DNA of 64,000 nucleotides. Origin: Acidovorax radicis N35. GTDB lineage: Bacteria > Pseudomonadota > Gammaproteobacteria > Burkholderiales > Burkholderiaceae_C. The position numbers and the translations under genes are program-made. The notes beneath the pieces are model-generated. The model saw only the letters and a program-made list of their open reading frames with translations. It did no database searches and had not been told where the DNA came from. Shown piece by piece: positions 1 to 64,000 of the stretch. Position 1 is the first letter of the stretch. Each line of letters opens with the position of its first letter. Where the stretch lies: positions 1 through 64,000 of the forward strand of contig NZ_AFBG01000003.1 in NCBI RefSeq assembly GCF_000204195.1. Reading direction: 5' to 3'.

Positions 1-221
1 CTGGTGTATCGGTTGTCACGCCAGTGGCATTGCCGAGTAGCTAAGTGTGGAAGAGATAACCGCTGAAAGCATCTAAGCGGGAAACTCGTTTCAAGATGAG
101 ATCTGCCGGGGCCTTGAGCCCCCTAAAGAGTCGTTCAAGACCAGGACGTTGATAGGTCAGGTGTGGAAGCGCAGTAATGCGTTAAGCTAACTGATACTAA
201 TTGCTCGTGCGGCTTGACCCT
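1..221 (+). rRNA. rrl: 23S ribosomal RNA, 3' end (partial)
   Basis: The sequence is the 3'-terminal domain of 23S rRNA; the 5' part lies outside the window. Near the end it carries the conserved segment with GTGTGGAAGCGCAGTAATGC (about 160-179), followed by the TTAAGCTAACTGATACTAAT block that pairs with the 5' end of 23S. The exact mature end, near 221, is estimated by comparison with the E. coli molecule. A spacer of about 140 bp (222-362) separates it from 5S. I see no tRNA or other gene in that spacer. The ORF starting inside this region is spurious. Confidence 0.95.
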
Positions 222-362
222 ATAACTTTGATAGCCAACACACGAAAGTGTGAAAAGCTCAAAGATTGTTATGCCAAGTTGACGCAGTCAAAAGACACAA
301 AATCTGATTCCAAACTCTATGAATTCGCCAGGCTGTTCCATGAACAGCCCAGCACCAAGTTA

Positions 363-478
363 TGCCTGATGACCATAGCAAGTTGGTCCCACTCCTTCCC
401 ATCCCGAACAGGACAGTGAAACGACTTTGCGCCGATGATAGTGCGGGTTCCCGTGTGAAAGTAGGTCATCGTCAGGCT
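363..478 (+). rRNA. rrf: 5S ribosomal RNA
   Basis: The gene starts TGCCTGATGACCATAGCAAG and ends GTCAGGCT, so its two ends pair as the 5S helix I. The internal blocks GGTCCCACTCCTTCCCATCC, CGAACAGGACAGTGAAACG and GCGCCGATGATAGTG are standard 5S signatures. It follows 23S in the same direction and ends just before a strong terminator, so it closes the rRNA operon. The ends are good to a base or two. Confidence 0.97.
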
Positions 479-492
479 CTTACAGCCCAAAC

Positions 493-526
493 CGCCCTTC
501 TACTCGTTCGAGTAGGAGGGCGTTTT
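493..526 (+). terminator. rRNA operon terminator
   Basis: A 13-bp stem, CGCCCTTCTACTC pairing with GAGTAGGAGGGCG through one G-T pair, closes on a GTTC loop and is followed by TTTT. It lies 15 bp after 5S and is the expected rho-independent end of the rRNA operon. Confidence 0.9.
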
Positions 527-565
527 GCTTTGTGATTCAAGAATTTTCTTTTCCTGCCCATTGCT

Positions 566-1318
566 ATGCAGCTCCAAGATATTTTGTATTCCCAAGGTTT
601 TGGCACTCGCCGTGTCTGTGCAGGGCTGGTTCAGCAGGGCTGGGTGTTTGTGTGTGAATCGCAATCCGATACGCAGGAATACTTGCCATGTGCTGATGCG
701 ACGGCTGAGCTGGAGCCCGAAGGTCTTCAACTGCGCGTTCAGGGTGTTGATTGGCCGTATTACTCCAAAGCCTATGTGCTGTTGCATAAGCCGGCAGGCA
801 CAGAGTGCTCTCAAAAACCCTCGACCTATCCCAGCATCTACACCTTGCTGCCAGCACCTTTGCGGCAGCGGCCTACAAAAAGTGCGGTGCAAGGGGTGCA
901 GGCGGTGGGGCGGTTGGACCAGGACACCACGGGACTGCTGCTGTTGAGCGACGATGGGCAATTCATCCACCGCATGAGTTCCCCCAAGAAACACGTACCC
1001 AAGGTGTACCAGGTCACAACGAAACATCCGGTGGACGAAAAGCAGATATCGAGCTTGCTGGCGGGGGTGGTTTTGGACGACGACCCCAAACCGGTGAAGG
1101 CGGCCGCTTGTGAACAGACAGCGAGCCATCAGCTGAATCTCACGCTGACAGAAGGGAAGTACCACCAGGTCAAGCGCATGCTGGCTGCTGTGGGCAATCG
1201 TGTGGAAGGCCTGCATCGGTCGCGGATCGGGGCCATGGAGTTGCCCGCCAATCTGCAGCCCGGGGAATGGAAGTGGCTCAGCCACGAGGACTTGAGCTTG
1301 CTGACCCAGTCGAGTTGA
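566..1318 (+). CDS. rsuA: 16S rRNA pseudouridine synthase, RsuA/RluE family
   Basis: The product is 250 aa. RsuA-family enzymes isomerise one uridine in rRNA to pseudouridine in the cytoplasm; RsuA itself acts at 16S position 516. Residues 2-28 look like a small S4-type RNA-binding segment (LQDILYSQGFGTRRVCAGL). The catalytic motif GRLDQDTTGLLLL follows, with the catalytic Asp at about residue 118. Later residues KYHQVKRMLAAVGN and GLHRSRIGAMEL are the usual C-terminal family signatures. No convincing Shine-Dalgarno precedes the ATG, but earlier in-frame starts would run into the terminator. It is a single gene downstream of the rRNA operon. Family is certain; the exact target (RsuA versus RluE-like) is inferred. 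Confidence 0.9.
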   Translation: MQLQDILYSQGFGTRRVCAGLVQQGWVFVCESQSDTQEYLPCADATAELEPEGLQLRVQGVDWPYYSKAYVLLHKPAGTECSQKPSTYPSIYTLLPAPLRQRPTKSAVQGVQAVGRLDQDTTGLLLLSDDGQFIHRMSSPKKHVPKVYQVTTKHPVDEKQISSLLAGVVLDDDPKPVKAAACEQTASHQLNLTLTEGKYHQVKRMLAAVGNRVEGLHRSRIGAMELPANLQPGEWKWLSHEDLSLLTQSS

Positions 1319-1560
1319 GGGATTGGGCTAAGCCGTCACCGCACCGAGTGTCGGGGGAGCGATACGAGACCACCGCATGCGCCGAAGATGGCAGAAGCCT
1401 AGATGCTGACTGCTCGATGGGATGGACTGGGCACTCCATCAGGCGATTCGAACCCTGTTGACGGATCGGAATCCGCGCTACGTCAAGGATGTTACGTGTT
1501 CTTCCGCTGGGCATTGGCAGGGGCAGAGCTACACTCTTGGGCTCTGTTGAAAGTGGTTCT

Positions 1561-2544
1561 GTGAAGATTTTCTCGATTGCACGTGCGTGCGCTGTCTTGG
1601 GTGGGTTGTGGATCTCGATAGGGGGGGCGCTGGCTGCCGCCCCTCCACTGTTTGTGCTGAACTCCCTCGAAGCCAATGTCAGTGTCATTGACCCGGTGAC
1701 CTGGACCGAGACGGCCCGCATCCCGACTGGCAAGGAGCCCCACCATCTCTACCTCACGCCTGATGAGAAGTCGATCATTGTGGCCAACGCGCTGGGGGAC
1801 ACTCTGACGTTCCTGGACCCGCGCACCGCAGAGGTTCAACGCACGGTCCGGGGCATTGTGGACCCTTACCATCTGCGGTTTACTCCGGACATGAAGTGGT
1901 TCATTACAGCGGCCAATCGCTTGAATCACGTGGATTTCTACCGTTGGGATGGGAAGGAGTTGAACCTCGTCCAGCGGGTGGCCACCTCCCGGACACCCAG
2001 CCATTTGTGGATCGACAGCCGCAGCACCACGGTGTATTCCACCATGCAGGACAGCGATGAGCTGGTGGCCATCGATATCGCAACACAGACGATCAAGTGG
2101 CGCACCAAAACGGGTGCCATGCCTGCAGACGTATATGGCAGCGCAGACGACAAGCGCCTTTTTGTGGGCCTGACCGGCAGTGACAGCGTCGAGGTGTTTG
2201 ATGTCTCGGGGCGCGAGCCCTTGAGCATCAAGAAGATCAAGACGGGTAACGGCGCCCACGCCTTTCGTGCAGCGGGCGATGGGCGGCATCTGTATGTCAG
2301 TAACCGGGTCGCCAACTCCATCAGCAAGATCGACATGACCACCCAGCAGGTGGTCGAAACTTACCCCGTGCCCGGTGGGCCGGACTGTATGGAAGTATCG
2401 GCCGACGGCCGCTTCATCTACGTAAGCTCCCGCTGGGCGCGCAAGCTTTCTGTAGTGGACACGGAGGCCAAGAAGGTCGTGCGGCAAGTCACGGTGGGAA
2501 AGTCCCCCCATGGCGTATGGACGCTGCAGCACGCGCCCCGCTGA
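1561..2544 (+). CDS. Secreted YVTN-type beta-propeller protein
   Basis: This is a predicted exported seven-bladed-propeller-like protein of 327 aa from a GTG start. That start is preferred because translation from it gives a clean signal peptide: KIFSIAR, a hydrophobic stretch, then GALAA-AP. An in-frame ATG at 1489 would put 24 odd residues ahead of it. Repeats of the YVTN/cytochrome-D1 type recur about every 40-45 residues (LFVLNSLEANVSVIDP, IIVANALGDTLTFLDP, LYVSNRVANSISKID, IYVSSRWARKLSVVDT). Such proteins bind ligands or partners in the periplasm, and no catalytic site is visible. The stop overlaps the next gene's start (TGATG), so it is probably co-transcribed and translationally coupled with the deacetylase. 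Confidence 0.8.
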   Translation: MKIFSIARACAVLGGLWISIGGALAAAPPLFVLNSLEANVSVIDPVTWTETARIPTGKEPHHLYLTPDEKSIIVANALGDTLTFLDPRTAEVQRTVRGIVDPYHLRFTPDMKWFITAANRLNHVDFYRWDGKELNLVQRVATSRTPSHLWIDSRSTTVYSTMQDSDELVAIDIATQTIKWRTKTGAMPADVYGSADDKRLFVGLTGSDSVEVFDVSGREPLSIKKIKTGNGAHAFRAAGDGRHLYVSNRVANSISKIDMTTQQVVETYPVPGGPDCMEVSADGRFIYVSSRWARKLSVVDTEAKKVVRQVTVGKSPHGVWTLQHAPR

Positions 2545-3374
2545 TGGGCCACGGTGTCGGGGCACCCGCACATTGCCAGGAAAAGGCTTGGCGAGCTCAT
2601 TTTGCTATATGTTTTGTAGCTGTTAGCGCTTTTGTATCAAGCGCTAGTGCCCAAAAAGACTGTAACAAGCCCATTTACCTGACGTTCGACACCGGCCACA
2701 TGGCCGTGGCACCTTTGGTGGCAGACGTTCTGGCGCGCCAGCAAGTCCGTGTGACATTCTTCGCTGCCAACGAGCGTACCCAGGAAGGGGATGGCAGCCT
2801 TGGAGAACACTGGGCTTCCTGGTGGCGGGCCCGGGCTGCAGAGGGCCACGAGTTTGCATCACACACCTGGGATCACACCTACTGGCGAGCCGATCTGGGG
2901 ACAGCGCAGGCCCCCTCTTTCCGGGTTCGACCTTCGGCCGGACCGCGCGAGGGGCAGGATTTTGTGCTGACAGCGGCCGGGTATTGCAAGGAGATTGCCC
3001 GGGCAGCGGATCGGTTGAAGCTCGTGACCGGCAAGACACCCTTGCCCTTGTTTCGCGCCCCGGGTGGCAAGACTTCGCCGCAGTTGCTTGCCAGCGCCCA
3101 TGCATGTGGGTACACGCATGTGGGGTGGTCACCGGCAGGATTCCTGGGGGATGAATTGCCCAGTGAGAAGGCCAGCAATACGGCGCTGCTGAGCAAGGCT
3201 TTGCGGGATGTGCGCAGTGGCGACATCCTGCTTGCACATTTGGGGATCTGGTCGCGCAAGGACCCCTGGGCGCCAGCAGTGCTGGAGCCGCTGATCGCCG
3301 GACTCAAGGAGCGCGGATTTTGCTTTCGGACACTGCGAGAGCATCCCGATTACGCGCCTTTGGCAGGCCGTTGA
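2544..3374 (+). CDS. Exported polysaccharide deacetylase (NodB-fold)
   Basis: The product is 276 aa from an ATG overlapping the previous stop (TGATG). An in-frame ATG at 2517 is an alternative start. The NodB-type carbohydrate esterase fold is shown by YLTFDTGHM (motif 1, catalytic Asp about residue 49), FASHTWDHTYW (metal-binding His pair), LFRAPGGK and ILLAHLGIW. These enzymes remove acetyl groups from N-acetylglucosamine-containing polymers in the envelope. The usual second Asp of TFDDG is Thr here, a variant known in some branches of the family. Residues 18-36 look like a signal peptide ending ASA-Q and are encoded by a copy of the genome's intergenic repeat (2597-2650). Substrate unknown. 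Confidence 0.83.
   Translation: MGHGVGAPAHCQEKAWRAHFAICFVAVSAFVSSASAQKDCNKPIYLTFDTGHMAVAPLVADVLARQQVRVTFFAANERTQEGDGSLGEHWASWWRARAAEGHEFASHTWDHTYWRADLGTAQAPSFRVRPSAGPREGQDFVLTAAGYCKEIARAADRLKLVTGKTPLPLFRAPGGKTSPQLLASAHACGYTHVGWSPAGFLGDELPSEKASNTALLSKALRDVRSGDILLAHLGIWSRKDPWAPAVLEPLIAGLKERGFCFRTLREHPDYAPLAGR
2597..2650 (-). repeat. Palindromic repeat copy 1, inside a coding region
   Basis: Read on the minus strand it has the family core AGCGCTTGATACAAAAGCGC followed by TAACAGCTA and an A/T-rich tail. Unlike most copies it lies within a gene: in frame on the plus strand it encodes the hydrophobic part and cleavage site of the deacetylase signal peptide. Confidence 0.8.
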
Positions 3375-3452
3375 CAGGGTTGGCGCAGTACATGGTCGCG
3401 AATGCCGCCCGGGGCGCGGGCATGTGTGGTGAGATAGACGGAGCATGATGCA

Positions 3453-4466
3453 ATGGGTTGGCTAGGTAACGGTTTTGATGCGGCTCAGCAGTGGCTTTTT
3501 GAAAGCCTGTTGCAGCCAGTGATGTTCACCATGGGGCTGGGCAACCAGCTGGAAAGCGGCTATGAGGCCGCGGGCTGGATTCTTGTGGGCCTGCTGCAAT
3601 TGGTGGTGATCGCTGCGGTGATCGGTCCTTTGCAGCGTTGGCGGCCGGTGGAGGCCGTGACCGACCGCGCAACGATTCGCACCGATATTCTCTACACGCT
3701 GATTCACCGGCTGGGGCTGTTCCGCCTGGGCCTCTTCCTCGCTGTGGACCCGCTGACGGACTCTCTCTTCGGTACATTGCGGGTGGCGGGCGTCAGCACC
3801 TTCCAGCTGGATGGCCTCTGGCCCGGCTTTACCGATGTGCCTTGGGTCAGTCTGCTGCTGTACCTGGTGGTGTTTGACTTTGTGGACTACTGGATTCACC
3901 GTGGGCAGCACCACTTTGAATGGTGGTGGCGCCTGCATTCCTTGCACCATGCGCAGCGCCAGATGACCATGTGGAGCGACAACCGCAACCATCTGCTGGA
4001 TGACCTGTTGCGCGACACCATTCTGGTGGTGGTGGCGCAGCTCATCGGGGTGGCGCCTGGGCAGTTCATCGCAATTGTGGCCATTACGCAGCTCAGCGAG
4101 AGCTTTCAACACGCCAATGTGCGGCTCTGGTTTGGCCACTGGGGCGAGCGGCTGTGGATCAGCCCGCGTTTTCACCGGCTGCACCACAGCGTTGGAATAG
4201 GCCACGAAACCGTCAAGCCACTGTTGGGGGAGGCTGCCGCGGCGCAAGGTGCCAAGTACCGCGTGGTCCTGGGGGGACACAACTTTGGCGTATTGCTACC
4301 CTGGTGGGACATGCTGATGCGCACTGCCAATTTTGAATTGCGTTTTGATCCCACGGGGGTGCGCGATCAGGTGGAGCCGGGGCCGGACGGGCGGTTGAGG
4401 GACTATGGCGGGGGCTTTTGGTCCCAGCAATGGCGGGGGGTGCTGAGGCTGCTGGGCAAGGCTTGA
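3453..4466 (+). CDS. Sterol desaturase / fatty acid hydroxylase family membrane protein
   Basis: The product is 337 aa, an integral membrane di-iron enzyme family that hydroxylates or desaturates lipids. Several hydrophobic segments occur (about residues 45-65, 85-110, 130-150, 195-215). The three histidine clusters of the family are present: HRGQHH near residue 149, HSLHHAQ near 162 and RLHHS near 243, which would hold the two irons. The ATG follows a short purine-rich stretch. The 3' end lies just upstream of the EI24 gene in the same direction. The lipid substrate cannot be read from the sequence. Confidence 0.85.
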   Translation: MGWLGNGFDAAQQWLFESLLQPVMFTMGLGNQLESGYEAAGWILVGLLQLVVIAAVIGPLQRWRPVEAVTDRATIRTDILYTLIHRLGLFRLGLFLAVDPLTDSLFGTLRVAGVSTFQLDGLWPGFTDVPWVSLLLYLVVFDFVDYWIHRGQHHFEWWWRLHSLHHAQRQMTMWSDNRNHLLDDLLRDTILVVVAQLIGVAPGQFIAIVAITQLSESFQHANVRLWFGHWGERLWISPRFHRLHHSVGIGHETVKPLLGEAAAAQGAKYRVVLGGHNFGVLLPWWDMLMRTANFELRFDPTGVRDQVEPGPDGRLRDYGGGFWSQQWRGVLRLLGKA

Positions 4467-4504
4467 AAGCCTCTCCCCGCGGTCAAGAAGGTATGCTTGC
4501 CGGC

Positions 4505-5443
4505 ATGGGACTCTTGCTCGATTCTTTCTGGCGCGCCGCCGCCTATTGCCTGCGGCCCCGCGTGGTGGCCTTGTCCGTCTTGCCGTTGCTGCTGATGGTG
4601 GCGCTGGCGTTGGGGCTGGGCTATTTGTACTGGGATGGGGCCGTGCAGGGCATGCGCACGCTGCTGGATGCTTCTTCGCTCCTGGCCAGCTTCTGGAACT
4701 GGTTGCAGGGTTGGGGGCTGGGGGATATCACCTCGGTCGTGGCTCCCCTCATGGTGGTTCTGGCCGTGGCGCCCGCGTTGGTGGTGGTCTCGCTGCTGGT
4801 GGTGGCGGTGCTAATGACACCTGCGCTGGTGGCCCTGGTGGCCGATCGGCGTTTCCCGATGCTGGAGCGCAAGAAGGGTGGGTCGTTCATCGCCAGCGTC
4901 GCCTGGTCGGTCAGCTCCACGGTGCTGGCATTGATTGCCCTGGTGGTATCGGTGCCCCTGTGGCTGGTACCGCCGCTGGTGCTCATTCTGCCCCCGTTGA
5001 TCTGGGGCTGGCTGACCTACCGCGTGATGGCGTTTGATGCGCTGGCCGAGCATGCGAGCAAGGAGGAGCGGCAGGAGCTTTTCCGCCGCCATCGCAGCAG
5101 CCTGCTGGGCATTGGCATCCTGACGGGCTATCTGGGGGCTGCTCCCAGCATCGTGTGGGCCTCGGGCGTGGTTTTTGCCGCAGCGTTCTTTATTCTCGTG
5201 CCACTGGCGATCTGGATTTACACCCTGGTTTTTGCCTTTTCGTCGCTGTGGTTCACGCACTATTGTCTGGCGGCGCTCGAACGTTTGCGGGCAGAGGGCG
5301 ACAGCAGGGCACCCGCTGACGTCCCTACCGTAGCGGCTGTCGAAACAAGGCAGCCGGTGCATGCCACGCAGGCGCTTGTGGCGCCGGCACCAGCTCATCT
5401 TCCCGCCCCAGAGTCTCCTGTCAACGGAACCCCTACACCATGA
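4505..5443 (+). CDS. EI24 domain-containing membrane protein
   Basis: The product is 312 aa from the ATG encoding MGLLLDSFWRAAAYCLRP, the typical start of this family; AGAAGG lies 13 bp upstream, a rather long spacing. In-frame ATGs at 4493 and 4418 are less likely. Four or more hydrophobic helices are visible (about residues 20-42, 75-105, 135-175, 205-260). EI24/CysZ-like proteins are inner-membrane proteins, and CysZ transports sulfate, but substrate cannot be assigned here. The C-terminal 60 residues are Ala/Pro-rich and probably disordered. The last codon overlaps the next gene (ATGA), indicating translational coupling to the molybdopterin-binding protein. Confidence 0.78.
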   Translation: MGLLLDSFWRAAAYCLRPRVVALSVLPLLLMVALALGLGYLYWDGAVQGMRTLLDASSLLASFWNWLQGWGLGDITSVVAPLMVVLAVAPALVVVSLLVVAVLMTPALVALVADRRFPMLERKKGGSFIASVAWSVSSTVLALIALVVSVPLWLVPPLVLILPPLIWGWLTYRVMAFDALAEHASKEERQELFRRHRSSLLGIGILTGYLGAAPSIVWASGVVFAAAFFILVPLAIWIYTLVFAFSSLWFTHYCLAALERLRAEGDSRAPADVPTVAAVETRQPVHATQALVAPAPAHLPAPESPVNGTPTP

Positions 5444-6261
5444 CCCCTACCTTCGGCTTGATCATCGTGGGTGATGAAATCCTGTCCGGCAAGCGCGCTG
5501 ACAAACACATGCCCAAGGTCATCGAACTGCTGTCAGCGCGCGGGCTTTCGCTGGCCTATGCCGACTATGTGGGCGACAACCCGGATCGCATTGCGGCCAC
5601 CTTGCAGCGCGCCTTCGCTTCGGGCGATGTGGTGTTTTCCTGCGGCGGCATTGGGGCCACGCCCGATGACCACACACGCCAGTGCGCGGCGCGCGCGCTG
5701 GGCCGGGAGCTCGTACTGCACACTGAAGCTGAGGCGCTGATCCGTGAACGTATGCAGGACGTCGCGCGGGAGCAGGGTGTGCTGTACGAACCGGACCGCG
5801 CTGACAACGTCCACCGGCTCAACATGGGGGTGTTTCCAGCAGGCGCCCGCATCATTCCCAACCCCTACAACAAGATCCCCGGCTTCAGCTGCGATGGGGA
5901 GGGCGGTGGAACGGTGCATTTCGTGCCCGGCTTCCCCGTCATGGCCTGGCCCATGATCGAAGGGGTGCTGGACCACCACTACGCGGCGTTTTTCAATCGC
6001 ACACCGCAGACCGAGCAGTCGGTGGTGGTCTATGGGGCGATGGAGGCGGCTTTGACACCCCTCATGGAGCACATCGAAAAAACGCACCCCGAGGTCCGGG
6101 TGTTCAGTTTGCCCAGCGTGGATCATCCACAATACGGGCGGCACATCGAACTGGGCGTCAAAGGTCCTGCTTCCCTGGTTCCGGCCGCATGGCTGGATCT
6201 GAAAAACGGACTGCACGAATTTGGTGCGAACTGTGGCCCCGAATTGGTGCGCAACTTGTGA
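5440..6261 (+). CDS. Molybdopterin-binding protein (MoaB/Mog, CinA N-terminal-like)
   Basis: The product is 273 aa. The N-terminal 170 residues form the MoCF-biosynthesis fold: LIIVGDEILSGKRADKH at the start and the nucleotide/pterin-binding motif SCGGIGATPDDHT near residue 68. This fold occurs in MogA/MoaB and in the N-terminal half of CinA. No C-terminal nicotinamide-nucleotide amidase domain is present, so it is not a full CinA. The protein is cytoplasmic with no signal peptide. The start codon overlaps the EI24 stop. Its exact role, in molybdenum cofactor handling or nucleotide repair, is not resolved. Confidence 0.82.
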   Translation: MTPTFGLIIVGDEILSGKRADKHMPKVIELLSARGLSLAYADYVGDNPDRIAATLQRAFASGDVVFSCGGIGATPDDHTRQCAARALGRELVLHTEAEALIRERMQDVAREQGVLYEPDRADNVHRLNMGVFPAGARIIPNPYNKIPGFSCDGEGGGTVHFVPGFPVMAWPMIEGVLDHHYAAFFNRTPQTEQSVVVYGAMEAALTPLMEHIEKTHPEVRVFSLPSVDHPQYGRHIELGVKGPASLVPAAWLDLKNGLHEFGANCGPELVRNL

Positions 6262-6279
6262 TGTCTGGTCTCAATGGGT

Positions 6280-6304
6280 GGATTGCACTGTATTGGTGCA
6301 ATCC
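6280..6304. promoter_or_regulatory. NtrC-binding operator upstream of glnA
   Basis: A perfect inverted repeat, GGATTGCAC and GTGCAATCC separated by 7 bp, matches the NtrC consensus (TTGCAC...GGTGCAA). It lies about 90 bp upstream of the sigma-54 promoter, the usual enhancer distance, and the regulator itself is encoded downstream at 10012-11658. Confidence 0.85.
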
Positions 6305-6367
6305 GATGGATGCCCCATCGGCTCGCAGTCCGTAGTGCTCCTTCATAGTGCGGCGGCTGCACCCGGC

Positions 6368-6384
6368 TGGCACGCAAACTGCTT
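6368..6384 (+). promoter_or_regulatory. Sigma-54 promoter of glnA
   Basis: TGGCACGCAAACTGCTT fits the -24/-12 consensus TGGCACG-N4-TTGC, with GG and GC exactly 12 bp apart (6369-6370 and 6381-6382). The one deviation is C for the first T of the -12 box. Transcription would start near 6394, giving a leader of about 40 nt. Confidence 0.82.
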
Positions 6385-6435
6385 TTATTTCGGCAAATTC
6401 CTTTTTTCAACAAGCGCTTTATCCAGGAGAACCTG

Positions 6436-7851
6436 ATGGCCAAGACCGTTGCAGACGTGATGAAGATGGTGAAGGAGAACGAAGTCAAGTTCGTTGACTT
6501 CCGTTTCACCGATACCCGTGGCAAGGAACAGCACGTGACCGTGCCAGTTTCCCACTTCGACGAAGACAAGTTCACGTCCGGCCATGCATTTGATGGTTCC
6601 TCGGTAGCCGGCTGGAAGGGCATCGAAGCCTCGGACATGCAACTCATGCCCGACCCTAGCACCGCCAACATCGACCCCTTCTTTGAAGAAACCACGCTGT
6701 TCCTGCAGTGCGACGTGATCGAACCCGGTGACGGCAAGGCCTACGACCGCGATCCACGCTCCATCGCCAAGCGCGCTGAAGCCTACCTGAAGGCCTCCGG
6801 CCTGGGCGACACCGCGTTCTTCGGCCCAGAGCCAGAATTCTTCATCTTCGACGGCGTGCGTTGGTCCAACGAACCTGGCAAGGTCATGTTCGAGATCGAA
6901 GAGTACGAAGCCCCCTGGAACTCGGGTGCCAAGCTCGAAGGCGGCAACCGCGGCCACCGTCCCACCGTCAAGGGTGGCTACTTCCCCGTGCCTCCCGTCG
7001 ACAGCACGCAAGACATGCGCGCTGAAATGTCCCTGATCCTCGAATCCCTGGGCATTCCGGTCGAAGTGTTCCACCATGAAGTGGCAGGCGCTGGCCAGAA
7101 CGAAATCGGCACGCGTTTCAGCACGCTGGTCGAGCGCGCCGACTGGACCCAGGTCCTGAAGTACGTGGTCTGGAACGTGGCCAACGCCTACGGCAAGACT
7201 GCCACTTTCATGCCCAAGCCTTACGCTGGCGACAACGGCTCCGGCATGCACGTGCACCAGTCCATCTGGAAGGACGGCAAGAACCTGTTCGCAGGCGACG
7301 GCTATGCCGGCCTGTCGGACTTCGCGCTGTACTACATCGGCGGCATCATCAAGCATGCACGTGCCCTGAACGCCATCACCAACCCAGGTACGAACTCGTA
7401 CAAGCGCCTGGTGCCCGGTTTCGAAGCCCCTGTGAAGCTGGCCTACTCGGCCCGCAACCGCTCGGCCTCGATCCGTATTCCGTATGTGGCCAACCCCAAG
7501 GGCCGCCGCATCGAAGCGCGTTTCCCCGATCCATCGGCCAACCCTTACCTGTGCTTCTCGGCACTGATGATGGCGGGTCTGGATGGTGTGGAAAACAAGA
7601 TCCATCCGGGCGAAGCCGCCACGAAGGACCTGTACCATCTGCCGCCCGAAGAAGACAAGCTGGTGCCTACCGTGTGCCACAGCCTGGACCAAGCGCTGGA
7701 CTATCTGGACAAGGACCGTGGTTTCCTTACCAAGGGTGGCGTCTTTACCGACTCCATGCTGGATGCCTACATCGACCTCAAGATGGGCGAAGTCACGCGT
7801 TTCCGCATGGCTCCTCACCCTGTCGAGTACGACATGTACTACTCCCTGTAA
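6436..7851 (+). CDS. glnA: Type I glutamine synthetase
   Basis: The product is 471 aa, the usual length. It makes glutamine from glutamate, ammonia and ATP as a cytoplasmic dodecamer and is the central ammonia-assimilating enzyme. Visible family signatures are [25 protein letters not shown], the ATP/ammonia region GSGMHVHQS and the NRSASIRIP segment. The adenylylation Tyr is at about residue 400 in [10 protein letters not shown], so activity should be controlled by GlnE. AGGAGA lies 6 bp before the ATG. Transcription is under a sigma-54 promoter with an upstream NtrC site, so expression should rise under nitrogen limitation. A terminator follows, separating it from the genes for the cognate two-component system. 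Confidence 0.98.
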
Positions 7852-7880
7852 TTGCCTGCCAGAAGGCAATTACTCTCCAA

Positions 7881-7905
7881 AAGGCGGCCCAGGCCGCCTT
7901 TTTTA
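7881..7905 (+). terminator. glnA terminator
   Basis: The stem AAGGCGGCC / GGCCGCCTT (9 bp, 2-nt loop) is followed by TTTTATT. It lies 30 bp after the glnA stop. Confidence 0.92.
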
Positions 7906-8063
7906 TTGCGCACAAGGACCTGGGGCTTTTGAAACGGAACCAGTGGCTGGGCCGTTGCATCCTTGTACAAAGGCCCGTCCGGGGCCGCTGGTGTTGGATT
8001 GGCGATGCGTGGCGATTGGGGGATACTCCCCCGAACCCCTGCATGGCAGTGCGAGGAAACCGA

Positions 8064-8570
8064 ATGAAGAAAACGCTCATCACCCTGTTACTGATCGCCG
8101 CGACGGCTCCCGCCGCGTGGGCGCAAGACCGCATCTACCGCTGTGGCAACGAATACACCAACAATGCCCAGCAGGCCAAGGAGCGCGGCTGCAAGCTGGT
8201 AGAGGGGGGCAATGTCACCGTGGTCCAGGGCACCCGGCCCGCGGGCGCCGCTGCGGCAGCCCCTGCAGCGGGGGCGGGTACAGCGTCCCCGGCGTCGCCA
8301 CCGTCTGCGCCCCGCGTCAACAACAACGACCAAAAGGCCCGCGATGCCGATGCCCGGGCCATTCTCGAATCCGAGCTGCGCAAGGCCGAGGCACGCCATG
8401 CCGAGTTGGTGAAGGAATACAACGGCGGCGCGCCTGAGCGCAATGCGCTGGATCTGCGCAACCCCCAGCGCTACATGGAACGTACGGCAGAACTCAAGGC
8501 CAGCGTGGCACGCAGCGAGAGTGATATCGCAGGCATCAAGCGCGAAATCGCCCGTCTTCCGGCCAACTGA
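8064..8570 (+). CDS. Small secreted protein with C-terminal coiled coil (DUF4124-like start)
   Basis: The product is 168 aa. The first 20 residues are a signal peptide (MKKTLITLLLIAATAPAAWA, cleaved before QDRIYRC). A short Cys-containing region follows (IYRCGNEYTNNAQQ...RGCKL), resembling the start of DUF4124 proteins. Next comes an Ala/Pro-rich linker (about 60-90). Residues 95-165 are charged and heptad-like, a likely coiled coil. GCGAGGA lies about 9 bp before the ATG. It sits between glnA and glnL; a link to nitrogen control is only positional. Function unknown. Confidence 0.75.
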   Translation: MKKTLITLLLIAATAPAAWAQDRIYRCGNEYTNNAQQAKERGCKLVEGGNVTVVQGTRPAGAAAAAPAAGAGTASPASPPSAPRVNNNDQKARDADARAILESELRKAEARHAELVKEYNGGAPERNALDLRNPQRYMERTAELKASVARSESDIAGIKREIARLPAN

Positions 8571-8599
8571 CCCCCCTTTTTTACTAGCCTGGCACGCTT

Positions 8600-9688
8600 G
8601 TGAGTTCCTCGCCCTTTGCTGAAGCCCCGACCTCCGACACGGGGCGCTTTCATTCGCTGGACCTCATGTCCACTCTGGTGGCGGTGTTGCGCGCCGATGG
8701 CGCAGTGCAATTCGCCAATGCGGCGCTGGAGAATGCGCTGGGCCTGTCGCGCCGGACCCTGGAGGGCGTGGACTTTTCCACCTTCTTCACCGACCCCGCC
8801 TTGCTGCAGACGGCACTCGCCGGTGCCCGGGGCAAGGACTTTGCGGCCTTGCGGTATGAAGCAAGCCTCAAGCGCCAGCACCAGGACCCGGTGCCCGTGC
8901 ATGTGAGCGTGGCCGACGCCGAGCAGGTTGGCGAAATCCTGGTGGAGCTGTGGCCACTGGAGCAGCAGGCCCGCCAGGACCGTGAAGAGCGCTTGCTGGA
9001 CCAGGCACAGGCCAACAAGGAGCTGATCCGCAACCTGGCCCATGAGATCAAGAACCCGCTGGGCGGGATTCGCGGCGCTGCACAGCTGCTCGAGATGGAA
9101 CTCGAAAGCCGCGAACTGACGGAATACACCCAGGTCATCATCCACGAGGCCGACCGCCTGCAAAGCCTCGTGGACCGGTTGCTGGCGCCGCACCGCCACC
9201 CGCACCTCGTGGGCGACGTCAATATCCATGAGGTGTGCGAGCGGGTGCGGTCCCTGGTGCTGGTCGAATACCCGCAGGGCCTCAAGGTTCTGCGCGACTA
9301 CGACACTTCAATCCCCGAGTTCCGGGGTGACCGTGCCCAGCTCATCCAGGCGCTGCTGAACATCGTGCAGAACGCGGCCCAGGCGCTGACCGAGCGCATT
9401 GCTGAGGGGGAGGCGACGATCACACTGCGCACCCGCGTGGCCCGACAAGTAACGTTTGGTCGCCAGCGCTATCGGCTGGCACTGGAATTGCATGTCATCG
9501 ACAACGGACCGGGCGTGCCCGACGCGATCAAGGAGCGTATTTTTTACCCTCTGGTATCGGGTCGGGATGGCGGGTCAGGGCTGGGGCTCACGTTGGCACA
9601 AACCTTCGTGCAGCGCCATCATGGGTTGATCGAATGCGACAGCGTACCGGGTCGCACCGACTTCCGCATCCTGATTCCCTTGCCCTAG
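8600..9688 (+). CDS. glnL: Nitrogen-regulation sensor kinase NtrB
   Basis: The product is 362 aa from a GTG start, which gives the usual NtrB length; no closer start fits. An N-terminal PAS domain (about residues 18-115) is followed by the dimerisation/phosphotransfer helix with LAHEIKNPLGGIRGAAQLL, phosphorylated His about residue 148. The ATPase domain follows with N box NIVQNAAQAL, DNGPGVPD and GGSGLGLTLAQTFVQ. NtrB is cytoplasmic, senses nitrogen status through PII, and phosphorylates or dephosphorylates NtrC. The stop codon TAG shares its last two bases with the left end of a 271-bp palindromic element that separates this gene from its partner. Confidence 0.95.
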   Translation: MSSSPFAEAPTSDTGRFHSLDLMSTLVAVLRADGAVQFANAALENALGLSRRTLEGVDFSTFFTDPALLQTALAGARGKDFAALRYEASLKRQHQDPVPVHVSVADAEQVGEILVELWPLEQQARQDREERLLDQAQANKELIRNLAHEIKNPLGGIRGAAQLLEMELESRELTEYTQVIIHEADRLQSLVDRLLAPHRHPHLVGDVNIHEVCERVRSLVLVEYPQGLKVLRDYDTSIPEFRGDRAQLIQALLNIVQNAAQALTERIAEGEATITLRTRVARQVTFGRQRYRLALELHVIDNGPGVPDAIKERIFYPLVSGRDGGSGLGLTLAQTFVQRHHGLIECDSVPGRTDFRILIPLP

Positions 9689-9957
9689 AACCTGTTCAAT
9701 ATCTTTTTGGAGGTCGCATTGGAGTGCAATCGGGATGAGTGGATGCTTCGAATGCGCCGCATGGGCTCAAGCCCATGCAAGCAGTCGAGGCTTCCAATCG
9801 CCCGATTGCACTCCAACCCTTCGGGCAAGTGCCTTGCCGGGCGGTCTGCGGCGTTGCGGAGTTTGCCGATAGCACGGGCTATCGGCGGCGCACCGCGCCT
9901 AGCATTCCATCCCGGCAAAGCACTTGTGCGACTCCAAAAAGATATTGAACAGGTTCT
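9687..9957. mobile_element. 271-bp nested palindromic element (MITE-like) between glnL and glnG
   Basis: It is bounded by perfect 26-bp terminal inverted repeats (9687-9712 and 9932-9957; left end AGAACCTGTTCAATATCTTT). Two further inverted repeats lie inside. One is TTGGAGTGCAATCGGG (9719-9734) with its complement at 9801-9816, enclosing the hairpin GCATGGGCT/AGCCCATGC (9759-9778). The other is CAAGTGCCTTGCCGGG (9826-9841) with 9911-9926 (one mismatch), enclosing GCCGATAGC/GCTATCGGC (9865-9886). No coding capacity is evident. A transposase acting in trans or a REP-like origin are both possible. Confidence 0.8.
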
Positions 9958-10011
9958 TGGCAGCGCACGATGGTCCCTGACACGCAACCACAGGGAAGGT
10001 AAGAAAAACAT

Positions 10012-11658
<1,647 letters not shown>

Positions 11659-11712
11659 AATGGCACCTGGCGCTTGGTGGTAAAGCGCTAGCAGCTATTA
11701 AATTTGTAGTTT
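11659..11712 (+). repeat. Palindromic repeat copy 2
   Basis: It starts right after the glnG stop: TGGCGCTTGGTGGTAAAGCG, then CTAGCAGCTATTAAATTTGTAG. The inverted GCGCTT/AAGCGC core and the AGCAGCTAT tail define the family. Confidence 0.85.
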
Positions 11713-11848
11713 TCGGGTGCGCCTGCTCTGGTGTATGCGGTGCAGGCCGACCTCCCGATGTCCTACAAGCAGGCCCTCCATGGGCCGACTCGGCCCTCCG
11801 GAAGTGACTTCAACAATGAAGGCACTGTCAACCAACCGGAGAGCTTCT

Positions 11849-12787
11849 ATGTCGGATTTCAACGATGCCAACCGTGACCCTTTGACCAACGAACCGGGTT
11901 CCCATCCCGTCGGCACCGGGGTGGGTGCTGCCCTGGGTGGCGCGGCGGCGGGTGCCGCTGCGGGTGCCTTCGGCGGCCCGGTCGGCGCAGCCATTGGCGG
12001 CGTGGCTGGTGCTGTCGCCGGGGGCTTGGCGGGCAAGGCTGCCGCCGAGGCGGTCAACCCCACCGAGGAAGATGCCTACTGGCGCGAAAGTTTCCACCGC
12101 GAGCCCTACTACGTGGGTGGCCGCACCTATGAACAATACCGCCCCGCCTACGAGCTGGGCTGGTCTTCGGTGAGCCGCTACGAAGGCGACTTCGAGGCCG
12201 TGGAACCCCGCCTTGCCGATGACTGGCGTGCGCGCCATTCGGATGGCCTGGCCTGGACGGATGCCCGCCCTGCAGCCCGCGCTGCCTGGGAACGGGTAGC
12301 ACGCTCCAGCCTGAACGACGACCGCCCCATGGATATCGCGGACAACGAAGACGTGGTCGATGTGCTCAACGACCTGCTGGAGTCGTCCCGCGATGGTGAA
12401 TACGGCTTCACCGCCTGCGCCGAGCACGCAGACTCTGCGCAACTCAAGGGCGTATTCCAGCGCCATGCGCGTGAATGTGCGGCTGCCGCCGTGGAACTGG
12501 AGCACGAGGTCCGCCGCCTGGGTGGAGAACCCGCGTCGGGTGGCACCGTGGCGGGCGCGCTGCACCGGGGCTGGGTGTCGGTGAAGTCCGCCCTGTCTGT
12601 GCACGATGACAAGGCCGTGCTGCAGGAGTGCGAACGCGGCGAGGACGCTGCCGTGGCCCGCTACCGCAAGGCCCTGAAGGCCACCCTGCCGCTGGATGTG
12701 CGGGCCCTGGTAGAGCGCCAATCCCAGGGCGCGCAGCGCAACCACGATGAAGTACGTGGCCTGCGCGACACTTTCGCCAACAGCTGA
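11849..12787 (+). CDS. Glycine-zipper plus DUF2383 (ferritin-like four-helix) protein
   Basis: The product is 312 aa; the ATG is preceded by GGAGA about 8 bp upstream. Residues 20-68 are an unusually Gly/Ala-rich segment with small-residue zippers (GTGVGAALGGAAAGAAAGAF), able to insert in or associate with membranes. The middle (75-165) has repeated acidic and aromatic residues. The C-terminal 140 residues match the PA2169/DUF2383 four-helix pattern (DVLNDLLESSRDGEYGF...HARECAAAAVELEHEVRRLGG). Such proteins are linked to general stress responses, but their chemistry is unknown. It is a lone rightward gene ending at a bidirectional terminator. Confidence 0.72.
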   Translation: MSDFNDANRDPLTNEPGSHPVGTGVGAALGGAAAGAAAGAFGGPVGAAIGGVAGAVAGGLAGKAAAEAVNPTEEDAYWRESFHREPYYVGGRTYEQYRPAYELGWSSVSRYEGDFEAVEPRLADDWRARHSDGLAWTDARPAARAAWERVARSSLNDDRPMDIADNEDVVDVLNDLLESSRDGEYGFTACAEHADSAQLKGVFQRHARECAAAAVELEHEVRRLGGEPASGGTVAGALHRGWVSVKSALSVHDDKAVLQECERGEDAAVARYRKALKATLPLDVRALVERQSQGAQRNHDEVRGLRDTFANS

Positions 12788-12906
12788 TCGGGCACGGCTT
12801 GCGCGCTGGGGTTCCGTTCAGGGGCTCGCGGCGCGTCGCAAGTCGTAGGTCATAGACCATAGGGATTTCTGGGTGCAGCTTTCTTGCGCGGCGATTCCCC
12901 AAAAAC

Positions 12907-12939
12907 AAAAGGCTGCAAGGATTTTCCTTGCAGCCTTTT
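12907..12939. terminator. Bidirectional terminator between convergent genes
   Basis: A perfect 15-bp stem (AAAAGGCTGCAAGGA and its complement, loop TTT) is flanked by A-rich and T-rich ends. It can stop transcription of the DUF2383 gene from the left and xth from the right. The rest of the 12788-12992 gap shows nothing else. Confidence 0.92.
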
Positions 12940-12992
12940 GTGTAGGCCGGGCTTCCAGCTGGTTGCCGCGCGGGTTGCGTCGCCAGGGGCTG

Positions 12993-13769
12993 TTACGCCA
13001 TGGTGAGCACCACGGGCGCGTGGTCGCTGGGTTGCGGGTTCTTGCGTGGGGCGCGGTCCACCGTGCAGGCGGTTACGCTGGCGCGCAGCGCATCGCTCAC
13101 CAGGATGTGGTCGATGCGCAGCCCCCGGTTCTTCTGAAACCCGAGCATGCGGTAGTCCCACCACGAGTAGCTTTTCTCAGGCTGCTCGAACATGCGGAAG
13201 GTGTCTGTCAGGCCCAGGCCAATCAGGTCCTGGAAGTGCTGGCGCTCTTCCACCGTGTGGTGGATCGTGTCCTTGAGGCCCACGGGGTCGAACGAATCGC
13301 GGTCTTCGGGCGCCACGTTGAAGTCGCCCAGCAGCGCCAGACGCGGGTGGGCCAGCAGCTCTTCGCGCAGCCAGCGGTGCAGGGCTGCAAGCCATAGCAT
13401 CTTGTAGGCAAACTTCTCCGTGCCCGGGGCTTGGCCGTTCACGAAGTAGCAGTTCACCAGGCGCAGCGCGCCGTCCGGGGTGTCCAGCGTGGCTGCGATG
13501 ACGCGGGCCTGCTCATCTGTGTGCCCGGGGATGTTGCGCACCACGTCGCGCATCGGGTGGCGGCTCAGGATGGCGACGCCGTTGTAGGTTTTCTGGCCAA
13601 AGGTCACGGTGTCGTAGCCCGCTTCCTTGAACGCGTCGTGCGGAAACTTGTCGTCGGTGAGCTTGAGCTCCTGCAGGCACAGTGCATCGACCGGGTTGGC
13701 CGCGAGCCAGGCCAGCACCTGGGGCAGCCGGACGGTGAGGGAGTTGACGTTCCAGGTCGAGATTTGCAT
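12993..13769 (-). CDS. xth: Exodeoxyribonuclease III
   Basis: The product is 258 aa, normal length. It is the AP endonuclease / 3'-5' exonuclease of base-excision repair. The endonuclease-exonuclease-phosphatase fold is shown in order by ISTWNVNSL, CLQELKL (metal Glu), YNGVAILSR, LLGDFNVAPED, SYSWWDYRM, RGLRIDHIL and the terminal PSDHAPVV (catalytic Asp-His). It is the last gene of a leftward group with folA, DUF4337 and thyA, though a repeat lies in between. The Shine-Dalgarno GGAGG, 8 bp before the ATG, is part of that repeat (13778-13782). Confidence 0.95.
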   Translation of the reverse strand: MQISTWNVNSLTVRLPQVLAWLAANPVDALCLQELKLTDDKFPHDAFKEAGYDTVTFGQKTYNGVAILSRHPMRDVVRNIPGHTDEQARVIAATLDTPDGALRLVNCYFVNGQAPGTEKFAYKMLWLAALHRWLREELLAHPRLALLGDFNVAPEDRDSFDPVGLKDTIHHTVEERQHFQDLIGLGLTDTFRMFEQPEKSYSWWDYRMLGFQKNRGLRIDHILVSDALRASVTACTVDRAPRKNPQPSDHAPVVLTMA

Positions 13770-13770
13770 G

Positions 13771-13827
13771 TTTTTGGCCTCCAGCGCTTGATAGGCAAGC
13801 GCTAATTGCTATTAATTAATGAGCTAC
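13771..13827 (+). repeat. Palindromic repeat copy 3, carrying the xth ribosome binding site
   Basis: It reads TTTTTGGCCTCCAGCGCTTG, a short spacer, then CAAGCGCTAATTGCTATTAA. The conserved GGCCTC prefix of the family, read on the minus strand, becomes the GGAGG that precedes xth at ideal spacing. Confidence 0.85.
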
Positions 13828-13844
13828 TTGAGCCAAATGCAGCA

Positions 13845-14333
13845 TCAACCCGCACGCACATAGGTCACAAAGCTGAACGGCAGCCCGTTGGTGCTGACGT
13901 GGCGACTGCGTGCAGATTCTGCCCATTCCGCGCCCAGCGTGGGCGCGTGGGCATCTCCGTCGAAGTCCTGGTCGATCTCGGTCACTTCCAGGCAGTCGGC
14001 CAGGGGCAGGGCCTCTGCGTAGATCTGAGCGCCGCCGATCACCCACACAGTCTGGCCGGCCGTGGCCTGCTGCAGCGCGTCTTGCAGGCTGGCAGCGCGC
14101 ACGGCGCCGTCGGTCTGCCAGTCGGCCTGGCGCGTGACCACGATGTTGGTGCGCCCGGGCAGGGGGCGAAAGCGCGGGGGCAGCGAGTCCCAGGTCTTGC
14201 GGCCCATCACCACCGGGCAGCCCTGGGTGAGCTGCTTGAAATGCGCCATGTCTTCGGGGATGTGCCAGGGCAGACGGTTGTCCTTGCCGATGACGCCGTT
14301 GGCAGCGCGGGCGTAGATGATGTGCACGGGCAT
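13845..14333 (-). CDS. folA: Dihydrofolate reductase
   Basis: The product is 162 aa; it reduces dihydrofolate to tetrahydrofolate with NADPH in the cytoplasm. Family motifs are HIIYARAANGVIGKDNRLPWHIPEDM split at the start (active-site region about residues 4-28), VMGRKTWDSLP, and the cofactor loop VWVIGGAQIYAEALP. The start is set by GGAGG 7 bp upstream of the ATG; a longer in-frame reading upstream is GC-rich noise. Functionally it pairs with thyA, two genes upstream, which consumes methylene-tetrahydrofolate and returns dihydrofolate. Confidence 0.95.
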   Translation of the reverse strand: MPVHIIYARAANGVIGKDNRLPWHIPEDMAHFKQLTQGCPVVMGRKTWDSLPPRFRPLPGRTNIVVTRQADWQTDGAVRAASLQDALQQATAGQTVWVIGGAQIYAEALPLADCLEVTEIDQDFDGDAHAPTLGAEWAESARSRHVSTNGLPFSFVTYVRAG

Positions 14334-14350
14334 GTTGGGGCCTCCAGGCT

Positions 14351-14962
14351 TCAGATGTGCAAGGCGGCGAGGGCGCCCACGCCCAGGCCCACGGCGGCCA
14401 CGCCGTACATGCCGTATTCCAGCCATTTTTTCCGGGTCAGCAGCGCGATGGCGGCCAGAGCAATGGCCACCTGCAGCGCCGTGGTGGCCTGTGCCCAGCG
14501 GTGGTGCTGGTGCATTTGCGCCTCGCTCTTGCGGTCGAATTCGTGGGCGTCGGCTTCGAGTTTTTCGGCCACGACCTTGATCTCGTTTTTCTCGGTTTCG
14601 TAGCGCTCCACCTTGGTCTGGTAACCGGCCTTGCGGTCATCGGGCGCCAGGTCGCGGGCCAGTTCGGCCAGGGACTGCTTGGTGCTCTTGGACTGGAAGT
14701 AATTCCACTGGTTGGAGGCCTCGGTCTTCTTGATGGCCGCGTCGTTCTTGAGCAGCCCGGCGTTGGCCTGCGTGGCGCCGCCCATGTACGAAAAGATCGC
14801 GCCCACTGTCGCCACGATGGCGGTGAACATGGCGATCTTGTTCATGGACGAGCCGTTGCCGCCTTCAGCGCCATGGTCCGATGTGTGGTCGCCGTGGCCG
14901 TGGGTGGCATGCTCCACTGCGTGGTCGTGGGGGCCGTGTACGTGAAATCCGCCGGAAGACAT
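14351..14962 (-). CDS. DUF4337 membrane protein
   Basis: The product is 203 aa from the ATG encoding MSSGGFHVHGPHDH; a longer in-frame extension upstream is unlikely. The N-terminus is His/Asp-rich (about residues 6-32), possibly metal-binding. A hydrophobic segment (about 42-62), a charged helical region (about 90-150, probable coiled coil) and two C-terminal hydrophobic segments (about 158-175 and 180-200) follow. This order is typical of DUF4337. It lies 17 bp upstream of folA and between it and thyA, so it is probably co-transcribed. No catalytic motif is visible and the function is unknown. Confidence 0.75.
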   Translation of the reverse strand: MSSGGFHVHGPHDHAVEHATHGHGDHTSDHGAEGGNGSSMNKIAMFTAIVATVGAIFSYMGGATQANAGLLKNDAAIKKTEASNQWNYFQSKSTKQSLAELARDLAPDDRKAGYQTKVERYETEKNEIKVVAEKLEADAHEFDRKSEAQMHQHHRWAQATTALQVAIALAAIALLTRKKWLEYGMYGVAAVGLGVGALAALHI

Positions 14963-15065
14963 GGATAAAAGCTCGTGGTGGTGGTGGGTGGATGCGGGCA
15001 AGGCGCTGTTGCGCCTGCCCCTGGGGCTCAAGAGGTGTGGGGTACCAAAGAGGGCTGTTGGCTGG

Positions 15066-15905
15066 TCAAACGGCGACAGGGGCCTTGATCGCCGGGTGAC
15101 ATTGGTAGTCCACCACTTCAAAGTCTTCGTACTGGTAGTCGAAGATGCTGTCGGGTTTGCGTTGGATGTTCAAGACCGGGTACGGGTAGGGCGTGCGCGC
15201 CAGCTGCGTCTGCACCTGCTCGTGGTGGTTGCTGTAGATATGGCAGTCGCCACCGGTCCAGATGAAGTCGCCCACATCCAGGTCGCACTGCTGCGCCACC
15301 ATGTGGGTGAGCAGGGCGTAGCTGGCAATGTTGAACGGCACGCCCAAAAAGATGTCCGCACTGCGCTGGTATAGCTGGCAGGACAGCGTGCCGCGCCCGC
15401 CGGGCTCCTGCGCTGGCGCCACGTAGAACTGGAAGAACGCGTGGCAAGGCATCAGCGCCATCTTGTTCAGCTCGGCCACGTTCCAGGCGCTCACGATGAT
15501 GCGGCGCGAATCAGGGTTGGTCTTGAGCGTCTGGATCACGTCGCTGATCTGGTCGATGTGCCCGCCGTCCGGCGTGGGCCAGCTGCGCCACTGCACGCCG
15601 TACACCGGGCCCAGATCGCCATCCTCGCGCGCCCATTCGTCCCAGATGGTGACGCCGCGTTCTTTCAGCCAGTTGTTGTTGCTCGACCCCGTGAGGAACC
15701 ACAGCAGCTCCTGAATGATGGACCGCAGGTGCACCTTCTTGGTCGTGACCAGCGGAAAGCCTTCTTTCAGGTCAAACCGCATCTGGTGGCCGAACACGCT
15801 GCGGGTGCCCGTGCCCGTGCGGTCGGATTTCTCCACGCCGGTCGTGAACACATGGCGCATGAAGTCTTCGTACTGGGAGCGGACGGGGTGGGCGTGGGCG
15901 GTCAT
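15066..15905 (-). CDS. thyA: Thymidylate synthase
   Basis: The product is 279 aa. It methylates dUMP to dTMP using methylene-tetrahydrofolate. Visible signatures: [12 protein letters not shown] (phosphate-binding Arg), [26 protein letters not shown], the nucleophile Cys at about residue 154 in [33 protein letters not shown], and the C-terminal [10 protein letters not shown]. The gene heads the leftward folate group thyA-DUF4337-folA. About 100 bp separate it from the DUF4337 gene. Confidence 0.97.
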
Positions 15906-16024
15906 GAAGCAGGGCGGGGGCGAAAAGGGCGATTTTAGGGCGAGCCGCCACGGCGCGCCGGTCGAGACCCCCGGACCCGCTAAGCTCGCGTTCCGATCGC
16001 ACTTCCCTCAAGGACTCCCGGACC

Positions 16025-16525
16025 ATGCGCAAGCCCCTGTCTGTCGTTTTGCATCTCCCGCTGTGGGCTGCGCTGTGCCTGGCGGCAACGCTGTCTGGAT
16101 GTGGCGGTACCGCTCCTGTCGCAGCCCCCACTGCCGCGCCGGTGAAGGCCACCCAGCCCGCCAGCGCGTGGGCCAGCGTACAAAACCAGGTGGGCCGCCG
16201 ACCCTCGGACGGGGTGGATTTCTTGCGCACCGGGCCCTTGGCCCAGCGGCTGCGTGGCCTGATGGGCGAGATCAATTACCCAGTGCTGCTGGAGAACCTG
16301 CGTGGCAGCGGACCGCTGCAGCAAGACGGAAACTTGCTCTTCATTGCCAGCCCCCCGCCGCAAGCGGATGGCGCAGAAGCTGCCGCCGTCATTCTCAACC
16401 CGGCGGTGGATGGTGTGCGCGTATGGCTGCTGACCGGCGGTGAGGAGTGGGACGTGCAAGACCACGGTGTCTCGATACCGCTGCCCGCCAGTGTGCGCAC
16501 GATGATGCAGGCCATCCCCAGATAA
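16025..16525 (+). CDS. Hypothetical lipoprotein
   Basis: The product is 166 aa. A signal peptide ends in the lipobox LSGC (Cys about residue 26), predicting lipidation and membrane anchoring in the periplasm. An Ala/Pro/Thr-rich linker (about 29-48) precedes a globular domain of about 110 residues with no motif I recognise. It is transcribed divergently from thyA, and 130 bp precede the TonB receptor. Confidence 0.7.
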   Translation: MRKPLSVVLHLPLWAALCLAATLSGCGGTAPVAAPTAAPVKATQPASAWASVQNQVGRRPSDGVDFLRTGPLAQRLRGLMGEINYPVLLENLRGSGPLQQDGNLLFIASPPPQADGAEAAAVILNPAVDGVRVWLLTGGEEWDVQDHGVSIPLPASVRTMMQAIPR

Positions 16526-16655
16526 GCCAGCGATTGGGGTGCCACTGGGCAGCGGCGAAAAAAAGCCGGAGACCCCCTCTCACTTTTGCGCGCGCAAACG
16601 GCAAGAAGGTTGAAGTAACTCATTTGTTCCATCCACCTCACTGCCGGAGCCTGCC

Positions 16656-19127
16656 TTGCCTGCCTGTCTTGCCCCTCTTTCCCGTCCGCCGTTTCGTGCC
16701 AGGCCTCTGGCATTGGCAACGCTGATCGCTTTCGCCTGGCCGTTTCTGTCACATGGCGTGGCGCAGGCGCAAGTCATGTCGGACGTTGCGGCTCTGCGTG
16801 ACTACGATTTGCCTGCAGGCCCGCTGGCGGCCACCCTGAACCGCATCGCGCGTGATGCCGGTTTGGCCCTGACCATGGATGCCGCTCTGGTCGCCGAGCG
16901 GCGTGCCACCGCCGTGCGAGGCCGCCTGGATGCGGCCACGGCACTGCGCCAGGCCTTGGCTGGCTCGGGGCTCGAACTGCTGGCGATCAGCGGAGGGGGC
17001 TACACGCTGCGACCCGGGCCCGCCACGCCCACCATGCCCGATGCTTCAAGCACCACGTTGCCCGCCGTGCGCGTCACCGCCAGTGCGGATCGGGCTGGCG
17101 ACCTGCCGCCCGCTTTTGCCGGGGGGCAGGTTGCGCGAGGGGGCCGCATCGGCCTGCTGGGCAACCAGGACCTGATGGACACCCCGTTTTCCGTGGCGGG
17201 CTACACCGCGCAAGTCATCGAGCAGCAGCAGGCCAAATCGCTCGGCGACCTGTTGGTCAATGAGGCGTCGGTGCGCAGTGACTGGTCTTCGCGCGGGGGC
17301 TACAGCGACAGCTTCACGATGCGTGGCTTCGCGCTCGGCGCGGGAGACATCGCGTTCGATGGGCTCTACGGCATCGCGCCGAGAACCTTCACGTCGCTGG
17401 AAGGCGTGGAGCGCGTGGAGGTGATGCGCGGGCTCAGCGCATTGCTGTCGGGCGTTTCGCCCAGTGCTTCGCTCGGGGGCGTGATCAACTTGGTTCCCAA
17501 GCGCGCAGGTGACGAACCACTGACGCGCCTGATCACCAGCTATGAAACAGGAGGCTATGTGCAGGGCCACGTGGATGTCGGGCGCCGCTTCGGCCCTGAT
17601 AAGGCGCTGGGCCTGCGCGTCAATGCCGTGCATGGCGACGGCGATACGGCCACCGACCGGCAGGGCGCGCGCATCAGCCACTTGGCTGCGGGGCTGGACT
17701 ATCGCGGCGACGGCGTCAAGCTCAGCGTCGACCTGGGCTCTCTCAAGCGGACCTCGCGTGCGCCGATGCGTGCAGCCAGCGTGGCTGCGGGGCTGACATC
17801 CGTGCCCTCGGCGCCCAGGGCAGGGACCAACTTTGCCCAGCCCTGGGGCTATGTCGGCCTGGAGTCGCTCCATGGCGCGTTGCGTGGCGAAGTGGAGCTG
17901 ACCCGAAACCTCACCGCCTATGTGGCGGCCGGCTTTCGCAACAACCCGACAGACCTGCTGGTCAGCATTCCCGCGATCACGCGCGCCGATGGGACATTCA
18001 CCGAGCGCAACCTGTATTTCTTTGACGACGTGAATTCGCGTACCGGCGAAGTGGGGCTGCGCGGCAGCGTCGACACCGGTGCGGTCAACCACCGCGTGGT
18101 GTTGAGTGCCAGCACCCTGCGCCAGGTGCGCTACAACCTGACGCACACGGTGGCCACGGGCACATCCAACATCCACACGCCGGTGTTTGTGCCGCAGCCT
18201 GATCTGTCGACGTATTCCACAGAGCCGCTGCTGCTGAACCGCCAGCGGCTGTCCAGCGTGGCGTTGGCCGACACGATGTCGTTCATGGATGAGCGGGTGC
18301 AACTGACGCTGGGCGTGCGCATGCAGACGGTCGGCAACGTCAACTACGGGGCCAGTGGTGCCGTCACGCTGCCGGTCTACGACCAGCGCCGCGCGACGCC
18401 AGCAGCGGCGCTTGCGTTCAAGCTGCGGCCGGGGGTCACGCTTTATGGCAACTACATCGAGGGCCTGTCCCAGGGGCCGGTGGCGCCTGTGGGCACCGCC
18501 AACGCGGGCGAAATCTTTGCCCCTTACGTCGCGCGCCAGAACGAAGTCGGCGGCAAGTTTGATTTTCAGGACTGGGGCGCGACCGTTGCGTTGTTCCAGA
18601 TCCAGCAGCCCAGCGCGATCAGCGTGCCGGTGGCGGGCGGCGGCGGCTTGCCCGTCTTTCGCATCGATGGCGAACAGCGCAACCGGGGTGTCGAACTCAA
18701 TGCATTTGGCCAGGTGGCGCGGGGCACACGCCTGATGGCGGGGCTCATGCTGCTGGATGCGAGGCAGCGCCGGACGGCAGGCGGCGCCAACGACGGCCGC
18801 CGAGCCGTGGGGGCACCGCGTGTGCAGGCCAACGCCCACATCGATTGGGATGTGCCCGCCGTGCCGGGCCTGACGCTGAGCGGCGGCGTGTTGTACACCG
18901 GGCGGCAGAGCGTGACGGCGAACAATGCGCTGGGCATTCCGCAATGGACGCGCCTGGACGTGGGCGCAGCCTACCGGATGCAGGCTGTTGGGCGGACGCT
19001 GACATTGCGCGCACAGTTGACCAACGCTTTGGACCGCGCCTACTGGGCATCGGCCACGGCGTCATCGGGCCAATTGTCGGTAGGCGCACCGCGAACCTTG
19101 GCACTGTCGGCCAGTGTCGACTTCTGA
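16656..19127 (+). CDS. TonB-dependent siderophore receptor with signalling (STN) domain
   Basis: The product is 823 aa from a TTG start with GGAG 6 bp upstream. A signal peptide ends near AQAQ (about residue 39). Residues 45-115 form the STN domain of FecA/FpvA-type receptors (YDLPAGPLAATLNRIARDAG). A TonB-box-like LPAVRVTAS lies near 130. The plug domain follows (DTPFSVAGYT, FTMRGFALG, ERVEVMRGLSALLSG, LGGVINLVPKR), then a 22-strand-type barrel ending in aromatic F at the C-terminus (LALSASVDF). It imports ferric siderophore across the outer membrane. The STN domain should signal to the FecR-like protein encoded downstream. Siderophore identity unknown. Confidence 0.92.
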   Translation: MPACLAPLSRPPFRARPLALATLIAFAWPFLSHGVAQAQVMSDVAALRDYDLPAGPLAATLNRIARDAGLALTMDAALVAERRATAVRGRLDAATALRQALAGSGLELLAISGGGYTLRPGPATPTMPDASSTTLPAVRVTASADRAGDLPPAFAGGQVARGGRIGLLGNQDLMDTPFSVAGYTAQVIEQQQAKSLGDLLVNEASVRSDWSSRGGYSDSFTMRGFALGAGDIAFDGLYGIAPRTFTSLEGVERVEVMRGLSALLSGVSPSASLGGVINLVPKRAGDEPLTRLITSYETGGYVQGHVDVGRRFGPDKALGLRVNAVHGDGDTATDRQGARISHLAAGLDYRGDGVKLSVDLGSLKRTSRAPMRAASVAAGLTSVPSAPRAGTNFAQPWGYVGLESLHGALRGEVELTRNLTAYVAAGFRNNPTDLLVSIPAITRADGTFTERNLYFFDDVNSRTGEVGLRGSVDTGAVNHRVVLSASTLRQVRYNLTHTVATGTSNIHTPVFVPQPDLSTYSTEPLLLNRQRLSSVALADTMSFMDERVQLTLGVRMQTVGNVNYGASGAVTLPVYDQRRATPAAALAFKLRPGVTLYGNYIEGLSQGPVAPVGTANAGEIFAPYVARQNEVGGKFDFQDWGATVALFQIQQPSAISVPVAGGGGLPVFRIDGEQRNRGVELNAFGQVARGTRLMAGLMLLDARQRRTAGGANDGRRAVGAPRVQANAHIDWDVPAVPGLTLSGGVLYTGRQSVTANNALGIPQWTRLDVGAAYRMQAVGRTLTLRAQLTNALDRAYWASATASSGQLSVGAPRTLALSASVDF

Positions 19128-19277
19128 TGTGAAGAGTGGCGCCCGGGAGCCCCGTTGGACGGGTGTCTAGGCGCAGGTCAGCAAGGGGAAGTTAGCGCCT
19201 CGCGCGGGGGTGGTGGAGGTGGGTTGGCGCGCTGGCCGGGGGCGTTGACGAAGGGCATGTTTCCGGGGGATTGATTA

Positions 19278-19301
19278 TATAATCGAGAATCATTCTCATT
19301 G
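19278..19301 (+). promoter_or_regulatory. Fur box overlapping a TATAAT -10 element
   Basis: AATCGAGAATCATTCTCATT (19281-19300) resembles the Fur consensus of tandem GATAAT-like hexamers, and TATAAT (19278-19283) overlaps its left edge. It ends 6 bp before the sigma-factor start codon, so iron-loaded Fur should block transcription of the sigma gene. The very short distance to the ATG implies a near-leaderless message or a start codon further in. Confidence 0.75.
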
Positions 19302-19306
19302 TCGTC

Positions 19307-19825
19307 ATGTCCGCAGCCCAGCACCCCCTGCACAGTCTTTACAGCGAACACCACGGCTGGCTGCAGGCTTGGCTGCGGCGGCGTCTGCGTTGCACACACG
19401 ACGCGGCCGATCTGGCGCAGGACACGTTTGTGAGGTTGCTGGCGCGCCCCACGTCGGCGGAGGGCAACGAAGTCCTGCGCGAGCCGCGGGCCTATCTCAC
19501 CACTGTGGCCAGGGGCCTGCTGGTGGACTTCTGGCGACGTGGCGAGCTGGAGCGCGCCTACCTGGCTGACTTGGCGCTACAGCCTGAGGTACTGCAGCCT
19601 TCGCCCGAAGAGCGCTTGGCTGCCATGCAGATGCTGAAGGCGGTGGACGTGCTGATGCAGGGCTTGACCCCCAAGACGCGCGCTGCCTGGCTGATGAGCC
19701 GCCTCGATGGCCTCACGCATGCCGAGATCGCAAAACAACTGCAGGTGTCGGTGCCGCGTGTGCGGCAGTTGCTGGAAAACGCGATGCGCCATGCCTATCG
19801 CCTGCGCTTCGGTGCGCCGCAGTGA
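19307..19825 (+). CDS. ECF sigma factor, FecI-like
   Basis: The product is 172 aa. Region 2 spans about residues 8-75 (LYSEHHGWLQAWLRRRLRC, HDAADLAQDTFVRLL, REPRAYLTTVARGLLVDFWRR) and region 4 about 105-165 (LTPKTRAAWLMSRLDGLTHAEIAKQL, VSVPRVRQLLENAMRHAY). It belongs to the iron-starvation FecI group and should direct RNA polymerase to a receptor promoter. It is preceded by a Fur box and followed, with a 4-bp GTGA overlap, by the fecR-like gene that controls its activity. Confidence 0.92.
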   Translation: MSAAQHPLHSLYSEHHGWLQAWLRRRLRCTHDAADLAQDTFVRLLARPTSAEGNEVLREPRAYLTTVARGLLVDFWRRGELERAYLADLALQPEVLQPSPEERLAAMQMLKAVDVLMQGLTPKTRAAWLMSRLDGLTHAEIAKQLQVSVPRVRQLLENAMRHAYRLRFGAPQ

Positions 19826-20877
19826 GCGCTGCTGGGACGCCCGGCCTTGGGTCCGGGGACGCAATGGACAACCTCCCGGTGCCGCCCGCTGTGCTCGATG
19901 CGGCCATTGCGTGGCAGTTGCGCGGGGGCGAAGGTGCCCGCAGACCGGCTGACACACAGGCGCTGAATGACTGGCTGGCTGCACACCCGGACCACGCCCG
20001 CGCCTGGCGTCAGCTGGGCGAGATCCATCACCAGCTCTCTGCCGCAGGGGGGCCCTCTGCACGCACTGCCGTGCTGCGCCGCACGCGGGCACCGGCGCGT
20101 GCCGTGCGCGCCGCACTGGGGGTGGCACTGGCCGTCACCTGCGGGGCGGCGATGCTGAACCATTTTCAGCCCGTGAGCCAGTTGCTGGCCGACCACCACA
20201 CGGGCACGGGCGAGCGCCGCACCATCGTGCTGGCGGACCAGACGGTCTTGCACCTGAACACCCGCAGCGCCGTGGACATCGCATTCAACAAAGACATGCG
20301 CGAAGTGCGGCTGCGCGCGGGTGAGGTGGCGGTGGAAACCAGCCATGCCAACCCCGCCGAGCAGCGGCCTCTCGTCGTGGTGACCGAGGACGGCAGCCTG
20401 CGTGCGCTGGGCACGCGTTTCGTCGTGCGTCGCTGGGCAAGGGGCGAGAGTGCAACCAGCAAGGACGGCGGCACCGAGGTCACCGTATTGCAGTCCGCCG
20501 TTGCAGCACGCCCGGCACGTTGCGCCATCACGCCGGTGGAGTTGTGCACGTCAGAGCGCATCGTGCCCAACGGGCAGGCCCTGCGTCTGCACGGCGGCCA
20601 GATGGAGTCGATCACGGCGCGGACAGACGCCGATGAGTGGAAGGACGGCATGCTGGTGGTGGACAACCAGCCGCTGGCCGAGGTGGTAGCCACTTTGGCG
20701 CGCCACCGTCCCGGCCATCTGGGCGTTGACCCTGCCATTGCAGGCCTGCGCGTCACCGGCACACTGCCGCTGGCCGACACCGACCAAGCGCTGCTGGCCC
20801 TGACGGCGGCGGTGCCGGTGGATGTTGCCTACATCACCCGCTGGTGGGTCACGCTGCAGCCGCGTATGTCGAAGTGA
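19822..20877 (+). CDS. FecR-like transmembrane sigma regulator
   Basis: The product is 351 aa from a GTG start overlapping the sigma gene's stop. The cytoplasmic N-terminus (AIAWQLRGGEGARR, LNDWLAAHPDHARAW) is the DUF4880 part that touches the sigma factor. One membrane segment lies about residues 95-115. The periplasmic FecR domain follows (GERRTIVLADQTVLHLNTRS, VRLRAGEVAVETSH), and the C-terminus resembles an STN/secretin fold (VVDNQPLAEVVATLARH). It relays receptor occupancy to the sigma factor. Order here is receptor-sigma-FecR, whereas sigma-FecR-receptor is the common order. Confidence 0.9.
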   Translation: MSAAGTPGLGSGDAMDNLPVPPAVLDAAIAWQLRGGEGARRPADTQALNDWLAAHPDHARAWRQLGEIHHQLSAAGGPSARTAVLRRTRAPARAVRAALGVALAVTCGAAMLNHFQPVSQLLADHHTGTGERRTIVLADQTVLHLNTRSAVDIAFNKDMREVRLRAGEVAVETSHANPAEQRPLVVVTEDGSLRALGTRFVVRRWARGESATSKDGGTEVTVLQSAVAARPARCAITPVELCTSERIVPNGQALRLHGGQMESITARTDADEWKDGMLVVDNQPLAEVVATLARHRPGHLGVDPAIAGLRVTGTLPLADTDQALLALTAAVPVDVAYITRWWVTLQPRMSK

Positions 20878-20890
20878 TCAGGGAAATATG

Positions 20891-20950
20891 AGTCAAATTG
20901 GCCTCTGGCGCTTTATGTATAAGCGCTAGCGGCTATATATTTGATAGTAA
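20891..20950 (+). repeat. Palindromic repeat copy 4
   Basis: This is a full-length copy: CAAATTGGCCTCTGGCGCTT, TATGTAT spacer region, AAGCGCTAGCGGCTATATAT, and the tail TTGATAGTAA. It shows the conserved prefix and tail clearly and can serve as the reference copy. Confidence 0.9.
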
Positions 20951-20994
20951 ATGTCTCTGGAGGCAATCGCGGGTAGCAAGCGCCAAAATCCAGA

Positions 20995-21091
20995 ACCAGA
21001 TACCCAATTGACAGCTCTAGGTATAAATCCTGAGTATCTGGTGCAAATTAGTATTTGTGATGACGATTGCAGTACCAATCGAGCATTGCAG
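20995..21091. promoter_or_regulatory. Candidate control region of the polyol operon
   Basis: The 230-bp leader holds a 9-bp inverted repeat, ACCAGATAC (20995-21003) and GTATCTGGT (21034-21042), with TTGACA (21008-21013) between the arms. A direct repeat ATTGCAG (21066-21072 and 21085-21091) is spaced about two helical turns. AraC-type activators commonly bind such direct repeats. Which of these MtlR uses is inference. Confidence 0.35.
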
Positions 21092-21178
21092 CATCGGTAT
21101 CGTTCAGTTCGTCAATGCCGTATGCCTGCACTGGCGTTGAACGGTCGATCCCATACCAATTACGAAGGAGACATTCCG

Positions 21179-22510
21179 ATGCCACATTCCCCCCGTGTTG
21201 TTGCTCCCCAGCGCCTCGCCCTGGCTGCTGCGCTGGCCCTGTCGCTGTGCGGCGCCGCCAGCGCGCAGACCGAACTGGTCATCGCCACCGTGAACAACGG
21301 CCACATGATCGAGATGCAAAAGCTCAGCAAGAACTTCGAGCAGGCGAACCCCGACATCAAACTCAAGTGGGTCACGCTCGAAGAAGGCGTGCTGCGCCAG
21401 CGCGTCACCACCGACATCGCCACCAAGGGCGGCCAGTTCGACGTGATGACCATCGGCATGTACGAGGCGCCCATCTGGGGCAAGAAGGGCTGGCTGCAGG
21501 AGCTCAAAACCGACGCCGCCTACGACGTGGACGACCTGCTGCCCGCCGTGCGCAACGGCCTGTCCATCGACGGCAAGCTGTTCGCCGCGCCGTTCTACGG
21601 TGAAAGCTCCATGCTCATGTACCGCAAGGACCTGGCCGACAAGGCCGGCGTGCAGGTGCCCGAGCGTCCCACCTGGCCGCAGATCAAGGACCTGGCCGCC
21701 AAGATGCACGACCCCAAGAACGGCGTGTACGGCATCTGCCTGCGCGGCAAGCCGGGCTGGGGCGACAACATGGCGTTTTTGACCACGCTGGTCAACACCT
21801 TCGGCGGCCAGTGGTTCGACATGCAGTGGAAGCCGCAGCTCGAATCCAAGCCCTGGAAGGACGCGATCACCTTCTACGTGGACCTGCTCAAGAACTACGG
21901 CCCGCCCGGCTCGTCGGCCAACAGCTTCAACGAGATCCTGGCGCTGACCAACTCCGGCAAGTGCGGCATGTGGGTGGACGCGACCATCGCAGCGTCGTTC
22001 GTGAGCGACCCCAAGCAGTCCAAGGTGGCCGACCAGATGGCGTTTGCCCAGGCCCCCACCATGAACACGCCCAAGGGTGCCAACTGGCTGTGGTCGTGGA
22101 ACCTGGCCATTCCGGCCGGTTCGAAAAAGGTCGACGCAGCGCAGAAGTTCATCACCTGGTCCACCAGCAAGGACTACATCCAGCTGGTCGCCAAGACCAA
22201 CGGCTGGGCCAACGTGCCCACCGGCACGCGCAAGAGCACCTACGCATCGCCTGAATTCCAGAAGGCCGCCCGCTTTGCCGCCGCCGAAAAGGTCGCGATC
22301 GACTCGGCCAACCCGACCGACTCGACCCTGCCCAAGAGCCCGTACGTGGGCGTGCAGTTCGCGGCGATTCCCGAGTTCCAGGCCATCGGCATCGCGGTGG
22401 GGCAGCAGATGAGCGCGGCACTGGCGGGCAAGACAACGGTGGATGCGGCACTGAAGGCATCGCAGGTGTCGGCTGACCGCGAAATGAAGAAGGCTGGCTA
22501 CTACAAATAG
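21179..22510 (+). CDS. mtlE: Polyol ABC transporter substrate-binding protein (MtlE/SmoE-like)
   Basis: The product is 443 aa. The ATG is set by GAAGGAG 8 bp upstream. The signal peptide ends ASAQ (about residue 27). It is a family-1 sugar-binding protein (ELVIATVNNGHMIEM; QANPDIKLKWVTLEEGVLRQ; GAPIWGKKGWLQEL-type region), most like the mannitol/sorbitol binders MtlE and SmoE. It works in the periplasm and delivers the polyol to the two permeases that follow. It is the first gene of a run of six rightward genes. The stop codon is the first base-paired part of a long hairpin, which could protect this message end and raise its level over the permeases. Sugar specificity is inferred from gene context. 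Confidence 0.88.
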   Translation: MPHSPRVVAPQRLALAAALALSLCGAASAQTELVIATVNNGHMIEMQKLSKNFEQANPDIKLKWVTLEEGVLRQRVTTDIATKGGQFDVMTIGMYEAPIWGKKGWLQELKTDAAYDVDDLLPAVRNGLSIDGKLFAAPFYGESSMLMYRKDLADKAGVQVPERPTWPQIKDLAAKMHDPKNGVYGICLRGKPGWGDNMAFLTTLVNTFGGQWFDMQWKPQLESKPWKDAITFYVDLLKNYGPPGSSANSFNEILALTNSGKCGMWVDATIAASFVSDPKQSKVADQMAFAQAPTMNTPKGANWLWSWNLAIPAGSKKVDAAQKFITWSTSKDYIQLVAKTNGWANVPTGTRKSTYASPEFQKAARFAAAEKVAIDSANPTDSTLPKSPYVGVQFAAIPEFQAIGIAVGQQMSAALAGKTTVDAALKASQVSADREMKKAGYYK

Positions 22511-22627
22511 GCATTCGTTCGGCTACTGCGCGGGCCGATCCGGGGCCGGTGTTCCTCGCCGTACGAGAGTACGGCTGCGGTACAGCGACCCCGCCTCGGC
22601 CCGCTCGCGACGCCGACTGAACGCCTA
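22508..22627. repeat. 120-bp imperfect palindrome between binding protein and permease genes
   Basis: The outer arms (TAGGCATTCGTTCGG at 22508 and its near complement ending 22627), middle arms (GCGCGGGCCGA / TCGGCCCGCTCGC) and a perfect centre (GCCGTAC-GAGA-GTACGGC, 22558-22575) fold into one long hairpin. No T-run follows, so it is more like an mRNA-stabilising or repeat element than a terminator. The left arm includes the mtlE stop codon. Confidence 0.8.
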
Positions 22628-22656
22628 TTCCCGCTGGACTTTTTTCTGAGGCTCCC

Positions 22657-23520
22657 ATGAACCGCCGCCTGCTCCCCCGCCTGCTGCTCACGCCAGCCAT
22701 GGCCACGCTCTTCCTGTGGATGATCGTGCCGCTGGTGATGACGATCTACTTCTCGCTCATCCGCTACAACCTCATGCAGCCCGACCAGACGGGCTTTGCG
22801 GGGCTGGAGAATTTCGAGTACTTCGTCACCGACCCATCGTTCGGCGCAGCGGTGTTCAACACCATCTTGCTGCTGGGCAGCGTGATCCTCATCACGGTGT
22901 TCTTCGGCGTGGCGATCGCGCTGCTCATCAACGAGCCTTTTCCGGGCCGGGGCATCGTGCGGGTGCTGCTGATCTCGCCGTTCTTCGTCATGCCCACGGT
23001 CAATGCACTGATGTGGAAGAACATGATGATGAACCCCATCTATGGCGTGCTCGCGCAGGTGTGGATCTTCTTTGGCGCAGCGCCGGTGGACTGGCTCACC
23101 GACCACCCGCTGTTCTCCGTCATCGTCATGGTGTCGTGGCAATGGCTGCCGTTCGCCACGCTGATCTTCATGACCGCGCTGCAGAGCATGAACCACGAGC
23201 AGCTGGAAGCCTCGCGCATGGACGGCGCCAACTACCTGCAGCAGCTGCGCTACCTGTACGTGCCGCACCTGGGCCGCTCGGTGGCCGTGGTGGTCATGAT
23301 CGAACTCATCTTTTTGCTCAGCATCTTTGCCGAGATCTACACGACCACGGCCGGCGGGCCGGGCGATGCGAGCACCAACGTCACCTTCCTGATCTTCAAG
23401 CAGGCGCTGCTCAACTTCGACGCGGGCGTGGCCTCGGCCGGGGCGCTGTTTGCAGTCGTGCTGGCCAACATCGCAGCGGTGTTTTTGATCCGCATGGTCG
23501 GCAAGAACCTCGACAAATAA
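22657..23520 (+). CDS. mtlF: Polyol ABC transporter permease MtlF-like
   Basis: The product is 287 aa, an inner-membrane binding-protein-dependent permease with six hydrophobic segments starting at about residues 18, 75, 105, 150, 205 and 260. The cytoplasmic EAA loop that docks the ATPase is EASRMDGANYLQQLRYLYVP (about 187-206). The ATG follows TGAGGC-rich sequence 6-10 bp upstream. Partners are the preceding binding protein, the following permease and the ATPase. Confidence 0.9.
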   Translation: MNRRLLPRLLLTPAMATLFLWMIVPLVMTIYFSLIRYNLMQPDQTGFAGLENFEYFVTDPSFGAAVFNTILLLGSVILITVFFGVAIALLINEPFPGRGIVRVLLISPFFVMPTVNALMWKNMMMNPIYGVLAQVWIFFGAAPVDWLTDHPLFSVIVMVSWQWLPFATLIFMTALQSMNHEQLEASRMDGANYLQQLRYLYVPHLGRSVAVVVMIELIFLLSIFAEIYTTTAGGPGDASTNVTFLIFKQALLNFDAGVASAGALFAVVLANIAAVFLIRMVGKNLDK

Positions 23521-23537
23521 GACAAGAGGCAACGCAC

Positions 23538-24386
23538 ATGACTGCAACCACCACACGACGCCGTTCCAAGTTTCCGCTGGGCCTGCTGGCCCTGCGCACC
23601 GCTGCCGCCTGGGGCGTGGCGCTGCTGCTGTTCTTTCCGCTGGGATGGCTGTTCCTCACCGCCTTCAAGACCGAGCTGCAGGCCATCGCGGTGCCGCCGC
23701 TGTTCGTCTTCACGCCCACGCTCGAGAACTTTCATGAAGTGCAAGAGCGCAGCGACTACCTGCTGTACGCCAAGAACTCGGTCATCACCAGCGTGCTGTC
23801 CACCCTGGTGGGGCTGATGCTGGCCGCGCCAGCGGCGTATGCCATGGCCTTCTTCAAGGGCAAGTACACCAAGGACATCCTCATGTGGATGCTGTCGACC
23901 AAGATGATGCCCGCCGTGGGCGCGCTGGTGCCGATCTACGTGCTGGCGCAAAAGAGCCACCTGCTCGACACGCAGCTCGCGCTGATCATCGTGTTCGCGC
24001 TGTCCAACCTGCCCATCATGGTCTGGATGCTGTACTCGCACTTCAAGGACATCCCGCACGAGATCCTGGAGGCCGCGCGCATGGACGGCGCCACGCTGTG
24101 GCAAGAGGTGCGCCTGGTGCTGCTGCCCCTGGGTATGGGCGGCCTGGCGTCCACCGGCCTCTTGTGCCTGGTGCTGTCGTGGAACGAAGCCTTCTGGAGC
24201 CTGAACCTCAGCGCCGCCAAGGCCGGCACGCTGGCCACGCTGATCGCGTCCTACTCCAGCCCCGAAGGCCTGTTCTGGGCCAAGCTGTCCGCCGCGTCGC
24301 TGATGGCCATTGCGCCCATCGTGGTGTTCGGCTGGTTCAGCCAGAAGCAGCTCGTTCAGGGTCTCACCTTCGGTGCCGTGAAGTAA
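23538..24386 (+). CDS. mtlG: Polyol ABC transporter permease MtlG-like
   Basis: The product is 282 aa, 17 bp after the first permease; AGAGGC precedes the ATG. There are six hydrophobic segments; the first is about residues 20-40. The EAA loop is EAARMDGATLWQEVRLVLLP (about 180-199). It pairs with MtlF to form the channel. The C-terminus QKQLVQGLTFGAVK is typical of MalG-type permeases, which contact the ATPase through it. Confidence 0.9.
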   Translation: MTATTTRRRSKFPLGLLALRTAAAWGVALLLFFPLGWLFLTAFKTELQAIAVPPLFVFTPTLENFHEVQERSDYLLYAKNSVITSVLSTLVGLMLAAPAAYAMAFFKGKYTKDILMWMLSTKMMPAVGALVPIYVLAQKSHLLDTQLALIIVFALSNLPIMVWMLYSHFKDIPHEILEAARMDGATLWQEVRLVLLPLGMGGLASTGLLCLVLSWNEAFWSLNLSAAKAGTLATLIASYSSPEGLFWAKLSAASLMAIAPIVVFGWFSQKQLVQGLTFGAVK

Positions 24387-24435
24387 CGCGCTGCTTTCCT
24401 ATCTAACGCAATCAAGATTTCAGGAACCTGATTCC

Positions 24436-25484
<1,049 letters not shown>

Positions 25485-25488
<4 letters not shown>

Positions 25489-26219
25489 GTGCCACGCAGA
25501 CTTTGCAAGGGCAGGTGGCGGCGGTCACCGGCGCTGCCTCGGGCATCGGGTTCGCCAGCGCGAAAGCCATGGCCGATGCCGGCGCGCGCGTGGTGCTGAT
25601 CGACCGCGACGAGGCCGCGCTGGCCAAGGCATGCGCCGCCATCGACCCCAGCGCCTTGCCGCTGGTGCTGGACCTGCTCGATGCCCAGCAGTGCGCCAGT
25701 CTGCTGCAGCGCACGCTGGCGCTCGCGGGGCGGCTCGACATCTTCCACGCCAACGCCGGGCTGTATGTGGGCGGCGACCTGGTGGATGCCGACCCTGATG
25801 CCATCGACCGCATGCTGAACCTGAACGTCAACGTGGTGATGAAGAACGTGCACAACGTGCTGCCCCACATGATCGAGCGCGGCCGGGGCGACATCATCGT
25901 CACCAGCTCGCTGGCCGCGCATTTCCCCACGCCGTGGGAGCCGGTCTACGCGTCGTCCAAGTGGGCGGTCAACTGCTTTGTGCAGACCGTGCGCCGCCAG
26001 GTGTTCAAGCACGGCATTCGCGTGGGCTCCATCTCGCCCGGGCCCGTCATCACCTCGCTGCTGGCCGACTGGCCCGCGGAAAAGCTCGCCGAGGCCAAGG
26101 CCAGCGGCAGCCTCATCGAGGCCTCCGAAGTGGCCGACGTGGTGCTCTTCATGCTCACCCGCCCGCGCGGCATGACCATCCGCGACGTCGTGATGATGCC
26201 CACGAATTTTGATCTCTGA
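25485..26219 (+). CDS. Short-chain dehydrogenase, probable polyol (sorbitol) dehydrogenase
   Basis: The product is 244 aa. It has a Rossmann nucleotide-binding motif TGAASGIG (about residues 15-22), an acidic residue at VVLIDRDE favouring NAD, HANAG (normally NNAG), catalytic Ser in VTSSLAAHF and YASSK (Tyr-x3-Lys, about 156-160). Position between an ABC ATPase and a mannitol dehydrogenase matches smoS of the Rhodobacter sorbitol operon, so oxidation of sorbitol or another polyol to a ketose is likely. The Asn-to-His change in HANAG is noteworthy but does not by itself remove activity. Confidence 0.83.
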
Positions 26220-26238
26220 ATACCCGTCTTCACGCACC

Positions 26239-27630
26239 ATGAATTTCATCCTGCATCTGGGCCTGGGCTCCTTCCACCGTGCCCACCAGGCCGTCTACGT
26301 TCACCAGCTGCGCCAGCAAGGTGACACGGGCTGGGCCATCGCGGGCGGCAACCTGCGCCCCGACATGGCCGACACCATCGCGGCCCTGCAGGCGCAGGGC
26401 GGCCGCTACACGCTGGAGACCGTCACGCCCCAGGGCGAGCGCAGCTACACCGTCATCGAATCCATACAGCGCGTGATCCCCTACCAGAACGACCTGGCCC
26501 CGCTGATCGCTGCAGGCGCCGACCCCGCCACGCGCATCATCAGCTTCACGGTGACCGAAGCGGGCTACTACCTCGATGCCCAGAACCAGCTCGACTGGTC
26601 CACGTTTGCCGACCTGCGCGCCGACCTCGCGGCCGTGGAAGCCGGCCAGGCCGGCCACACCATCTACGGCGGCCTCGTCAGCATCCTGCGCGCGCGCATG
26701 GCCTCGGGCGCCGGCCCCGTCACGCTGATGAACTGCGACAACCTGCGCCACAACGGCGACCGCTCGCGCAGTGGCCTGCTGCAGTTCATCGATGCACTGG
26801 GCGACGCAGAGCTCAAAGCCTGGGTGGTGCAGCACACCAGCAGCCCCAACGCCATGGTCGACCGCATCACCCCACGCCCCACGCCCGACGTGGCCGAGCG
26901 CGTGCGGGCAGCCACCGGCTGGGACGACAAGGCGGCGCTGATGGGCGAGAGCTTCATCCAGTGGGTCATCGAAGACCACTTCATCGCCGGCCGGCCCGAC
27001 TGGGAGGCCGTGGGCGTGGAGATGGTGCAGTCGGTGCAGGCGCACGAAGAGGCCAAGATCCGCCTGCTGAACGCCACCCACAGCTGCATTGCCTGGGCCG
27101 GCACGTTGGCGGGCTACCAGTACATCCACGAAGGCACGCACGATGCCGCCATCCGGCAGATGGCCTATGACTACGTCACCGACGATGCGATCCCCGTGTT
27201 GCTGCCATGCCCCATCGACCTGCAGGCCTACCGCGACGTGGTGCTGGACCGCTTCGGCAACCCCGCCATCGCAGACACCAACCAGCGCGTGGCCATGGAC
27301 GCGTTCTCCAAGATCCCCGGCATGATCGCGCCCACCATCCGCGACAAGCTGGCGCAGAGCGCGCCGTTTGACAGCGTGGCCATGCTGCCCGCGCTGTTCC
27401 TGGCCTACCTGCAGCGCTGGCACGCGGGGCAGATCCCCTACACCTACCAGGACCAGGCCATGGACCCGGCCGTGGCGCACGCCATCTGCGACGCCGCCGA
27501 CCCGGTCGCCGCGTTTGCGGCCGACACGACGCTGTGGGGCGAGATGGCCAGCCATCCGAAGCTGGTGGAAACCCTGCGCAAAGCCTACGCCCGCGTGTTG
27601 GTTTTTGTGGCGGACCGTGCGCAGGCCTGA
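26239..27630 (+). CDS. mtlD: Mannitol 2-dehydrogenase family polyol oxidoreductase
   Basis: The product is 463 aa from the ATG encoding MNFILHLGLGSFHRAHQAVY, a standard N-terminus for this long-chain family; a TTG 30 bp upstream would overlap the previous gene. NAD binding is at LGLGSFHRAH. Other signatures include TVTEAGYY, MNCDNLRHNG and the catalytic-Lys region with NATHSCIAWAG. Members oxidise D-mannitol to fructose, D-arabitol to xylulose or D-sorbitol to fructose. The xylulokinase and PfkB kinase downstream fit both products. The gene lies 19 bp after the short-chain dehydrogenase. Confidence 0.92.
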   Translation: MNFILHLGLGSFHRAHQAVYVHQLRQQGDTGWAIAGGNLRPDMADTIAALQAQGGRYTLETVTPQGERSYTVIESIQRVIPYQNDLAPLIAAGADPATRIISFTVTEAGYYLDAQNQLDWSTFADLRADLAAVEAGQAGHTIYGGLVSILRARMASGAGPVTLMNCDNLRHNGDRSRSGLLQFIDALGDAELKAWVVQHTSSPNAMVDRITPRPTPDVAERVRAATGWDDKAALMGESFIQWVIEDHFIAGRPDWEAVGVEMVQSVQAHEEAKIRLLNATHSCIAWAGTLAGYQYIHEGTHDAAIRQMAYDYVTDDAIPVLLPCPIDLQAYRDVVLDRFGNPAIADTNQRVAMDAFSKIPGMIAPTIRDKLAQSAPFDSVAMLPALFLAYLQRWHAGQIPYTYQDQAMDPAVAHAICDAADPVAAFAADTTLWGEMASHPKLVETLRKAYARVLVFVADRAQA

Positions 27631-27671
27631 TGCTGGTGTAACTTCAACGGACTGTCCGCCTACCCACTGCC

Positions 27672-28607
27672 ATGACCGTGAAAACGCCCATTGCCCCGCG
27701 CCAGACCAAACCCGAGCTGGAGCACGACTATGTGCGCTCGCCCGCGCTGGGCTACGAGTCGCCCGAGACGGCGGGCTTCATCCGCTGCCTGTCACACGGG
27801 TTTCCCACGCCGCTGGCGCGCTGGCACTACCACGATGAGTACGAGCTGCACCTCATCACCGCGACGTCGGGCAAGGTGTTCGTGGGCGACTGGATCGGGC
27901 AGTTCCAGCCCGGCCACCTGGTGCTGACCGGGCCGCGCCTGCCGCACAACTGGATCAGCATGGACCTGCCCGAAGGGGGCGTGCCGCTGCGCGACCTGGT
28001 GATCCAGTTCTCGCACGCGCCGCTGGTGGCCAGCAGCGAAACCATCCCCGAGCTGCGCGAGGTGCTGCCTCTGCTGGAGCGCGCGCGCCACGGCGTGGAG
28101 TTCTTTGGCATGGAAGCGCAGGCCCAAGACCACTGGCACCGCATCAAGGCGCGCCAGGGGCTGGCCCGGTTCGGCGCGTTCTGCGAATTCATGAGCGACC
28201 TGGCGCGCTGCACCGACTTTCGCCTGCTGTCGAGCACGCAGCTGCAAAGCGAGGACAACGATGCGCAACTGGACCAGATCAACGCCATCGTGAGCCGCAT
28301 CACCGACCATCTCGCCGACCCGCTCTCGGCGGCCGACCTGGCGCAGGAGCTGGGCATGACGGAAAGCCGTTTTTCGCGCTTCTTCCGCCGCGCCACTGGC
28401 AACACCTTCACCGACTTCGTGAACCTGGTGCGCGTGAACCGTGCTTGCCAGCTGCTGATGGAAACGGACCGCTACATCACCGACATTGCGTACGACGTGG
28501 GCTTCAACAACATGGCCAACTTCAACCGCCGGTTTCTGGACATCAAGGGCATGACGCCGAGCGAGTACCGCAAGCAGGGGGTGGGGCGGTATGGAAAGTC
28601 CCCCTGA
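27672..28607 (+). CDS. mtlR: AraC-family activator of the polyol genes (MtlR-like)
   Basis: The product is 311 aa. The N-terminal cupin-like sensing domain (RWHYHDEYELHLITATSGKV, GQFQPGHLVLTGPRLPHNW) is followed by two helix-turn-helix motifs (DPLSAADLAQELGMTESRFS and ITDIAYDVGFNNMANFNRRF). It should bind the polyol and activate the transporter-dehydrogenase operon. No strong Shine-Dalgarno is seen. The gene order mtlE-F-G-K-(SDR)-D-R-Y-Z parallels the Pseudomonas fluorescens mannitol/arabitol/glucitol system, where MtlR is an AraC-type activator. Confidence 0.88.
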   Translation: MTVKTPIAPRQTKPELEHDYVRSPALGYESPETAGFIRCLSHGFPTPLARWHYHDEYELHLITATSGKVFVGDWIGQFQPGHLVLTGPRLPHNWISMDLPEGGVPLRDLVIQFSHAPLVASSETIPELREVLPLLERARHGVEFFGMEAQAQDHWHRIKARQGLARFGAFCEFMSDLARCTDFRLLSSTQLQSEDNDAQLDQINAIVSRITDHLADPLSAADLAQELGMTESRFSRFFRRATGNTFTDFVNLVRVNRACQLLMETDRYITDIAYDVGFNNMANFNRRFLDIKGMTPSEYRKQGVGRYGKSP

Positions 28608-28613
28608 GTCGCT

Positions 28614-28654
28614 TGCAGCACCTTCCCCTTGAAAAGGGGGCGACGCCCTTGCTG
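28614..28654. repeat. Intergenic hairpin element between mtlR and the xylulokinase gene
   Basis: It is closed by CAGCA / TGCTG with an internal TTCCCCTT-GAA-AAGGGGG hairpin. From memory, similar G/C-run hairpins recur in Comamonadaceae intergenic regions. No T-run follows. The rest of the 147-bp gap shows nothing recognisable. Confidence 0.5.
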
Positions 28655-28754
28655 CGAAGTAGCCCTCGCTGGGCGTCCCTGGCCTGGAGCGCTCCCGTTG
28701 CAAGCTGCAGGGGCATTGCTTTCACTTTGATCCACTGACATTTGCCCATCATCC

Positions 28755-30248
28755 ATGTACCTCGGAATCGATTTAGGCACCTCGGGTGTCAAGCTCCTGC
28801 TGCTCGACGAAACGCAGACGGTGATCGCCACTGCCGACGCTGCCGTGGCCCAATACCGCCCCCAGCCCACCTGGAGCGAGCAGCACCCGGCAGACTGGCT
28901 GGCCGCGGTAGAAACCGCCGTGGCGCAGCTGCGCGCGCAGGCGCCTGCCGCGTGGGCGCAGGTGCGTGGTGTGGGGCTGTCGGGCCACATGCACGGCGCC
29001 GTGGTGCTGGGTGCGCAGGCCAACGTGCTGCGCCCCGCCATCCTGTGGAATGACGGCCGCGCCAGTGCGGAATGCGCCGCACTGGAGCAGGCTGTGCCCA
29101 CCTCGCGCCAGATCACCGGCAACCTCGCCATGCCCGGCTTCACCGCGCCCAAGCTGCTGTGGCTGCGCACGCACGAGCCAGAGGTGTTTGCACAAATCCG
29201 CACCGTGCTGCTGCCCAAGGACTGGCTGCGGTTGCAGCTCACCGGCGATGCGGTGAGCGACATGTCCGACGCATCCGGCACGCTGTGGCTGGATGTGCAG
29301 GCCCGCGCCTGGAGCCCGGCGATGCTGCAGGCCTCGGGGCTCGATGCATCGCACATGCCGCTGCTGGCCGAGGGCAGCGCGGCCACCGGCACCTTGCGCG
29401 GCGATGTGGCGCGCCGCTGGGGCTTGGGTGATGGGGTGGTGGTGGCGGCAGGCGCGGGCGACAACGCCGCCAGCGCCGTGGGTGTGGGCGCCCGCACCAC
29501 GGGCCAGGGCTTTGTGTCGCTGGGGACCTCGGGTGTGGTCTTTCGTGTGACGGATGCCTTTGCACCTGCCACCGAACGCGCCGTGCACGCCTTTGCGCAT
29601 GCGCTGCCGCAGCGCTGGCACCACATGTCCGTCATGCTCAGCGCAGCCAGTGCGTTTGGCTGGGTCACGCGGCTCACGGGGCGGGGCGATGAGGCACAAC
29701 TGTCGGACGCCGTGGGCGCCATGCCCGCCAGCCGGCAGGCACAGGCACCGCTGTTCTTGCCCTACCTGAGCGGCGAGCGCACGCCGCACAACAGTGCGGC
29801 TGCGACCGGTGTCTTCATGGGCCTGCGCACCGAACACGACGCCACCGACCTTGCCTACGCCGTGATGGAAGGCGTGGGATTTGGCCTGCTGGATGGCCTC
29901 AACGCCATGCGCGCCGCTGGGGTGGGGCAGGGCAGTGTCGTCGCTGTTGCGGGGCATGGCGATCCCGCCCTGGCGTTGGTCGGCGGCGGAGCCCGCAGCA
30001 ACCCCTGGGCGCAGCTCTTGGCCAGCGCCCTGGATTGCCCGCTGCAGCGCCCCCAGGGCGCACACGCCGCCGCTGCCCTGGGCGCCGCCCGCCTGGCTGC
30101 CATGGCCTGCGGTGGCGACGAAGCCCACTGGTGTCAGCCCCTGGCCGCCGACGCCAGTTTCAGCCCCCAGCCCGCACAACAAGCCCTGCTGGCCGAGCGC
30201 TACGCCCGCTTTGTCGCGCTATACCCGGCACTGCAATCGCAGTTCTGA
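28755..30248 (+). CDS. xylB: Xylulokinase (FGGY family)
   Basis: The product is 497 aa. It phosphorylates D-xylulose to xylulose 5-phosphate, which enters the pentose phosphate pathway. The N-terminal phosphate-binding loop is YLGIDLGTSGVKLLLLD; catalytic Asp lies in ILWNDGRASAEC. FGGY-type signatures include FLPYLSGERTPHNSAAATG and the C-terminal ATP site VGGGARSNPWAQLLA. It corresponds to mtlY of the Pseudomonas polyol cluster, acting on xylulose formed from arabitol. Confidence 0.92.
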   Translation: MYLGIDLGTSGVKLLLLDETQTVIATADAAVAQYRPQPTWSEQHPADWLAAVETAVAQLRAQAPAAWAQVRGVGLSGHMHGAVVLGAQANVLRPAILWNDGRASAECAALEQAVPTSRQITGNLAMPGFTAPKLLWLRTHEPEVFAQIRTVLLPKDWLRLQLTGDAVSDMSDASGTLWLDVQARAWSPAMLQASGLDASHMPLLAEGSAATGTLRGDVARRWGLGDGVVVAAGAGDNAASAVGVGARTTGQGFVSLGTSGVVFRVTDAFAPATERAVHAFAHALPQRWHHMSVMLSAASAFGWVTRLTGRGDEAQLSDAVGAMPASRQAQAPLFLPYLSGERTPHNSAAATGVFMGLRTEHDATDLAYAVMEGVGFGLLDGLNAMRAAGVGQGSVVAVAGHGDPALALVGGGARSNPWAQLLASALDCPLQRPQGAHAAAALGAARLAAMACGGDEAHWCQPLAADASFSPQPAQQALLAERYARFVALYPALQSQF

Positions 30249-30279
30249 CGCTGCTGTCCGCATCCTCTTCACATCCACC

Positions 30280-31317
30280 ATGACTTCGGTACACAACACT
30301 TCCCAGGCCACGGCTCCCATACAGGCCGCCATCGCAGGCGAGGCCCTCATCGATCTCATCCGCCGCCCCGACGGCAGCTACCTGCCGTGCCTGGGTGGTG
30401 CGCTGTACAACCTGTGCCGCGCGCTGGCCCGGCAGGGCGTGGGCACGCAGTACCTCAACCCCTTGTCGCGCGACCGCTTTGGCCGCGAGCTGGCCGCGCA
30501 GCTGGCCGCCGACGGCGTGTTGCTCGCCCAGCCCGAGCCGGTGCAACAAGTCACATCACTGGCCGTGGTCAACCTCAATGAACACGGCCACCCCGACTAC
30601 GCCTTCTACCGCGAAGGCGTGGCGGACCGCGCCGTGTCGGCACAAGGCCTGGACGATGCCTGCACCGCCTTGCCAACACTGCAACTGGTGTGCACCGGCG
30701 CGCTGGCGCTGGACGTACGCGACACCGCCATCTACCAGCCCTGGCTCGAAGCCCAGCGCGCAGCAGGCCGCTGCGTGGTGGTCGATGCCAACCTGCGCCC
30801 CTCCGTCATGCCCGACCTGGCGGCCTACCGCACCACGGTGCACGCCGCGCTGGCCCACGCCCACATCATCAAGGCCAGCGACGAAGACCTGGACCACCTT
30901 GCCGTGCCCGGCACCGACGCGTTGGCCCGCGCCCGCCACCTGCTGGCCGCCAACCCCCAGGCCCACCTGCTGGCACTGACGCTGGGCGGGGATGGTGCAT
31001 GGCTGCTGCATCGCAACGGCGCACAGTGTTTTGCCAAGGAGGCCCAGCCGCTGCAGGTGGTGGACACCGTGGGCGCGGGCGACAGCTTTCTGGCGGGGCT
31101 ATTGGCTCACCTGCTGCGGCAGGCGCAGGCTGCCGGTGGCGCGGAGAGTTTTGCGCATTTCGTCGCAAGCTTGACGGCTGAAACGTGCCAGCACGCGCTG
31201 CGCCACGCGCTGGCCAGCGCGAGCCTGTGCGTGATGGAGCAGGGTTGTGTTCCACCGGGGTGGGAGGCTGCGAACGAGTGGAGTCGGCTGCATCCGGCAG
31301 CCCAAGACCCAGCTTGA
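30280..31317 (+). CDS. mtlZ: PfkB-family sugar kinase, probable fructokinase
   Basis: The product is 345 aa from the ATG encoding MTSVHNTSQ, 31 bp after xylB. The ribokinase fold is shown by the N-terminal AAIAGEALIDLIRR and GGALYNLCRALARQG (sugar-binding GG). The C-terminal signature DTVGAGDSFLAGLLAHLL (catalytic Asp in GAGD) is near residue 260. It probably phosphorylates fructose made from mannitol or sorbitol, as MtlZ does. It ends the polyol cluster. Confidence 0.88.
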   Translation: MTSVHNTSQATAPIQAAIAGEALIDLIRRPDGSYLPCLGGALYNLCRALARQGVGTQYLNPLSRDRFGRELAAQLAADGVLLAQPEPVQQVTSLAVVNLNEHGHPDYAFYREGVADRAVSAQGLDDACTALPTLQLVCTGALALDVRDTAIYQPWLEAQRAAGRCVVVDANLRPSVMPDLAAYRTTVHAALAHAHIIKASDEDLDHLAVPGTDALARARHLLAANPQAHLLALTLGGDGAWLLHRNGAQCFAKEAQPLQVVDTVGAGDSFLAGLLAHLLRQAQAAGGAESFAHFVASLTAETCQHALRHALASASLCVMEQGCVPPGWEAANEWSRLHPAAQDPA

Positions 31318-31389
31318 GTAACGGGACCGCAGACGTTCTTATCTTCGGGCCGTTTATCATTTCCCCTCGCAAATTTGCGGAGGATGCAG

Positions 31390-31668
31390 ATGACAGAGTT
31401 TGTGGTTGCGATGCTGTGGTCGGTGGTGGAGGTGCTGCTGGTGTATACCGGTGCGCTGTTGGTGCGCGTTCTCAGCTTGGGCCGCTGGCGCACGGAAAAC
31501 GCGCGCAACAAGGAAGCCCGCATCTTTGCACCCGCAGGGGCGTTGTCGTTTCGGCGTGACGGCCAGCGTGTGGTGACCGCGAACGGGGTGTACATGGTGG
31601 GCTTCCTGTTCTATGCAGTGCTGGCGGTGGGGCTGGTGCACGTGGCGCAATGGGGCTCAGCAGCATGA
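31390..31668 (+). CDS. Small two-helix membrane protein
   Basis: The product is 92 aa from the ATG with GGAGG 6 bp upstream (31379-31383). Two hydrophobic segments (about residues 4-27 and 68-88) flank a basic middle with RWRTENARNKEAR, so the middle loop is probably cytoplasmic. No family is recognised. Its stop overlaps the start of the acetyltransferase gene (ATGA), implying coupled translation. Confidence 0.68.
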   Translation: MTEFVVAMLWSVVEVLLVYTGALLVRVLSLGRWRTENARNKEARIFAPAGALSFRRDGQRVVTANGVYMVGFLFYAVLAVGLVHVAQWGSAA

Positions 31669-32153
31669 CGGCCTCTGGTGAGGCGCCCCACGCACCCTGC
31701 GTCGTACCGGTCGGCTGCGATGCAGCACAGGCCGCCTGCACCGTAGTCCGTCAATCCATCACCCACTGCTGCGCTCTCGACCACCACCACGACACCACCA
31801 TCCTCAATGCATGGCTGGCCAACAAGACCCCGGAGAACCTGGCCGCGTGGATCACCGCGCCAGATGCAACGGCGTGGGCTGCGTACTGCGGGGAGGCGAT
31901 GGTGGGTTTTGCTCTGCTGACGCGGACCACGCTGGCGCTTTGCTATGCGGTGCCAGAGGCCTTGCACCAGGGCGTAGGCCGCGCCTTGTTGCGTGAGGCC
32001 GAGGCCCGTGCGCGAGAGTTGGGGTTGGCGGCCCTGGAGCTGGAGAGTACGCGCACGGCGGAGGCTTTTTACCGCCGCAATGGCTATGAACCCGCAGGTG
32101 CAGTGCAGTCTTGGGCAGGGCTGCAGGCGCAGCCGATGCGCAAGGTGTTCTGA
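31665..32153 (+). CDS. GNAT-family N-acetyltransferase
   Basis: The product is 162 aa. The acetyl-CoA-binding segment is ALHQGVGRALLREAEARARE (Q/RxxGxG/A pattern, about residues 103-122), followed by ALELESTRTAEAFYRRNGYEP. The substrate cannot be told from sequence. The start overlaps the small membrane protein's stop by 4 bp, a pair worth treating as a unit. Confidence 0.85.
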   Translation: MTASGEAPHAPCVVPVGCDAAQAACTVVRQSITHCCALDHHHDTTILNAWLANKTPENLAAWITAPDATAWAAYCGEAMVGFALLTRTTLALCYAVPEALHQGVGRALLREAEARARELGLAALELESTRTAEAFYRRNGYEPAGAVQSWAGLQAQPMRKVF

Positions 32154-32228
32154 AGAGCGCTCTGGGCCGCGTGGAACGCGATGCCCAGAGCCACGACCCC
32201 GCCGAGTGCCCTGTTCATCAGGGTTGTG
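32154..32228 (-). pseudogene. Possible C-terminal remnant of a LysE-family exporter
   Basis: On the minus strand this stretch encodes LMNRALGGVVALGIAFHAAQ, which resembles the last transmembrane helix of LysE/RhtB exporters. No upstream exporter sequence precedes it; repeat copy 5 begins about 20 bp further up. It may be what is left after a deletion at the repeat. The match is short, so this is tentative. Confidence 0.3.
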
Positions 32229-32249
32229 GTCGTCGTTGGAAGTGAGAAT

Positions 32250-32313
32250 TTTGATAAAAAATGGCTCTGGCGCTTGATGCGTAAGCGCAAGAAGCTATTG
32301 TTTTAATAGTAAA
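32250..32313 (+). repeat. Palindromic repeat copy 5
   Basis: ATGGCTCTGGCGCTTGATGC, then GTAAGCGCAAGAAGCTATTG and the tail TTTTAATAGTAA. The right half of the core is slightly degraded (GCAAGAAG for GCTAGCAG). Confidence 0.85.
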
Positions 32314-32338
32314 TCTCGGCATGGCTGGCAGGCGTTGA

Positions 32339-32806
32339 TCAGAGTTCCTGCGCGTAGACGATGGACCCGTGGTGCTTGGCCATCTTGTCGTACAGCACTC
32401 GCGCGGTGGTATTGGTTTCGTAGGTCTGCCAGTACACCCGGGACGATCTGGCCACGCGTGCCGCGTCGTAGACGGCATCGATGAGCGCACGCCCCACGCC
32501 CCGGCCCCGTGCGGCTTCCTGGGTATACAGGTCGCTCAGGTAGCAAATCGGATCGATGCGTGTCGTGCTGCGATGAAAAAGGTAATGCGCAAGTCCGAGG
32601 ATCTTGCCGTCCGCAGTGTCCTGCGCCACGAGGCAGAAGACGGGCTCTGCCGGGTCCAGCAAGCGCTGCCAGGTGGTTGCGTTGATGTGTTCGGGCAGCG
32701 CGGTGGCGCCAAAGCGGCCGTAAAACGCGTTGTAGCCATCCCAGAGCGGCCGCCATGCGGCGTAGTCTTCGGACTGAACGGGGCGCACGGAAACGGTAGC
32801 GGTCAT
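32339..32806 (-). CDS. GNAT-family N-acetyltransferase
   Basis: The product is 155 aa from the ATG encoding MTATVSVRPVQSEDY; an in-frame extension to 32893 is Pro/Ser-rich and unlikely. The acetyl-CoA loop is LYTQEAARGRGVGRALIDAV (about residues 92-111), with the typical beta-4 strand ICYLSDLYT before it and VYWQTYETNTTARVLYDKM after it. It resembles the diamine or amino-acid acetylating branch, but the substrate is open. It follows the FAD-dehydrogenase gene in the same direction, about 90 bp away. Confidence 0.85.
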   Translation of the reverse strand: MTATVSVRPVQSEDYAAWRPLWDGYNAFYGRFGATALPEHINATTWQRLLDPAEPVFCLVAQDTADGKILGLAHYLFHRSTTRIDPICYLSDLYTQEAARGRGVGRALIDAVYDAARVARSSRVYWQTYETNTTARVLYDKMAKHHGSIVYAQEL

Positions 32807-32899
32807 GGGACGGGCCTTCCTGGAAAGGGTTGCGGATGGGCGGTGAACAGGGGGCGCAAGGGATGTGCGGGGGCTGTGGCCTTGTGGGGCCACCGTCTG

Positions 32900-34324
32900 T
32901 CAGGCGCGTGGCTGCAGCACCCGCCCGGGATTCATGATCCCCTGCGGGTCCAGCGCCTGCTTGATGGCGCGCATCATCGATAGCGCCACGGGCGATTGGT
33001 ACTTCTCCAGCTTGTCGGCCTTGAGCTCGCCAATGCCATGCTCGGCCGAGAACGAGCCGCCGAACTCGGCCACGGCCTCGTACACCAGGTGGTGCACATG
33101 CTGCTCATGGTCGCGCAGGAAGGCCTTGGCATCGCCTTCCGCGGGCGCCTGCACGTTGTAGTGCAGGTTGCCGTCGCCCAGGTGTCCAAAGTTGACCAGG
33201 CGCACGCCGGGGATTTCGCGCTGCAGCACCGCATCGGTGTGCGCCACAAAGGCGGGGATGCGCGAGATCTGGATGGAGATGTCGTGCTTGATGTTCAGGC
33301 CTTCCTCGGCCTGCGCGAGCGGAATGTTTTCGCGGATGTGCCAGAGCTGGCTGGCCTGGGTGAGGTTCTCGGCCACCACGGCGTCGGTCACGCAGCCCAG
33401 CTCGAACGCGGTCTCCAGCAGCGCTTCGAAACGGGCGCGGGCATGTTCCTCGGATTCGCTGTCGGAGTTTTCGAGCAGCACACACCAGGGCGCGTTCTCG
33501 TCGCCCAGAAACGGCACGCGCAGTTGTGGCATGTGCTTGCCCACCAGGCTCAGCGCGAACTGCCCCATCACCTCAAAGCCCGTGAGGCCCGCGCCCAGCT
33601 GCTTGTGCGCCAAGCCCAGCAGCGCCACGGCGTGTTCCATCGACGGCACGGCAGCCCAGGCCGTGAGGCGTGCTGCGGGCTCGGGGTAGAGCTTGAGCGT
33701 GGCGGCGGTGATGATGCCCAGCGTGCCTTCGCTGCCGATGAACAGGTCGCGCAGGTCGTAGCCGGTGTTGTCCTTGCGCAGGCCCTTGAGGCCATCCCAC
33801 ACCTCGCCCTGGGCGGTGACCACTTCGAGGCCCAGGCACAGGTCGCGTGCATTGCCATAGCGCACCACCTGCGTTCCGCCCGCGTTGGTGCCCAGGTTGC
33901 CGCCGATGGTGCAGCTGCCCTCGGCCGCCAGCGACAGGGGAAACAGCACACCCGCGTTCTGCGCAACGTCCTGCAGGTTCTGCAGGATGCAGCCGGCTTC
34001 CACGGTCATGGTCAGGTTGTCGGTGTCCACGCTGCGCACCGCGTTCATGCGCGTGAGGCTCAGCACGATCTGCGTGCCGGAGTCGTCGGGTGTGGAGCCC
34101 ACGGCCAGGCCGGTGTTGCCGCCTTGCGGCACGATGGAGGTGCCCGCTGCGGCGCAGGCCTTGACCACGGCGGCCACTTCCTGCGTGCTGGCGGGGCGCA
34201 CCACGGCCAGGGCCTTGCCGCGCACGCGGCGGCGCCAGTCCTGCTCCCAGGCAGAGAGGTCGCCTTCGGTGATCACATGGGCGGGGCCGACAAGGGTGCG
34301 CAGGGTGTCAAGCAAAGTGGTCAT
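32900..34324 (-). CDS. FAD-linked 2-hydroxyacid dehydrogenase (GlcD/D-lactate or D-2-hydroxyglutarate type)
   Basis: The product is 474 aa. The N-terminal FAD-binding type 4 domain has VPQGGNTGLAVGSTPDDSGT and NLGTNAGGTQVVRYGNARDL. The C-terminal FAD-linked oxidase domain has FGHLGDGNLHYNV (metal/active-site His), SFSAEHGIGELK and the family-ending DPQGIMNPGRVL. It oxidises a 2-hydroxyacid such as D-lactate, glycolate or D-2-hydroxyglutarate to the 2-oxoacid. No GlcE/GlcF partners are adjacent, so a stand-alone D-lactate or D-2-hydroxyglutarate enzyme is more likely. Confidence 0.9.
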   Translation of the reverse strand: MTTLLDTLRTLVGPAHVITEGDLSAWEQDWRRRVRGKALAVVRPASTQEVAAVVKACAAAGTSIVPQGGNTGLAVGSTPDDSGTQIVLSLTRMNAVRSVDTDNLTMTVEAGCILQNLQDVAQNAGVLFPLSLAAEGSCTIGGNLGTNAGGTQVVRYGNARDLCLGLEVVTAQGEVWDGLKGLRKDNTGYDLRDLFIGSEGTLGIITAATLKLYPEPAARLTAWAAVPSMEHAVALLGLAHKQLGAGLTGFEVMGQFALSLVGKHMPQLRVPFLGDENAPWCVLLENSDSESEEHARARFEALLETAFELGCVTDAVVAENLTQASQLWHIRENIPLAQAEEGLNIKHDISIQISRIPAFVAHTDAVLQREIPGVRLVNFGHLGDGNLHYNVQAPAEGDAKAFLRDHEQHVHHLVYEAVAEFGGSFSAEHGIGELKADKLEKYQSPVALSMMRAIKQALDPQGIMNPGRVLQPRA

Positions 34325-34423
34325 GGCAGAGCTTTTTCAAAGTCAGGAAAAGGGTGTGGCAGCGGTGGCAGCAGCATCCAGGGTGTTCACGGCATCGATG
34401 GCATCAACATGCATTGACAGCCA

Positions 34424-34882
34424 TCAGGGCGCCGATGTGGCCGCAGGGACTGCCGCTGCTGCTGCCGCGGCCTTCGCATTGCGCTGGCGCAGCCGCACGT
34501 GCAGCGTGCACGCGGTGAACAGCACCAGGCACAGCGCCACCTCGGCCCAGGCGAGCCATTGCGAGGGCGGCTTGTCGCTCCAGCCGCGCACCACGCCTTC
34601 GGTGAAATACAGCCAGATCACCAGGCTGACCCAGCGGTAGGTGTACATGCGGTTCTTGAGGACGCCGGCGAGCGGAATGCACAGCGGCAGCGCCTTGAGC
34701 GCCAGCCAGGAGCCGCCGGGGCGCAGCGGTGCCATCACCAGCTCCCAGGCCAGGCACAGCGCGATCAGCGCCAGCAGGCAGCCGGTGGCCACCCAGCGCG
34801 TGGCGGCCACGGAGTTGTCGGAGGGGAGCGCGGGCGCGGAAGCGGCGGCTGGGGCGGCGGGAGCGGCGGGGGAGGCAGTCAT
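34424..34882 (-). CDS. DUF2069 membrane protein
   Basis: The product is 152 aa. An Ala/Pro-rich N-terminus (1-25) is followed by four hydrophobic segments (about residues 30-50, 60-75, 85-100, 108-128), with KNRMYTYRWVSLVIWLYFTE the clearest DUF2069 signature. It is an inner-membrane protein of unknown function. It is divergent from yihY with 21 bp between starts. In related genomes these genes are usually near each other. Confidence 0.82.
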   Translation of the reverse strand: MTASPAAPAAPAAASAPALPSDNSVAATRWVATGCLLALIALCLAWELVMAPLRPGGSWLALKALPLCIPLAGVLKNRMYTYRWVSLVIWLYFTEGVVRGWSDKPPSQWLAWAEVALCLVLFTACTLHVRLRQRNAKAAAAAAAVPAATSAP

Positions 34883-34903
34883 TGGGGTGGCATCATATCG
34901 GCC

Positions 34904-36199
34904 ATGCCCTTTTCCTTACAGACAGTAGCGTCGCGCACCGAAGCGCTGATGACCGAGCTGTCGCACTTTCCCTGGCGGACCACTGCGCAGACCTTGCGCG
35001 AGCGGTTCCGCGAAGACCACCTGGGCCTGACCGCCAGCAGCCTCACCTTCACCACCATTTTGGCGCTGGTGCCCTTCTTCACCGTGGCACTGGCGGTGTT
35101 CACGGCGTTCCCCATCTTCGGCAAGCTGCAGGATGCGCTGCAGGGCTGGCTGGTGAACAGCCTGGTGCCCGACAGCATCTCGCGCCAGGTGCTCGGTTAC
35201 CTCACGCAGTTTGCAGCCAAGGCCAGCAGCCTGGGGGTGGCCGGTTTCAGCATCTTGCTGGCGACGGCGCTGGCGCTGATCCTGACCATCGACCGCACCC
35301 TCAACGACATCTGGCGCGTGCAGCGGCTGCGGCCGCTGGGGCAGCGGGTGTTGATCTACTGGGCCGCCATCACGCTCGGCCCGCTGCTCATGGGGGCCAG
35401 CCTGGCGCTCACGTCGTATGTGATGTCGGCCTCGGGCGGGCTGGTCAAGCGCCTGCCCGATGGTGTGCAGCTGCTGTTCGATTCGATCCAGTTCGTGGTG
35501 CTCGCAGGCGGCATGGCGTCGCTGTACCACTATGTGCCCAACACGCCGGTCAAATGGCGGCATGCCTGGACGGGCGGGCTGTTCGTGTCGGTGTGCATCG
35601 AGCTGGCCAAAAAGGTGCTGGCGCTGTACCTGGGCAAGGTGCCCACCTATTCGGTGGTGTATGGCGCGTTTGCCACGCTGCCGATCTTGCTGGTGTGGAT
35701 CTATGTGGCCTGGGTCATCGTGCTGCTGGGGGCGGTGGTCACGGCCTACCTGCCCAGTTTGCTGGCCGGTGTGGCGCGGCGCAGCACGGTGGCGGGCTGG
35801 ACGTTTCAGCTGGCGGTGGAGGTGCTGCAGCAGCTGCACCGCGTGCGCCACCAGCCCCTCAAAGGCCTGCGCCCCGGCCAGCTCGCCCAGTTGCTGCGGG
35901 TGGACGTGCTGCAGCTGGCCCCGGTGCTGGAGGCGCTGACCGCGCTGGACTGGGTGGGCCAGGTCAACGATGCGGCCGTGGACGCATCGGATGTGCCCGA
36001 GCCCCGCTATGTGCTGCTGGCCAACCCGGGCGCGACACCCCTCGCACCGCTGGTGCAGCGCCTGCTGCTGGAGCGCGCCGAGAGCCTACAGCCGCTGTGG
36101 TCACAGGCCCGGCTGGACGGATTGCTGCTGGAGGATGTGCTGCAGCCGGGTGCTGGCGCTGACCCCGCCCAGGGCGCGCTGCGGGCAGGGTCGGTGTAA
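34904..36199 (+). CDS. YihY/virulence-factor BrkB family membrane protein
   Basis: The product is 431 aa from the ATG encoding MPFSLQTVASR. The YihY domain (about residues 25-285) contains LTASSLTFTTILALVPFFTV at the first membrane segment and YHYVPNTPVKWRHAWTGGLF, YGAFATLPILLVWIYVAWVI later; six segments are expected. The C-terminal 130 residues are soluble, with a winged-helix-like look. The old assignment of this family as RNase BN is not supported. Function unknown. The stop is followed directly by repeat copy 6. Confidence 0.9.
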   Translation: MPFSLQTVASRTEALMTELSHFPWRTTAQTLRERFREDHLGLTASSLTFTTILALVPFFTVALAVFTAFPIFGKLQDALQGWLVNSLVPDSISRQVLGYLTQFAAKASSLGVAGFSILLATALALILTIDRTLNDIWRVQRLRPLGQRVLIYWAAITLGPLLMGASLALTSYVMSASGGLVKRLPDGVQLLFDSIQFVVLAGGMASLYHYVPNTPVKWRHAWTGGLFVSVCIELAKKVLALYLGKVPTYSVVYGAFATLPILLVWIYVAWVIVLLGAVVTAYLPSLLAGVARRSTVAGWTFQLAVEVLQQLHRVRHQPLKGLRPGQLAQLLRVDVLQLAPVLEALTALDWVGQVNDAAVDASDVPEPRYVLLANPGATPLAPLVQRLLLERAESLQPLWSQARLDGLLLEDVLQPGAGADPAQGALRAGSV

Positions 36200-36200
36200 G

Positions 36201-36262
36201 CTATCGAAAATATAGCTGCTTGCGCTTGTTGGATAAGCGCTAGGGCCTGTTTTTACTTGAAT
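36201..36262 (-). repeat. Palindromic repeat copy 6
   Basis: The plus strand reads ATATAGCTGCTTGCGCTTGT then TGGATAAGCGCTAGGGCCTG, so the element is on the minus strand. It begins one base after the yihY stop. Confidence 0.82.
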
Positions 36263-36295
36263 TTATCGCCGTGGCAGCTGTGGCGAATCACCGCT

Positions 36296-36631
36296 TCAGA
36301 ACGGCACCTTCCCCGTCCAGATGTCCTTGTACATCACCCAGTCGCCCATGAAGCTGTAGAGCGGCCGCTTGAAGCTGGCGGGCTTGTTCTTCTCAAAGCC
36401 GAAGTGACCCACCCAGGCAAAGCCGTAGCCGCACAGCAGCCCGTACAGCAGGTACTGCGGCTTGCCCGTGGCCAGCAGCATGGCCATGCAGACCAGGGTG
36501 AGCGTGGAGCCCACGAAATGCAGCCGGCGGCAGATGCGGTTGCTGTGCTCGCTCAGGTAGAAAGGGTAGAAGTCGGCAAAGCGCTTGAAGGTGCGCGGGT
36601 CGGTGGGGGTGTGGGGTGCACTGATGTCCAT
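36296..36631 (-). CDS. DUF962 / Mpo1-like protein
   Basis: The product is 111 aa. The family signature FYPFYLSEHSNRICRRLHFV lies at residues 21-40, with GYGFAWVGHFGFEKNKPASF in the middle and RPLYSFMGDWVMYKDIW near the end. Two hydrophobic segments lie between them. The yeast relative Mpo1 is an Fe-dependent dioxygenase of 2-hydroxy fatty acids; the conserved His and Glu residues needed for iron are present. A lipid role here is inferred. Confidence 0.85.
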   Translation of the reverse strand: MDISAPHTPTDPRTFKRFADFYPFYLSEHSNRICRRLHFVGSTLTLVCMAMLLATGKPQYLLYGLLCGYGFAWVGHFGFEKNKPASFKRPLYSFMGDWVMYKDIWTGKVPF

Positions 36632-36754
36632 CGTTGTCTCCTTGTGGGCGGGACTGCCCCGGTGCCAATCGCTTTATACGCCCAGGCCCCAAAAAATGCT
36701 GTGCCGTGATGGACAGGGGTTGTTGCGGGCTGTCCTTGAACAGGTTCTGCCACT

Positions 36755-38005
36755 ATGGCCATGATGACTTCCCTTGAATCCACCACCACCCCACCTGGCA
36801 GTGCCCCGTCAGTGGGCCGCGAGCACGCCATCGATGCACTGCGCGGCTTTGCGCTGCTGGGCATCCTCATGGTCAATGCGGGCAGTTTTGCCTCTACCTA
36901 CTTTGGCGTGGGGGTGTCCGACCCGGCCTTCTCGCGGCCCGTGGACCACGCTGTGCGGTGGCTGGTGAGCTTCCTCTTCGAGACCAAGTTCTACCTGCTG
37001 TTCTCGCTGCTGTTCGGCTACAGCTTTGCGCTGCAGATGGACGCCGCCCAGCGCGCCGGCAGCGCTTTTGTTCCGCGCTTTCTGCGGCGCCTGCTGGGGC
37101 TCTTGCTACTGGGGCTGGGGCATGCGTGGCTGCTGTTTGCGGGCGACATCCTGGTTACCTACGCGCTGCTGGGCCTACTGCTGCTCGCGTGGCGGGGCGT
37201 GCGCCCGGCCACGGCGGTGGTGCTGGCACTGGCGCTGCTGGGCGCCACTGCCGGGGGCTGGGGCCTGCTGGCCTGGCTGGTGGCACAGGTGCCGCCGACG
37301 GACCTGCCCCTGGCCGAGCTGCACGCGAAGGCGCAGCAGGCCGCGCAGGCGTATCGCGCCAGTGCCCTGGAGGCCATTGCGCAGCGTGGGCGGGACATGG
37401 CCGAGGGCGTGTGGTTTGTGCTGGTATTCGTGCAGGGCCCGTGTGCGCTGGCCATGTTCCTGCTGGGGCTGGCTGCGCACCGCACCGGCTACCTGGCCAC
37501 CGTGGCGCGGCAGCCTGCGCGGCTGCGCCGCTGGATGGCGTGCTGCCTGCCTGTGGGTGTGGCGGGCGCGTTGTTCTATGCCTCGGTGCAGTCTGGGGCC
37601 AGCGGGGCCCAGCAGCCCGAGCAGGTGGGCCTGGCCGCGCTGGCGGTGGATTTGGCCACCGCGCCGTTTCTCACGTTCGGCTACGTTGCGCTGCTGCTGT
37701 GGCTTCTGCAGCGCGGCCCTGCCGGGCAGCGGCTGGGCGCGGTGCTGGAGCCTGCGGGGCGCATGGCGCTGTCGAACTACCTGCTGCAGTCGCTGGTGGG
37801 GGCGCTGGTCTTCACGGCCTATGGCCTTGCGCTGGTGGGCCAGGTGTCGCCAGGGTGGGTGGTGCTGGGCGTGCTGGTGCTGTACGCCACCCAGCTGGCG
37901 TGGAGCCGCCGCTGGATGGCCATGCATGCCTATGGCCCGGTGGAGTGGCTGCTGCGGGCCTTCACGCTCTGGCAGTGGCCTGTCTGGCGGCGTGGCGCAC
38001 GCTGA
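36755..38005 (+). CDS. DUF418 membrane protein
   Basis: The product is 416 aa, with a start as MAMMTSLESTTTPPG. The family start AIDALRGFALLGILMVNAG is at about residues 25-43, and the DUF418 core lies in the C-terminal half (GRMALSNYLLQSLVGALVFT, then a terminal RAFTLWQWPVWRR). About ten hydrophobic segments are visible. It resembles acyltransferase-3-type membrane proteins, but no biochemical role is established. Confidence 0.9.
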   Translation: MAMMTSLESTTTPPGSAPSVGREHAIDALRGFALLGILMVNAGSFASTYFGVGVSDPAFSRPVDHAVRWLVSFLFETKFYLLFSLLFGYSFALQMDAAQRAGSAFVPRFLRRLLGLLLLGLGHAWLLFAGDILVTYALLGLLLLAWRGVRPATAVVLALALLGATAGGWGLLAWLVAQVPPTDLPLAELHAKAQQAAQAYRASALEAIAQRGRDMAEGVWFVLVFVQGPCALAMFLLGLAAHRTGYLATVARQPARLRRWMACCLPVGVAGALFYASVQSGASGAQQPEQVGLAALAVDLATAPFLTFGYVALLLWLLQRGPAGQRLGAVLEPAGRMALSNYLLQSLVGALVFTAYGLALVGQVSPGWVVLGVLVLYATQLAWSRRWMAMHAYGPVEWLLRAFTLWQWPVWRRGAR

Positions 38006-38048
38006 CCTGCGGTGCGGCAGGCCAGCGGCGTGTATTGCCTCTGCGGGA

Positions 38049-38867
38049 TCAGCGGGCCAGGAAATCGCGCAGCGCGAACAGCGTTTCTTCCGGTGCCTCG
38101 GTCATCTGGTGGTGGCCCACCGGCAGGTTTGCCACCTGCACCGATTTGCCCGCTGCACGTGCAGCACTGATCAAACCCTGCGCGGCCTTGGGCGCGGTCA
38201 TCTGGTCCTGCGCGCCCAGCGCAAACAGCACCGGGCAGGTGAGTTGCGCCATGGCGGCCTCGCCCCCCGCATAGCTGTCGCAGGCCACAAACCCCCGGTG
38301 GAACACGTTGACGGCCGGGTTGCTGCGCAGCACCTTGCGGCCCAGCGCCATGCTGGCGCCAAACACCCAGGTGCCCGGCCCCAGCGCCGACGGGGGCGCC
38401 GCCAGCGTGTTGCGCGAAAACACGTTGACCATGCGCAGGGCCTTTTCGGGGTCGCTCTGCGAGGCCTCGATGAGGGCGGGCGACACCTTCATCGGGAAGG
38501 CCGTGCCCACCAGCACCAGGTGGCTGACGCGGTCCTTGAGCCGCGCGGCGGCTTCCATGGCGATGAGAGAACCCCAGCTGTGCCCCACCAGCGCCGCGCG
38601 CTGCACGCCTGCGGCATCGAGCAGTGCGCCAATGAAGTCGGCCGCCTGTTCCACCGATGCGGGCGCTTCACCGCCGCTGCGGCAGTGGCCCGGCAGGTCG
38701 ATGGCCAGCACGTTCCAGCCATGGTTGGCCATGTAGCGGCTTTGCAGGGCCCACACGCTGTGGTCGTTGAGCACGCCGTGGATGAACACCACCGTGGGCT
38801 TGGCGGCATCAAATGCCTTGCCGCCGGTGTAGCAATAGATGGCAGCGCCGTTGACTTGGAGGTGCAT
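38049..38867 (-). CDS. Alpha/beta-fold hydrolase
   Basis: The product is 272 aa. An oxyanion-hole motif FIHGVLNDHSVW (about residues 29-40), the nucleophile elbow VGHSWGS (Ser about 96), an acid residue near FALGAQDQMTAP, and the catalytic His in LPVGHHQMTEAPEE are all in order. It is a cytoplasmic esterase-like enzyme. An in-frame ATG at the start encodes MHLQVNGAAIYCY. It is followed on the same strand, upstream, by metY. Substrate unknown. Confidence 0.88.
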   Translation of the reverse strand: MHLQVNGAAIYCYTGGKAFDAAKPTVVFIHGVLNDHSVWALQSRYMANHGWNVLAIDLPGHCRSGGEAPASVEQAADFIGALLDAAGVQRAALVGHSWGSLIAMEAAARLKDRVSHLVLVGTAFPMKVSPALIEASQSDPEKALRMVNVFSRNTLAAPPSALGPGTWVFGASMALGRKVLRSNPAVNVFHRGFVACDSYAGGEAAMAQLTCPVLFALGAQDQMTAPKAAQGLISAARAAGKSVQVANLPVGHHQMTEAPEETLFALRDFLAR

Positions 38868-38885
38868 GGTCAGGACTCCCGCCGG

Positions 38886-38921
38886 GCCGCCCCAAGGGAG
38901 GCCTGCGCCCCCTTGGGGGGC
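38886..38921. repeat. GC-rich hairpin element between metY and the hydrolase gene
   Basis: GCCGCCCCAAGGGAGG pairs imperfectly with CCCCCTTGGGGGGC around a short loop. Hairpins of this CCCCAAGG/CCTTGGGG type are recurrent between Comamonadaceae genes. It could terminate or stabilise the metY transcript, though no T-run is present. Confidence 0.5.
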
Positions 38922-38952
38922 AGCGAATACACGAAGTGATGAGCGTGGGGGT

Positions 38953-40266
38953 TCATGGGTTTACTGCTTTCTCGGCGGCTTTCAACGCGCGCTTGAGGTC
39001 GTCGATCAGGTCATCGGCGTCTTCGAGGCCAATGGACAGCCGGATGGTGCCCTGGGTGATGCCCGCGCTGGCCAGGGCCTCGTCGGTCATGCGGAAGTGG
39101 GTGGTGCTGGCTGGGTGGATCACGAGGCTGCGGCAGTCGCCCACATTGGCCAGGTGGCTGAAGACCTTGAGGGTTTCGATGAATTTCTTGCCCTGTTCGC
39201 GGTTGCCCTTGAGGTCAAAGCTGAACACCGATCCTGCGCCGCGCGGCAGCAACTTTTGCGCGAGCGCATGGCTTCCGTGCGATGCCAGCATGGGGTGGCC
39301 CACGCGTGACACAAAGGGCTGCGCGGCCAGAAATTCCACCACCTTCTCGGTGTTGCGCATGTGCTGCGCCATGCGCAGCGGCAGGGTCTCGACGCCCTGC
39401 AGAATGAGCCAGGCCGTGTGCGGGCTCATGCAGGCGCCAAAGTCGCGCAGGCCCTCGCGGCGTGCGCGCAGCAGGAAGGCGCCCACAGTGCTTTCTTCGG
39501 TGAACACCATGTTGTGAAAGCCGTCGTAGGGCTGGGTCAGCTCGGCAAATTTGCCGGCGGATTTGGGGCCGTCCCAGTCAAAACTGCCGCCATCCACCAC
39601 GATGCCCCCCACCACAGTGCCGTGGCCCGAGAGGAACTTGGTGGCCGAGTGGTAGACCAGATCGGCGCCATGTTCCAACGGCCTCATGAGCCAGGGCGAG
39701 GTCAGGGTGGAGTCCACCAGCAGGGGCACACCGGCCTCATGGGCTATTGAAGACACGGTGGGGATGTCCAGCACATCCAGGCCCGGGTTGCCCACGGTCT
39801 CGCCAAAGAACAGCTTGGTGTTGGGCCGCACGGCGGCGCGCCAGGCGTCGATGTCGCCGGGCTTCACGAAGGTGGTCTCGATGCCAAAACGCGAGAGCGT
39901 GTAGTGCAGCAGGTTCTGCGAGCCGCCATACAGGGCTGTGCTGGCCACGATGTGGCTGCCGGCGCCCATCAGCGTGGCCACGGCCAGGTGCAGGGCCGCC
40001 TGGCCGCTGGCGGTAGTGATGGCGCCCACGCCGCCTTCCAGCGCCGCCACGCGTTGCTCCAGCACCGCGTTGGTGGGGTTGCTGATGCGGCTGTAGACAT
40101 GGCCGCCGCGCTCCAGGTTGAACAGCGAGGCCGCATGGTCGCTCGATTCAAAGACGAACGACGTGGTCAGGTGGATGGGGGTGGCGCGTGCGCCGGTGGC
40201 GGGGTCGGGGCTGGCGCCAGCGTGCAGGGCCAGCGTGTCAAAGCCGGGGTCGGAGTAGCCGGGCAT
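38953..40266 (-). CDS. metY: O-acetylhomoserine sulfhydrylase (Cys/Met metabolism PLP enzyme)
   Basis: The product is 437 aa. It makes homocysteine (or related thiols) from O-acetylhomoserine and sulfide using PLP. Signatures: LALHAGASPDPATGARATPI, HVYSRISNPTNAVLEQRVAALEGG, TASGQAALH, and the PLP-lysine segment VYHSATKFLSGHGTVVGG. GGGAG 7 bp upstream favours this ATG over one 15 bp earlier (40281). The length is normal for MetY (about 430) and exceeds MetB/MetC. Divergent from the CBS-domain gene. Confidence 0.92.
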   Translation of the reverse strand: MPGYSDPGFDTLALHAGASPDPATGARATPIHLTTSFVFESSDHAASLFNLERGGHVYSRISNPTNAVLEQRVAALEGGVGAITTASGQAALHLAVATLMGAGSHIVASTALYGGSQNLLHYTLSRFGIETTFVKPGDIDAWRAAVRPNTKLFFGETVGNPGLDVLDIPTVSSIAHEAGVPLLVDSTLTSPWLMRPLEHGADLVYHSATKFLSGHGTVVGGIVVDGGSFDWDGPKSAGKFAELTQPYDGFHNMVFTEESTVGAFLLRARREGLRDFGACMSPHTAWLILQGVETLPLRMAQHMRNTEKVVEFLAAQPFVSRVGHPMLASHGSHALAQKLLPRGAGSVFSFDLKGNREQGKKFIETLKVFSHLANVGDCRSLVIHPASTTHFRMTDEALASAGITQGTIRLSIGLEDADDLIDDLKRALKAAEKAVNP

Positions 40267-40376
40267 CTGTGTGTCTCCCATGTTGTCAATTCAGCCGGGC
40301 ATTGTGGGCTATATTTGGTAGCAAATTGTCTACAGCGCCTGCCGCGCTGCTCTTGCCCTCTCGGAGACCCAGCACC

Positions 40377-40829
40377 ATGAAAGTCAGCGACATCCTTCGC
40401 GTCAAAGGCAACACCTTGTACACCGCCTCGCCCGACGAGCCGCTGGCGGGCGCTGTGGCCCTGATGGCCGAGCGCGACATCGGCTCGCTGGTGGTCATGG
40501 AGCATGGAGACCTGGTGGGCATGCTCACCTTCCGCGAGGTGATCCAGGCCGTGGTCAAGAACGGCGGCAGCGTGGGAACGATGCTGGTGCGCACGGCGAT
40601 GGACGATGCACCCCTGACCTGCACGCTCGAAACCGACATGGACGAAGTGCGCCGCATGATGCTGGACCGCCATGCGCGCTACATGCCCGTGATGGACCGC
40701 AAGATGCTCATGGGCGTGATCAGCTTCTACGACGTGGCCAAGGCCGTGGTGGACAGCCAGAACTTCGAGAACAAGATGCTCAAGGCCTACATCCGCGACT
40801 GGCCGGAAGACGAATCCCGCAGCGGCTGA
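40377..40829 (+). CDS. Two-CBS-domain protein
   Basis: The product is 150 aa. It is a tandem CBS pair and little else: repeat 1 about residues 6-60 (TLYTASPDEPLAGAVALMAERDIGSLVVM), repeat 2 about 72-130 (PLTCTLETDMDEVRRMMLDRHARYMPVMD). CBS pairs bind adenine nucleotides and regulate partner proteins. Here the partner is not indicated. The ATG encodes MKVSDILRVKG. Confidence 0.9.
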   Translation: MKVSDILRVKGNTLYTASPDEPLAGAVALMAERDIGSLVVMEHGDLVGMLTFREVIQAVVKNGGSVGTMLVRTAMDDAPLTCTLETDMDEVRRMMLDRHARYMPVMDRKMLMGVISFYDVAKAVVDSQNFENKMLKAYIRDWPEDESRSG

Positions 40830-40861
40830 CCGCCGCGTCGCCCGGGTACCGGGCTCTATTC

Positions 40862-43096
40862 TCAGCGCAGGCCCGGCACCTGCGCGCCAAGCCAGGCCTC
40901 CAGCTCATCCGGTGGCATGGGTTTGCCAAACAGATAGCCCTGCATGACAGGGCAACCGTGGGCCTGCAGCCATTGCTGTTGCCCGCTGGTTTCCACCCCT
41001 TCGGCCACTACCACCATGCCCAGGCTGTGGGCAATGCTGAGTACCGATACCGTGAGGGCGCGTGCGGTGGGGCTGGTGGTGAGGTCTTGCACAAACGCCA
41101 TGTCCAGCTTGAGTTCGCTGATGGGCAGGCGGTGCAGGTAGCTCAGGCTGGAGTAACCCGTGCCGAAATCGTCCAGCGAGAGCTTGAACCCCTTGTTGTG
41201 CAGCGCCTCGATGTTGGCCAGCGTCACCGGTCGCGCGTCCATCATCACGCTTTCGGTGATCTCCAGCAGCACATCGTCCGTGCTCAGGCCGTGGCGCTCC
41301 AGGGCATCACAGACCTGCTGTGCAAACTCTGCCTGGTGGAAGCTGCGCCCCGACAGGTTCACGGCCACGCAGGGCACGCTGTGGCCGGCCGCACGCCATG
41401 TCGACAGCTGTGCACAGGCTTCGTCCAGCAGCCACAGGGTCAGCTGGTGAATGAGCCCGGCTTCTTCGGCCACGGGGATGAACCGGGTGGGGGGCACCAT
41501 GCCCCATTCGGGGTGTTGCCAGCGCGCCAGGGCTTCCACGCCGTGCAGGGTGCCAGGTGCAATGCTGAGCACCTGGGGCTGGTAGTGCAGGCTGAGGCTG
41601 CGGTCGGCCAGGGCCTGGCGCAAGGCACGTTCCAGGGCGGCGCGCTCCTGCGCGCGCCGGTTCATTTCGGCACTGAACAATTGCAGGCTGTGCCGGTGAT
41701 CGCTTTTGGCCTGGACCATGGCCTGGTCGGCATGGCGCAGGAGTGTGTCGATCGCATCGCCATCTTCCGGAAACATCGCAATGCCAATGCTGGCGTGGCA
41801 GACATGGGCCTGTCCGTGGATGTCCATGGGGCGTGCCATTTCTTGCAGCATGCGGTGGGCTGTCTGCACGGCCTGCTCGGTGGTGCATTCGGACAGCAGC
41901 AGCACAAATTCATCACCCGCCAAGCGGCCAATCAGATCGCGCGCACGCAGGCATTGCGTCAGCCGCTTGGCCACCTCGCACAGCAGTGCGTCGCCTGCGG
42001 CATGGCCTTGTATGTCATTGATCTGCTTGAAGCGGTCCAGGTCGATGAACAGCAGCGCGCCGGGGTGGTTGTCCTGCCGCAGACTGGCAAGCGCCCGTGC
42101 GGCACTGCTGCGGAACATGGCGCGATTGGGCAGCCCGGTGAGTTCGTCAAAGAAGGCAAGCTGGTGAATACGCTCGCGTGTGGCGTTGCGCTCTATGGCC
42201 AGCGCGCACAGGTGCAGGCACACGTCCACCAGCCGGTGGTGCAGCGCGTCCGGGCCGCGCGGCTCCCGAAAGTAGAACGCAAAGGTGCCAATCACCTTTC
42301 CCGTATGGTCACAGATCGGGCTGGACCAGCAGGCCCGCATGCCACTGGACTCAAACAGGGCGCGGTAGTCGGCCCACAGGGGGTCGGTGGCAATGTCTGT
42401 GACCGCCACGGGTTCGCCCCGGAAGGCTGCGGCACCGCACGAGCCCGCACGGGGCCCGATGGGAGCTCCGTCGAGCGCCTGGCTGATAGCAAGCGGCAGC
42501 CCCGGCGCCGCCAGCGGGCGGAGCAGGCCCCGCTCGTCCACGGCCAGGATGGATGCCGTGACTTCGGGGGCGATGCGTTCGACTTCGCGGCATACCAGGG
42601 TCATCAGGTCTGCCAGCGGCAGTTCGTTGACCATTCCCTCGAGCACCCGCTTTTGCAGCACTTCGTGCATTTTGGTGAGCGTGATGTCGGTCAGCACCGT
42701 GATGGTGCCGCCCGGCCCGCCCGAGGCCTCGTCCGAGGCATTGATCATCATCGCCACCCAGCGCGGCTGGCCGGCCTTGCTGTACAGCAGCGTCTCGACA
42801 TGGAAGACGCCCTGCTTGTGGATGCCGTCACGGATTTCCCCCAGCAGCCCCGGGTCGGAGTGCGGGCCCAGCAGCACATCACTGAGGTATTTGCCCAGGA
42901 CCTCGGAGGGGCTAAACCCGAACAGGCGTGTGAACCCTTCGTTGACATACACCACGTGCCTGGCACTGTCGCTCATCACAATGGCGTTGTCGCTGGCGTC
43001 CAATGCCCGGCGCAACGGGGCATCGGCCAGGGGGGCTGGCGGCGGGGTGCCGGGGTGGGATGGGGAATCGGAAGAGTGCGGGGCTGAAACGGGCAT
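40862..43096 (-). CDS. PAS-GAF-GGDEF-EAL cyclic-di-GMP enzyme
   Basis: The product is 744 aa. Domains in order: PAS (about residues 30-145, SARHVVYVNEGFTRLFGFSP), GAF (about 165-310), GGDEF (about 320-475) with IGRLAGDEFVLLLSE, and EAL (about 495-740) with EALARWQHPEWG, EITESVMMD, DDFGTGYSSLSYL and VVVAEGVET. The EAL motifs are complete, so phosphodiesterase activity is expected. The GGDEF reads AGDEF, a variant often still active. No membrane segment is seen; input would be cytoplasmic through PAS and GAF. Confidence 0.93.
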   Translation of the reverse strand: MPVSAPHSSDSPSHPGTPPPAPLADAPLRRALDASDNAIVMSDSARHVVYVNEGFTRLFGFSPSEVLGKYLSDVLLGPHSDPGLLGEIRDGIHKQGVFHVETLLYSKAGQPRWVAMMINASDEASGGPGGTITVLTDITLTKMHEVLQKRVLEGMVNELPLADLMTLVCREVERIAPEVTASILAVDERGLLRPLAAPGLPLAISQALDGAPIGPRAGSCGAAAFRGEPVAVTDIATDPLWADYRALFESSGMRACWSSPICDHTGKVIGTFAFYFREPRGPDALHHRLVDVCLHLCALAIERNATRERIHQLAFFDELTGLPNRAMFRSSAARALASLRQDNHPGALLFIDLDRFKQINDIQGHAAGDALLCEVAKRLTQCLRARDLIGRLAGDEFVLLLSECTTEQAVQTAHRMLQEMARPMDIHGQAHVCHASIGIAMFPEDGDAIDTLLRHADQAMVQAKSDHRHSLQLFSAEMNRRAQERAALERALRQALADRSLSLHYQPQVLSIAPGTLHGVEALARWQHPEWGMVPPTRFIPVAEEAGLIHQLTLWLLDEACAQLSTWRAAGHSVPCVAVNLSGRSFHQAEFAQQVCDALERHGLSTDDVLLEITESVMMDARPVTLANIEALHNKGFKLSLDDFGTGYSSLSYLHRLPISELKLDMAFVQDLTTSPTARALTVSVLSIAHSLGMVVVAEGVETSGQQQWLQAHGCPVMQGYLFGKPMPPDELEAWLGAQVPGLR

Positions 43097-43264
43097 GAAC
43101 GTCCCAAAGATCGGGTACTGATGCTAGCAAGCGCGCGTTGCAATGCCAAGCGCGTTTGTGGCGTGTGTTTGTCTGCACCACATTTCGCACCCGGCCTTGA
43201 TGCAGGGTGCTCCATCGCCTGTGCCGAGCCGGTGGTGGTCGCCGCTCTGGGATAATCCATCGCC

Positions 43265-44362
43265 ATGAGCGGCAATACCTTCGGTTCCCTATTCGCAGTC
43301 ACCAACTTTGGTGAATCCCACGGCCCGGCCATCGGCTGCGTGATCGACGGTTGCCCGCCCGGCATGCCGCTCACCGAGGCCGACATCCAGGCGGACCTGG
43401 ACCGGCGCCGCCCCGGCACCAGCCGCCACGTCACCCAGCGCAACGAGCCCGATGCGGTGGAAATCCTCTCCGGCGTGTACGAGGGCAAGACCACCGGCAC
43501 ACCGATCGCGCTGTTGATCCGCAACACCGACCAGCGCAGCAAGGACTACAGCAACATCGCCGAGAGCTTCCGCCCCGGCCATGCCGACTACACCTACTGG
43601 CACAAGTACGGCATCCGCGACCCGCGCGGCGGTGGCCGCTCTTCGGCCCGGCTCACTGCGCCCACGGTGGCCGCCGGTGCGGTGGCCAAGAAGTGGCTGG
43701 CCCAGCAGTACGGCGCCCAGTTCCGGGCCTGCATGACCCAGCTGGGTGAGCTGGCCATCCCGTTCGAGAGCTGGGACCATGTGCGCAGCAACCCTTTCTT
43801 CGCCCCCGTGGCCGACGTGCAGCAGTACGAGGACTACATGGACGCCCTGCGCAAGGCCGGTGATTCGTGTGGTGCCCGCATCCGCGTGCAGGCCACCGGC
43901 GTGCCGGTGGGCCTGGGCGAGCCGCTGTACGACAAGCTCGATGCCGACATTGCCCACGCCATGATGGGCCTCAACGCGGTGAAGGGCGTGGAGATTGGCG
44001 CCGGTTTTGCCAGCGTGGCCCACCGGGGCACGATGCACGGTGATTCGATGACGCCCCAGGGCTTTCGCACCAACAACGCGGGTGGCGTGCTGGGCGGCAT
44101 CAGCACCGGGCAGGACCTGGAGGTGAGCATCGCCATCAAGCCCACCAGCTCCATCATCAGTCCGCGCGAATCTATCGATGTGCATGGCAAGAGCACCGAA
44201 GTCGTCACCAAGGGCCGCCACGACCCCTGCGTGGGCATCCGTGCCGCGCCGATTGCCGAAGCGCTGCTCGCACTGGTCGTCATGGACCATGCCCTGCGCC
44301 ACCGTGCCCAGTGCGGCGATGTGGTGCCGCCCGTGCCGCCCATCCAGGCCTCGTTCCTGTAG
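43265..44362 (+). CDS. aroC: Chorismate synthase
   Basis: The product is 365 aa. It converts EPSP to chorismate, the last shared step of aromatic amino-acid synthesis, with reduced FMN. Family signatures: [20 protein letters not shown] at the N-terminus, [20 protein letters not shown] and [19 protein letters not shown] near the C-terminus. The ATG starts [27 protein letters not shown] lies 11-17 bp before the start codon and may be a -10 element. Confidence 0.98.
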
Positions 44363-44555
44363 CGGGTGCAGCGCGCTGCGGGGCGGGCCCGGGCGCGCTG
44401 AAGCAGGTGATGGCGGGGCGTGCAGCGATGTGCGCCCTTTTTTCTTTGACATGACTTATGCAAAAACTGGGTTCAGGCATGCGGCTCGCTCCATGGCCAG
44501 GCGGCTGTTGCATCCAGATTTGCGTAAGTCCTATTTGATTGAACAAGGCAGTCCC

Positions 44556-46373
44556 ATGCGCAGGTTGTTGGCACAGGCATTCAATGGATCGGGCTGGGCT
44601 CGCAGCGGGTCGGCGCTTGCCGCGGTGGGCGCGCTCGGGGCTCTGCTGGCGGGTTGCGGCACGGCCGTGCCGTTGGCGGGCGGGCAGGGGCCCGAGTACA
44701 TCGACATCACGCTGATTGGCTTCAATGACCTGCATGGCAACCTGGAGCCGCCCCACATGGCGCACAGGGTACAGGGGCCGTCAGGGCCCGTGGCCGCGCC
44801 TGCAGGAGGCATGGCCTACCTGGCCAGTGCCATGGCGGCGCTCAAGGCCCGGGGGCCGCACCATGCGGTGGTGTCGGCAGGGGACATGGTGGGTGCGTCG
44901 CCGCTGGTGTCCTCGCTCTTCCTGGACGAGCCCACCATCGAGGCCGTCAATCTCATGCAGATTGACTTCAATGCCGTGGGCAACCATGAGTTCGACCGGG
45001 GCTGGCGCGAACTGCTGCGCCTGCAGCACGGGGGTTGCGAGAAGTTCACTGCGCGCCAGCCCTGCCAGATCAGCCAGCCCTTTGCGGGCGCACGGTTCGG
45101 TTTTCTGGCCGCCAACACCATGCGCACCGAGGATGGGCGCACACTGCTGCCCGCCACCGGGCTCAAGCGCTTCACGGAGGGTGGGGTGACGGTCACCCTG
45201 GGCGTGATCGGGCTTACGCTGCAGGCCACGCCCACCATGGTCAGCCCCTCGGGCGTTGCGGGCCTGCGCTTTGAGGACGAAGCGGCCACGGCCAATGCCC
45301 TGATTCCGCAGCTGCGGGCCCAGGGCGCCGATGTGATCGCCGTCGTCATCCACGAGGGCGGTAGCACCACAGCCGGCGTGCAGGAGACGAGCTGCGCGGG
45401 CCTTTCCGGCGACATCGTCCCCATCCTGGAGCGGCTGGACCCGGCCGTGGACGTGGTGGTTTCGGGCCACACGCACCAGGCCTATGTCTGCGACTACAGC
45501 CGCGTGAACCCTGCCAAGCCCTTTCTGCTGACCAGCGCCGGGCAGTACGGCACGCTGCTCACGGACATTCAATTGCGGGTAGACCCCCGGACGCGCCGCG
45601 TGGTGCACAAGGCGGCGCGCAACGTGGTGGTGCAGGGCGAGGCTTTCACCGGCAGCCAGGGGTACGTGCCGCTCACCTCGGCCGTGCCGACCTTTCCGGC
45701 CGATCCGCAGGTGCAGAAGGTCATCGACACCTACCGCGCCGCCGCCGTGCCGCTGGCCCAGCGTCCCGTGGGGCAGGCCGTTGCGGCCCTGCGGCGCACG
45801 CCGGCTCCATCGCTAGAAAGCGCGCTGGGGAACCTGGTGGCCGACGCGCAGCTCCATGCCACGCGTGCACCGGAGCAGGGTGGGGCGCAGCTGTCGTTCA
45901 TGAACCCGGGTGGACTGCGCGCTGACCTGGTGCCCGACGGACAGGGGCTGGTGCGCTACGGCCAGTTGTTTGCGGTGCAACCATTCGGCAACCAGCTGGT
46001 CGTCAAGACCTTCACGGGAGCGCAGGTCAAGGCGGCGCTGGAACAGCAGTTCGCCAGCGGCAGCAACACCGTGCAGCGGCCCCGGGTGTTGTCGGCGTCG
46101 GCAGGGTTTTCGTACCGCTACGACCTCACCCAGCCAGCGGGTGCGCGCATCAGCCACATGGCGCTGAACGGCACACCGCTGCAGGACGATGCGCTGGTGC
46201 GCGTGGTGCTGAGCAGCTACCTCGATAGCGGTGGCGACAACTTCACGGTGCTGGCCCAAGGCCGTGACCGCCTGGTGGGTGGGCTGGACCTGGACGCACT
46301 GGAGGCCTACTTCCGCGCCCACAGTCCGGTGCCGGTGCCCGCCATCGACCGTATTTCCCGCGTGGCCCGCTGA
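44556..46373 (+). CDS. 5'-nucleotidase / UshA-like metallophosphoesterase lipoprotein
   Basis: The product is 605 aa from the ATG encoding MRRLLAQAFNGSGW. The signal peptide ends in a lipobox LLAGC (Cys about residue 35). The metallophosphoesterase domain has IGFNDLHGN (about 55), VSAGDMVGASPLVSSLF, AVGNHEFDRGWRELL, VIHEGGS and VVSGHTHQAYVC. The 5'-nucleotidase C-terminal domain (about 410-590) carries the usual FMNPGGLRADLV and nucleotide-binding region. It releases phosphate from nucleotides outside the cytoplasm. Lipidation would anchor it to a membrane. Confidence 0.9.
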   Translation: MRRLLAQAFNGSGWARSGSALAAVGALGALLAGCGTAVPLAGGQGPEYIDITLIGFNDLHGNLEPPHMAHRVQGPSGPVAAPAGGMAYLASAMAALKARGPHHAVVSAGDMVGASPLVSSLFLDEPTIEAVNLMQIDFNAVGNHEFDRGWRELLRLQHGGCEKFTARQPCQISQPFAGARFGFLAANTMRTEDGRTLLPATGLKRFTEGGVTVTLGVIGLTLQATPTMVSPSGVAGLRFEDEAATANALIPQLRAQGADVIAVVIHEGGSTTAGVQETSCAGLSGDIVPILERLDPAVDVVVSGHTHQAYVCDYSRVNPAKPFLLTSAGQYGTLLTDIQLRVDPRTRRVVHKAARNVVVQGEAFTGSQGYVPLTSAVPTFPADPQVQKVIDTYRAAAVPLAQRPVGQAVAALRRTPAPSLESALGNLVADAQLHATRAPEQGGAQLSFMNPGGLRADLVPDGQGLVRYGQLFAVQPFGNQLVVKTFTGAQVKAALEQQFASGSNTVQRPRVLSASAGFSYRYDLTQPAGARISHMALNGTPLQDDALVRVVLSSYLDSGGDNFTVLAQGRDRLVGGLDLDALEAYFRAHSPVPVPAIDRISRVAR

Positions 46374-46411
46374 ACTGCCCGTTCGGGTGGTTGGGCGGTG
46401 TTGTCCGGCAC

Positions 46412-47314
46412 TTAGCTGCGCCCTGGGCGCAGTGCCGCCAACCAGCGCAATGGGTTGAAGCCGGTCACCAGACCGGTGGCCACCAGCACCAGCGCTCCGC
46501 CCCACACCATCCCGGTGCCCAATGCCTCGTCCAGAAAGATGTGGCCCCAGGCCACACCGAACAGCGGAATCATGAAAGCCGAACTCATGGCCGCCACGGG
46601 CGAGACATGTTGGAGCACCCGCAGGTTGAGCCAGTAGGCCAGGCCCGAGGTCACGACGCCCATCACCGCCACAGCGGCCAGCGCGCCCGGTGTGAAGTGC
46701 GCTTCGGGCAGGCTCCAGGCCGCACCCGGCAGCAGCAACACCAGCGCCGCGGCGTGAATGCCGGCGGCGATCGACAGGGGCGACATGCGGGTGGTGGCGC
46801 GCTTCATCCAGGTGGTCGAGACGCCGTAGCAGGCCGAAGCGACGATGCAGCCCAGGGCCGCGATCAGCAGCGCTGGCGTGGGCTCCATAGGGCCCAGTTG
46901 CACGATCAGGGCCACGCCCGCAAAGCCGCACAGGCAGCCCAGCCATTTGCGCAGGCTCAGCGTGTCCTCCTTCATCCACGCAGCGGCCAGTACGCTGAAC
47001 GGAACGGCCATGGTGTTGAGCAGTGAGCTGTACCCCGCCGGCAGGTGCAGGGCGGCCCATGAGTAGAGCAGGAAGGGCACCGCGACCGTGAGCGTACCCA
47101 GCCCGAGCAGCTCCCGCCAATGGCGCCACGGCCACGATTCGTTGGCGACCCGCATGATGCCGATGAGCGTCAGCGTGGCCAGGCCAATGCGCAGCGCGGC
47201 CATGACGTTGGGCCCCAGTACAGGGCTGGCAATGCGGATGAAAAGAAACGAGGCGCCCCACAGGGCGGACAGCAGCACCAGCTGCAGGAAGTGGCGGGTT
47301 TTCACCGGGCGCAT
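46412..47314 (-). CDS. EamA/DMT-superfamily exporter
   Basis: The product is 300 aa from the ATG encoding MRPVKTRHFLQLVLLSALWG; an in-frame start 33 bp upstream is less likely. Ten hydrophobic segments form two five-helix repeats of the EamA type, each starting LLSALWGASFLFIRIASP and ALLIAALGCIVASACYGVST. It sits in the inner membrane and probably exports metabolites or amino acids; the substrate is unknown. Confidence 0.87.
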   Translation of the reverse strand: MRPVKTRHFLQLVLLSALWGASFLFIRIASPVLGPNVMAALRIGLATLTLIGIMRVANESWPWRHWRELLGLGTLTVAVPFLLYSWAALHLPAGYSSLLNTMAVPFSVLAAAWMKEDTLSLRKWLGCLCGFAGVALIVQLGPMEPTPALLIAALGCIVASACYGVSTTWMKRATTRMSPLSIAAGIHAAALVLLLPGAAWSLPEAHFTPGALAAVAVMGVVTSGLAYWLNLRVLQHVSPVAAMSSAFMIPLFGVAWGHIFLDEALGTGMVWGGALVLVATGLVTGFNPLRWLAALRPGRS

Positions 47315-47354
47315 TGTCGGGCACTGGCGGGGTGCGCGCCGGCGCATGCCAAGC

Positions 47355-47420
47355 CAATTTTTAAGTCAAATTGGCCTCTGGCGCTGATTCAGAAAGCGCT
47401 GGTAGCTATCAATAAAGGAG
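47355..47420 (+). repeat. Palindromic repeat copy 7
   Basis: AAGTCAAATTGGCCTCTGGC, GCTGATTCAGAAAGCGCTGG and TAGCTATCAATAAAG. It lies between the EamA and nrdR genes with copy 8 facing it. Confidence 0.87.
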
Positions 47421-47490
47421 TATTTTGCGGTGTGGCATACGCGACAGCGGTGGCCCACTCCGACGTACACCCATCTTCTGTGGATGCTTG

Positions 47491-47545
47491 TTTGCTATAT
47501 TATTTGTAGCTGCTAGCGCTTGCTGGTGAAGCGCTGGATTGCGAA
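47491..47545 (-). repeat. Palindromic repeat copy 8 (inverted relative to copy 7)
   Basis: The plus strand reads TTTGCTATATTATTTGTAGC, TGCTAGCGCTTGCTGGTGAA and GCGCTGGATT. With copy 7 it forms an inverted pair around about 70 bp of unassigned sequence. Beyond the two copies the 290-bp gap (47315-47606) shows nothing coding. Confidence 0.87.
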
Positions 47546-47606
47546 AATCCTTGAAATCGCCCGGCCCTAGGGCGAACACCGGTGCAGATACGAATGCAGG
47601 TGCCGG

Positions 47607-48056
47607 TTACTTGCGCACTTCATCGACCATGGCGCGGAAGTCGTCGATGTCTTCAAAGCTGCGGTACACGCTGGCAAAGCGGATGTAGGCCACCTTGTCG
47701 AGCTTCTTGAGTTCGCGCATCACCAGCTCGCCAATGCGGCTGGAGATCACTTCGCGTTGGCCCAGGTTGAGCAGCTTTTCCTCGATGCGCTCGATGGCAC
47801 TGTCGATCTGGTCGGTGCTGACCGGGCGCTTGCGCAGCGCCAGGTTGAACGAGGCAAGCAGCTTGCCGCGCTCGTATTCGATGCGCCGGCCGTCCTTTTT
47901 GACGATGGCCGGGAAGTTCACTTCCGGCCGTTCGTAGGTGGTAAAGCGCTTGTCGCACGCGCCGCACTGGCGGCGGCGGCGGATGAAGACCCCATCCTCA
48001 GACACCCGCGTTTCAACGACTTGCGTTTCGAGGTGGCTGCAGAAGGGGCACTTCAT
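47607..48056 (-). CDS. nrdR: Transcriptional repressor NrdR
   Basis: The product is 149 aa. A zinc ribbon at the N-terminus (MKCPFCSH and [16 protein letters not shown], four Cys) is followed by an ATP-cone domain (about residues 49-139, [20 protein letters not shown]). NrdR senses dATP/ATP and represses ribonucleotide reductase genes. It lies 21 bp downstream of glyA in the same direction, the usual glyA-nrdR arrangement in this group, so it is likely also under the riboswitch of glyA. Confidence 0.97.
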
Positions 48057-48077
48057 GGTGGCTGCCGAGTCCCTGGC

Positions 48078-49322
<1,245 letters not shown>

Positions 49323-49363
49323 GATTGGCAGTCCTATGAACTTGTGTCCCTTGAAACAAGGGC

Positions 49364-49506
49364 TGCCCAGGCGAACGGCTGAACGCAGAAGGGATGAACC
49401 CCGTGCGGCACGCTTCCCAGTGGTTCACAAGAGGCAAGCCCTTGTCGGTTTCCACGTCAGCGGCGGCACCCTGTGTCCAGATGCCGCGCCTATCGCCAGT
49501 CGCGTA
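49364..49506 (-). promoter_or_regulatory. ZTP (pfl) riboswitch in the glyA leader
   Basis: On the minus strand the leader has the conserved blocks of the pfl motif in order: CGCGACTGGCGAT near the 5' end (49490-49502), ACCACTGGGAAGCGTG in the middle (about 49411-49426) and GCCTGGGCA at the 3' pseudoknot (49364-49372). A CCCTTG-TTT-CAAGGG hairpin (49348-49362) follows, then the ribosome binding site. No U-run follows the hairpin, so control of translation initiation is more likely than termination. The remaining leader up to 49603 shows nothing else. Confidence 0.88.
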
Positions 49507-49603
49507 CACCGCTAGTGTAGCTGACGTGGCGTGCGCCAATGTGTCGGGGAGCTGAGGAGCGTGCCCCGGGGAGGTGTGCTTCCCCCGGTGCGAGAAGCCC
49601 AGG

Positions 49604-50443
49604 TCAGAGCGCGGAGAGCAGGGCCACCTTGTCGCCGCTGGCTGCTGGCGTTGCGGGCGGTGCAGAGACGGGAATGGCCTGTACGGGAGCTTGTGTGGAG
49701 AGGCTTGGAGGTGGCGTGGTGGGCATGGTGCGGCCGCCTGCGACCTGCCGCAGGCGGAAATGCTCAGCCATCACCTTGGCCGCATAACCGCCGTCGTCGG
49801 CCAGGTTGCCCGCGCCCACGTAAAAGCGCAGTCCACCCTCCACCGAGCCGGCGCGTGCAATGCACTCCTGCAGGACCTTCACGCCCACGCGCAGATTGCT
49901 CACCGGGTCAAAGGCTGCAAAGTGCCCGCCAAAATTCTGGTACTTGTCGGTGTGCACATTGGTCATCACCTGCATGAGCCCTTGAGCGCCAACGGCGCTT
50001 TGTGCAAACGGGTTGAAGCTGGACTCGATGGCCATGATGGCAAGGATCAGCGTGGGATCAATCTTGGACTTCGCGCCGATTTCATAGGCCTCTGCCACCA
50101 GCACGCTCAGCGGCTCGGGGGCCACGCGGTACTTCTTGCTGAGCCAGAAGGCGACTGCGGCCTGCTCTTTGGGCAGGTCCTTGGGGTTGCCTGCCGTGGC
50201 GCGCTCGCTGGCTTCCGGTTCGATGGGCATGCCAAGCACTTCCACCTGGCGGGCCTGCAGCCAGTTCATCAATTGCGCTTCGCCAGCCTGGCGCAAGTCC
50301 GGGCGGGCCGTGAGGGTGATCACGACAAAGGCGACAGTCAGGCCGATGAGGGCGAAGCTGTTGTGGGTGATTTCAAGAAAACCTTCGGTCACGTCGGCCA
50401 CAAAGGTCCGTACGCCGGAGATCATTTTTCCTGACGCTGTCAT
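49604..50443 (-). CDS. Lytic transglycosylase (SLT domain)
   Basis: The product is 279 aa from the ATG encoding MTASGKMISGVRTF, preceded by AAAGGAAG about 6 bp upstream; a longer reading to 50545 adds low-quality sequence. A single hydrophobic segment (about residues 28-46) anchors it in the membrane. The SLT domain (about 110-215) has the catalytic Glu in LAIMAIESSFNPFAQSAVGA and the following QGLMQVMTNVH. It cleaves peptidoglycan without water. The C-terminal 50 residues are Pro/Thr-rich. Confidence 0.88.
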   Translation of the reverse strand: MTASGKMISGVRTFVADVTEGFLEITHNSFALIGLTVAFVVITLTARPDLRQAGEAQLMNWLQARQVEVLGMPIEPEASERATAGNPKDLPKEQAAVAFWLSKKYRVAPEPLSVLVAEAYEIGAKSKIDPTLILAIMAIESSFNPFAQSAVGAQGLMQVMTNVHTDKYQNFGGHFAAFDPVSNLRVGVKVLQECIARAGSVEGGLRFYVGAGNLADDGGYAAKVMAEHFRLRQVAGGRTMPTTPPPSLSTQAPVQAIPVSAPPATPAASGDKVALLSAL

Positions 50444-50860
50444 AGCTCTTCCTTTCTGAGGCGCCGCAGTGAGCCGGGCAGTCATCGGGGACTGTCTCGT
50501 CTCGGCGGATCGCCTGGATTGGTACGCCATCAAGTGAGGCCGCACGTCTTGGGTGTGCTTGGGGCCTGCTTTGACTTAGCCGGGTTCGGCAGCGAGGTTG
50601 GGGTTTTTACTAGCCTGTTTTCGGGGCTGGCGGATTCTAGAAGTTCACTAAATGCTTAGTCAATACTAACAAATTAATTTTTAAGATCATTAAGTTATGA
50701 AAAACATGTGAAAAATCACAGCTTTTGGGAGGTGTGTGCGTGTCTGGCGCCCAGGTCTGTGGGGATGCCTGTTACATGGACGTGTCAAATTCAATCGCCG
50801 GTCTTTTCGCCATTGAGAATCCAGTTTGAGTTGCAGCGGCAGCTTTGGTAAGGTTGCGTT

Positions 50861-51086
50861 GCCTGTAGATTTCAGGCATCGCCAGACGAAGACAAGTCTC
50901 CCTCCGAGGGCACGCAGTGCCCTGGTGCAGCAGATGCGGCTTCCACGGCAAACCCCTGGAGGCAATACCTTGCCTCCTCGCCATGTGGACCTTCATCTCC
51001 GCATTGCGACCGATGGCAAAGACCGTTGTGTCAGCCGTCAAGCCCGGCAGGCAGTCCATGAGGCACTGTCTGCCGGGCTTTCTTAT
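50861..51086 (+). ncRNA. Candidate structured small RNA
   Basis: Within a 950-bp stretch without a convincing gene (50444-51390) there are four hairpins in one orientation: TGCCTG/CAGGCA (50860-50878), AGGGCAC/GTGCCCT (50907-50923), the perfect GGAGGCAA/TTGCCTCC (50958-50977), and a terminator (51040-51086). A weak TTGAGT-N17-TAAGGT promoter (50826-50854) would start transcription at about 50861. It does not match a class I can name. The flanking part, 50444-50825, includes an A/T-rich tract (about 50640-50720) and nothing else recognisable. Confidence 0.4.
51040..51086 (+). terminator. Terminator of the candidate small RNA
   Basis: A 16-bp stem, AAGCCCGGCAGGCAGT with its complement at 51065-51080 (one G-T pair), is followed by TTCTTATT on the plus strand. 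There is no T-run on the minus strand, so it works rightward. No protein gene ends just upstream. Confidence 0.8.
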
Positions 51087-51390
51087 TGGTGGTGTGGCGT
51101 GCTTTTTGGGCCCTTGGCCCTTATATATAGATAATGGGGGCTGTTCCCTAGAGCAGCGGCAGTTCGCCCGCAGTAGCGGGCGGCACCCTGGCGGGGCCGC
51201 AGCATGTCAGCCCGTCTGGCAAAGCCTTGTGCCAGATCACCCCCGGGGCTTGGCACACCGCCATGCTGCGGCCTGTTTGCCAAACCCGGTGAAAATAGCT
51301 TCTTTGTTGTCCTGGCGCGCGTGCAGCGCAGTTGCCGGGGCAGGCCTTCAGGCAATGCGCCCGGGGCCGCCTTTGTTATCCATTGGATCC

Positions 51391-54153
51391 ATGTTTCCAT
51401 TTTTTTCCCGCAGCAAAATGTCCGACGCACCTGAAGTGAATCCGGCCCCGGCCAAAACCCATGAGCCGCATCCGCTTGATGCGTTGACCGGTGGCGCTTT
51501 TTCTGCCGCCACCTCCGGCGAGCGCGCCTCCCGCATTCGTGACTGGCTGGCAACCCAGCCGGCCCATGAGCAGTTGCAGGAGGTTTTCAAAGAACTGAGC
51601 GGGCGTGACAAGGGCGCTGCGCGCGCGGTGCGTGAGCGCCTCGATGAAATCCGCCGCGCCAAGGGCCAGGAGGCCATTGCCGCCGAGTGGGCGGAAAAGG
51701 CGCAGGCGCTGCTGTCAGCCCCCAAACTCAACATTGCCGATGCCCTGGCATGGCAACGCGACGCCGCCAAGGCGGGCGCGCCGCTGTCGCGCGAGCCGTT
51801 GTCGCTGCTCAAGGTACAGGTCGCGGACCGCGTGAAGGTCATTGAGGATCTGCAGCACCGAGTCCAAGTGCAGCGAGAGGCGGCCGTGTTGCTGGCCCAG
51901 CGCATCGAAGTGCTCTCTACCAAGCCCTGGCGCGACGCCCATGCTGCGCTCGAACTGCTGCGTGCCGATGTGGCGCGTTGGCAGGAACAGGCGCAGGAAT
52001 TGACCGGCGATGCCAGCTGGGCAAGCGTAGAAGCACGGTTTCCACCGCTGCTCGATGCGTCACGCACCCAGTTGTTGGTGGTATGGGAGGCATTTCAACC
52101 CGCGGTGGCCCAGGCTGTGGCGGCTTCTGAGGATGCTGGCGCGCCGTTGCCTCCTGTGCCTGTCTGGGCTGATGAGCTGCGTGCAGCGCGTGGCCTGCCT
52201 ACCGAGGCCGCTGCTGCAGCGGCGGCAGCCAAGCCTGCGCGTGCGGCCAAGCCCAAGGTGGCGCCCGAAGTTGTTGAGAAGGCTGTGCAGGGCGTGCGCG
52301 AAGCCCTGGCAGTCCTCGAGAAGGAAACTGCCGAGGGCCATGGCAAGGCCAGTGCCGGTGCTGCAGCCGCACTGCGCGCTGTGCTGAAGGTGCACGGCAA
52401 ACACATCGACAATGCCCTGGAGCAGCAGGTCCACGCAGCCCTGGTGGCGGCGGGTGAACTGGAAGGCTGGCAACGCTGGAGTGCGGACCAGGTGCGTGAA
52501 GACCTGGTGGCCAAGGCTGAGGCCTTGCTCAACCGCCCTGAAGGCCAGGCCCTGGGCGGCCGCAAGATGCAGGAAACCCTGCGCAACCTGCGTGAACAAT
52601 GGAAACAGGCGGACCAGGGTGGGGCGCCCAACCATGGTCTGTGGAAGAAATTCGACGAAGCCTGCAATGCCGCGCACAAGGTGGTGGAGGCTTGGCTGGA
52701 CAAGATCCGCACCGAGGCGGCAGAGCACAAGGCCCAGCGCCTGGCGCTGATCGAAGAAGTCAAGGCATGGGCGCACGAGCATGCTGCCTCCGGCGACTGG
52801 AAGGCCGTCAACCGTGCCCTCCACCAGTTTGGTGATCGCTGGCGCGAAGGCGGCCATGTGGGGGAGAAGCTTTTTGCGGAGTTGCAACCTCTTTGGAAGC
52901 AGGCGATTTCCCTGGCAGCAGCTCCACTCGAAACTGCGCAGAAGGAAAGCCTGGCCCGCCGCCACGCGATGATCGACGAGGCCACGGCCCTTGGTGCGGC
53001 GCCCACCTTGCGCATCGATGCGGTCAAGGCGCTGCAGCAGCGCTGGCAGGCTGAGGCGCAGGGGGTGCCTCTGGACCGCAAGCACGAGCAGAAGCTGTGG
53101 GATGCCTTCCGTAAACCCATTGATGAAGCCTTCAACCGCAAGTCGGCGGACCGCGAGCGTGCTGTCACCGAATTGAGCGCACGTGATCGCGTGGTGCTGG
53201 AGGCGTCCAAGGCGCTGGAGGCCGCCAACGCCAGCGGCGATGCACAACAGATCCGTTCGGCCATGCAGGCGCTGGAGGCCGCGCTGCGCGGTCAGGCGCA
53301 GGCGGCGGAAGCCGTTGCCACGGCGCACAAGGATGCACAGTCGCATGCAGACGCGCAGGCGGATTCTGCCCCTGTTGCTGTCGAAAACGGATCGGCTGAA
53401 TCTGCGGAAACGCCCGATGGTGGTGACGGTGCGGCAGTCGAGGCCCCCGCAACGGCACCTGCAGCGCCCAAGCCCGCAGCGCGACCCGTGGTGGCGGTGC
53501 GTGGTGATGACCGTCCTGGCATGAAGAAGGACGCGCCTGCAGCTCCTGGCCGTGGAGGTCGCCCGGGTGAGCGTCGTGATGCCCGTCCCGGCGACCGCGA
53601 CGGTGCCCGGGGTCCTCGCAGCGATGGCCGCATGGGCGATCGCGCGGACCGTGGTGGCCGTTTTGGCGATCGCCCGGCGTTCGAGGACCGAGGCCCTCGC
53701 CTGGGTGACACGGCGTTCCGAGCCCAGCGCGAAGCCATGGAGCACGCCCAGCTGGCTTTGAAGAAGCTGGCGGCGCAGGCACATGGAGAGGCGCTGACTC
53801 AGCTGCTGACGGCATGGGAGAAGCGCGATGCAGCGCTTGTGCCTGGTACGCAGGATCTGGGCTCGGGTGTGACTGCATCGGTGCGCAGCGCCTGGGCGCA
53901 AGCGCTGTCGTCTGCTCCCAAGGGAGATGCGTCCGAGGCGCTGCTGCGTCTGGAGATGGCAGCCGAGGCTCCCACGCCAGCTGAGCACATTGCTGCCCGG
54001 CGCATGCTGCAATTGCAATTGCTCACGCGCCGCAATGATCCTGCGCCTGCCCAGACTTGGGGTCAGGATGCGGCGCGCGTGCTGGCCAGTGCCAGTGATG
54101 CGGTGAGTGCACGCCGTTTGCAGAATGTGCTGAAGACGTTGCTGCGCAAGTGA
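51391..54153 (+). CDS. DUF349 domain protein with Arg/Gly/Asp-rich region
   Basis: The product is 920 aa from the ATG encoding MFPFFSRSKMSDAPE; the reading frame is open further upstream but without a better start. Several DUF349-type three-helix repeats are visible, for example REQWKQADQGGAPNHGLWKK and LQQRWQAEAQGVPLDRKHEQ. Long helical, Ala/Glu/Lys-rich stretches suggest coiled coil. Residues about 690-775 are rich in Arg, Gly and Asp (GRGGRPGERRDARPGDRDGA; MGDRADRGGRFGDRPAFEDR), resembling RNA-binding RG-rich regions. DUF349 proteins have no settled function. Confidence 0.82.
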   Translation: MFPFFSRSKMSDAPEVNPAPAKTHEPHPLDALTGGAFSAATSGERASRIRDWLATQPAHEQLQEVFKELSGRDKGAARAVRERLDEIRRAKGQEAIAAEWAEKAQALLSAPKLNIADALAWQRDAAKAGAPLSREPLSLLKVQVADRVKVIEDLQHRVQVQREAAVLLAQRIEVLSTKPWRDAHAALELLRADVARWQEQAQELTGDASWASVEARFPPLLDASRTQLLVVWEAFQPAVAQAVAASEDAGAPLPPVPVWADELRAARGLPTEAAAAAAAAKPARAAKPKVAPEVVEKAVQGVREALAVLEKETAEGHGKASAGAAAALRAVLKVHGKHIDNALEQQVHAALVAAGELEGWQRWSADQVREDLVAKAEALLNRPEGQALGGRKMQETLRNLREQWKQADQGGAPNHGLWKKFDEACNAAHKVVEAWLDKIRTEAAEHKAQRLALIEEVKAWAHEHAASGDWKAVNRALHQFGDRWREGGHVGEKLFAELQPLWKQAISLAAAPLETAQKESLARRHAMIDEATALGAAPTLRIDAVKALQQRWQAEAQGVPLDRKHEQKLWDAFRKPIDEAFNRKSADRERAVTELSARDRVVLEASKALEAANASGDAQQIRSAMQALEAALRGQAQAAEAVATAHKDAQSHADAQADSAPVAVENGSAESAETPDGGDGAAVEAPATAPAAPKPAARPVVAVRGDDRPGMKKDAPAAPGRGGRPGERRDARPGDRDGARGPRSDGRMGDRADRGGRFGDRPAFEDRGPRLGDTAFRAQREAMEHAQLALKKLAAQAHGEALTQLLTAWEKRDAALVPGTQDLGSGVTASVRSAWAQALSSAPKGDASEALLRLEMAAEAPTPAEHIAARRMLQLQLLTRRNDPAPAQTWGQDAARVLASASDAVSARRLQNVLKTLLRK

Positions 54154-54266
54154 TGTGAATGGGGGCGTGCGCGCTTTTGCGCGCATGCCCTTGAGGCTCG
54201 GCGGTTGCCGTGCTTGGCGAAGGTGGGATTGCTGGAGGAGTTATCCGCCAAAGGAATTCCAAAAAC

Positions 54267-54299
54267 AAAAAAGCCGTTGCGATTGCAACGGCTTTTTAT
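54267..54299. terminator. Bidirectional terminator between the DUF349 gene and tRNA-Leu copy 1
   Basis: The perfect stem AAAAGCCGTTGC / GCAACGGCTTTT with loop GATT is flanked by A- and T-runs. It serves the rightward DUF349 gene and the leftward tRNA gene. Confidence 0.9.
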
Positions 54300-54304
54300 A
54301 TGTT

Positions 54305-54389
<85 letters not shown>

Positions 54390-54510
54390 TTTCAGATAAG
54401 CCTCGAATTATAGAACAAGTAATTGAGGCTTCTGGCAAGTTGCCAAAGAATTTTCAAAAATGTGTCTGTTCGGCTTCCTGGGGCCGGATTGGACAACTGC
54501 ATGCAGAAAA

Positions 54511-54540
54511 TAAAAAAGCCGCTGTGTTTGCAGCGGCTTC
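54511..54540 (-). terminator. Terminator after tRNA-Leu copy 2
   Basis: On the minus strand AAGCCGCTG/CAGCGGCTT with a 6-nt loop is followed by TTTTTTATTTT. It ends the copy 2 transcript, keeping it separate from copy 1. Confidence 0.88.
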
Positions 54541-54576
54541 GATATTTTGAAAACCTTCGCAGGTTGTCGTTAAACT

Positions 54577-54661
<85 letters not shown>

Positions 54662-54680
54662 ATTTCAGGAAAGTCTAAGA

Positions 54681-57011
54681 TTGTATATCAAAAAAACCAC
54701 CCCCGGCGCGCAGTCCGCGCATTTGTCGGACGAGATTGAAGGCAGCGTGCAGGGGCACCGTGATGGACACGGTTTCGTTATCCGCGACGATGGCGAAGGC
54801 GACATCTATATCCCCCCCAATGAAATGCGCGCGGTGCTGCACAAGGACCGCGTGCGTGTGCGCATCGTGCGCCAGGACCGCCGTGGTCGTCCCGAAGGCC
54901 GCGTGGCCGAGATCATCGAACGCCCGCCGCAACCCATCATCGGCCGCCTGCTGCAGGAAAGCGGTGTGTGGCTGGTGGCGCCAGAAGACAAGCGCTACGG
55001 CCAGGATGTACTGATCCCCAAAGGCGCCACCGGCGCCGCAAAACCTGGGCAGGTTGTCGTTGTTGAACTGACCGAGCCCCCCGCACTGTTTGGCCAGCCC
55101 GTGGGCCGCATCACCGAAGTGCTCGGCGAGGTGGACGACCCCGGCATGGAGATCGAGATCGCCGTGCGCAAGTACGGCGTGCCGCACGAGTTCTCCGCCG
55201 AGTGCCTGGCGCAGGCCAAGGAGTTGCCCGACAAGGTGCGCGCGCAGGACAAGAAGCGCCGCGTGGACCTGACCGACGTGCCCCTGGTCACCATCGACGG
55301 CGAAGACGCGCGCGACTTCGACGATGCCGTCTACTGCGAGCCTGCCCAGGTCGGCCGCAGCAAAGGCTGGCGCCTGCTGGTGGCCATTGCCGATGTGAGC
55401 CACTACGTGGAGACCGGCAGCGCCATCGACATCGATGCGTACGACCGCGCCACCAGCGTGTACTTTCCGCGCCGCGTGATTCCCATGCTGCCCGAGAAGC
55501 TGAGCAACGGCCTGTGTTCCCTCAACCCCGAGGTGGAGCGCCTGTGCATGGTTTGTGACATGCTGGTCACCGCCAAGGGCGAAGTGCACGCCTACCAGTT
55601 CTACCCGGCCGTGATGTTCAGCCATGCGCGTTTCACGTACACGGAAGTGGCGGCCATCCTGGCCAATACGCGCGGCCCCGAGGCCAGCAAGCGCAAGGAC
55701 CGCGTCAAGGACCTGCTCAACCTGCACGATGTGTACCGAGCCCTCCTGATTGCGCGTCAGCAGCGGGGGGCGGTGGACTTTGAAACCACCGAAACACAGA
55801 TCGTTTGCGACGAAAACGGTCGCATCGAAAAAATCGTGCCGCGCACCCGCAACGATGCGCACAAGCTCATCGAAGAGGCCATGCTGGCCGCCAACGTGTG
55901 CAGTGCCGACTTCATCGCCCAGGGCGGACAGCCTGGCCTGTTCCGCGTCCACGAAGGCCCCACGCCCGAGAAGCAGGAGATCCTGCGCAACTACCTCAAG
56001 GCCATGGCCGTCGGCATGACGATTGGCGATGATCCCAAGCCCGCCGAGTTCCAGGCGATTGCCCAGGCCACCAAAGAGCGGCCTGACGCGCAGCAGATCC
56101 ACACCATGCTGTTGCGCTCCATGCAGCAGGCTATCTACACGCCCGTCAACAGTGGCCACTTTGGCCTGGCGTTCGATGCCTACACGCACTTCACCAGCCC
56201 GATCCGGCGTTACCCCGACCTGCTGGTGCATCGGGTCATCAAGGCCATCCTGAGCAAGACGAAGTACGCGCTGCCGTCCTTGCCCACACCCGGCGAAGCC
56301 CATGCCAAGCTGGCCAAACGGCTGGCGGCCCGCGTGGCAGCGCCCGGCACCAAGCCCCGCAAGGATGTGGCACCGCCCAGCCGCGACACCCAAGCCTGGG
56401 AGGCCGCAGGCCTGCACTGCAGTGCCAACGAGCGCCGCGCCGACGAGGCGAGCCGCGACGTGGAAGCCTGGCTCAAGTGCAAGTACATGCGCGAGCACCT
56501 GGGCGAGGAATACAGCGGCGTGGTCAGCGCAGCGACGAGCTTTGGCATCTTCGTCACGCTCGACGCGATGTATGTGGAAGGGCTGGTGCACATCACCGAG
56601 CTGGGCGGCGAGTACTTCAAGTTCGATGAGGCACGCCAGGAACTGCGTGGCGAGCGTACCGGTATCCGCTATGCCATCGGTGCGCGCGTGCGGGTGCAGG
56701 TCAGCCGCGTGGATCTGGATGGCCGCAAGATCGACTTCCGCCTGGTGCGTGAGGGCGAGGAACTGCTCGGTCGCGCGCTCAAGGACAAGGGTGTGGGCTC
56801 CGACGGAGCAGGCGGTGGCGCCCGCAAGGCGGGTGGCCGGTCCGGCGGACGCAAGGCCGACAAGGGCGCAGCCCCGTCCGCCACAGAGCAAGCGGGTCTC
56901 TCGCGTGAGCGGGCGGCGCGGTCACCGATTCAGTCCCTGAAAGCGTCCGTCAAGAAGGCGGTCGCAGGCAAGTCCAGCAAGGGCAAGGCGCGCAAGCCTC
57001 GCCGGGGCTGA
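54681..57011 (+). CDS. rnr: Ribonuclease R
   Basis: The product is about 776 aa from a TTG start with AGGAA 8 bp upstream; no ATG is available before the conserved region. RNase R degrades structured RNA 3' to 5'. Domains: cold-shock-like OB folds (about residues 15-170), the RNB catalytic domain (about 205-560) with the metal-binding GEDARDFDDAVY, and an S1 domain (about 640-725, EYSGVVSAATSFGIFVTLDA). A Lys/Arg/Gly-rich tail follows. The helix-turn-helix domain present at the N-terminus of E. coli RNase R is missing, because the gene starts only 20 bp from a tRNA gene. A related start further upstream is impossible without crossing the tRNA. Confidence 0.94.
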   Translation: MYIKKTTPGAQSAHLSDEIEGSVQGHRDGHGFVIRDDGEGDIYIPPNEMRAVLHKDRVRVRIVRQDRRGRPEGRVAEIIERPPQPIIGRLLQESGVWLVAPEDKRYGQDVLIPKGATGAAKPGQVVVVELTEPPALFGQPVGRITEVLGEVDDPGMEIEIAVRKYGVPHEFSAECLAQAKELPDKVRAQDKKRRVDLTDVPLVTIDGEDARDFDDAVYCEPAQVGRSKGWRLLVAIADVSHYVETGSAIDIDAYDRATSVYFPRRVIPMLPEKLSNGLCSLNPEVERLCMVCDMLVTAKGEVHAYQFYPAVMFSHARFTYTEVAAILANTRGPEASKRKDRVKDLLNLHDVYRALLIARQQRGAVDFETTETQIVCDENGRIEKIVPRTRNDAHKLIEEAMLAANVCSADFIAQGGQPGLFRVHEGPTPEKQEILRNYLKAMAVGMTIGDDPKPAEFQAIAQATKERPDAQQIHTMLLRSMQQAIYTPVNSGHFGLAFDAYTHFTSPIRRYPDLLVHRVIKAILSKTKYALPSLPTPGEAHAKLAKRLAARVAAPGTKPRKDVAPPSRDTQAWEAAGLHCSANERRADEASRDVEAWLKCKYMREHLGEEYSGVVSAATSFGIFVTLDAMYVEGLVHITELGGEYFKFDEARQELRGERTGIRYAIGARVRVQVSRVDLDGRKIDFRLVREGEELLGRALKDKGVGSDGAGGGARKAGGRSGGRKADKGAAPSATEQAGLSRERAARSPIQSLKASVKKAVAGKSSKGKARKPRRG

Positions 57012-57070
57012 CCAGGACGAAACCACGGCAAAGCCCACGAAGAGGCGCTCGCCGACGCGCAGGCTTGCAA

Positions 57071-57140
57071 GATTAATTGCTCACTAATTGATAGCTGCTA
57101 GCGCTTGATACACAAGCGCTAGCAGCTATTTTTATTGAAT
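57071..57140 (-). repeat. Palindromic repeat copy 9, near-perfect
   Basis: A perfect 17-bp inverted repeat, ATAGCTGCTAGCGCTTG (57091-57107) and its complement (57113-57129), closes on the 5-nt loop ATACA. It is the most symmetrical copy. Its T-rich right flank contains the hydrolase stop codon (57132-57134), and it could also terminate the rnr transcript. Confidence 0.9.
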
Positions 57141-58139
57141 ACTTGCCCTGGAGCCCTTGTGGTCCGGCTGCGCGGGTTGGGCAAGGGGGCTTAAAAAGCG
57201 GGCGTACCGCTGTGCCGTCTCAGCAGGCGCCTCCATCATGGGCAGGTGACCGATGCCGGGCAGTGCTTCGGCATGGGCTTGGGGCAACAGCTTTTGCAGC
57301 GGCAACAGCCCAGAGCGGTCGAACACGCGGTCGCTCTCGCCCCACAGGACCAAGGTGGGATGGTGCTGCAGCTTGCCCAGGTGCTGCTCCAGCAGGTAGC
57401 GGTCTTTCAGCTGCGCGTCCCACAGGCGCGTGTTGGAGGTGGCGTTGCGCAGCGCATCCTGTTCGGACGCGTACAGGATGGGGTGGGGCAGGAAGGGGCG
57501 CTTTTCAAACACCAGGGCCATCATGGCGTCGAAGGCGGCGGCATCGTGGGCCACCAGCGGGCGTTGCCCGGCGTCGATGAGTCGGTCCATGGCGCTCGGT
57601 TGGGGTGACCGGATGCCGTGGGGTGCGCCGATGAAAGCCACGCTGGCCACGCGTTCGGGGTGCTGCAGGGCAAAGAGGGCAGCGATGGTGCCGCCCATCG
57701 AGTTGCCTGCCAGATGCACGTGCGGGAGGCCGAGGGCGTCCAGAAACGCGGCCAGGCGCGTGACGTGGGCGGCGTAGTCGTAGGCCTGGTCGTCGCGCCG
57801 CGTGCTCTCGCCAAAGCCCGGGATATCTGGGGCAATCACCCGGTACTGGCTGGTGAGGGGGCGCGCAAAATCCACCCAATGGTCCTTCTCCGCAAAAATG
57901 CCGTGCAGCAAAACGATGGGCGTGCCGTTGCTGTCGCCCGGTGTAGGGCGTTGGGCTGTGCCGCTGTCGAGGTAGTGGACGGTGTGCATCGCCGCAGAGA
58001 TGGTTTTTTCTTCCATGCCCGACAGGCTGCGGTTGAGGCTGAGCAAGGGCTCCTTGAACAGCGAGGGCGCGCCATAGTAGAGCGCGATGGCGCCCAAGGC
58101 CAAGGTGGCTGCGGCAGAAAAAAAAGCGATGCGTTTCAA
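57132..58139 (-). CDS. Membrane-anchored alpha/beta hydrolase
   Basis: The product is 335 aa from a TTG (58137-58139) with GGAG upstream, which gives a clean N-terminal hydrophobic segment (KRIAFFSAAATLALGAIALY). An ATG at 58196 is an alternative start. Catalytic elements: IVLLHGIFAEKDHW (oxyanion hole), AGNSMGGTIAAL (nucleophile Ser in GNSMGG), an acid near LVLWGESDRVFD, and His in LPGIGHLPMMEAP. It is likely periplasmic or membrane-bound. The substrate is unknown. The last codons and the stop lie in the repeat flank. It is divergent from the AraC gene, about 100 bp away. Confidence 0.85.
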   Translation of the reverse strand: MKRIAFFSAAATLALGAIALYYGAPSLFKEPLLSLNRSLSGMEEKTISAAMHTVHYLDSGTAQRPTPGDSNGTPIVLLHGIFAEKDHWVDFARPLTSQYRVIAPDIPGFGESTRRDDQAYDYAAHVTRLAAFLDALGLPHVHLAGNSMGGTIAALFALQHPERVASVAFIGAPHGIRSPQPSAMDRLIDAGQRPLVAHDAAAFDAMMALVFEKRPFLPHPILYASEQDALRNATSNTRLWDAQLKDRYLLEQHLGKLQHHPTLVLWGESDRVFDRSGLLPLQKLLPQAHAEALPGIGHLPMMEAPAETAQRYARFLSPLAQPAQPDHKGSRASIQ

Positions 58140-58237
58140 GAGCCAGTCTCCAAAAAATGGGTGTTCATTGCCGCTGCGGCGGTACGTGCCGGGCAAGGCT
58201 ATCGAGAACGCGATGACAAAACTTGTAGGTTTGGGCT

Positions 58238-58978
58238 ATGCCAGCACGCAACACACTGACCCTGGGCACTGACAAGGCGCTTTATGTGGGGGAGATCCCG
58301 GCCACGGGCTGGCACTGCCATGCGGCGCCGGTGTTGCTGATGGGCCTGTCAGGCCGGTTTGCCCTGCACTGGGGACTGGGGCAGATGGAGACGTGCCACA
58401 GCGCGCTGGTGGCTGCGGGTGTGGAGCATCTGTTTGACCCCCGCGGCGAAACGGTGGCCCTGGTGTACCTGGAGCCCGATTCGCGCGAGGCGCGCAGCTT
58501 GCTTGGTCCATTCCGGCAACGGGGTGGGGTGGTTCTGGATGTGGCGATTCCTGTCGCGACGCGCAGCGCCATGGAGGGTTATCTGCGCAACTTTGATCTG
58601 TCGGCCCTGTTGCACTGCCCATGCGACGACGAAGGCCCCTTGCTGGACGCACGTGTGGCGCGCAGCTTGCACGCCCTGCGCCATCCCCAGGAGGGGCGGC
58701 TGGCGCGCGCCGGGCTGGCGGCCGGCGTGCAATTGTCGGCCTCGCGTTTCAACCACCTGTTTCGCGCGGAGATGGGGGTGAGCCTGCGCAGTTATCGTGT
58801 GTGGTCGCAGGTGCGGCTGGCCATGGCGGGGCTGGCCGTGAGCCCGCGCCTGACCGATGCGGCGCTGCATGGCGAGTTCTCTGACTCGGCCCATTTCAGC
58901 CGCATGTTCCGGCAGACCTTTGGCATGACGCCATCGAGCGTGCTCAAGCCGCTCAAGGAAGTGACTTTGCTGGCGTAA
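58238..58978 (+). CDS. AraC-family transcriptional regulator
   Basis: The product is 246 aa, shorter than usual. An N-terminal cupin-like half (about residues 1-125) is followed by the helix-turn-helix pair: LARAGLAAGVQLSASRFNHL and LTDAALHGEFSDSAHFSRMF. Being divergent from the membrane-anchored hydrolase gene, that gene is the first candidate target. The effector is unknown. Confidence 0.87.
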   Translation: MPARNTLTLGTDKALYVGEIPATGWHCHAAPVLLMGLSGRFALHWGLGQMETCHSALVAAGVEHLFDPRGETVALVYLEPDSREARSLLGPFRQRGGVVLDVAIPVATRSAMEGYLRNFDLSALLHCPCDDEGPLLDARVARSLHALRHPQEGRLARAGLAAGVQLSASRFNHLFRAEMGVSLRSYRVWSQVRLAMAGLAVSPRLTDAALHGEFSDSAHFSRMFRQTFGMTPSSVLKPLKEVTLLA

Positions 58979-59059
58979 GGTTCAGCGTAGTGCTGGGGGC
59001 GGTGCTGCGCCGTCTGCTGCAGAGCCGGTGACGCGCATTGACACCTGCGCCTGCGCCGG

Positions 59060-60622
59060 TCATCCGCCCACGCCCCGCGCCAGCGCACTGGCGGTGAGCG
59101 CCTGGCCCGTTGGCCATGCATCGGCCGCCTGGCCATGTTGGTACACCGCCTCGCTGGCTGCGCGCAAGGCGCTGGCGCCTGCTGCCAGGTGGGCGCCCAC
59201 GATGCCTGCCAGCACATCGCCCGTGCCGGCCGTGGCCAGCCGTGCGTTGCCCGTGGGGTTGATGGCAGGAACGCGGTCGGGCGCGGCAATCACGGTGCCC
59301 GAGCCCTTGAGCACGGCCACGCAATTGAACTGGTCCGCCAGTTGCTGTGCAGCGCCCAGCCGGTTGGCCTGGACTTCGGCGGTGGTCAGGCCCAGCAGGC
59401 GGGCGGCCTCCAGCGGGTGGGGCGTCAGCACCGTGGGTTGCCCGTGCTGGCCGCGCGCCACCACCAGCGCGTGCAGCGCGGCCTGGGTGGCAATGGTGTT
59501 GAGCGCATCGGCATCCAGCACCAGGCGGGCCGCGCGGGTGATGACCTCGGGCAGCACGCGTGCGATGGCCTGGCCGCCGCCACAGCCGCAGACCACCGTG
59601 AGTTGCTCCAGCGCCAGGGCGTCGAAGTGGCGCAGCATCAGCTCGGGCTGCTGCGGGTCCAGTTGCAGATGCCCGTTGTCGAGCAAGGCCACCAGCACCC
59701 GTCCCGCGCCGCCGTGCAGGGCGGCCGATGCGGCCAGCAGGGCCGCACCGGCCATGCCCAGGCCGCGCTCGGCCAGCCCCTCACCGCCCACCACGGCCAC
59801 GTCACCGTAGCTGCCCTTGTGGCTGGCGTGGGGGCGGGGGGCGGCCAGCGCCGGGCCGGAGAGCCAGGCGTTGGGCGGCTCATGCCCTGGCGCCACGCCC
59901 AGGTCGTCCAGCCACACCTGGCCCGCGGCATCGCGCCCGGCGGCGGTGAACAGGCCGGGCTTGAGGCTGAGCAGGCTCAGCGTGTGGTGCGCCGGGCGCG
60001 GGTGGTGGTTGTGGGGGGCTGCGGTGGCGGGGGCAAAGCCCGGTGCGAATTGGCCGGTGTCGGCATCCAGCCCGCTCGGGAGGTCCACGGCGAGCACGGG
60101 GGCTGCGCTGTGCTGCAGCGCGTGCAGGCAGGCTTGCAGCTGTGCATGGGGTGTCCGGGCGGTTGTGCTGGGTGCAGAAGAAATGCCGATACCCAGCAAG
60201 GCATCGATACACAGGTCGGACGCTGTCAGGTTGGCAGGGGCGGTGAGGGCCCACAACACGCCTGCATCCCGTGCGCGCTGCCACGAAGCCTTGGCATCCA
60301 CCGGGGCCGTGTCGGGCTGGCCCAGCCAGGTCACCACCACCTGGCGGCCGCTGCGCTGCAGGTGCATCGCAGCCTCCAGTCCATCACCGCCGTTGTTGCC
60401 AGGGCCACAGGCAATCCACACCGTGCGTGCGTGGGGCGCCAACGCCTGGGCCAGCTGCGCCACGGCCAGGCCCGCGCGTTGCATCAGGGTGTGCGGTGGC
60501 AGGGTGGCCGTTGCGGCCCGCTCCATGCGGCGCGTGGCGGCGGTGTTGAACAGGGCGTGGGGCTCGTGGGCAGTGATGCGGTGCATGGGGAGATGCGCTG
60601 CATAGGGCAGGGCGCCCGCCAT
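59060..60622 (-). CDS. nnrD: Bifunctional NAD(P)HX epimerase/dehydratase
   Basis: The product is 520 aa (an ATG at 60586 would give a shorter form). The N-terminal epimerase half (about residues 13-230, YjeF_N) has CGPGNNGGDGLEAAMHL; the C-terminal ADP-dependent dehydratase half (about 245-510) has the ribokinase-like ATAGTGDVLAGIVGAHLA. Together they repair hydrated NADH and NADPH. It is a metabolite-repair housekeeping enzyme. It is downstream of the DadA-like gene, same direction, 39 bp apart. Confidence 0.93.
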   Translation of the reverse strand: MAGALPYAAHLPMHRITAHEPHALFNTAATRRMERAATATLPPHTLMQRAGLAVAQLAQALAPHARTVWIACGPGNNGGDGLEAAMHLQRSGRQVVVTWLGQPDTAPVDAKASWQRARDAGVLWALTAPANLTASDLCIDALLGIGISSAPSTTARTPHAQLQACLHALQHSAAPVLAVDLPSGLDADTGQFAPGFAPATAAPHNHHPRPAHHTLSLLSLKPGLFTAAGRDAAGQVWLDDLGVAPGHEPPNAWLSGPALAAPRPHASHKGSYGDVAVVGGEGLAERGLGMAGAALLAASAALHGGAGRVLVALLDNGHLQLDPQQPELMLRHFDALALEQLTVVCGCGGGQAIARVLPEVITRAARLVLDADALNTIATQAALHALVVARGQHGQPTVLTPHPLEAARLLGLTTAEVQANRLGAAQQLADQFNCVAVLKGSGTVIAAPDRVPAINPTGNARLATAGTGDVLAGIVGAHLAAGASALRAASEAVYQHGQAADAWPTGQALTASALARGVGG

Positions 60623-60661
60623 TGTGCGCCGCAGCCCGGTGCGGTGAAAGCGCAGACTGGC

Positions 60662-61894
60662 TCAGAACCGCCGCATGCCCAATCCGTCCAGCGATACCTC
60701 GGGCTCGCGCTGGGCGATCAGGTCCGCCACGGCCCGGGCGCTGCCGCAGGCCAGGGCCCAGCCGCCCGCGCCGTGGCCGGTGTTGAGCCACAGGCCCGGC
60801 ACGCCGCTGGCGCCCACCACGGGGGCTCCATCGGGCAGCAGGGGGCGTGCGCCGCGCCAGATCTGCACGCCCGACGAAAGCTGCGCGCCGCCTGGAAACC
60901 AGTCGTTGAGCGTGCGGTACAGGCGCTGCAAGGTGGCTGTGTGGTGCTCGGCATCGGCGCCCGCCAGTTCGGCGCCCCCGGCAATGCGCACACGCTGCCC
61001 CAGGCGGGTGATGGAGATCTGCTGGGACGCGTCCACCACGCTGGCAAGAGGGGCATGCGTGGATTCGCGCAGCGGGGCGCTGACCGAGTAGCCATAGACC
61101 GCCGCCATGGGCAAGCGCAGGCCCAGGGGGGGCATCAGTGCAGCCGATGCCATGCCGGCGCACAGCACCACGGCATCAAAGCGGTGTACGTCCGCTTCGC
61201 CCTGCACTGCCACGCCGGTGGGGCTGCTGCTGATGCGATCCACGCGGGTGTTGAACACAAAGTGCACGCCCGACCCCTGGGTGCCCTGGCGCAGCAATTG
61301 TGCAAACAGGCGGCAGTTGCCTGCGCTGGCGTCGGGCAGGTGAATGGCGCCTGCCAGCGGTGCCTCGGGCGAAAGGCCGGGTTCGATCTGGCGCGCCGCC
61401 TGGGCGTCGATTTCGCGCAGGGCCACGCCGCAGTCGCGCAGCACCTGCAGCGCAGGCTGGATCTGTGTGCGCTCTTGCTCGGTGCGCAGCAGCACGAGCC
61501 GTCCTGCGCAGGCTTCAAAGTCAAGTTCGTGCTGGCTGGCAATGGCCTGGAGGCGGGCCTGGCTGTATTGGGCCAGGCGTTCCAGCGTGGCCGCCGGGGC
61601 GCTGTGGGCGCGTGTGGCATTGCGCCAGCGCCGCAGCCACGTCCAGTTGGCGCGGTTCAGCCCTCCAGCCAGCCGCACGGTGGCGTGGGGGCCTAGCAGT
61701 CTCAAGGCATGGCCAAACCCGGGCACAGACCAGGGGCTGAGCAGGTGGGGGGCCAGGAGGCCTGCGGTGGCGAAGCTCGCTTCTTCGGCGGCTGCGCTGC
61801 GTTGTTCAAAAACGGAGACTTCGTGGCCGTCGCTGGCCAGCTCGTATGCGGTGGTGACGCCGATGATGCCGGCGCCCACGATGGCAATCTTCAT
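60662..61894 (-). CDS. FAD-dependent D-amino-acid dehydrogenase-like oxidoreductase
   Basis: The product is 410 aa. The N-terminal dinucleotide fold is MKIAIVGAGIIGVTTAYELA with acid at VSVFEQRSAAAEEAS; FAD-contact regions include ATAGLLAPHLLSPW and the C-terminal LWLNTGHGAGGWALACG. It is of the DAO family and most like DadA, which oxidises D-amino acids. Related ThiO or other glycine oxidases cannot be fully excluded. Repeat copy 10 lies just upstream; no clear Shine-Dalgarno is visible. Confidence 0.85.
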   Translation of the reverse strand: MKIAIVGAGIIGVTTAYELASDGHEVSVFEQRSAAAEEASFATAGLLAPHLLSPWSVPGFGHALRLLGPHATVRLAGGLNRANWTWLRRWRNATRAHSAPAATLERLAQYSQARLQAIASQHELDFEACAGRLVLLRTEQERTQIQPALQVLRDCGVALREIDAQAARQIEPGLSPEAPLAGAIHLPDASAGNCRLFAQLLRQGTQGSGVHFVFNTRVDRISSSPTGVAVQGEADVHRFDAVVLCAGMASAALMPPLGLRLPMAAVYGYSVSAPLRESTHAPLASVVDASQQISITRLGQRVRIAGGAELAGADAEHHTATLQRLYRTLNDWFPGGAQLSSGVQIWRGARPLLPDGAPVVGASGVPGLWLNTGHGAGGWALACGSARAVADLIAQREPEVSLDGLGMRRF

Positions 61895-61901
61895 GAATTT
61901 G

Positions 61902-61962
61902 ATGGTTTTTGGCGTCTAGCGCTTGATGAACAAGCGCTGGTAGCTATTGTTTTTGTAGTAAT
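61902..61962 (+). repeat. Palindromic repeat copy 10, overlapping the amidase 3' end
   Basis: TTTTTGGCGTCTAGCGCTTG, ATGAACAAGCGCTGGTAGCT, then ATTGTTTTTGTAGTAATTGC. On the minus strand its tail encodes the last amino acids (LLQKQ) and the stop codon of the amidase. Confidence 0.88.
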
Positions 61963-63302
61963 TGCTCGATCTGCAGGCCTGCATTGAGCACCGTGTCATC
62001 CCGCAGGGCCCCGTGCCAGACCATCAGGCCGACCGGGAGTTCCCCTTGCACGTGGCAGGGCAGGGACAGCGCGCAGCCGTCCAGCAGGTTGACCACGCTG
62101 GTGTTGCGCAGCAGCAGGTTGTTGACGCGGAAGAATTCGGCGTCGCGTGCGGTGTCTTGCGCTGTGTCCACCCCATCGGCCGGTGCCACGTTGGCAATGA
62201 GCGGGGCCACGATGGGCACGGTGGGGGACAGCAGGGCGTCATAGCCCTCCATGTTGGCGAGCATGCGTGCGATCCATTGCTGGCGCGCCTGGAGCAGATC
62301 GATGTATTCCCAGGCCATCAGGGTGGCGCCTTTTTCAATGCGCATGCGCACCCGGGGGTCGTAGCGGTCGCTTGCGCGCTGCAGCAGCTCGCGGTGCCAG
62401 GCGTAGGCTTCGGGGGCTGCAAAGCCGTAGGCCGGCTGCTCCAGCACAGCGGGCAGGGCAATGGTGTCGATCTGGGCGCCGGCCTGGCGCAAGGCATCCA
62501 CGCTGCGTTCGAACGCGCGGGCCACGGTGGCGTCCAGCGCCTCCAGAAACAGCGTGGAGGGAACCGCGAACCGGTACTGCGACAGCGGTGCCGGACTGCG
62601 CGTGACGCGCCGGGCGGCCAGCACCTCGTGCACCACGATGGCGTCGCGCACCGTGCGTGTCATGGCACAAGCGGTGTCGAGGGTGGTAGACAGCGGCACG
62701 GCGCTGGCCGTGGGCACCAGGCGGGCGGTGTTCTTGAAGCCCACGATGCCGTTGAGCGCCGCTGGGATGCGGATGGACCCCCCCGTGTCAGACCCCAGTC
62801 CTATGAAAGCGGCCCCGGTAGCCACTGAAACCCCGGCGCCGGAGGAAGACCCTCCAGGCACGCGGGGTGCGCCGGGCAGGGCGCCAAAGCGGGCGTCCCA
62901 GGCGGCAGGTGTGCCGAAGTGAGGGTTGACGCCCACCCCGGAGAAGGCGAACTCCACCATGTTCGTGCGGCCGATGAGGCTGGCGCCTGCCGCGCGCAGC
63001 CGGGCCACAGCGGGGCAGTCGGCAACTGCTGCGGGAGCCCCTGACAGGGCGGTGGAGCCCGCTGGGGTGGGTTGTCCGGCAATGTCAAACAGGTCTTTGA
63101 CCGATACCGCTAGCCCAGCCAGTGGCAGGTGGGCCAGACCGGGTTGCACCGCTGTGGTGCGCGCCGCGTCAAACAGCGTGCGCACGAAGCTGTGGGTATT
63201 GGCGGGAGCCTGGGCTGCTTCGATGCAGCGTTCCAGCTCGGCCACTGCGGTGGTGGTGCCGTCCCGCAGTTGGTCGCGGACGGCGGTCAGGTCAGGGTGC
63301 AT
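61944..63302 (-). CDS. Amidase signature family hydrolase
   Basis: The product is 452 aa from the ATG encoding MHPDLTAVRDQL. The Ser-cisSer-Lys triad is visible: Lys in AVSVKDLFDIAG, and the two Ser in PGGSSSGAGVSVATG and SDTGGSIRIPAALNG. These enzymes hydrolyse amides, and some are GatA-like or indole-acetamide hydrolases. No GatB/GatC lies nearby, so it is not the tRNA amidotransferase. The C-terminal residues and stop come from repeat copy 10. The start lies within the promoter region of rpsB on the other strand. Confidence 0.9.
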   Translation of the reverse strand: MHPDLTAVRDQLRDGTTTAVAELERCIEAAQAPANTHSFVRTLFDAARTTAVQPGLAHLPLAGLAVSVKDLFDIAGQPTPAGSTALSGAPAAVADCPAVARLRAAGASLIGRTNMVEFAFSGVGVNPHFGTPAAWDARFGALPGAPRVPGGSSSGAGVSVATGAAFIGLGSDTGGSIRIPAALNGIVGFKNTARLVPTASAVPLSTTLDTACAMTRTVRDAIVVHEVLAARRVTRSPAPLSQYRFAVPSTLFLEALDATVARAFERSVDALRQAGAQIDTIALPAVLEQPAYGFAAPEAYAWHRELLQRASDRYDPRVRMRIEKGATLMAWEYIDLLQARQQWIARMLANMEGYDALLSPTVPIVAPLIANVAPADGVDTAQDTARDAEFFRVNNLLLRNTSVVNLLDGCALSLPCHVQGELPVGLMVWHGALRDDTVLNAGLQIEQLLQKQ

Positions 63303-63310
63303 GGGTGTGC

Positions 63311-63496
63311 TAGAATCCTTGGGTTTTGCTGGGTGCTGTGGCGCAAGCAGTGTGTGCACCGTGCATGCATCGTGAGTGTGGCAGCTGCGGCAAGACCAAT
63401 CGCAAACCAGCCCTGTCAAGGTGTTGTGGCGTTCGTGAAGATCACGGCGCTGCAAATATTGGGGCTGATTTTAGACCTAACCTTTGGAGTATTTTT
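63311..63496 (+). promoter_or_regulatory. rpsB promoter and leader
   Basis: TGCTAGAAT at 63308-63316 is an extended -10 element (TGn-TAGAAT), sited 9 bp beyond the divergent amidase start codon. It gives a leader of about 175 nt before rpsB, long enough for the S2-dependent autoregulation known in other bacteria. TTTGGAG about 6 bp before the ATG is the ribosome binding site. The leader fold has not been worked out. Confidence 0.5.
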
Positions 63497-64000
63497 ATGT
63501 CCGTTACCATGCGCGAAATGCTGGAAGCCGGTGTCCACTTCGGTCACCAAACCCGCTTCTGGAACCCCAAGATGGCCCCTTACATCTTCGGCCATCGCAA
63601 CAAGATTCACATCATCAACCTGGAAAAGTCGCTGCCACTGTTCCAGGAAGCCCAAAAGTTCGCCAAGCAACTGGCTGCCAACCGCGGCACGATCCTGATG
63701 GTCGGCACGAAGCGCCAAGCCCGTGAAATCCTGTCCACCGAAGCCCTGCGCGCTGGCGTGCCTTTCGTGGACCAACGCTGGTTGGGCGGCATGCTGACCA
63801 ACTTCAAGACGGTCAAGACCTCGATCAAGCGCCTCAAGGACATGAAGGCCCAGCAAGAAGCTGGTCTGGACAGCCTGAGCAAGAAGGAGCAACTGACGTT
63901 CTCCCGCGAAATCGAAAAGCTCGAAAAGGACATCGGCGGCATCCAGGACATGACTGCACTGCCCGACGCCATCTTCGTCATCGACGTGGGCTTCCACAAG
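63497..64000 (+). CDS. rpsB: Ribosomal protein S2 (5' part; gene continues past the window)
   Basis: 168 residues of S2 are visible. The start [20 protein letters not shown] matches the family, with [20 protein letters not shown] and [18 protein letters not shown] following. S2 is a small-subunit protein that binds 16S rRNA late in assembly. In betaproteobacteria rpsB usually heads rpsB-tsf-pyrH-frr, so tsf is expected just outside the window. Truncated at the window edge, not broken. Confidence 0.97.

Follow-up and report, generated by a model that had tools for sequence, protein, structure and literature searches.

The core and cleavage region of the likely signal peptide of a polysaccharide deacetylase in Acidovorax radicis N35 are encoded by a copy of a dispersed palindromic repeat. 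Comparison of the locus with its orthologues makes it probable that the repeat replaced an older leader in an ancestor, and that both selection for export and a process acting at the level of DNA have shaped it since. The first-pass annotation, which regarded the repeat as the source of the export signal, is supported in this interpretation by the sequence comparisons described here, with two corrections. Most of the genus and several further genera share the repeat leader, and this leader is one among a number of places where the repeat is used in frame.

The deacetylase locus and its leader

The deacetylase reading frame occupies positions 2517–3374 on the plus strand of the 64,000-nucleotide stretch analysed here (the window). 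It matches PF01522 (E 1.3e-20) and has PdaA among its PDB relatives by sequence. Translation starts at ATG 2517 or ATG 2544. The upstream gene, encoding a YncE-like beta-propeller (1489–2544, plus strand; PF21783, E 9.5e-166), ends in a TGA (2542–2544) that shares one base with ATG 2544.

A sense copy of the repeat, in the deacetylase frame, spans 2602–2663 on the plus strand (nhmmer, R1) and encodes FAICFVAVSAFVSSASAQKD. A repeat profile built from 38 other copies in the same genome, with the window copy left out (consensus TTGCTATTAATTTGATAGCTGTTAGCGCTTGTCTATCAAGCGCTAGCGGCCAATTTGACTCAAAT), aligned its model positions 2–61 with 2603–2662 at 56 bits and E 1.1e-16 in an nhmmer search of the 64-kb window, confirming that a family copy lies in frame at the 5′ end of the gene. 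A second repeat model, R1, scored 72 bits at 2602–2666, and the copy is a full-length member of the family. The span originally assigned to it, 2597–2650, proved slightly short, while its frame, its residues, the hydrophobic core and the ASA-Q site were all borne out.

Two inverted repeats lie within the copy, both on the plus strand. The first (2604–2620) pairs GCTAT (2604–2608) with GTAGC (2616–2620), where the family consensus has GCTAT ... ATAGC, and the second (2625–2645) pairs AGCGCTT with AAGCGCT across 7 nt and forms the near-invariant core of the family. Alongside its full-length profile match, the copy carries the core GCTTNN-N5-AAGCG as GCTTTTGTATCAAGCG at 2628–2643, with GCTTTT rather than the published GCTTAT.

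Codons 2601–2660 read F-A-I-C-F-V-A-V-S-A-F-V-S-S-A-S-A-Q-K-D, after which comes the first mature Cys; the repeat continues through CAAAAAGAC up to this Cys codon (2661). With ATG 2544 as the start, the repeat codons TTT (2601) to GAC (2658) specify residues 20–39, and cleavage is predicted after Ala36, between ASA and Q. The likely signal peptide (2544–2651, plus strand) would thus comprise an n-region, MGHGVGAPAHCQEKAWRAH, outside the repeat and h- and c-regions derived from it. Inspected by hand, the leader follows the sequence rules for Sec export and signal peptidase I, with a FAICFVAVSAFV core and Ala at −3 and −1. A start downstream of the repeat is unlikely, since the first in-frame ATG, GTG or TTG beyond it, at 2700, is already past the FDTG motif.

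This motif, motif 1 of the deacetylase (window 2676–2696), is FDTG, LDTG or IDTG in 110 of 114 orthologues. Many members of the deacetylase family have FDDG at this place, so one metal ligand may be missing in the present enzyme. Elsewhere, the window contains the 3′ end of an LSU rRNA gene with 5S (1–477, plus strand), a ZTP riboswitch match just over the gathering score (49358–49513, minus strand) and two tRNA genes of equal score (54308–54389 and 54580–54661, minus strand).

Structure and abundance of the repeat family

The element is about 65 bp long and is composed of two small internal inverted repeats (GCTAT...ATAGC; AGCGCTT-N7-AAGCGCT) and a 3′ arm, GGCCAATTTGACTCAAA. Searching the organism's own genome at the DNA level gave 39 sites with E <= 0.001, including the window copy (best other E 7.8e-10). 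Within the window, GCTT-N7-AAGCG occurs at 9 palindromic sites, giving 18 strand matches where shuffled sequence gives 0.86 on average. The output of a repeat finder run over 2500–2750 did not contain the element's own palindrome.

Further window copies of at least 30 bits are found in minus order at 11710–11658, 13824–13763, 20949–20888, 32311–32252, 47422–47360 and 61960–61902, and in plus order at 36200–36261, 47493–47555 and 57078–57138. The last of these sites matches on both strands (40.8 and 45.0 bits).

The sense frame is open in 92 of 119 distinct own-genome copies of at least 18 bits, window included, a share that is biased upward because some copies were gathered by a search in that same frame. 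The consensus peptide is A-I-N-L-I-A-V-S-A-C-L-S-S-A-S-G-Q. The existence of in-frame genic copies sets the family apart from repeats with a REP-type extragenic location. A RAYT as the mobiliser gains no support from the distribution of Y1_Tnp (PF01797), which is present in 22 of 24 repeat-rich and 19 of 24 repeat-free genomes (the latter partly assigned by elimination) and so fails to separate genomes with and without the repeat. One genome of the wider bacterial family, G059, has 20 Y1_Tnp matches, several with identical scores and some of them fragments. No clean empty site of the repeat was recovered.

Distribution of the leader repeat among orthologues

The deacetylase gene is present in 43 of 47 genus genomes. 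The leader repeat is detected at E <= 0.01 in 31 of the 43 fetched loci, is weak in four (L015, L019, L025, L043) and is absent from eight (L037, L041, L044, L046, L048–L051). With named records and other genomes of the bacterial family added, the set grew to 148 loci, 115 of them unique, of which 114 were used (L051 dropped). Across these orthologues the leader repeat scores at least 9 bits in 61 and 0 to 9 bits in 13, with none in 40. The residue pattern is kept despite little DNA similarity in L015 (8.6 bits), L025 (9.4) and L043 (10.0), and the n-region, which lies outside the repeat, is variable in length and sequence.

The first-pass annotation had left it open whether the repeat created or replaced the export signal, and had proposed an alignment of orthologues. 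In this alignment, those without the repeat carry a different leader, unrelated in sequence, such as MRALVVPLLSCGVLFASSVFA in L049. Replacement fits these unrelated leaders better than creation does, and the repeat-free leader would then represent the older state, a direction not fixed by the tree, which was built quickly and leaves 43 of its 111 inner branches open. The counts given here carry no correction for relatedness among species.

Presence of the leader repeat is associated with presence of the repeat family. R1 matches were found in 45 of 130 genomes of the bacterial family (strict filters, the top per-genome counts standing for at least 40), genomes being taken as R1-free partly by elimination, with 20 of the 85 match-free genomes named. 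In the 55 genomes of the bacterial family for which the deacetylase leader was read, a leader repeat of at least 10 bits was seen in 14 of the 26 genomes that carry 10 or more family copies and in 0 of the 29 that carry fewer (Spearman 0.68). Within the genus, repeat matches occur in 46 of 47 genomes, 33 of them with at least 111; G001 has none.

Five genomes of the genus (G008, G013, G016, G020, G044) retain only 1–4 copies of the family. Four of them have no deacetylase leader repeat, and G008, with one family copy, scores 10.0 bits; in all five, the DsbD_N leader and acyl-CoA dehydrogenase segment discussed below score 0–4.3 and 0–1.7 bits, respectively. Outside this group, G143 combines 2 family copies with a deacetylase leader of 9.2 bits. 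The association is therefore not absolute (G008, G143). Conversely, 12 of the 26 genomes with at least 10 copies have no leader repeat of 10 bits, and three genomes of the genus (G025, G029, G046) have at least 111 family copies and no repeat in the deacetylase leader. From these three repeat-rich genomes it follows that the deacetylase leader does not need the repeat.

In-frame copies in other genes

Among 38 copies gathered by DNA similarity, 36 had enough flanking sequence, and six of these lie in frame inside genes (L003, L008, L052, L073, L077, L079), all in the same open sense frame. In-frame copies are found inside ThiL, acyl-CoA dehydrogenase, EarP, ComEC and UvrD, and L073 falls in a gene without a named family. 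Profile matches span or flank the repeat in ThiL, acyl-CoA dehydrogenase, UvrD, ComEC, EarP, error-prone DNA polymerase, biotin carboxylase, a PRK11768-type kinase, a thioredoxin/TPR protein and a FemAB-like protein. Own-genome in-frame copies in conserved enzymes were noted at L008, L003, L240, L079, L216, L247, L077, L209, L271 and L052, the most surprising being those in ThiL, beside the GGDDYE motif, and in acyl-CoA dehydrogenase, after AGSD.

Candidate copies in AroA (L248, 32.6 bits) and PepN (L265, 27.4 bits) are less firm and are not firmly counted because of their low DNA scores and because AroA has a native motif that presumably resembles the repeat peptide. L057, a further own-genome copy, and the window copy at 13824–13763 were also assigned to the inside of genes, with opposite strand and a different frame; these may be two neighbouring genes. 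Long open frames 3′ of many copies were considered as possible fusions, but many look like shadow frames by GC-by-position and a codon model.

In 30 ThiL orthologues of the genus, the segment is 62 aa long (66 in one) and its repeat scores range from 1.1 to 63.8 bits. Among the genes for ThiL (L339–L396) and for acyl-CoA dehydrogenase (L309–L338, L452–L455), repeat-bearing forms are only about 2–10 residues longer than repeat-free ones. Given that the recognisable repeat is about 20 codons long, most of it stands in for native sequence at both places.

A second repeat-made leader belongs to a DsbD_N protein (L235), MPHRLLHRLAVTLLLIAVSALWTSASAQFG. It scores 16–50 bits in 30 of 30 fetched orthologues, and among 12 further orthologues 22–45 bits in seven and 0–4.3 bits in five. 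A filter for further repeat leaders in the organism's own genome gave 18 rows, window included, from which DsbD_N was accepted, L234 and L242 were judged possible and the rest were unsupported. The possible repeat-made signal peptides belong to the ORFs L242:2-760 (minus strand; MKFSFAIFLIAISAYGSSAEA) and L234:692-1144 (plus strand; MGVALILIAISAYPTSASSQ). L234 has no Pfam family, and L242 has only a sub-threshold MORN_2 match.

A codon signature at the level of DNA

Leader GC3 is 0.35 in the 61 deacetylase loci of at least 9 bits, 0.47 in the 13 weaker loci and 0.79 in the 40 loci without the repeat, while the mature parts of the same three groups have values of 0.76, 0.82 and 0.81. ATA accounts for 86 of 137 Ile codons in the repeat leaders versus 15 of 353 in their mature parts. 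The same signature is seen in mid-gene segments. In 30 ThiL genes of the genus, segment GC3 is 0.30–0.56 against 0.79–0.90 for the gene, and six shorter ThiL segments from the bacterial family that lack the repeat (L387, L388, L389, L392, L393, L396; 56–60 aa) have a GC3 of 0.86–1.0. In two further ThiL genes from the bacterial family, L377 and L390, the segment is also 62 aa long yet gives no repeat score, and its GC3 is 0.93 and 0.74, respectively. The acyl-CoA dehydrogenase segment has a GC3 of 0.43–0.52 in three repeat-bearing genes versus 0.90–0.95 in four repeat-free genes, and L455, a longer form without the repeat, has 0.82. The low GC3 is thus not a leader effect alone.

This signature bears on whether a single insertion was followed by upkeep through coding selection alone, the leader's likeness to the intergenic copies being residual. 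We regard this as unlikely. It would account for the constant spacing of the junction in 39 of 44 orthologues and for the many copies that have decayed to 5–20 bits with the residue pattern still in place. It does not readily explain why third positions are AT-rich (GC3 0.35 vs 0.76) and the rare codon ATA is kept, nor why the leaders of G152 and G054, genomes of other genera whose mature parts are 71% identical to that of the window, still score 61.5 and 54.4 bits. The low GC3 of the mid-gene ThiL and acyl-CoA dehydrogenase segments is likewise beyond the reach of leader codon bias. Pairwise synonymous comparison is mixed and does not settle the matter of DNA-level upkeep. Some close pairs show less synonymous difference in the leader than in the mature part (L009–L083, 0.07 vs 0.34), whereas over all 242 pairs the leader mean is higher (0.46 vs 0.38), so that the leader is on average not below the mature part, as coding selection alone would allow.

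Residue shifts in leader copies and concert between loci

Leader copies differ from other copies of the repeat in their residues. We compared 44 leaders of at least 15 bits from many genomes with 89 open own-genome copies of at least 35 bits. The latter set comes from one genome, was partly gathered by a search in the leader frame and includes in-gene copies, so the comparison is not like for like; because the two sets have different sources and the species share ancestry, the leader counts that follow are not independent events. A charged residue occurs in the first 13 positions of 5 of 44 leader copies versus 42 of 89 own-genome copies (Fisher 3.8e-5), mean hydropathy is 2.14 versus 1.27, and Ala is found at −1 in 35 of 44 versus 15 of 89 (Fisher 4.4e-12). 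A small residue at −3 (A, V, S, G, T or C) is present in all 44 leaders and all 89 own-genome copies. Where leader copies deviate from the repeat consensus, they do so in line with signal-peptide rules, and the loss of charge and gain of Ala at −1 suggest that export is also under selection.

The copies within genes also appear to vary in concert. In 26 genomes that keep the repeat family and in which all four loci were read, taking sense matches at the segments only, the copies in the deacetylase, DsbD_N, acyl-CoA dehydrogenase and ThiL genes tend to score high or low together, each of the six pairwise correlations of repeat score being positive (rho 0.23–0.74, mean 0.49, permutation p 0.0005; deacetylase–dehydrogenase alone not significant), although shared descent may explain part of this correlation, which is uncorrected for phylogeny. 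Such concert, if real, would point to a genome-wide process rather than to upkeep gene by gene.

The repeat could instead be mainly a DNA or RNA site, with a regulatory, chromosome-structure or translational role and with leader coding incidental, which we consider rather improbable. Co-variation of the four gene-embedded copies is consistent with such a site, as are the DNA-level codon signature and a palindromic core that is near-invariant across 37 aligned copies. However, a site of this kind would not account for the loss of charges and the gain of Ala at −1 in leader copies relative to other copies. An RNA element was rejected because Rfam gave no match at the repeat and because none of the 5 predicted pairs had changed on both sides among the 37 copies, the latter a low-power test, since the pairs are near-invariant.

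Age of the insertion

The repeat is in the frame of the gene in 44 of 44 orthologues with a sense match of at least 15 bits. Antisense matches at that level are limited to four loci (15–19 bits), all with sense scores of 39–44 bits. Three codons separate the repeat Gln codon from the mature Cys codon in 39 of the 44, and five differ. The three-codon spacing occurs in Acidovorax, in a Hylemonella MAG, in a Rhodoferax MAG and in further genera, and its constancy makes one ancient insertion the simplest reading. Independent insertion at the deacetylase leader in several lineages, with recruitment each time, would be expected to vary in spacing, frame and orientation. It would fit the five differing junctions and the scatter of high-scoring copies among low-scoring neighbours on the quick tree, yet the same Cys spacing recurs across genera and every one of the 44 is in frame. 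The constant spacing disfavours recurrent insertion, and we hold it to be quite unlikely. Chance resemblance of an ordinary hydrophobic leader to the repeat is negligibly probable, for although Ala, Leu, Ile and Val commonly abound in leaders, the likeness here reaches the E value given above with the copy excluded from the model and extends over about 60 nt, third positions and the QKD beyond the cleavage site included.

Relation to known repeats

The kind of event described here is already known. Rickettsia palindromic elements are reported, in the portions of the papers drawn on here, as dispersed sequences found in frame in unrelated conserved genes and in intergenic DNA (PMC2229807, PMC10969869), and the present repeat resembles them in both respects. 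Those elements are described as being about 105–150 bp long, with terminal inverted repeats and an intracellular host. The repeat studied here, at about 65 bp with two internal inverted repeats and in Comamonadaceae, falls outside their length and terminal-repeat definition. In contrast to them, it has one open sense frame suited to a leader, and its gene-embedded copies are common to several species and genera.

In Yersinia, the RU-2 repeat is described as part of the signal peptide of YPO1552, a putative exported protein of Y. pestis and Y. pseudotuberculosis, with unrelated leaders in similar proteins elsewhere (PMC2759123, as excerpted). The present case differs in involving a conserved enzyme, dozens of species and residue shifts that would fit selection for export. 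Coxiella QMITEs are MITEs reported to lie sometimes in frame within or at the end of ORFs, and the main text of the paper describing them nowhere uses the term 'signal peptide' (PMC5896051).

The core of the present repeat matches a motif, GCTTAT(N)5AAGCG, listed for Acidovorax ebreus TPSY in a 2017 survey of motif pairs, with 114 copies, 5 in genes and 107 intergenic (PMC5217627). The consulted part of the survey describes it as a potential novel, mainly intergenic motif that is often near gene ends, and is silent on element boundaries, reading frame and leader use (PMC5217627). The exact motif is present in 32 of 106 own-genome copies of at least 35 bits, and the relaxed form GCTTNN(N)5AAGCG in 90 of 106. 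In-frame use of this repeat was not found described in the literature covered, in which the core letters served little as a query and subscription journals are mostly outside the coverage. What is added here is the scale, age and spread over genera, the conserved enzyme, the residue shifts and the apparent upkeep at the level of DNA.

Implications

Replacement of an older leader by the repeat probably proceeded as follows. In a common ancestor of several genera of Comamonadaceae, a dispersed repeat, open in one sense frame, would have landed at the 5′ end of the deacetylase gene, in its frame, replacing the older leader. From its open frame, A-I-x-L-I-A-x-S-A-x-x-S-S-A-S-x-Q, a signal peptide of the Sec type would have gained its hydrophobic core and its cleavage region. 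Selection for export at the protein level would then have removed charges and, close to the cut, put Ala, Ser or Asn in place of Gly or Arg, while a genome-wide process at the level of DNA would hold copies of the family AT-rich, palindromic and close to consensus.

The codon signature, together with its absence where the family is nearly lost, suggests that coding sequence is partly shaped from outside the gene. More tentatively, and with somewhat less than even confidence, we propose that a genome-wide process, either homogenisation or a trans-acting reader, writes the same peptide into unrelated genes, so that signal peptides, and loops of core enzymes (ThiL and acyl-CoA dehydrogenase), would evolve together with intergenic DNA, not solely under selection of their own, and lose the signature with the family. 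With 114 orthologues that include forms with and without the repeat, the deacetylase provides a well-sampled bacterial case in which selfish-looking DNA has become an apparent targeting signal. It allows a test, one gene at a time, of whether protein-coding repeats remain neutral passengers or acquire a use.
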